Virus record (IMG/VR): IMGVR_UViG_3300048033_000017
Location: 1 to 23,873 of that record
Length of the DNA: 23,873 nucleotides
Origin: a virus
Reading direction: 5' to 3' (one strand)
Part shown: piece after piece, positions 1 to 23,873 of the stretch
Layout: each line of letters starts with the position of its first letter
Position numbering within the stretch: position 1 is the first letter of the stretch
Made by a program: the position numbers and the translations under genes
The notes under the pieces: model-generated
The model's database searches: none
Seen by the model: only the letters and a program-made list of their open reading frames with translations
What the model was told of the DNA's origin: nothing

Positions 1-2
1 TC

Positions 3-869
3 ACGCATCCAGAAATCGCGGGCAAACTCTTCATGGACGCGGAGGACACAATCGGCATCACGCTGGCTGCGGAAACAAGAGACGGCATCGAGACCAATGA
101 CGCCTTCCTGAGCCACATGCGAGACAAAATTAAGGCCAACAACATCGGCTTTGTGATAATCGACCCATTTATCTCGACGCACGAAGTCAACGAAAACTCA
201 AACATGAGTGTGCAGAAGGTGGTCGCAATGCTGCGCCAGCTGGCCAGAGAGGCTGGCTGTGCCGTGCATGTGGTTCACCATGTGCGCAAAGGCAACGGAG
301 AGGACGCTGATATTGACAGCGTGCGCGGCGCTGGCTCACTGATCGGCGCAGCAAGAGCCGCCAGAGTTGTCAATAAAGTTAAGTTTGAGGACGCTGTGGC
401 GCTCGGTGTGCCGGAAGCCAGCGCGACGGGTGTTTTCCGGGTAGACGACGGCAAAGCTAATCTCAGCGCACCTCTGCCAGCTGACAAAGCAATCTACCGC
501 CGCATGGTCAGCACAAAGCTAGACAACGGCGAATACGTTGGCGTGGCCGTTGAGTTCAAGCTGCCCGATCAGTGGGCTGGCATGACAACCCGTGTGGTCA
601 ACAACATGCTTGATCTGATCGACAAAGGCCCAGAGGACGGTGAGAAGTATTCTATCAGGCCGCAGGACAAGCAACGCTGGGTTGGATCAGTCATCACAAA
701 CTACAGGTTCTCAGACATAGACCACACAAAGACAGCAGGGCAGGCAAAGGCAATCCTGCGCCAGTGGAATGACGAAGGTCTGCTGGAGGAAATTGTCTAT
801 CACAGCCCAAGCCAGCGCAGGGAGCGCAAGGGCGTCGTATCGACGGGCAGAGTAGGGGAGATGAACTGA
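3..869 (+). CDS. RepA-like replicative DNA helicase (AAA ATPase), 5'-truncated
   Basis: This is the C-terminal part of a RecA-fold hexameric ATPase of the RepA (AAA_25) type, which unwinds DNA at a replication origin. The reading frame is open to the left edge, so the true start and the Walker A motif lie outside the window. Counting from the internal Met at 33, a Walker B strand FVIIDPF is at about residues 40-46, followed by VHHVRKG (about 81-87) and RGAGSLIGAARAAR (about 98-111). The HH.RKG plus RG..(L)IGAAR pair is characteristic of the family. FRVDDGKANL follows around 147, as expected. The last 70 residues, ending in a basic stretch, could be a winged-helix DNA-binding tail (inference). 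It overlaps the next gene by one base (TGATG), which suggests translational coupling. An origin-like repeat block lies one gene downstream. Confidence 0.85.
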   Translation, partial: THPEIAGKLFMDAEDTIGITLAAETRDGIETNDAFLSHMRDKIKANNIGFVIIDPFISTHEVNENSNMSVQKVVAMLRQLAREAGCAVHVVHHVRKGNGEDADIDSVRGAGSLIGAARAARVVNKVKFEDAVALGVPEASATGVFRVDDGKANLSAPLPADKAIYRRMVSTKLDNGEYVGVAVEFKLPDQWAGMTTRVVNNMLDLIDKGPEDGEKYSIRPQDKQRWVGSVITNYRFSDIDHTKTAGQAKAILRQWNDEGLLEEIVYHSPSQRRERKGVVSTGRVGEMN

Positions 870-1234
870 TGGAAGTGAAAAGCACACGACGTGAGTGGAC
901 GGGAGATTGGAGCGATTGCTTCTACCGAGATGACGATTACGAGCAATATGACAACGTGCAGATGTTCGCAAACATAGCCGACCATTTGTATGACCTATGT
1001 GGAGGCGAAACGCCGCTGTATTGGCCAAACTACGAGAAAGCGCCGTGGCACCTGCAATGCGCAATCACAATCAATGGCAGACCAACGGAGATGAACTTCT
1101 GGCCACACAAGGCAAAGGCACAGATCAGCTATCAAAAGGTGACTGAGGGGTGGATGGAAATCCATATGCTGATAAACTCAGTGTTCTTCGCCAACGACGA
1201 TCAAGACGAGGATGATTTCGATGTTATCGAGTAG
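869..1234 (+). CDS. Hypothetical acidic phage protein (121 aa)
   Basis: I do not recognise this protein. It starts at an ATG that shares one base with the stop codon of the helicase gene, with a GGGGAG ribosome-binding site at 853-858 inside the helicase gene, so it is co-translated in the early operon. The product is rich in Trp, Tyr, Asp and Glu, and ends in a strongly acidic tail (NDDQDEDDFDVIE). It has no signal peptide, membrane segment or recognisable catalytic motif. A small soluble early protein acting with the replication helicase is possible from context only. Its TAG stop is already inside the first copy of the TGCGTCA repeat region that follows. Confidence 0.75.
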   Translation: MEVKSTRREWTGDWSDCFYRDDDYEQYDNVQMFANIADHLYDLCGGETPLYWPNYEKAPWHLQCAITINGRPTEMNFWPHKAKAQISYQKVTEGWMEIHMLINSVFFANDDQDEDDFDVIE

Positions 1235-1401
1235 TGCGTCAGTGGAAAATTTCAGTGACGCATGTGTGACGCGCAGTGACGCATTGCTGAAATTCGGTCA
1301 ATTTGTGGGTGATTCGGAAATCGAGCAAACCCCTTATTTATATAGTGCGTCAGTGGATTTGCTGAATTTTCCTACGGAAAATTTACCTCCAGTGACGCAC
1401 T
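1232..1401. repeat. Nested inverted repeats of TGCGTCA (origin-like or operator array)
   Basis: Six copies of the core TGCGTCA/TGACGC(A) fall in 170 bases. Forward copies are at 1235-1241 and 1346-1352. Inverted copies are at 1256-1262, 1267-1272 (TGACGC then G), 1277-1283 and 1393-1399. The two forward copies lie in an identical 15-mer TAGTGCGTCAGTGGA (1232-1246 and 1343-1357). Two palindromic modules result. The first pairs 1235-1241 with 1256-1262 around GAAAATTTC. The second pairs AGTGCGTCA (1344-1352) with TGACGCACT (1393-1401) around AATTTTCC-TAC-GGAAAATT (1365-1383). An AT-rich stretch (CTTATTTATATAG, about 1333-1345) sits between them. Iteron-like sites plus an AT-rich element close to a RepA-like helicase gene suggest a replication origin. 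A repressor-binding region is the main alternative. Confidence 0.7.
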
Positions 1402-1420
1402 TTGTCAAGGCGCAGGTCTT

Positions 1421-1456
1421 AAAAAGAGTTCGCAAAAGCGAACACTCTCTTTTTTT
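1421..1456 (+). terminator. Rho-independent terminator
   Basis: The hairpin arms GAGTTCGC and GCGAA(CA)CTC close an AAAA loop, with a two-base bulge on the 3' side, and are followed by a run of T (TCTTTTTTT). An A-run precedes the 5' arm, so a shorter mirror structure is possible on the other strand. It would end transcription of the helicase operon just after the repeat block and before the folded leader. Confidence 0.75.
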
Positions 1457-1461
1457 GAGAC

Positions 1462-1575
1462 GACCAGCAGCTCCACTGTCCCGCCTTCCTTCGCTGGCGC
1501 GAAGTCGGGCCAGAGGCGCAGCTTTGCGTCCTAACTCCTGCTGGCAGGGTTATCAGGGTTTACGGGAGCTGGTCC
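1462..1575 (+). ncRNA. Folded leader RNA masking the ribosome-binding site of the next gene
   Basis: The predicted fold has an outer stem GACC(AGC)AGCTCC (1462-1474) pairing with GGAGCTGGTC (1565-1574), leaving a three-base bulge. Inside are three tetraloop hairpins: CTTCGC-TGGC-GCGAAG (1489-1504) extended by CCCG/CGGG (1480-1483/1506-1509); GGCGCA-GCTT-TGCGTC (1515-1530, one G-U pair); and CCTG-CTGG-CAGG (1537-1548). The only good Shine-Dalgarno of the gene at 1579, GGGAG (1564-1568), lies in the 3' strand of the outer stem, so pairing would block translation. Pairings were found by eye. I do not recognise a known riboswitch class. It could be a ligand- or protein-controlled leader, or a small RNA overlapping the start. 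Confidence 0.45.
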
Positions 1576-1578
1576 ACA

Positions 1579-2172
1579 ATGGTTAAAAAAGCAAAAGCAA
1601 AGTCGGATAAGGCTAAAGCGGCAATGGCCAATCGTGGCACGTTTGAGAGCAAGCATACGAACTATGGCAAGCCGATCCACTACAAGGTAGCAGCAGCGGT
1701 CGAGCCGTTCAGCTTTGCGTCAGCAGCGGCGGCTAAGGTGTGGGGAGATACGCTGGTTGATTGCGTGCCGCCAGCATATGCGCTGCGCTACCGTGAGCTG
1801 AGGGGTAATCTGGAAGCCGCAATGGTCGCAGAAGATTACACGCTGTGTGTAGAGCTGGCCACAAGCCTGATTAAAGCGCTCAAGATGATGAACGTGAAGG
1901 CAAGGCAGGATGGACATGAGCCGCCAAAGGTTGACGGGCATATAGCCGAGTTTAAGGGGAAGACATACTGCTTCCTCGCCAGCGGTGATCTGGCAGCTGT
2001 CAGGCGCAAGTATCCAACGTGGGCCGTGTATCATATCAGCGAAGTTTGCGCCGTCATGAGCGTGCGCACAGATGAGATGATGGCAGCTGTGACGAAAGAG
2101 TTTGCCGGGGCGAAGGTTGTGGAAGTCCGGGCGTTTGATGATGAGATTAACTTTGAACCAACAGGAGAGTGA
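1579..2172 (+). CDS. Hypothetical early phage protein (197 aa)
   Basis: I do not recognise a family. The N-terminus is very basic and Lys/Ala-rich (VKKAKAKSDKAKAAM), like a nucleic-acid-binding or unstructured tail. The middle is Ala-rich and helical (about residues 35-100), and the C-terminal half has mixed alpha/beta character (GKTYCFLASGDLAAVRRKYP near 125-145). No membrane segment or catalytic motif is visible. The start is the first ATG after GGGAG (1564-1568), a rather long 10-base spacing. That site lies in the predicted outer stem of the leader RNA, so expression may be controlled by leader folding. The next gene begins two bases after its stop, so the pair is probably co-translated. 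Confidence 0.8.
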   Translation: MVKKAKAKSDKAKAAMANRGTFESKHTNYGKPIHYKVAAAVEPFSFASAAAAKVWGDTLVDCVPPAYALRYRELRGNLEAAMVAEDYTLCVELATSLIKALKMMNVKARQDGHEPPKVDGHIAEFKGKTYCFLASGDLAAVRRKYPTWAVYHISEVCAVMSVRTDEMMAAVTKEFAGAKVVEVRAFDDEINFEPTGE

Positions 2173-2173
2173 G

Positions 2174-2470
2174 ATGACGAAGAATGTACGCACAACGGTG
2201 CTAGAGGAAGCCATCGGGCTGATTAACGGGCCAAGGCAAGCTCACTATGGGACGCCGCAGGAGAACTTCGGTGCAACGTCGCATATGTGGTCAGCATATT
2301 TGGGCGTCAAGGTATCGCCGGGCGACGTGTGCAGGCTCATGTGCTTGCTGAAGCTGGCGAGGCTGCGCAATGGGCCGCATCACGATAGCAGCTGCGATGG
2401 CGCTGCATACTTGGCGCTCGGCTGTGAGCTGGATGAGGGTATGCTTGACGTGCCGACTGAGCAGCCTTAA
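2174..2470 (+). CDS. DUF6378-like conserved phage protein (98 aa)
   Basis: The start at 2174 is chosen because AGGAG precedes it at the right distance and it follows the upstream stop by one base; an in-frame ATG at 2102 would overlap the previous gene by 71 bases. The pattern is LEEAIGLINGPRQAHYGTP, then NFG, then MWSAYLGVKVSPGDVCRLMCLLKLARLRNGPHHDSSCDGAAYLALG. It matches a family common in phages, usually annotated as DUF6378, with the signature R..(D/H)YG.P..N and W.AYLG....DV...M.LLK.AR. The biochemical role of that family is unknown; a nucleotide-metabolism or early accessory role is only a guess from genome position. The Asp/His positions kept (HHDSSCDGAAY) could bind metal (inference). 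Confidence 0.75.
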   Translation: MTKNVRTTVLEEAIGLINGPRQAHYGTPQENFGATSHMWSAYLGVKVSPGDVCRLMCLLKLARLRNGPHHDSSCDGAAYLALGCELDEGMLDVPTEQP

Positions 2471-2510
2471 CGTAAGCATCAGGCAGCGCATCCTCCCGCG
2501 CTGTCCAACT

Positions 2511-2557
2511 TGCCCTCGACGGTTTTTGCATCCAGTTTGTCCGTCGGGGGCATTTTT
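2511..2557 (+). terminator. Rho-independent terminator with 12-bp stem
   Basis: TGCCCTCGACGG (2511-2522) pairs with CCGTCGGGGGCA (2541-2552) over 12 bp with one G-U pair, around an 18-base loop, and is followed directly by TTTTT (2553-2557). A second small hairpin, CAGCGC/GCGCTG (2484-2489/2498-2503), lies just upstream. It separates the gene ending at 2470 from the one at 2573, whose ribosome-binding site begins a few bases after the U-run. Confidence 0.7.
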
Positions 2558-2572
2558 GTGAAAGGTGGGAGA

Positions 2573-2782
2573 ATGTCCTATCGAATTAAGTTGACCTTAG
2601 ACGTGGCGTGCGAAGACAATCAGGAAGCTGAGGATGAGATTGATTGGCTGGCTGGTTACGTTAGCGATAGGTTGGAAGAGGGCGCAGACATGCAGCGGAT
2701 CGTGCAGGCAATGGTCGAGGCTCTGGTTGAGCTATCTGACATTAATGAGCTGATGGGCGCAGAAGGCAACACAATACACTGA
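2573..2782 (+). CDS. Small acidic hypothetical protein (69 aa)
   Basis: The start at 2573 follows GGTGGGAGA (2564-2572). An upstream in-frame start at 2510 would read straight through a strong terminator hairpin and is rejected. The product is acidic, begins with a short beta-like segment (YRIKLTLDVAC), then is mostly helical (about residues 20-60, rich in Glu, Asp, Ala and Leu). No known domain is recognised. Because a terminator lies immediately upstream, it depends on readthrough or on an unseen promoter. It is the last gene before the 409-base non-coding region, so it closes the early block. Confidence 0.65.
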   Translation: MSYRIKLTLDVACEDNQEAEDEIDWLAGYVSDRLEEGADMQRIVQAMVEALVELSDINELMGAEGNTIH

Positions 2783-2863
2783 GTTGAGCTGTGCGTGAGC
2801 GTGAGGGGTGCTGAAGTTCCCTGCGACACTGGTTGGCATCGACGCGTTGGCGTGCGCTCGCTT

Positions 2864-2895
2864 AATTGAACGCTTGTTCAATTACAAGCTAGAAT
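2864..2895 (+). promoter_or_regulatory. Sigma70-type promoter overlapped by a palindromic operator
   Basis: A -35 box TTGAAC (2866-2871) and a -10 box TAGAAT (2890-2895) are separated by 18 bases. The perfect palindrome AATTGAAC-GCTT-GTTCAATT (2864-2883) covers the -35 box and half of the spacer, the expected position for a repressor operator. It would drive transcription toward the HNH and terminase genes. The boxes and palindrome are seen directly; promoter activity and a repressor are inferred. Confidence 0.5.
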
Positions 2896-2915
2896 GTGGC
2901 AACAATGTGGCCAAA

Positions 2916-2963
2916 TGAGGTGCAATGATACCTCACAAAAGTCAACGCACTGTAATCATTGCA
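2916..2963. repeat. Two overlapping, mutually exclusive inverted repeats
   Basis: TGAGGT (2916-2921) pairs with ACCTCA (2930-2935) around GCAATGAT. The nine-base TGCAATGAT (2921-2929), which is mostly that loop, pairs perfectly with ATCATTGCA (2955-2963). Both cannot form at once. They lie just downstream of the predicted promoter, so they could be alternative RNA folds or protein-binding sites. Confidence 0.5.
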
Positions 2964-3018
2964 TATTAAATTTAACATAAGCGTGATTATGACTTTTAGC
3001 TGGCGAAATGAGGTCAAA

Positions 3019-3162
3019 ACACCCCCACCCGGTCAAGATTTCGACGGGGGTGTGCGTGTGTAGTTTCCCGCACACACGCTTGCAAAAAAAATAAACTTGC
3101 TACGAAAGATTTGGGGGGGTAAGGTGTGGGGGTAGACGGCGACGTTGCAGCGCCCCGTCTAC
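3019..3162. repeat. Three strong hairpins upstream of the HNH gene
   Basis: ACACCCCC/GGGGGTGT (3019-3026/3046-3053) and GCGTGTGT/ACACACGC (3054-3061/3072-3079) abut exactly. GTAGACGG/CCGTCTAC (3132-3139/3155-3162) has two further inner pairs. All three are perfect 8-bp stems. None is followed by a T-run on the + strand, so they are not intrinsic terminators. They may be part of a packaging site or of a structured leader for the late transcript. Confidence 0.5.
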
Positions 3163-3191
3163 TTGATCGGCCACATTAAGGAGTACAGCCA

Positions 3192-3725
3192 ATGACAATT
3201 TCAGTAGATGAGCTTCACGAAATACTCAAGTACGACCCCGACACAGGCTCTCTTACTTGGCGTGAGCGCACAGATAGTTTTCCAGCCCCTATAACCTCTA
3301 TAAGAATTTTCAATTCAAAATTTGCAAACAAGCCAGTTTACGAGGAGGTCCACAAAGGCTACCGCAGGATTAGGCTTTTTGGCAAGAGTTACAAGTCCCA
3401 CCGAGTTGCTTGGGCTATGCACCACGGCGCTTGGCCTGAAGACCAAATAGATCATATAAATGGCATTAGGTCTGATAATAGAATTGAGAATTTACGCGCT
3501 GTCACTCAATTTGAAAATTCTAGGAATATGAAGATTCCTTCAAAAAATATGTCTGGCGTTATAGGAGTTGCTTGGGACAAGCTAAACTGGAAGTGGCGGG
3601 TTAGCATCGGGACGGGCAAAGAGCATATTCATCTTGGCTACTTTAAGTCTTTTGAGGAAGCGGTGTCTGTGCGCAGGTCTGCTGAGGTTAAGTATGGTTA
3701 TCACCCAAACCACGGCAAGCGCTAG
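3192..3725 (+). CDS. HNH homing-type endonuclease with AP2 domain
   Basis: The start ATG follows AAGGAG (3179-3184) at a good distance. The central part holds an HNH_3-type core: KSHRVAWAMHHG, then DQIDHINGIRSDNRIENLRAVT (about residues 73-103), with the conserved H(R), the IDHINGIRSDNR metal/DNA-binding loop and N(L)R. The C-terminal 60 residues (SGVIGVAWDKLNWKWRVSI...LGYFKSFEEAV) form an AP2 DNA-binding domain of three strands and a helix. The N-terminus (LHEILKYDPDTGSLTWRER) is the usual lead-in of such phage enzymes. These are mostly free-standing homing endonucleases that cut intron- or gene-less alleles. Its AT-rich codons (aaaaatatg, aattctagg) differ from the terminase genes, fitting separate acquisition. 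A role in cos cleavage, known for other HNH proteins beside terminase, is less likely for this type. Confidence 0.9.
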   Translation: MTISVDELHEILKYDPDTGSLTWRERTDSFPAPITSIRIFNSKFANKPVYEEVHKGYRRIRLFGKSYKSHRVAWAMHHGAWPEDQIDHINGIRSDNRIENLRAVTQFENSRNMKIPSKNMSGVIGVAWDKLNWKWRVSIGTGKEHIHLGYFKSFEEAVSVRRSAEVKYGYHPNHGKR

Positions 3726-3794
3726 GCCCCCCGGCCCCCTCTTGCCAACCGACGCTCACTCAGAGTAAAATTTAAAAAAACGGGAGTTATCACG

Positions 3795-4295
3795 ATGGCT
3801 GGGAAGGCTTTACGCAAAAAGATATTAACGGAGGTCGCCAAGAATGGCGGCGCTGAGTATATATTTGATCGGCTGTCGTCTGGCACTACGCTGACGGCGA
3901 TGGCCAAGGAGTTTGAGTGCAGTCGGGAATATTTGCGCAACAGTTTGCATACTGTGCCTGAGTACAAGACGGCGATGGATAACGCCAAGTTGACGGCGGC
4001 TGACGCGTTGGTTGAGGAAGGCTTGGAGATGGTTGACGCGCTAGACGGCGGCAGCTCAACGCAGGAGATTGCTGCAACGCGTGAGAAGGTGCAGTGGCGC
4101 AAGTTTATGGCTGGCTCGTACAATCAGGAGCGTTACGGCAATCGGCCTCAGACCAATGTTACGATTAGCGTGAGCGACATGCACTTGGACGCGCTACGCA
4201 AGGTTAATGCTGACTTAGCTCAGATTGATGCTGAGGACCGCCAGCGTGAGGCGATGGCTATTGACGCGGATTACGAGGATGTCACAGATGAGTGA
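3795..4295 (+). CDS. Terminase small subunit-like protein
   Basis: At 166 aa and directly upstream of the large terminase, with which it overlaps by 8 bases, this is best explained as the DNA-recognition subunit of the packaging motor. Residues about 28-58 (SGTTLTAMAKEFECSREYL) look like a helix-turn-helix. A long helical segment follows (KTAMDNAKLTAADALVEEGLEMVDAL, about 63-88), typical of the oligomerisation region of small terminases. The segment EIAATREKVQWRKFMAGSYNQERYGNRP is also typical. The C-terminus is acidic (DADYEDVTDE), and such tails often contact the large subunit. The start follows GGGAG (3782-3786). Family assignment rests on these patterns and the location, not on a strict signature. 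Confidence 0.8.
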   Translation: MAGKALRKKILTEVAKNGGAEYIFDRLSSGTTLTAMAKEFECSREYLRNSLHTVPEYKTAMDNAKLTAADALVEEGLEMVDALDGGSSTQEIAATREKVQWRKFMAGSYNQERYGNRPQTNVTISVSDMHLDALRKVNADLAQIDAEDRQREAMAIDADYEDVTDE

Positions 4296-5688
4296 AGCCA
4301 ACCCGCTAGAAGAGTTTGTGCTGCGTTATCGTGATGACCCAGCCTTGTTTGTGCAGGAGGTGTTGGGTGCGACGCCGCATGATTATCAGGCTGAGTTTTT
4401 GCGCGCTGTTGCTGACGGTGAGCGCAAGGTTAGCATCCGCAGTGGCCACGGCACGGGTAAGTCAACGTCGGCTAGTTGGATCATGCTTTGGTTTGTTTTG
4501 TTGCGCTTTCCGAATAAGGTTGTTGTGACTGCGCCGACTAGTGGTCAGTTGTTTGATGCTTTGTTTGCTGAGTTGAAGCGCTGGATTAACGAGCTGCCCC
4601 CGCAGCTTAAAATTTTACTGACTGTTAAGTCTGATCGAGTTGAGTTGAACGCTGCGCCGAGTGAGGCGTTTATTTCGGCTCGCACTAGCCGGGCTGAAAC
4701 GCCGGAGGCGTTGGCTGGGGTTCACTCGGAGAATGTGCTGCTGGTTGTGGACGAGGCGTCTGGTGTGCCTGAGAAGGTGTTTGAGGCTGCTGCCGGTTCG
4801 ATGTCCGGCCACGCTGCGACGACGATCTTGCTGTCTAACCCTACGCGCTCCAGCGGTACGTTTTACGAAAGTCAGACGCGGATGGCTGACAGTTGGTGGA
4901 CACGGCGTTGGTCGTGCATTGACAGCCCGCTGGTCAGCGATGAGTTTGTTGACGAGATGCGTGCTAGGTATGGGGAGGAGAGCAACGCCTTCAGGATTCG
5001 CGTGCTTGGTGAGTTCCCGATGGCGGATGATGACACGATCATTCCGTTTCATTTAGCTGAGAGTGCTATTCATCGTGACATTGAGGTGACGCCGGATGAG
5101 AAGCCTATCTGGGGTTTGGACGTTGCGCGCTTTGGCACGGATAAGACTGCGCTGTGCAAGCGATATGGCAATGTTGTGACTGAGATTACCAGCTGGCAGG
5201 GGTTGGACCTGATGCAGACTGTTGGCCGGGTGATGGCTGAGTTTGAGGGCTTGCCGCCGTCTATGCGGCCGAAAGAGATATTGGTTGACAGCATTGGCGT
5301 TGGCGGCGGGGTTGTTGATAGATTGCGCGAGCTTGGTGCGCCTGTCAGAGGGATTAATGTTGGCGAGGCACCGGCCATGGGCAAGACGCATATGAACTTG
5401 CGCAGTGAGCTTTGGTTTAAGACGAAGGGTTGGCTTGAGGACAGGTCATGCAAGCTGCCGAAGGATGACCAGCTGTTGGCTGAATTGACGGCGATACGGT
5501 ATAGCTTCACGTCATCGGGCAAGATGAAGGCTGAGAGTAAGGATGAGATGCGCAAGCGTGGTTTGAAGTCACCTGACCTTGCAGATGCGTTGTGCCTGAC
5601 AATGGCTAGCGATGCTGCAACTGCACTGTCAGGCTCCATGTCTAGCTGGACGCAAAGTCTCAAACGCAACTTAAAAGGTATCGCATGA
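4288..5688 (+). CDS. Terminase large subunit (packaging ATPase/nuclease)
   Basis: This is the motor that pumps DNA into the prohead and cuts concatemers. The 466-aa form starting at 4288 has GAGG (4275-4278) at good spacing and an 8-base overlap with the small subunit; upstream in-frame starts at 4225 and 4279 lack good sites. Motifs run in order: Walker A SGHGTGKS (residues 52-59), Walker B LLVVDEA (151-157, with D155 and catalytic E156), and coupling motif LLSNPT (181-186). The RNase H-like nuclease follows, with GLDVARFGTDKT (D278), ILVDSIGVGGGVVDRL (D334) and SPDLADAL (D430, D433). All acidic nuclease residues are present, so the enzyme appears intact. Length is normal for the family. Its G/T-ending codons differ from the early genes. 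Confidence 0.95.
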   Translation: MSEANPLEEFVLRYRDDPALFVQEVLGATPHDYQAEFLRAVADGERKVSIRSGHGTGKSTSASWIMLWFVLLRFPNKVVVTAPTSGQLFDALFAELKRWINELPPQLKILLTVKSDRVELNAAPSEAFISARTSRAETPEALAGVHSENVLLVVDEASGVPEKVFEAAAGSMSGHAATTILLSNPTRSSGTFYESQTRMADSWWTRRWSCIDSPLVSDEFVDEMRARYGEESNAFRIRVLGEFPMADDDTIIPFHLAESAIHRDIEVTPDEKPIWGLDVARFGTDKTALCKRYGNVVTEITSWQGLDLMQTVGRVMAEFEGLPPSMRPKEILVDSIGVGGGVVDRLRELGAPVRGINVGEAPAMGKTHMNLRSELWFKTKGWLEDRSCKLPKDDQLLAELTAIRYSFTSSGKMKAESKDEMRKRGLKSPDLADALCLTMASDAATALSGSMSSWTQSLKRNLKGIA

Positions 5689-5873
5689 AGCAAGTTCCAT
5701 TCCACAAGCTGTCACCCAAGATGAAAAATATCCGTATGAATCAATGGATTAAGACTTACATCGGCAAAGGTTTGAGTTTAGAGGAGGCACAGTTTGCGGC
5801 TCGCTGGCGCGCTGGCCATTGGAAGCTGTCTGCGCGCATGGAAAAGATTATGGATGATTTAGGTGAACTGTGA
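5685..5873 (+). CDS. Small basic hypothetical protein (62 aa)
   Basis: The ATG overlaps the terminase stop by four bases (ATGA), so it is translationally coupled to the large terminase. The product is basic and helical, with KMKNIRMNQWIKTYIGKGLSLEEAQFAARWRAGHWKL, and aromatic/basic residues spaced like a DNA-binding helix pair. The K.LS.EEA...A pattern resembles a short helix-turn-helix, but no family can be named. It could be a packaging accessory protein; this is only from position. Confidence 0.7.
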   Translation: MKQVPFHKLSPKMKNIRMNQWIKTYIGKGLSLEEAQFAARWRAGHWKLSARMEKIMDDLGEL

Positions 5874-5948
5874 TATTGCGGGGAATACACCCCGCGTGGC
5901 CTTTGTCAAATAAATGTGCTACTGTGTGTAAAAATGAGGATTGATGAT

Positions 5949-6029
5949 ATGACGCCATGTAAAGGTTGCCCCACCCCCGCCGCTTGCAAACGCGCTGGCA
6001 CTTGTCTCGCGAAAAAATACGGGAAATAA
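5949..6029 (+). CDS. Cys-rich 26-aa microprotein
   Basis: This reading frame is too short for usual gene finders. It encodes MTPCKGCPTPAACKRAGTCL plus a basic end (AKKYGK). Four cysteines are spaced C-X2-C-X5-C-X5-C, which fits a small zinc-binding or disulfide knot. GAGG (5936-5939) lies nine bases before the ATG. An in-frame ATG at 5934 would add five residues but would consume that site. It sits in the 159-base gap after the terminase block and ends three bases before the next TTG start, so it may be coupled to the following gene. Similar CxGCPxP...C microproteins occur in phages, to my recollection. The function is unknown. Confidence 0.6.
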   Translation: MTPCKGCPTPAACKRAGTCLAKKYGK

Positions 6030-6032
6030 GTT

Positions 6033-7655
6033 TTGGTTGGTTTGCTTTCCGCCAAAGATTACGCTGGCTACGCTGACGAGGGGCGCAGGCTTGCTGTTGA
6101 CGTGCCGAATGTCACGCCGATGGACGCGGCTCGCTTTATAGCTGAGGCCACACCGATCATTGGCGACGCGATGGCGGCCAAAGAGATTTACGACGAGGCT
6201 ACATCTGAAAACCCGAATTGGGCTTTAGTTGGCGCGCTGGGCGGTGCTGCCGTGTTGGGCTTGTTCCCCGGCATTGGTGATGCAGCTGCGAAGGCTGTTA
6301 AGTCTGGTGCGCGTGGTTTGCTTGATACGGCCAAGCGCGTTGAGGTTGACCCCAATGCGATGGGTTCGCTGCTCGGTAATGTGCGGTTGAAGCCGAAGGC
6401 ATTAACAAAAGAAGACGCGCCACTTATAGCTCATCACAACATTGACACAAAGGGCGTGATGGCGGCGGCAGAGATTGGCGGCATACCCATGCCATCTTTG
6501 GCCATATCAAACGCAAACTTTCCTCTTGAAGAGTATGGGGACATTAGCCTCTTGCTTGCCCCAAACAAGATTGCCCCTAGTCGTGACTTACCTGTTTGGC
6601 CAAACGATGCTTACACTGGCAGGCAGAATAAGGGCTTTATTGATTTTGTAGACGAGGACGCAACTAGAGCCGCTTTTAGGAGTGACCCTGACTTTGGGCA
6701 TATGGGTAGCAACTGGATGGACAGCACAAGCGGTTTTGACGATCAAGACTATATGATGCGCGTTGCTCAATTTGGCAAGGCAAACAAAATTGCTGACCCT
6801 AAAGACTTTGACCAATTTCGTGATTACGTCAACGAAGTTCAAAGGAAGTCCGGTGAGGCTCTGTATGACACCGAAAAGGCACTAGCACCTTACGGCGGCT
6901 TGGCAGACTATGGCGAAGTTCAACGCATGATTCATCCAGAAGAGCCTTACACGCCTTCTGGCCAAAGGGTAAAGCCAAAGCCTTATACCATTGAAGAGGC
7001 TTACAGGCGGATGAATAAAGCCAAAGCATTTGAGGCTGGTTCGGAAAATACATCTAGCGGTGGCGCTCTTCGGGCTATTTCATCTGATAAGTTTAAAGAC
7101 CTTGATGAGATTAAGGCCAGCAGGGACTTGTTGCGCCCACTTGATAATGACATGGCCGATATTAAGGAATCTTTTAATAGTGACGTTTATTATGCTATTG
7201 AGGATTTGGCCCAAAAGCACTTTGGCGGCCGGCATACTTTAACGCAGGACTTTCTTGTAGATTTGGCCAGAGGCAAAAATGTAAGTTATGCAGACGCAAC
7301 TCCGGAGGCGATTTCTGCTGCCAAAGATGTGTTGGCTGGCTTTAAAAAAGAAGTAAAGGGCATGCCGACAGAGTATTTTGAGGCCAAGCCGCGGTCAGTT
7401 GCTCAATTGCGTGATTTTGATGCGGCCTTGGTTCCTCAAGGTAATACAGCTGCCATTGAAAAGTTAAAGCGGCAAGGCGTGCCGGAAATTATTGAATACA
7501 ATGACGAAATTCCCGGAATGACCCGCGCTGAAAAAATTAGACAAATGCAAAAATTGCTCTTTAGCGGCGCTATGGCCCCCGGCGGCTTACTAGCCTTACA
7601 AGAAATGCAAAAACGTGCTAATGAAGAGCAACAACGGCAAGGACTGTTACAGTAA
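6033..7655 (+). CDS. Putative ejected virion protein with large-polyvalent-protein-type domain
   Basis: The start appears to be TTG at 6033, with GGGA at 6021-6024; the first in-frame ATG (6120) would remove the conserved N-terminus. Residues 1-60 (DYAGYADEGRRL...AARFIAEATPIIGDA) lead to a Gly/Ala-rich hydrophobic segment, about 65-90 (WALVGALGGAAVLGLFPGIG), a likely membrane-inserting element. From about 130 the sequence follows a pattern I associate with domains accompanying large polyvalent proteins of phages and conjugative elements. It shows APLIAHHNIDTKGV then GGIPMPSLAIS and YGDISLLL, a distal YFEAKPRSVAQLRDFDAALVP, and a terminal GVPEIIEY. The function of that domain is unknown. The C-terminus has a short hydrophobic stretch (SGAMAPGGLLAL). 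Codons in 6400-7650 are more AT-rich than nearby genes, suggesting mosaic origin. Its stop overlaps the next start (TAATG). Confidence 0.7.
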   Translation: MVGLLSAKDYAGYADEGRRLAVDVPNVTPMDAARFIAEATPIIGDAMAAKEIYDEATSENPNWALVGALGGAAVLGLFPGIGDAAAKAVKSGARGLLDTAKRVEVDPNAMGSLLGNVRLKPKALTKEDAPLIAHHNIDTKGVMAAAEIGGIPMPSLAISNANFPLEEYGDISLLLAPNKIAPSRDLPVWPNDAYTGRQNKGFIDFVDEDATRAAFRSDPDFGHMGSNWMDSTSGFDDQDYMMRVAQFGKANKIADPKDFDQFRDYVNEVQRKSGEALYDTEKALAPYGGLADYGEVQRMIHPEEPYTPSGQRVKPKPYTIEEAYRRMNKAKAFEAGSENTSSGGALRAISSDKFKDLDEIKASRDLLRPLDNDMADIKESFNSDVYYAIEDLAQKHFGGRHTLTQDFLVDLARGKNVSYADATPEAISAAKDVLAGFKKEVKGMPTEYFEAKPRSVAQLRDFDAALVPQGNTAAIEKLKRQGVPEIIEYNDEIPGMTRAEKIRQMQKLLFSGAMAPGGLLALQEMQKRANEEQQRQGLLQ

Positions 7656-8275
7656 TGGCAATCACAACTTACGCAGAGCTGCAATCTAACGTCACGGACT
7701 TTCTCAACCGTGATGACTTGGACGCAAAAGCTCCCGAATTTATTTCGCTGGCTGAATCAAACTTGTCCCGCGACGTTCGTCATTGGCGGCAAGAGAAGCG
7801 CAGCACCGCGGAACTTGACACGCAATACAGCGCAATACCTGCTGACTTCCTTGAGGCTATTCGGTTTTACATTACGTCAGGCGAGTCACGCCCGCTTGAA
7901 TTAATCAGCCAGTTTCAGTTACTTGACCGAAAGTACCAGAGAGCTAATACCAGCGGCGAGCCAGCCTACTATGCGATTACTGCGGGTGAGATTGAAATCT
8001 TCCCTGCGCCTGCTGGAACTTACACTGCCGAGCTGTATTACATATCTGAATTGCCTGCGTTGAGTGACAGCAACACAAGCAACTGGCTGCTTGAGCATTA
8101 TCCTGACGCATACTTGTATGGCTCGCTCATACATTCCGCGCCTTACTTGAAGGATGATGCGCGCCTGCAAATTTGGGCAGCTTTGTATCAAAGCGCGATT
8201 GATGCTATAAATGCAGAGAGCGAAAGAGCTAAATTTGGCGGATCAGGCCGTCGCATGAAAATAAGGGCTTACTAA
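7655..8275 (+). CDS. Head-tail adaptor protein (gp4/SU10-type)
   Basis: This 206-aa protein resembles phage adaptor proteins that form the ring just below the portal in short-tailed phages. Typical points are the start AITTYAELQSNVTDFLNRDDLDAKAPEFISLAESNLSRD, the central YSAIPADFLEAIRFYI and RPLELISQFQLLDRKYQ, a small beta section (EIEIFPAPAGTYTAELYYISELPAL), and the helical end NWLLEHYPDAYLYGSLIHSAPYLKDDARL. This order of helices, beta hairpin and then helices matches the family; no catalytic site is expected. Its ATG overlaps the upstream TAA by one base, and the next gene starts one base after its own stop, so it is tightly co-translated. The usual portal neighbour is instead about 13 kb downstream. 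Confidence 0.8.
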   Translation: MAITTYAELQSNVTDFLNRDDLDAKAPEFISLAESNLSRDVRHWRQEKRSTAELDTQYSAIPADFLEAIRFYITSGESRPLELISQFQLLDRKYQRANTSGEPAYYAITAGEIEIFPAPAGTYTAELYYISELPALSDSNTSNWLLEHYPDAYLYGSLIHSAPYLKDDARLQIWAALYQSAIDAINAESERAKFGGSGRRMKIRAY

Positions 8276-8276
8276 A

Positions 8277-8657
8277 ATGAGTTTTTCAGACACATTCGAG
8301 ACCACAGTTTTAACTTGGGTCTTCACGACGAGCAGCGCAACCCGTCCAACTGAGTGGCATATTGCACTTTACACTGCATCGCCATCTGATCCCGGCGGCG
8401 GAACTGAAGTCACTGGCGGCGGTTATGCGCGTCAGGCTGTTACGTTTACTGTTTCCGGCAACACTGCCTCAAACACTGCTGCAATTGAGTGGCCAGTTGC
8501 CACGGCTGGTTATGGCACGGTGACTGACGTTGGCGTGTTCGACGCGGCGTCTGGCGGCAACTTAATTGCTTACGCGGCTTTGACCACAAGCAAGGCGATT
8601 GACACGGGCGACGTATTTAGGCTCCCGGCGGGTGATCTCGACGTTACGCTTGACTAA
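8277..8657 (+). CDS. Small phage tail-fibre-type structural protein (126 aa)
   Basis: This all-beta protein has a pattern widely seen in phage tail-fibre-associated proteins: RPTEWHIALYTASPSDPGGGTEV, GGGYARQAVTFTV, then IEWPVATAGYGTVTDVGVFDAASGGNLIAYAAL, and a final GDVFRLPAGDLDVTL. WxIALYTA followed by GTEV and YAR is the recognisable signature. The protein probably forms a compact beta domain in the fibre or tail tip; its exact place in the virion is not known. The gene starts one base after the adaptor stop and overlaps the next start by one base (TAATGG). It groups with the repeat protein and the S74 fibre as a host-contact cluster. Confidence 0.75.
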   Translation: MSFSDTFETTVLTWVFTTSSATRPTEWHIALYTASPSDPGGGTEVTGGGYARQAVTFTVSGNTASNTAAIEWPVATAGYGTVTDVGVFDAASGGNLIAYAALTTSKAIDTGDVFRLPAGDLDVTLD

Positions 8658-9376
8658 TGGCTGAGTATCGTTCTGGCTACGGCAGGGCTACATACGGCTC
8701 GTATAACTACGGGCTTGATGGCTTTGTCACTGACGGCGCTGGCACGATTATTGTCACGACAACGACGGCTGCGGCTTCGGTTCGTGTTAGACTAGACGCA
8801 TCTATCGTTGTGAGCGTGTCTACGACCTCATCAGAGGCCGTTAGAGTGCGTGAAGCGTCTGCGTCCAGCACGACATCCACCACGGCCACTTCCGCCGCCC
8901 AGCGCGTGCGTGAGAGCGATGCAGCGTCAACCTGCGCCTCAACTACGTCAGCTGACTGCAACCGTGTTCGCACGGCAGATGGCTCAGTTGTAGCTGCGTC
9001 AACCACCAGCGCCGACATGGTTCGCGTGAGGCCCACTGCGTCGGCAATATCTGCTGCGTGCAGCACGTCGGCCAGCGCTGAGGCGATTTACATTAGCAGC
9101 GCTGACATTGCCTGTGTTCTAACATCTGTAGCAACGTGCAACCGCGTTCAGTCTAGTGGTGCTTTGATTAGCACTCTTTTGAGTACGACGTGCAATGCTG
9201 TTAAAAAGTGGGAGCCAATCCCTGACACGCCAGAAGTCTGGACTGGTGTTGATCCGTCAAGCAAAGTGTGGCAAGATGCAGGCAGCACGCCAGAAAGCTG
9301 GTCGGCTGTTCCCCCCACATCAACGGACTGGACACCCGCCTCGGCTTCAAGCGAAACTTGGGCTGACGCCGCATAA
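8657..9376 (+). CDS. Fibre-like protein with exact 20- then 10-residue repeats
   Basis: After an N-terminal head with Tyr/Gly repeats (YRSGYGRATYGSYNYG), the protein is a Ser/Thr/Ala-rich tandem repeat. An RVR-type motif recurs every 20 residues exactly, with Arg at 43, 63, 83, 103, 123 and 163; the unit at 143 has diverged to AIY and the unit at 183 to KK. From residue 185 the spacing halves: Trp falls at 185, 195, 205, 215, 225 and 235. The two series are in phase. Such regularity suggests a beta-solenoid or trimeric fibre shaft, followed by a Trp-ladder section with Pro/Ser turns. It sits between a fibre-type protein and the S74 fibre, so it is probably an exposed virion fibre. No signal peptide or enzyme motif is seen. 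Confidence 0.75.
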   Translation: MAEYRSGYGRATYGSYNYGLDGFVTDGAGTIIVTTTTAAASVRVRLDASIVVSVSTTSSEAVRVREASASSTTSTTATSAAQRVRESDAASTCASTTSADCNRVRTADGSVVAASTTSADMVRVRPTASAISAACSTSASAEAIYISSADIACVLTSVATCNRVQSSGALISTLLSTTCNAVKKWEPIPDTPEVWTGVDPSSKVWQDAGSTPESWSAVPPTSTDWTPASASSETWADAA

Positions 9377-9406
9377 GGCTAACGCCAAACAGGCTGACGC
9401 CGCATA
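9361..9406 (+). repeat. Direct duplication of gene end (15 bp)
   Basis: GGCTGACGCCGCATA occurs at 9361-9375 and again at 9392-9406, 31 bases apart. The first copy encodes the last residues and stop of the repeat-fibre gene. The second ends just before the ribosome-binding site of the S74 fibre (ggag, 9407-9410). A partial third copy (GGCTAACGCC) starts at 9377. It looks like a tandem duplication of the repeat array's end, with the extra copy now untranslated. Confidence 0.7.
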
Positions 9407-9416
9407 GGAGAATATC

Positions 9417-11414
9417 ATGGCTGATACAACGACCACAGCATATGGCTTAACGAAGCCAGAAATCGGTGCATCTGAGGATACTTGGGGCGAAAAGATCAAC
9501 ACTGATCTTGATACGCTTGACACGGTTGTAAATGCAATTGGCGGTAAGACCGCTGCTGGTACGTTGTCTTATGCAGATAGCGCGAAGCTGGCGACGACTG
9601 CCACGGGTGTAGATGTAACAGGGACAGTCACGATGGACGGCGGTTCTACATCTGCCGACTTTACCTTCGGCGACAACAACAAAGCCATATTCGGCGCTGG
9701 GTCTGACCTACAGATTTACCATGATGGGTCTTATAGTCGCATACATGACGAAGGCACTGGTTCCTTAATACTTCAAACAAACGGCACCAATGTTTCCATT
9801 AACAGCACTGGTAAAAACATGGGCATTTTTACCAAAGATGGCTCTGTTGATCTTTACTATGACGGTGTTAAAAAACTCGCCACCACCAGCACAGGCGTAG
9901 ACATCACGGGTACTGTCACTGCTTCTAGTGGTTTTGCGATGGGCAATGATGACCAGATTTCAAGCACTGGTAATATGTATATAGATGTAGACTCTAATAA
10001 TGACAGCACATCGTCAAGTTTGCAGTTAACTAGAAATGGAAAAACAGCAAAAACTGCAAAGTTTGATGAAACAGGCGACATCAGCTTCTACGAGGACACA
10101 GGCACCACTGCAAAGTTCTTCTGGGATGCGAGTGCTGAGAGCTTGGGAATTGGCACTAGTTCGCCTAGTGCTAAATTGGATATTAATCAATTATCTGCCT
10201 CTACAGGTTTGGAAGTTTATGTAAATGATATAGGCACTAGCAGAATTGCCGACCTTAAAGGGTACGATAATGTTCTAGGCGCAGTCAGTCGTATGGTTGT
10301 CCAAGCAAACGGTAACGTAGGGATTGGCACTAGCTCGCCTGCAAGGCAACTCGATGTGTCTAGGGCAGGTACTGCTTACATTAGGGCATCGGACACGGCA
10401 AGCTCTGTAAACGTAGATATGCTTGCCGCATCAAGTGGTGGCTGGATAGGCACTCAGTCAAACCATTCCTTCCAATTCCAAACCAACAACACAGAACGCA
10501 TGCGCATCGACAGCAGCGGTAATGTTGGGATTGGTACGAGTTCGCCAGCGCAGAAACTGCACGTCAACGGCGGTCAATACACAGGGTTGCGTTTAGAAAC
10601 CACAAACGCTCTTGGTGCTTCATACATCGACTTTGGTGACAACTCAGATGCAGATGTTGGGGGTATAGTTTATTGGCATACAGATAACTCTATGCGCTTA
10701 ATGACTAACGCCGCAGAAGCCATGCGCATCGACAGCGGCGGTAACTTGCTGGTGGGGACTTCCAATCAAAACTGGCAGACAGAGGAAGGAATGCGCTACT
10801 TTACTGGCGACAGTTTAGTAGTGACACGTTCCTCAGCCACACCTTTTAGCGTAAACCGTTTGACGGATGATGGTGATCTTGCAGTGTTCCGCAAAGACGG
10901 CTCCACTGTGGGGAGTATTGGGGCTGCATCCGGAGATATGTTTTTAGGGACAGATAACACAGGATTTCGTTTTGTTAACGCTGGCTCTGATATACGCCCA
11001 TTCGACCCGTCTTCGGGCAGCACTCGTGATGCAGCCATTGACTTGGGTGACAGCAGCGCCCGCTTCGATGACATCTACGCTACCAACGGTACTATCCAAA
11101 CATCTGACCGCAACGAGAAGCAGGACATCGAAGTTCTCTCTGATGCTGAAACTCGTGTAGCACAGGCTTGCAAGGGTCTACTCCGCAAGTTCCGCTGGCA
11201 GGATGCTGTAGCTGAAAAGGGTGACGATGCCCGTATCCACTTCGGTATCATCGCACAGGACTTGCAGGACGCCTTCACTGCTGAAGGGTTGGACGCTGGC
11301 CGCTACGCCATGTTTATCTCTAGCACTTGGACTGACGAAGAAACTGGCGAGGAACGTACTAGGCTTGGTGTTCGTTACCCTGAGCTTCTCGCATTTATTA
11401 TTGCCGCAATCTAA
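9417..11414 (+). CDS. Tail fibre with S74 intramolecular chaperone domain
   Basis: The N-terminus ([31 protein letters not shown]) is the usual virion-attachment head of such fibres. The shaft carries two kinds of repeat: (K)LATT.TGVD(V/I)TGTV (near residues 57 and 160), and GIGTSSP units near 244, 302 and 371, preceded by MRIDSSGNV-type segments. The C-terminal domain (about 555-665) is a Peptidase_S74 chaperone. It carries [10 protein letters not shown] with the self-cleaving dyad Ser563 and Lys568, then [14 protein letters not shown] and [15 protein letters not shown]. In this family the domain trimerises the fibre and then cuts itself off before the Ser. The gene stops immediately after AFIIAAI, without the coiled-coil tail that many relatives have. 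ggag (9407-9410) precedes the ATG. The fibre probably binds the host surface. Confidence 0.92.
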
Positions 11415-11426
11415 AAGGATAAAATT

Positions 11427-11735
11427 ATGGCTGTAACTTACACATGGACTATCCCCACATGCGAACACGACATTGCATCTGGCGGTATTAACGTAATTCA
11501 CTGGCGCTGCACTGGCGTAGACGGTGACAACTCTGCGTCATCTTATGGTACTGTTGGGCTAACCCCTGACGCATCTTCCCCTGACTTTGTAGCTTACGCT
11601 GACGTGACTGAAGCACAGGCGCAGGGCTGGGTCTGGGCCAGCGTATCACAGGCTGATACGGAAGCTGCTATCGCTGCACAGATTGATGCGATGGCAAACC
11701 CAACCGCTGCCTCGGGAACACCTTGGGCAGCTTAA
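11427..11735 (+). CDS. Small conserved phage protein following the fibre (102 aa)
   Basis: This protein is of a type often found just after fibre genes in marine phages: AVTYTWTIPTCEHDIASGGINVIHWRCTGVDGDNSASSYGTVGLTPD, then DFVAYADVTEAQAQGWVWASV and a Pro/Ser/Gly-rich end PTAASGTPW. It looks like a small beta domain followed by a helix (about residues 75-90). It could be a minor virion component, a fibre-assembly helper or a cap. The function is not established. AAAAGGAT lies before the ATG, 12 bases after the fibre stop, so it is co-transcribed with the fibre. Confidence 0.7.
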   Translation: MAVTYTWTIPTCEHDIASGGINVIHWRCTGVDGDNSASSYGTVGLTPDASSPDFVAYADVTEAQAQGWVWASVSQADTEAAIAAQIDAMANPTAASGTPWAA

Positions 11736-11757
11736 CTTAACTTAAAAGGAGATCACG

Positions 11758-11985
11758 ATGGCCGAAGATAAAAAGGTAATCACGATCAACGATGTTGACT
11801 ACACTGAAGACCAGCTAACGGATCAGCAAAAGGTGATGATTAATCACATCAACTCTTTGCAGCAGAAAATCAACTCTGCGCAGTTTAATATGGATCAGTT
11901 GATGGTCGGCAAGGATGCGTTTGTGAATATGCTGACTGCATCTTTAGAAGCGCCAGCGGAAGGTGAAGATGAAGCTGCCGATTGA
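11758..11985 (+). CDS. Small helical phage protein (DUF6447-like, 75 aa)
   Basis: The pattern KVITINDVDYTEDQLTDQQKVMINHINSLQQKINSAQFNMDQLMVGKDAFVNML is that of a short beta element followed by a long helix, probably coiled-coil, as in small proteins often annotated DUF6447 in phages. The tail is acidic (APAEGEDEAAD). A strong AAAAGGAG site precedes the start. The end of the gene overlaps the start of the next by 17 bases. It could be a fibre-assembly or chaperone-like helper, judged by its place after the fibre; this is inference. Confidence 0.65.
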   Translation: MAEDKKVITINDVDYTEDQLTDQQKVMINHINSLQQKINSAQFNMDQLMVGKDAFVNMLTASLEAPAEGEDEAAD

Positions 11986-12193
11986 TAAGCAGGCACACTT
12001 TTTAGCGGGGGCGGCAATAGCTGCCTCCGTTACTTTATACTCAGCCCCTCATTGGGGCTTTTTTGCTTGCTGCGTGGCTGCTATCGGCAAAGAAATATAT
12101 GACGCCACGGGACGCGGCACGCCTGACAAATGGGATGCAGTTGCAACTATAGTTGGCAGCGTTGTTATTTTACCATACTTTGTGTTACATTAG
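11969..12193 (+). CDS. Small membrane protein (74 aa), possible holin-like
   Basis: The start at 11969 is preferred because GGAAGG (11958-11963) is at good spacing; a GTG at 11963 would lie inside that site. Three hydrophobic segments are visible, about residues 11-25, 29-41 and 55-73. Between them lies GKEIYDATGRGTPDKWDAVATIVGS, and the opening is DKQAHFLAGAAIA. DK.AHF plus KE..D......D..D..A..G is a pattern I associate with small YfiM/DUF2279-type membrane proteins of phages and bacteria. Three short membrane segments would also fit a holin, but nothing proves that, and no endolysin gene is adjacent. The reading frame passes through a perfect intrinsic terminator at codons 25-32. Only a short gap separates it from the next gene. 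Confidence 0.65.
   Translation: MKLPIDKQAHFLAGAAIAASVTLYSAPHWGFFACCVAAIGKEIYDATGRGTPDKWDAVATIVGSVVILPYFVLH
12043..12064 (+). terminator. Intrinsic terminator inside a coding sequence
   Basis: AGCCCC (12043-12048) pairs perfectly with GGGGCT (12054-12059) around TCATT, followed by six T (12059-12064). It is a textbook Rho-independent terminator, located at codons 25-32 of the membrane-protein gene. It would cut transcripts from the fibre cluster before most of that gene is made. Confidence 0.7.
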
Positions 12194-12220
12194 ACCAAGC
12201 GCATACTGTGAGAGGCGACA

Positions 12221-13702
12221 ATGGCTTTAATTGATCTAAACATTCCCGCTGGCGTTTACCGCAACGGGACTGACTTGCAGAGCATGGGCCGCTGGCGCGA
12301 TGCCAGCCTTGTCCGTTGGAATGATGGCGTTATGCGTCCAGTTGGCGGATGGCGCACGCGCAACAACAATGCAGCCAACGCAACTCTGCGCGGCATGACC
12401 ACTTGGATCACAAACAGCAATGACCGATGGATTACGTCTGGGACGTACAACAAGCTGTACGTTTGGGCGTCCACTGGCGCGCGGTACGACATTACTCCCG
12501 TTGGTTTGACAGCAGGGCGTGAGGATGCAGTTTCATTCACGGGCTACGGCGGCGCAGAATATGGCGCTTACGCATACGGCATCGCGCGGCCTGACACAGT
12601 TCGCATCCAGCCCGCAACAAGCTGGGACTTGCAGTCGTGGGGCGAATACCTTCTTGCTTGCAACGAAGACGACGGCAAGATTTACGAATGGCAGCTTGGC
12701 ACAGGCACGCCCGCAGCGGCTTTATCCAACGCGCCAGTAGACAATCTTGGCATGGTTGTGACTGAAGAGCGCTTTCTGTTTGCGCTTGGGGCAGGCGGCA
12801 ACCCGCGTTTGGTGAGCTGGTCGGACCGTGAGGACAACAATTTATGGACGCCAGCCGCAACGAATGAGGCGGGTGATCTTGAGCTAAACACGTCAGGCGC
12901 ATTGATGAAGGGCATGACTGTTGCAGGTCAGACTTTACTACTAACCACGCGCGATGCTCACGTTGCCAACTACATTGGCCCGCCATACGTTTACGGCATT
13001 GAGCGCGTTGGTACGAGCTGTGGCTTGGCGGCAAAGCAAGCTGCGGTTGTGGTTGATCGCGGCGCGTTCTGGATGGGCGTTAATTCGTTTTACGCATACA
13101 CAGGCGGCGCTGTGCAGGAGTTGCCGTGTGACGTGGCTGACTATGTGTTTAATGACATTAACAAAGGCCAGATCAGTAAAGCGTTTGGCATGTCAAACTC
13201 AATGTTTAGCGAGGTAACTTGGTTTTATCCAAGCGCAGCGTCAACAGAAAATGACCGCTACGTTTCATATAACTACGTTGAGAACACATGGACCATTGGC
13301 AATTTGGCCCGCACTGCTGGCATTGACCGGGGTGCGTTCCGCCAGCCAATGATGGCTGATCCAGCGGATTACAAAATATACGAGCATGAGATTGGCTTTA
13401 ACTACGGCACACTAACGCCATTCGCTGAAACTGGCCCGTTCCGCATTGGCGCTGGCGATCAAGTTATGAGCGTCACGCAAATGTTGCCGGATGAAAAGTC
13501 GCAAGGTGACGTAAATGCCACCTTTAAGACGCGCTTTTATCCCAACGGCACTGAGAGGTCATACGGCCCTTATTCTATGAGCAACCCAACTTCGGTCAGG
13601 TTTACCGGGCGTCAAGTTCGTATGCGCGTTGAGGGTGAGCGCTTGGCCGATTGGCGTGTTGGCATTAACCGTGTTGACGCGGTTGCCGGGGGCCGTCGAT
13701 GA
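12221..13702 (+). CDS. Packaged DNA stabilisation / tail-hub protein (P22 gp10-like)
   Basis: This 493-aa beta-rich protein has the style of gp10-type stabilisers, which plug the connector and hold packaged DNA in short-tailed phages. The opening LIDLNIPAGVYRNGTDLQSMGRWRDASLVRWNDGVMRPVGGW is characteristic of the family. So are the repeated beta motifs with Trp/Tyr (TTWITNSNDRWITSGTYNKLYVW, DREDNNLWTPAATNEAGDLEL, VSYNYVENTWTIG), suggesting a beta-propeller-like fold. The C-terminus ends in GRQVRMRVEGERLADWRVGINRVDAV. Its length is near that of P22 gp10 (472 aa). GAGAGG precedes the ATG and it overlaps the next gene by four bases (ATGA). The adaptor it would bind is at 7655-8275. Confidence 0.78.
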   Translation: MALIDLNIPAGVYRNGTDLQSMGRWRDASLVRWNDGVMRPVGGWRTRNNNAANATLRGMTTWITNSNDRWITSGTYNKLYVWASTGARYDITPVGLTAGREDAVSFTGYGGAEYGAYAYGIARPDTVRIQPATSWDLQSWGEYLLACNEDDGKIYEWQLGTGTPAAALSNAPVDNLGMVVTEERFLFALGAGGNPRLVSWSDREDNNLWTPAATNEAGDLELNTSGALMKGMTVAGQTLLLTTRDAHVANYIGPPYVYGIERVGTSCGLAAKQAAVVVDRGAFWMGVNSFYAYTGGAVQELPCDVADYVFNDINKGQISKAFGMSNSMFSEVTWFYPSAASTENDRYVSYNYVENTWTIGNLARTAGIDRGAFRQPMMADPADYKIYEHEIGFNYGTLTPFAETGPFRIGAGDQVMSVTQMLPDEKSQGDVNATFKTRFYPNGTERSYGPYSMSNPTSVRFTGRQVRMRVEGERLADWRVGINRVDAVAGGRR

Positions 13703-14358
13703 CGCAGCAGAACCGTCCACCAGAGCCAAGGGACAAGGATTGGCAGACTTGGGGCCGACGCCTTATGTCTTACCTATCCCAGACGCGCTCACCGCTGGTC
13801 CAGCAAACTGGTGGCGAAAGTGCGGCTGACGATGGCACGCTTATGTGGGATCGAGTTAATCAATATCCAGTTGTGAGCAAAAACGGCGCGTGGCGTCAGA
13901 TCGTGCTTGAAGATGGCCAGTATTCGGGTGCGATTACAACCACCCAAACCGCTGTGGCTATAAACACAGCTTACGCCTTGACTTACACTCCGGGTGTTGT
14001 TGACGGCATTACCAACGGCACTCCAGCTTCTCGCATTGTATTCGAGGAGGCTGGGCAATACATGGTTTCGTTTTCAGCGCAGATTGCGTCGAGCAGCTCA
14101 AGCACCGTCAATTTTTGGTTTTGGCCCCGCATCAATGGCGTAGACGTTGCGGGCGCGTCAATGAAAAACGCACTGCACCAAAACAACGCTGTGTTAGTTG
14201 TATCGCGCTCTGCAATATTTGATTTGTCTGCTGGCGACTACTTAGAGGTTATGTGGGCTGTTGACACAGTTACAGGTACTCTAAAGCCCACAGCGGCGAC
14301 TGCGTTTGCGCCTGATGCGCCTGCCTCAACTATAGCTATTACGAGGCTACATGGATAA
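13699..14358 (+). CDS. Virion fibre/spike protein with C1q-like jelly-roll
   Basis: The N-terminal 50 residues are polar and Pro/Gln-rich (TQQNRPPEPRDKDWQTWGRRLMSYLSQT), probably an attachment region. From about residue 90 the protein looks like a C1q/TNF-type beta jelly-roll: INTAYALTYTPGV, then GQYMVSFSAQIASSS, NFWFWPRINGVDV, VLVVSRSAIFDLSAGDYLEVMWAV, and the final PASTIAITRLHG. Trimeric domains of this style end many phage fibres and head decorations. It starts within the stop codon of the stabiliser and overlaps the following gene by eight bases. Probable role: tail fibre/needle or minor tail spike; the exact placement is inferred. Confidence 0.7.
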   Translation: MTQQNRPPEPRDKDWQTWGRRLMSYLSQTRSPLVQQTGGESAADDGTLMWDRVNQYPVVSKNGAWRQIVLEDGQYSGAITTTQTAVAINTAYALTYTPGVVDGITNGTPASRIVFEEAGQYMVSFSAQIASSSSSTVNFWFWPRINGVDVAGASMKNALHQNNAVLVVSRSAIFDLSAGDYLEVMWAVDTVTGTLKPTAATAFAPDAPASTIAITRLHG

Positions 14359-14713
14359 AGAGCTTGAAAGATGTCGGCCTTGGATCGAAGCGGCGCTGGG
14401 GTACTCTGGCGGCACGCACGACTTCATTGACGTGGCTGAAGGTATCTACAAAGGTACGATGCAGTTGTGGCCAACGCCAAAGGGGTGCATAGTAACTGAA
14501 ATCGTGGTATATCCACGAAAGAAGTTGTTAAACGTGTTCCTTGGCGGCGGTGAATTGGATCAGATTTTGGATATGCACAACGATGTGATAGAGTGGGCCA
14601 AAGCGCAAGGATGCACAGCATTGACTATGACGGGACGTTTTGGCTGGAAAAAACCATTGGCGAAGCACGGCTGGAAGCCATTACACACGTCATATGTTAA
14701 GGAGTTTGAATAA
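14351..14713 (+). CDS. Small GNAT-like phage protein (120 aa)
   Basis: The second half, NVFLGGGELDQILDMHNDVIEWAKAQGCTALTMTGRFGWKKPLAKHGWKPLHTSYVKEF, follows the beta-alpha-beta plan of the GNAT acyltransferase fold, with EWAKAQGC..L as the cofactor-side helix and strand and GWK.L....GW at the C-terminus. The usual acetyl-CoA loop (Q/R-X-X-G-X-G/A) is not evident, so catalysis is doubtful. Such short GNAT-like proteins recur next to internal virion genes in podoviruses. It overlaps the previous gene by eight bases and the next by one. It may be a structural or assembly factor; the function is unknown. Confidence 0.6.
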   Translation: MDKELERCRPWIEAALGYSGGTHDFIDVAEGIYKGTMQLWPTPKGCIVTEIVVYPRKKLLNVFLGGGELDQILDMHNDVIEWAKAQGCTALTMTGRFGWKKPLAKHGWKPLHTSYVKEFE

Positions 14714-16287
14714 TGTCAAAAGGTGGATCAACAACCTCATCGGTTACAATCCCAGAATACATTGAGGCCGCTGCACAGCGCAACCTAAACAAAGCCGAGC
14801 GCATTTCGCAGATCGGCTATACGCCGTACTACGGTCCAGACGTTGCTGCGTTCACGCCAATGCAGCAGGCGGCCTTCCAAGGCACCGCCCAAGCGGCAAG
14901 TGCTTTTGGCTTGCCGGGCGGCAGCATGTCTCAGCAAGACATTATGGGCGGTATGCCTGCGCCAACGACATACGCTGGCGGAGTGCAGGGTTATTCTGCT
15001 GCGCCAATCTATGAGCAATCACTGCAAACATTAGGCGAGCGTCGTCCCGGCCAAAAGGCTTACATCGACAGCTTCTTTATTGACCCATACGCAGGCGGCG
15101 CTGCCGCTGGCAACTTTGCTCCGATTGATTATACCAGTTATGGCACAATGGCAGATCAAGCTGCCGCGCAGCGGGCTAATGACTTGGCTATTGCGCAGGC
15201 TGGAGATTACACTTCTACAGACTTTCAAGGAAACGAGGTTCCTTACACCATCGTACCTCCCACAACTCAAACACCACCCGGTTATGTTGACAATACACCA
15301 TCTACATTCCCAGACATGCGTCAGTATCCCGACTCAAGCCCAATGACAGAGGGCGGCCCGGCTATAATCTATAATAGCGATGGGACAACAACTGACCTTG
15401 GCTACGACCTTGGCCCTTCAGTAGCCGGAGGGCGTGGAACCATAGTACCCGGTCAGCCTACTGGCGGTGAGCAAGCGTCATCCTACATAACTAATCCAGC
15501 AGCAGGCATAACAGACACATCCACTGCTGGCACTGGCACTCAAGTAATGAATGATTTGACTGAGTTCGGCACTGGACTTGCCAGCAATACGCTTGCTGGT
15601 AACATTCTACTCGGCCCATCATACAACGTGGGTGGCGCAAACAACCCGATTGAAACTCCGACTGTTGCGGAGATGCAGGCCAGCGCACCTCCGGGTATGA
15701 CTTATCAGCCCTCGACAGGTTCTTATGTTGCTGCTCCGGCTCCTGCTCCCGCTCCAGCTCCGGTTCAAAATAACGATAATGACAGCGGCAATACTGCGCA
15801 TGAGGATATGATGAAGGCCGCAGCATTGAAAGCTGCCACCGCATCTGCCACCGCATCTGCTCCTGTAAGTTCACCTCGCCCAATATCAAGGGGTGACGCG
15901 GCTGGCGGTGCAGACACAGGCGACAGTGGCGGCACAGTCCTCTGCACAGCATACGCAAGCATGGGCTATCTCCCCGCTGACATTTGGTCGCTTGACACAC
16001 GCTACGGCATTAAGCGCTTCCGCCAAGACCCAGTTATGGTCAGCGGGTATCGCTTGTGGGCAGCACCGATTGCTCGGTTTATCAAAACTGACACTTTGGC
16101 CGCAAGGGCAGCTCGCGCAGTATTGTGGCCAGTGGTTCGGGCTTGGGCTGAAGAGATGGCTCACACAATGAAGCCAAAGAAATACAGCGGCAATAAGTTT
16201 GGCAAGCTCATCATGGCAATGGGCGAACCTTTCTCGTATGCAGTCGGCGCTACTTTCCTAAAGCGCAACGCACAGAAGGAATTATAA
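14713..16287 (+). CDS. Internal virion-type protein, Pro/Ala-rich (524 aa)
   Basis: This is a long, poorly structured phage protein. The N-terminal part (SVTIPEYIEAAAQRNLNKAERISQIGYTPYYGPDVAAFTPMQQAAFQGTA) resembles the starts of internal or tail-lumen proteins of marine podoviruses. The middle, about residues 150-400, is low-complexity, rich in Thr, Pro, Gly and Ser, with a Pro-Ala ladder (APAPAPAPAP near 343-353) and an Ala-rich stretch. The C-terminal 110 residues are compact, CTAYASMGYLPADIWSLDTRYGIKRF followed by RLWAAPIARF, and end in amphipathic basic helices, a recurring C-terminal module in this gene type. There is no enzyme motif. As one of four consecutive internal-type genes it probably enters the cell with the DNA (inference). 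It shares its first base with the upstream stop. Confidence 0.65.
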   Translation: MSKGGSTTSSVTIPEYIEAAAQRNLNKAERISQIGYTPYYGPDVAAFTPMQQAAFQGTAQAASAFGLPGGSMSQQDIMGGMPAPTTYAGGVQGYSAAPIYEQSLQTLGERRPGQKAYIDSFFIDPYAGGAAAGNFAPIDYTSYGTMADQAAAQRANDLAIAQAGDYTSTDFQGNEVPYTIVPPTTQTPPGYVDNTPSTFPDMRQYPDSSPMTEGGPAIIYNSDGTTTDLGYDLGPSVAGGRGTIVPGQPTGGEQASSYITNPAAGITDTSTAGTGTQVMNDLTEFGTGLASNTLAGNILLGPSYNVGGANNPIETPTVAEMQASAPPGMTYQPSTGSYVAAPAPAPAPAPVQNNDNDSGNTAHEDMMKAAALKAATASATASAPVSSPRPISRGDAAGGADTGDSGGTVLCTAYASMGYLPADIWSLDTRYGIKRFRQDPVMVSGYRLWAAPIARFIKTDTLAARAARAVLWPVVRAWAEEMAHTMKPKKYSGNKFGKLIMAMGEPFSYAVGATFLKRNAQKEL

Positions 16288-16288
16288 G

Positions 16289-17425
16289 ATGGCAGGCGCA
16301 GCACCACAAACACCACAAACATCAATAGCTCGCCCCGGCGATGTGGCTTACGACCCGCAGGCACAAAAAACGGGAGTATTGCCCGGTATGCAGCCAACAA
16401 TGGGCAACTTTCCTATAAACCTTCCGCCCAACATGCAGGGCCAAAGTTTTTCATATGGACCGGACGCGCAAGGCGGTAACTCGCAGTTAATGCAGGCTCC
16501 GATGCAGCCGGGTCAACCTGACCCTGTTAACGGTGTAATGCCAATGGCGCCGATGTCCGAGCCGGGTGCTGTTAGCGGTGCAATGCCAATGGCACCGGGT
16601 GTCATGACCCCTTCTGTATCGGCTGTGTCGCCCAACCCCGATTCCGTGCAGGCTGTCCCGCTGCCCGGACCGGGCGTTAAGGCAGGCAAGGGCGGTGGCG
16701 CAAGTGCTGCTATGCCAACGCCGCCAGTTGCAGGCACGCCCCAACCACGGCAAGCTCCGCAGTACACTCCAATGGCTCCGCAGCAGCAAGGCGGCTTCAA
16801 CGTAAACCAAGCATCCGCAGGAGCATTGCAAGGCGCAATCGGCGCAACTCAGCAAGCTATGCAGGGGCCAATCAATATCGGCGCATATGCCAACCCGTTT
16901 ACCAGCGCAGTAATCGAGCGCACCCAGCAGGACATTGCGCGTCAACAGCAGATGGCGCAAAACCAGCTTGGCGCGCAGGCCACTGCTGCCAGAGCATTTG
17001 GCGGATCACGTCAGGGTGTCGCTGAAGGCGTTATGGCTGGCGAGTATGGCCGTATGGCTGGCGACATTGCAGCGCAGCAGCGTCAAGCAAACTACAGCCA
17101 AGCCTTGCAGGCCGCAATGACCGACCGTCAGGCTCGCCTCGGTGCCGCGTCCCAGCTCGGTGGACTTGGCCAGCAAGCGTTTAAGACAGGCCAAACAATC
17201 CAGCAGCAGCAAGCGCAGCAAGGTCTCTTGCAGCAAGGTATTCAGCAGGCGCTCATTGATGCGGCACGTCAGCAATACGCTGGTTACACTGGCGCACCAT
17301 CGCAGGCTTTGAAGGCACCTCTGGCCGCGCTTGGCGTTACGCCGAATCAAAGTACAACTACTAATTCCATGCAGCCCGGCCTGTTTCAATACTTACAGCT
17401 CGGCGCAAGCATGGTTCCGGGTTAA
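16289..17425 (+). CDS. Gln/Ala-rich internal virion (ejection) protein, 378 aa
   Basis: The N-terminal half is Pro, Met and Gly-rich with short tandem units (NGVMPMAPMSEPGAVSGAMPMAPG, about residues 82-105), encoded by near-identical DNA repeats around 16532-16600. The C-terminal half is a long Gln/Ala helical region. It contains ANPFTSAVIERTQQDIARQQQMAQNQLGAQATAARAFGGSRQGVAEG and YSQALQAA..., a pattern I recognise as typical of internal core or DNA-ejection proteins in marine short-tailed phages. No membrane segment is evident. AAGGAA lies eight bases before the ATG, and the gene starts one base after the upstream stop. It likely packs with the two following large proteins inside the head. 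Confidence 0.7.
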   Translation: MAGAAPQTPQTSIARPGDVAYDPQAQKTGVLPGMQPTMGNFPINLPPNMQGQSFSYGPDAQGGNSQLMQAPMQPGQPDPVNGVMPMAPMSEPGAVSGAMPMAPGVMTPSVSAVSPNPDSVQAVPLPGPGVKAGKGGGASAAMPTPPVAGTPQPRQAPQYTPMAPQQQGGFNVNQASAGALQGAIGATQQAMQGPINIGAYANPFTSAVIERTQQDIARQQQMAQNQLGAQATAARAFGGSRQGVAEGVMAGEYGRMAGDIAAQQRQANYSQALQAAMTDRQARLGAASQLGGLGQQAFKTGQTIQQQQAQQGLLQQGIQQALIDAARQQYAGYTGAPSQALKAPLAALGVTPNQSTTTNSMQPGLFQYLQLGASMVPG

Positions 17426-17428
17426 GAA

Positions 17429-19063
17429 ATGCCACAAGGTTTTATCCCCCTCTCAACGCAAATGGATTTTCTCTGGAATGAAGTGCAGGGAAAGGAAAAG
17501 TCTGGCTTTGAAAAGTTCCGTGCGGCCAACGCCTCAACGCCGGAAGACTATGCAACGCTGTGGGATAAATACTATGAGCGCTCAGGTGGCGCAGGGGACG
17601 AGAAGGCTCGCAACTATGCCAACAGCGTTTACGCAGCAATGGCCGATGGCACATCAAACCCCGGCGTCATTTCTCCAAACGCAAAGTTTGCTTACGGGTA
17701 TTTGACGCAGAAGGGTCTCACACCGCAGCAGGCCGCTGGCATCACTGGCCGCCTGATGGCTGAGAGCTATGAGGATATGAACCCAGATGCTCGCAACACA
17801 CTTGCTGGCGGTCAAGGAGCATATGGCATTGCGCAGTGGCGTGGCAGCCGGATGAATGATTTGGCAAATTTCGCAGGCGTTGACGTGGCCGACATTACAT
17901 CACTGCCAGCAACCACTGCCAAGGGCGGTTTACTTACAAGCAATCAAGGGGGTCAAGACATGGCCATTTCCAACAAAGCTCCATACATGATGGGCGGCGA
18001 GCAGACTTACAACGCACCCAACATGGGTCAGCCAGCGCCGCAGCGGCCGCAGCAGGGCGGGATGCGTGGGCTTCTGTCAACGCTGAAAGATGCGGCAACG
18101 GCTGTTGACCCTAATACTGGGCTGACAGGGTTCCAGACCTTTGCGGCTGCGCTTGATCCCTTGATCATGCCAGAACTGCGCGGCGGTGGTGAGGCCATTC
18201 GTAAGTCTGGTGCGCAGCGTGTCGCGGCGGGCAACAAGAATAAAACCATTGAAATGTTGCGAGCCAGAGGTCGAGATGATCTGGCTGATATGCTTGCGCG
18301 CGGCATGATTTCTGGCACTGATGCGGCTAGTCAGTTGTTGGCTACGCCGAAGGATGACAGAACTGCTGGCATCAAGGAGTACCAGCAAGCCGTCAAGGAT
18401 GGATTTAAGGGGACATTCCTTGAATATAAGACTGCACTTCAGAAGGCCGGGGCTACTAGCGTGACTGTTGGCGGCGAAGGTGCAGAGGCATTTGACAAGG
18501 AATTTGGGAAACTTGACGCACAATCCTTGGCTGATGTCGCAAAGGTCGGCGCAACGGCCTCCAGAAGCCTTGCGCAAATTGGTCGCCTTGAGGCATTGCT
18601 AAGCAACATTGACAGCGGCATGGGCGCGAGTATTCAGCAATACGCAGGTAATTTCGGCATCCAGACTGATGGTCTTGATGACATCCAAGCGGCGGCAGCA
18701 CTTATAAATGCCCTTGTCCCAGCGCAGCGCCCTCCGGGGTCTGGCCCAATGTCCGACGCAGACCTAGAGTTGTTCAAACAATCTTTGCCTCGCATAATAA
18801 ACTCCCCCGGCGGCAACCAAATTATCATCAGCACTATGCGTGGGCTTGCCGAGTATGATGCTGAGGGTGCTAGAATTGTGCAGAGGTTGCGTAAAAAAGA
18901 AATAACGCAAGCGGAAGCATTTGAGCTGCTGAATAGCCGCCCAGACCCGTTTGCAGCTTTCAAAGCCCCAACTGGCGAGGGCGCAGCGGCTCCAAGCGGC
19001 GCGCGCGAGAGGAGATGGAACCCGTCGCTAAACAACGGCGCTGGAGGCTTTGATAATGGTTGA
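17429..19063 (+). CDS. Internal virion protein with tail-lysozyme domain (apparently circularly permuted)
   Basis: This protein probably cuts peptidoglycan during DNA entry. Residues about 85-150 match the first half of the phage tail-lysozyme family: FAYGYLTQKGLTPQQAAGITGRLMAES with candidate catalytic Glu112, then GAYGIAQWRGSRMNDLANFAGV. Residues about 8-75 match what normally follows that half: QMDFLWNEVQGKEKSGF...YATLWDKYYERSGGAGDEKARNYA. The order of the two halves is thus reversed. The rest is a long helical region. It has EYQQAVKDGFKGTFLEYKTAL (about 315) and LVPAQRPPGSGPMSDADLELF (about 430), the latter typical of ejection proteins. The C-terminus is Gly/Asn-rich. The ribosome-binding site is weak. 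The end overlaps the next start by eight bases. The permutation should be verified by structure prediction. Confidence 0.75.
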   Translation: MPQGFIPLSTQMDFLWNEVQGKEKSGFEKFRAANASTPEDYATLWDKYYERSGGAGDEKARNYANSVYAAMADGTSNPGVISPNAKFAYGYLTQKGLTPQQAAGITGRLMAESYEDMNPDARNTLAGGQGAYGIAQWRGSRMNDLANFAGVDVADITSLPATTAKGGLLTSNQGGQDMAISNKAPYMMGGEQTYNAPNMGQPAPQRPQQGGMRGLLSTLKDAATAVDPNTGLTGFQTFAAALDPLIMPELRGGGEAIRKSGAQRVAAGNKNKTIEMLRARGRDDLADMLARGMISGTDAASQLLATPKDDRTAGIKEYQQAVKDGFKGTFLEYKTALQKAGATSVTVGGEGAEAFDKEFGKLDAQSLADVAKVGATASRSLAQIGRLEALLSNIDSGMGASIQQYAGNFGIQTDGLDDIQAAAALINALVPAQRPPGSGPMSDADLELFKQSLPRIINSPGGNQIIISTMRGLAEYDAEGARIVQRLRKKEITQAEAFELLNSRPDPFAAFKAPTGEGAAAPSGARERRWNPSLNNGAGGFDNG

Positions 19064-21260
19064 TGTAACGCTTCCCGACGGGACAATACTGCGGGACATC
19101 CCCGACACCATGAGCGCGGCTGAGCAAGAGGCAGTGGTCCGTCAATACCTGATGGACAACCCCATTGAACCCGAAAAAGGCGCAATGCAGAGCGCGATTG
19201 ATTGGGCTAAAGGTGGCCAGCGTGAGGAAAACATCCCGCTGGCTTTTCAAGCGAACTTAGGTTTGCCGGAAGATAAAGCCGCAAAGATGACTGCGCTACT
19301 TGCCACAACGGCCACTGATGAGCGGCTACAGTCCGGCATTTCAGAAATCTTGCCGGGTTCAACCTTTGACAAAGATCAATATGGAAACTTGGTTGTCACG
19401 ACGCCAATTTACAGAAATGGCGAAAGGACGGAGCAGGTAAATCGCTTTTATCCCAATCCATATGGGTTGGATATGACGGACTTGATGCAGGGCGCTGGCG
19501 TTGTAGCGTCTGCCACTGGCTTTGGTAAGGTTATGAAGATGGCTGGTCTGCCTATGTCTGGCTATCTTGGGGCAACAACACTTGGCGCGACTGAAGCTGG
19601 CTTAATTGAGGCTGCAAGCTCAAAGCTATCTGGCGCTGATTTTAAGTTTAGCGACGTTCCTTTGGGCGCACTTGGCGGCGCTGCTGGCTTAAAAGCTGGT
19701 CAAATTTTATCGCGGGTTGCGGATTTATTTAAGCGAACTCCTGAGTCGGTCATGCTGCCCAATGGCCAGCTGAGGCCAGAAATAAGGCAGCAAATGGAAG
19801 CCGCTGGGATTAATGCCGATCAAGCCACAGCTGAGATGGCCGCCGCAATGCAGCAGCAAGTTGCGCGCGGGGTTGATCCGACTGAAGCGGCCCGCTTGTC
19901 GGCGGCTGAGACGTTGCCTGTGCCTGTGCCTTTAACTAGGGGCGCAACCACTGGTTCGACTGGTCAGCAATTATTTGAAGATATGGCTCGCAAAGGCGCA
20001 TATGGTCAAGTTGCAGAAGCAATGATGACTTCAGCTGAAAAAAGAACCCTTGAGGCACTTCAGCAAAACTTGCCAGAAATACAGCAAAAGATAGCAGGCC
20101 AAGGGCCGCTCATCCAGCGTGGCACAGGCGGTGCCGCGGCGCAGGAGGCTCTGTCAGCGCAAAGACAGGCCGCGCTGGATGAGGCTAATCGGCTGTATGA
20201 CGTTGCTCGGGCTACAGGGCCAGCGTCAATGGCTCCAGATACAGCAGGCACACTTGCAGACACAATGAGAGCCTCTATTCGGGACTTCACCCCATCGGCT
20301 CGGCCAGTCACGACAGGTATTATGGACGAGATTGATGACATTCTGGCTCAAGGCGGCGACATCAAGATGCTGTTTCAGAAGCGCCAGCAACTAGCCAATG
20401 CAGGTGCGCAAGGTACACCCGAGCAGGCTGCGGCAACAGCGGCTAAGAGGGCTTTGGATAATTCTTTGGCTGATTTGGTTCAAAGGTCACTTATCGAAGG
20501 CGATGACACAGCCATTGCCGCGTGGTCCAACGCAATTAAAAACTACGCTGATTTTAAGGCCACTTGGTCCAGCCGAGGCGGAATACTTAACTCTCTGACA
20601 GAAACCGTCACACGCGATGGCGATTTAGTTCTGAAGCAACCTCCAGAAGCGGTGGCCAACTATATACTTGGCGCGTCAAACGCGAAGTTGCTCAAGCCGG
20701 GAAACGTATCAAGAGACCTTTTGAAGTTGAAAAAGTTTTTACCTCAAGACGAGTGGAACCAAATTCGGCAAGAGGCTTTTATCAACTTAACGGATAAATC
20801 TGTGGCCTCCCGCGCTGGCCAAGATATGTTTTCTGGCGTAAACTTTTTGAAATCATGGAAAGACATGACGGCAAAAAACCCAGAGGCAATCAAAGCATTG
20901 TTTACAAAAGAAGAGCGTGACCTTATCGGGCAGTTTGCAAGTGTAGCGGCGCGAGCCACTGGCGGCGCTGTGAACGCATCAAATTCCGCCGCTGCCGCGT
21001 CCGGCTTGATACAAAGACTTGGCGCAGCATTAGGGTCAACAAATCTTGCTCAATTTGCATCAAGAGTTGTCGGCGGGAAAATGGTTCGTGAGGCTTATGG
21101 CGGTGCAAGGGCAGTTAGCGCTATGCGCGGTGGAGCGACACCGCAACCAAGCATAACAGCCCCCGGAGTTGGGGGCGCTGCCGCGACCAACGAGCAAGTA
21201 CGCAACCCGGTGCAGGAGCAAATTGAGCGTACAACTGGCTTTCGGCTTGGCGCATTCTAA
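19056..21260 (+). CDS. Large internal virion / DNA ejection protein (734 aa)
   Basis: The start at 19056 is chosen because GGAG (19043-19046) is nine bases upstream; a TTG at 19050 is less likely. The N-terminus VDVTLPDGTILRDIPDTMSAAEQEAVVRQYL is a common lead-in of internal ejection proteins. A Gly/Ala hydrophobic region at about residues 145-190 (GVVASATGFGKVMKMAGLPMSGYLGATTLGATEAG) could insert into the membrane. It is followed by a second Gly-rich segment and long Ala/Gln helices (about 230-600). Toward the end Ala/Ser/Gly stretches return, with a polar tail (PVQEQIERTTGF). No enzyme motif is seen. In size and place it resembles the largest core protein of T7-like and P22-like phages, which helps build the DNA channel (inference). 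The portal follows 16 bases later. Confidence 0.72.
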   Translation: MVDVTLPDGTILRDIPDTMSAAEQEAVVRQYLMDNPIEPEKGAMQSAIDWAKGGQREENIPLAFQANLGLPEDKAAKMTALLATTATDERLQSGISEILPGSTFDKDQYGNLVVTTPIYRNGERTEQVNRFYPNPYGLDMTDLMQGAGVVASATGFGKVMKMAGLPMSGYLGATTLGATEAGLIEAASSKLSGADFKFSDVPLGALGGAAGLKAGQILSRVADLFKRTPESVMLPNGQLRPEIRQQMEAAGINADQATAEMAAAMQQQVARGVDPTEAARLSAAETLPVPVPLTRGATTGSTGQQLFEDMARKGAYGQVAEAMMTSAEKRTLEALQQNLPEIQQKIAGQGPLIQRGTGGAAAQEALSAQRQAALDEANRLYDVARATGPASMAPDTAGTLADTMRASIRDFTPSARPVTTGIMDEIDDILAQGGDIKMLFQKRQQLANAGAQGTPEQAAATAAKRALDNSLADLVQRSLIEGDDTAIAAWSNAIKNYADFKATWSSRGGILNSLTETVTRDGDLVLKQPPEAVANYILGASNAKLLKPGNVSRDLLKLKKFLPQDEWNQIRQEAFINLTDKSVASRAGQDMFSGVNFLKSWKDMTAKNPEAIKALFTKEERDLIGQFASVAARATGGAVNASNSAAAASGLIQRLGAALGSTNLAQFASRVVGGKMVREAYGGARAVSAMRGGATPQPSITAPGVGGAAATNEQVRNPVQEQIERTTGFRLGAF

Positions 21261-21276
21261 TTAAGGACAACGGCAC

Positions 21277-23358
21277 ATGGAACTTAAACCAAAATCACGC
21301 AGCGAAATCGAAAGCATTGTCCAAGACGCAATATCGGACGCGGTGGACTTTGTTGAGGGCGAGATCAGCGATGATCGGATCAAGGCTCAACGCTACTACG
21401 ACGGCGAGGTTGACCTTGGTTACGAGGAAGGCCGCAGCAAGGTTGTAGCCACAAAGGTACGGGATACCGTACGCTCTGTGAAGCCAAGCCTGATGCGCAT
21501 ATTCCTCAGCACAGCCAAGCCAGTTGAGTTTGTGCCAAACGGCCCAGAAGACGTTGCAATGGCCGAGCAGGCCACTGAGTTTATGCACCATGAGTTTACC
21601 CGGCTAAACGGCTACCGCGTGATGAATGACGCTTTCCAAGATGCGCTGGTTAAAAAGCAAGGCATCGTGAAGGCATACTGGATGACATATCCAGAGGCCG
21701 AGATTTTCACGTTCACCGACTTGTCTGACGACGAATATACATATCTGCTGGATGACGACAGCGTGACTGTGATTGAGCATACAGTTGAAATGACCATTGA
21801 GATTGATCCAATGGGCATGGAGATTGAGCTGCCGATCCACAGCGTAAAACTCAGCCGCCAGAAAGAACGTGGCGAGCTGTGCATTGAGAGCGTACCGCCG
21901 GAAGAGTTCTTCATCAACCGTGACGCCCGCAGCCTTGCCGATGCCTACGTTGTGGCTCACCGCACAGACATGCGCGCTGGCGATCTAATCGCAATGGGCT
22001 ACGACCCAGACGTGGTGCTTAATCTGGACAGCTTTGAAAGCGGCTCAGACATGACTGAAGCCGAGATATATGAGCGGCGCGGTTACGACATGGATACGTC
22101 AGATGAGGACGTGCAAGACCCATCCATGCGCAATGTTGCCGTAACTGAAGCCTATATGCGCATTGACGTTGATGGCACTGGCGTACCTGTCCTGCACAAA
22201 ATCACATGCGGTGGCACTGCATACGAAATGCTTGACTTCGAGCCATGCGATGAGCTGCCGTTTGCCAAATTTGAAATAGACCCAGAGCCACACACGTTTT
22301 ATGGCCGCTCACTGGCCGAGATTGTTATGGACGACCAAGACGCAGCCACATCGGTCCTGCGCTCTATCCTTGACAACGTGGCGATGACAAACAACCCACG
22401 CCTCGGCATTGTTGAAGGCGCAGTCAACATTGATGACGTGCTGAATAACGAGATTGGCGCAATCGTGCGTATGCGCGCTCCGGGTTCTGTGCAGGAATTA
22501 TCTGTCCCATTCACCGCAGGCCAGACACTTGGCGCGCTGACATACCTAGATGGCCTCGTAGAGAGCAAGACAGGCGTTTCCAGAGCCTCAATGGGCCTAG
22601 ACCCTGATGCAATGCAGTCAACCACAAAGGCTGCTGTGCAGGCCACTGTGCAGGCCGCAGCGGGTCAGGTTGAAGTTATGGTTCGCAATCTTGCCGACGG
22701 TATGCGCGACTTGTTCGGCATTATGCTGCGCTTGATGCACAAGAATGTTGACGAAGAGCAAATGATGCGGATGAATGGTGCTTTTGTGCCAGTTGACCCA
22801 CGGGTCTGGGATTCCAGCTTTGACGTGAGCATCAACGTGGGCCTCGGCACTGGCCGTGAGGAAGAAAAGCTAATCGCACTCAACCAAGCGCTGCAAATGC
22901 AAACGATGGTTTACCAGAACTACGGCCCGATGAATGGCTTGGTCAGCCTGACCAACATTCGCAACACGCTGGCGGACCAGTTGGCTGTTTCAGGCATACG
23001 CAATGCTGACCGTTACTTTGCGCCAATCACGCCAGAGATTGAGATGCAAATGCTGCAAATGCAACAGCAAGCTCAGGCGCAGCAAGGTCAAGCGGCTGAT
23101 CCAAACGCTGCGTTCTTGCAGGCAGAGCAAATGAAAGCGCAAACGAAGGCTCAAACTGACATGGCCAAGTTGCAGCTTGAAATGCAGAAGGCAGCAGCCA
23201 ATGACGATCTCAAGCGAGATCAGATGGCGCAGGACTTGCTGGTCGATGCGGCAAAGATTTACGGCGAATACGGCACAGCCGTTGATGTGGCCCGCGTGAA
23301 AGCCGAGCAAGATAAAATGCGCATGATCGGCGGCATGGCCCAAGGGGTGCAGCAATGA
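21277..23358 (+). CDS. Portal protein (P22-type)
   Basis: The dodecameric ring at the phage vertex through which DNA enters and leaves. Features of the family include the N-terminal KAQRYYDGEVDLGYEEGRSKVVATKVRDTVRSVKPSLMRIF, the wing region with ESVPPEEFFINRDARSLADAYVVAHR, a stem/clip region around FYGRSLAEIVMDDQDAATSVLRSILDN, and TKAAVQATVQAAAGQVEVMVRNLADGMRDLFGIMLRL. The last 110 residues are Gln/Ala/Met-rich helix (EMQMLQMQQQAQAQQ...), likely the barrel or an internal helical extension. The 693-aa length is close to P22 gp1 (725 aa). AAGGA lies ahead of the ATG and the next gene overlaps by four bases. Its separation from the terminase by about 16 kb is unlike the P22 order. Confidence 0.93.
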   Translation: MELKPKSRSEIESIVQDAISDAVDFVEGEISDDRIKAQRYYDGEVDLGYEEGRSKVVATKVRDTVRSVKPSLMRIFLSTAKPVEFVPNGPEDVAMAEQATEFMHHEFTRLNGYRVMNDAFQDALVKKQGIVKAYWMTYPEAEIFTFTDLSDDEYTYLLDDDSVTVIEHTVEMTIEIDPMGMEIELPIHSVKLSRQKERGELCIESVPPEEFFINRDARSLADAYVVAHRTDMRAGDLIAMGYDPDVVLNLDSFESGSDMTEAEIYERRGYDMDTSDEDVQDPSMRNVAVTEAYMRIDVDGTGVPVLHKITCGGTAYEMLDFEPCDELPFAKFEIDPEPHTFYGRSLAEIVMDDQDAATSVLRSILDNVAMTNNPRLGIVEGAVNIDDVLNNEIGAIVRMRAPGSVQELSVPFTAGQTLGALTYLDGLVESKTGVSRASMGLDPDAMQSTTKAAVQATVQAAAGQVEVMVRNLADGMRDLFGIMLRLMHKNVDEEQMMRMNGAFVPVDPRVWDSSFDVSINVGLGTGREEEKLIALNQALQMQTMVYQNYGPMNGLVSLTNIRNTLADQLAVSGIRNADRYFAPITPEIEMQMLQMQQQAQAQQGQAADPNAAFLQAEQMKAQTKAQTDMAKLQLEMQKAAANDDLKRDQMAQDLLVDAAKIYGEYGTAVDVARVKAEQDKMRMIGGMAQGVQQ

Positions 23359-23597
23359 CAACAGAAATACGCATAGAGGCTGAAGAGGCCCGTCGTTTGA
23401 AAAACGATACTGCATTTAAGCAGTTTATGCAGAGTGTGCGCGATAACCAAATGCAGGTTTTCGCAAACAGTGGGGTGGCTGACGTGGCTGCCCGTGAAGA
23501 GGCGCATGCGATAATCCGTGCGCTTAACCAGATCGAAGTGACCCTCGACGCTGCGCTTGCAGCAGAGACGCTTTTGGATCGCAAACAAAGGACGTAG
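23355..23597 (+). CDS. Small helical phage protein between portal and scaffold (80 aa)
   Basis: The ATG overlaps the portal stop by four bases (ATGA). The product is almost entirely helical, with EAEEARRLKNDTAFKQFMQSVRDNQMQVFANSGVADVAAREEAHAIIRALNQIEVTLDAALAAETLLDRK. Similar short proteins are commonly found between portal and scaffold or capsid genes in phages, and may assist head assembly. No catalytic or membrane feature is seen. The function is not established. Confidence 0.75.
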   Translation: MTTEIRIEAEEARRLKNDTAFKQFMQSVRDNQMQVFANSGVADVAAREEAHAIIRALNQIEVTLDAALAAETLLDRKQRT

Positions 23598-23602
23598 CAC
23601 CG

Positions 23603-23873
23603 ATGGAATCGACTACCCTAGACGACGCAGTAGAAAGCCTACTCGCGCCCTCAGAGGAGACTTCTGAGGATAATAATTTTGACGCGGCTGTGGACGCAAT
23701 GATTGAGCCTGATGACGATCAGACTGATGAGGTTGAGGTTGCAGACGAAGAGCAAGATGACGTTGAGGCATCCAGCGAAGATCAAGATGATCTTGATGGT
23801 GTCGAAATTGACGACGAAGACCAAGTAGAAGCTACTGAAGACACCGCGCTCTACACCGTCAAGGTTGACGGCA
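23603..23873 (+). CDS. Scaffolding protein, 3'-truncated by window edge
   Basis: The ATG at 23603 follows AAAGGA (23587-23592). The 90 visible residues are extremely acidic: from about residue 18 nearly half are Asp or Glu, with DDDQTDEVEV and EEQDDVEAS, ending in ALYTVKVDG. An acidic disordered N-terminus and then a (Y)TVKVDG beta motif is typical of phage scaffolding proteins, in which a helical core and C-terminal capsid-binding helix follow. It directly follows the portal and its small partner, as expected. The gene runs off the right edge, and the major capsid gene should follow. The call is limited by the missing remainder. Confidence 0.75.
   Translation, partial: MESTTLDDAVESLLAPSEETSEDNNFDAAVDAMIEPDDDQTDEVEVADEEQDDVEASSEDQDDLDGVEIDDEDQVEATEDTALYTVKVDG

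Follow-up and report, generated by a model that had tools for sequence, protein, structure and literature searches.

A putative phage ejection protein with a probable natural circular permutation of its Phage_lysozyme2 domain

The window (the whole stretch of DNA analysed, a viral record from IMG/VR that is 23,873 bases long) encodes a 544-aa protein in which the two halves of a lysozyme domain stand in swapped order. We consider it very probable that this protein is a virion-borne (ejection-protein) putative muramidase with a naturally circularly permuted lysozyme domain, for which we infer catalysis, packaging in the virion and a role in entry. Thirty-seven distinct relatives, from uncultured phages, have the halves swapped in the same way, which points to a single origin and to retention by selection. 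The family is already known, but as far as could be found the permuted form is new: in the literature searched, of which coverage was incomplete, no earlier report of a natural circular permutation of a phage lysozyme was found. The features of the gene are as follows.

17429..19063, + strand: open reading frame of 544 aa with ATG start; predicted virion/ejection protein with the circularly permuted Phage_lysozyme2 domain N-terminal
17450..17641, + strand: residues 8-71, the second ('C') half of the lysozyme domain, which here comes first
17642..17677, + strand: linker, residues 72-83, from the old C-terminus to the old N-terminus; the gap between the two profile matches
17678..17878, + strand: residues 84-150, the first ('N') half of the lysozyme domain, which here comes second
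17762..17764, + strand: codon of E112, the putative counterpart of E45 of phi29 gp13
18419..18970, + strand: C-terminal module, residues 331-514, common to Rhizobium phage RHph_I3_18 (41.6% identity)

Order of the two halves and its spread

PF18013 (Phage_lysozyme2) was the one Pfam-A family that matched the 544-aa protein, in two stretches (E 4e-22, 79.3 bits; gathering cut-off 28.2 bits, profile length 140). When residues 1-83 were scanned alone, profile positions 75-140 matched residues 8-71 (E 7.1e-9, 36.4 bits), and when residues 80-160 were scanned alone, profile positions 2-66 matched residues 84-150 (E 3e-16, 60.3 bits). Both halves thus exceed the cut-off separately while the profile order is inverted, which implies that both are present and swapped. 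The protein also has the family's Glu after the second helix of the first half and its YGxxQW motif; the catalytic-type Glu and the motif GAYGIAQWRG both lie within the N-half. It departs from the family in lacking the canonical order in one continuous match.

The original prediction had placed the second half of the family at residues 8-75 and the first half at residues 85-150, and both assignments hold with slightly shifted boundaries. It had also named, beforehand, the separate profile alignment of the two parts as a test, and this attempt at refutation failed, since the N-terminal part does match the family. With the half-domain HMM built here, the C-half of the window protein scored 93.8 bits. 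Residues 151-544 scanned alone against Pfam gave no matches, and six-frame half-domain HMM scans of the whole window gave no further copy of either half.

Relatives of the protein were found in 43 IMG/VR loci from many samples; most align from residue 1, often to residue 529 or further, and many independent contigs are collinear with the window protein over residues 1-529. Among close homologues, conservation is strong at the start codon and throughout the first 165 residues. Further relatives were sought with the N-half, the C-half and the full domain as queries, and the domains were then sorted with half-domain HMMs. In total, 167 domains were classified, with 37 distinct permuted domains, 125 distinct canonical domains and five unassigned. 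None of the 167 carried the second half on both sides, as a tandem or intermediate form would. The permuted domains come from IMG/VR contigs, and some have no more than 48-62% identity in the first half. Diverged groups (L142; L153-L158 with L174; L187; L143-L152 with L261) are among them; in one scan, the diverged permuted loci had 49-71% identity to the N-half query. In the last of these groups the permuted unit is embedded in fused proteins of 1111-1492 aa.

Nothing beyond the initial single contig speaks for a chance similarity of the N-terminus or a misjoined contig. The E-value of 7e-9 for the N-terminal part alone and its conservation in diverged relatives exclude the coincidence that the original prediction had listed as an alternative, and the same order in contigs of many independent samples rules out an assembly error. 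This explanation is therefore refuted, and we give it next to no chance. The swapped order within a single protein, as originally claimed, is confirmed by the separate profile scans and by its recurrence in relatives.

Six cultured-phage examples (L308, L310-L314) were canonical by the half-domain models, and permuted queries (narrow motifs) found nothing when contigs of bacterial genomes were scanned. Staphylococcal phages, which single-piece tblastn had put forward as cultured permuted relatives, were rejected after two of these loci were read: the domain there was canonical, and the upstream match was not a second half. The permuted query gave a collinear single-piece match at L308 (2501-2935) although the domain there is canonical, and another at L309 (3001-3411), where the second half was undetected by the half-domain model. 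Such collinear tblastn matches can mislead hunts for permutation. Conversely, sequential profile and structure searches detect only half of a permuted domain at once, which calls for caution among annotators.

Predicted structure, active site and selection

The structure of residues 1-160 was predicted with AlphaFold2 from an alignment in which 26 rows were permuted and 38 were first-half fragments of canonical domains; the C-half fragments of these relatives had misaligned and were excluded. With a pLDDT of 91.9 and a pTM of 0.89, the resulting model is a single compact domain. Its helices span residues 8-20, 24-32, 38-50, 57-72, 83-94, 99-113 and 139-149, and short strands lie between residues 122 and 138. 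The linker was of low confidence (mean pLDDT 65 for block 71-80). This model, from 64 diverse rows, superseded a first one from a shallow alignment of 13 close rows, which had a pLDDT of 74 and no lysozyme match.

Sequential structure comparison placed model residues 77-152 on residues 10-83 of phi29 gp13 (Z 2.9, 72 residues, rmsd 4.0) and model residues 82-156 on residues 2-82 of c-type lysozymes; part of a lytic transglycosylase was also placed within model residues 77-158. The best matches in BFVD (viral) were phage tail lysozymes. Whole-model scores of the sequential aligners were weak, with a Z of 2.9 for the best lysozyme versus 3.6 for unrelated histone chains, and a Foldseek search of the PDB with this second model yielded nothing significant. 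Weak scores are expected from a rotated order, since sequential aligners cannot trace a rotated chain, and they are not proof of the fold. Overall, the structure matches, which are weak and cover only the first half, are consistent with a rotated lysozyme fold.

The N-terminal lysozyme domain of phi29 gp13, which is a tail-tip enzyme with an additional endopeptidase domain, can be compared in detail. Residues 15-85 of gp13 align with residues 82-151 of the window protein, and its structures (PDB 3csr, 3csq) match the first half of the model with Z 2.8-2.9 over 71-72 residues (rmsd 3.6-4.0, 27-28% identity). The order in gp13 is the reverse of that in the window protein, with the first half at the N-terminus and the second half after it. 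Four columns, E112, S113, G133 and Q136, were invariant in the 64 aligned rows. E112 aligned with E45 of gp13, which we take to be the catalytic residue of that enzyme, in a weak sequence alignment (E 0.1). The window domain further shares its motifs and catalytic-type Glu with Phage_lysozyme2 domains in general, such as those of Herelleviridae tail lysins and phage tape-measure proteins. In contrast to these, its halves are reversed, its termini lie in the inter-half loop, and its old ends are joined by the linker.

Purifying selection acts on each of the two halves, with dN/dS values of about 0.04-0.18 in eight pairwise comparisons, and the distances of the halves were correlated among the permuted sequences (r = 0.95, with shared ancestry uncorrected). 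The recurrence of the swap among the relatives suggests that the permuted domain probably still works. Residues 1 to about 160 would form one Phage_lysozyme2 lysozyme-fold domain, permuted in nature, in which both halves most likely fold together in one chain into the usual two-part lysozyme. E112 would be the catalytic acid, and the domain would cut the glycan strands of peptidoglycan.

Two other readings of the swapped halves need to be weighed. They could be the remnants of a tandem duplication, the C-half of one copy and the N-half of the next, left over without forming one domain, in a protein that is inactive or merely structural. Duplication followed by loss of the ends is the usual route to circular permutation, and the C-half is shortened in L151 and L152. 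However, remnants would be hard to reconcile with the strong purifying selection and correlated divergence of the two halves, the invariant Glu, the single confident domain of the AlphaFold2 model, the retention of the swapped order in relatives at 48-71% first-half identity, and the absence of tandem intermediates among the classified domains. We regard this reading as highly improbable. Alternatively, the C-half of one chain could complete the N-half of another to give a lysozyme in trans, for instance in a ring of ejection proteins. Podovirus ejection proteins do assemble into rings (PMC8954989), and the low confidence of the 12-residue linker also leans towards such a swap. Against it, the model packs both halves in one chain, and the permuted unit is also kept inside the fused proteins, which have another architecture; a domain-swapped oligomer is accordingly very unlikely.

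In L151 and L152 (each at about 2782-2830), the leading second half is short of a few residues of the DFLxxEL helix. These copies may be impaired, and with part of the C-half missing, not all permuted copies need be active.

Origin of the permutation

Trees were calculated with both halves set in the same order for every row. With 96 rows, a single branch set all permuted sequences apart (99/83), and the same split was obtained with 126 thinned rows (100/97), being present in all bootstrap trees counted. They also formed one group in a tree of the C-half only (SH-aLRT 91). A tree of the N-half only (65 columns) was mostly unresolved, and three changes were needed. As the canonical order has a much wider distribution and was the one found in the cultured phages examined, the permuted order was taken as derived, in trees that are unrooted. 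The grouping of the 37 distinct permuted domain sequences, versus 125 canonical ones, supports the circular permutation that had originally been proposed. Most likely there was a single swap, in an ancestor common to a group of podovirus-like phages.

The new termini lie within the loop that normally joins the two halves, which is mostly 7-13 residues long in canonical relatives. In permuted relatives the chain, or the permuted unit within it, starts just ahead of the second half (IPLSTQMDFLW in the window protein), and the first half finishes just past DLANFAG. The linker between the old ends has 12 residues in the window protein and 12-16 in relatives. This layout is the pattern expected of a tandem duplication with subsequent loss of the outer halves, which is the likely route. 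Loss from a duplicated domain, originally offered as an alternative to permutation, is less a rival than the probable path towards it, although none of the 167 classified domains is an intermediate.

Engineered circular permutants of T4 lysozyme have shown that lysozyme-type folds tolerate new termini. Those permutants are laboratory-made and belong to a different family, whereas the permutation described here is natural and inherited. Because the event maps to one branch and an orthologous gene offers a relative in canonical order for comparison, it provides a natural test of how permutation affects the way in which a very well studied fold forms and works.

Gene neighbourhood and the wall-hydrolase slot

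The lysozyme gene adjoins an ejection-type gene and lies close to the portal gene.

16289..17425, + strand: upstream gene, DNA-ejection-protein-like (phrog_4287, E 2.3e-12)
19050..21260, + strand: downstream gene of 736 aa without a significant family match
21277..23358, + strand: SU10-type portal protein (family match), two genes downstream of the lysozyme gene

From its position, the 736-aa gene probably encodes a third large internal or ejection protein; that it matched no ejection protein counts against the ejection-protein reading. The closest cultured match of the portal protein was Octadecabacter Antarctic DB virus 2 (49.4%), and its relatives include phages of Octadecabacter, Sinorhizobium and Pelagibacter, so that the host is likely alphaproteobacterial. 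The designation 'tail lysozyme' in the original prediction is apt as a family name, but not as a location, since the gene lies among podovirus-type ejection proteins and is not a tape measure.

The main evidence for function comes from orthologues that carry varied wall hydrolases at the same place, which identifies this place as a wall-hydrolase slot. The syntenic orthologue of Rhizobium phage RHph_I3_18 (QIG75013.1) has the same gene position, a homologous C-terminal module (41.6% identity over residues 331-514) and a domain of the same Pfam lysozyme family, PF18013, in the slot; there the domain is canonical (residues 128-252), whereas that of the window protein is permuted. L084 likewise has a canonical PF18013 domain according to the half-domain HMM. 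Searching with the C-terminal module also brought up orthologues that have SLT, M15 or glucosaminidase domains in the slot, and in Octadecabacter DB virus 2 the syntenic gene has Hydrolase_2. In L038 and L095, which were assessed by reading only, no domain was detected in the slot. Elsewhere, the C-terminal module is found downstream of canonical hydrolases, of unrelated hydrolases, or of none.

Across the window and eight other loci (L038, L045, L084, L085, L089, L095, L099, L315), the slot holds at least six wall-cutting solutions or none detected. The six are canonical Phage_lysozyme2, permuted Phage_lysozyme2, SLT, Peptidase M15, glucosaminidase and Hydrolase_2. An interchangeable hydrolase on the N-terminal side of a conserved C-terminal module, in a gene next to an ejection-type gene and near the portal, is a trait of ejection proteins. 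Wall-cutting domains swap between ejection proteins, and those of T7-like phages have swappable hydrolase domains (PMC8954989). T7 gp16, a podovirus ejection protein, also has its wall-cutting domain N-terminal; gp16-N is described as a transglycosylase. The likeness is one of architecture.

Like T7 gp16, the window protein is probably carried inside the virion as an ejection protein. It would leave the particle at infection, and the enzyme would then open a local hole in the wall through which the DNA crosses. The permutation itself could conceivably be adaptive, in that new termini between the halves alter the order of unfolding and refolding while the protein threads through the narrow portal and tail channel; the domain might then refold better in the periplasm or stay inactive in the capsid. 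We consider this unlikely. The protein offers a natural test of a possible selection for chain order by passage through the portal.

Close relatives (e.g., L029-L034, L025 and L037) differ in the C-terminal module that follows the conserved permuted domain (window 17987-19063). Comparison of these sequences points to recombination somewhere around residues 165-320.

Two further genes of the window were recorded. A 540-aa protein with a PBECR5 match (phage Barnase-EndoU-ColicinE5/D-RelE-like nuclease; 6033-7655) is encoded just upstream of the SU10-type adaptor gene. An HNH_3 endonuclease reading frame (3192-3725), which may encode a homing endonuclease, lies shortly before the gene for the Sf6-like small terminase.
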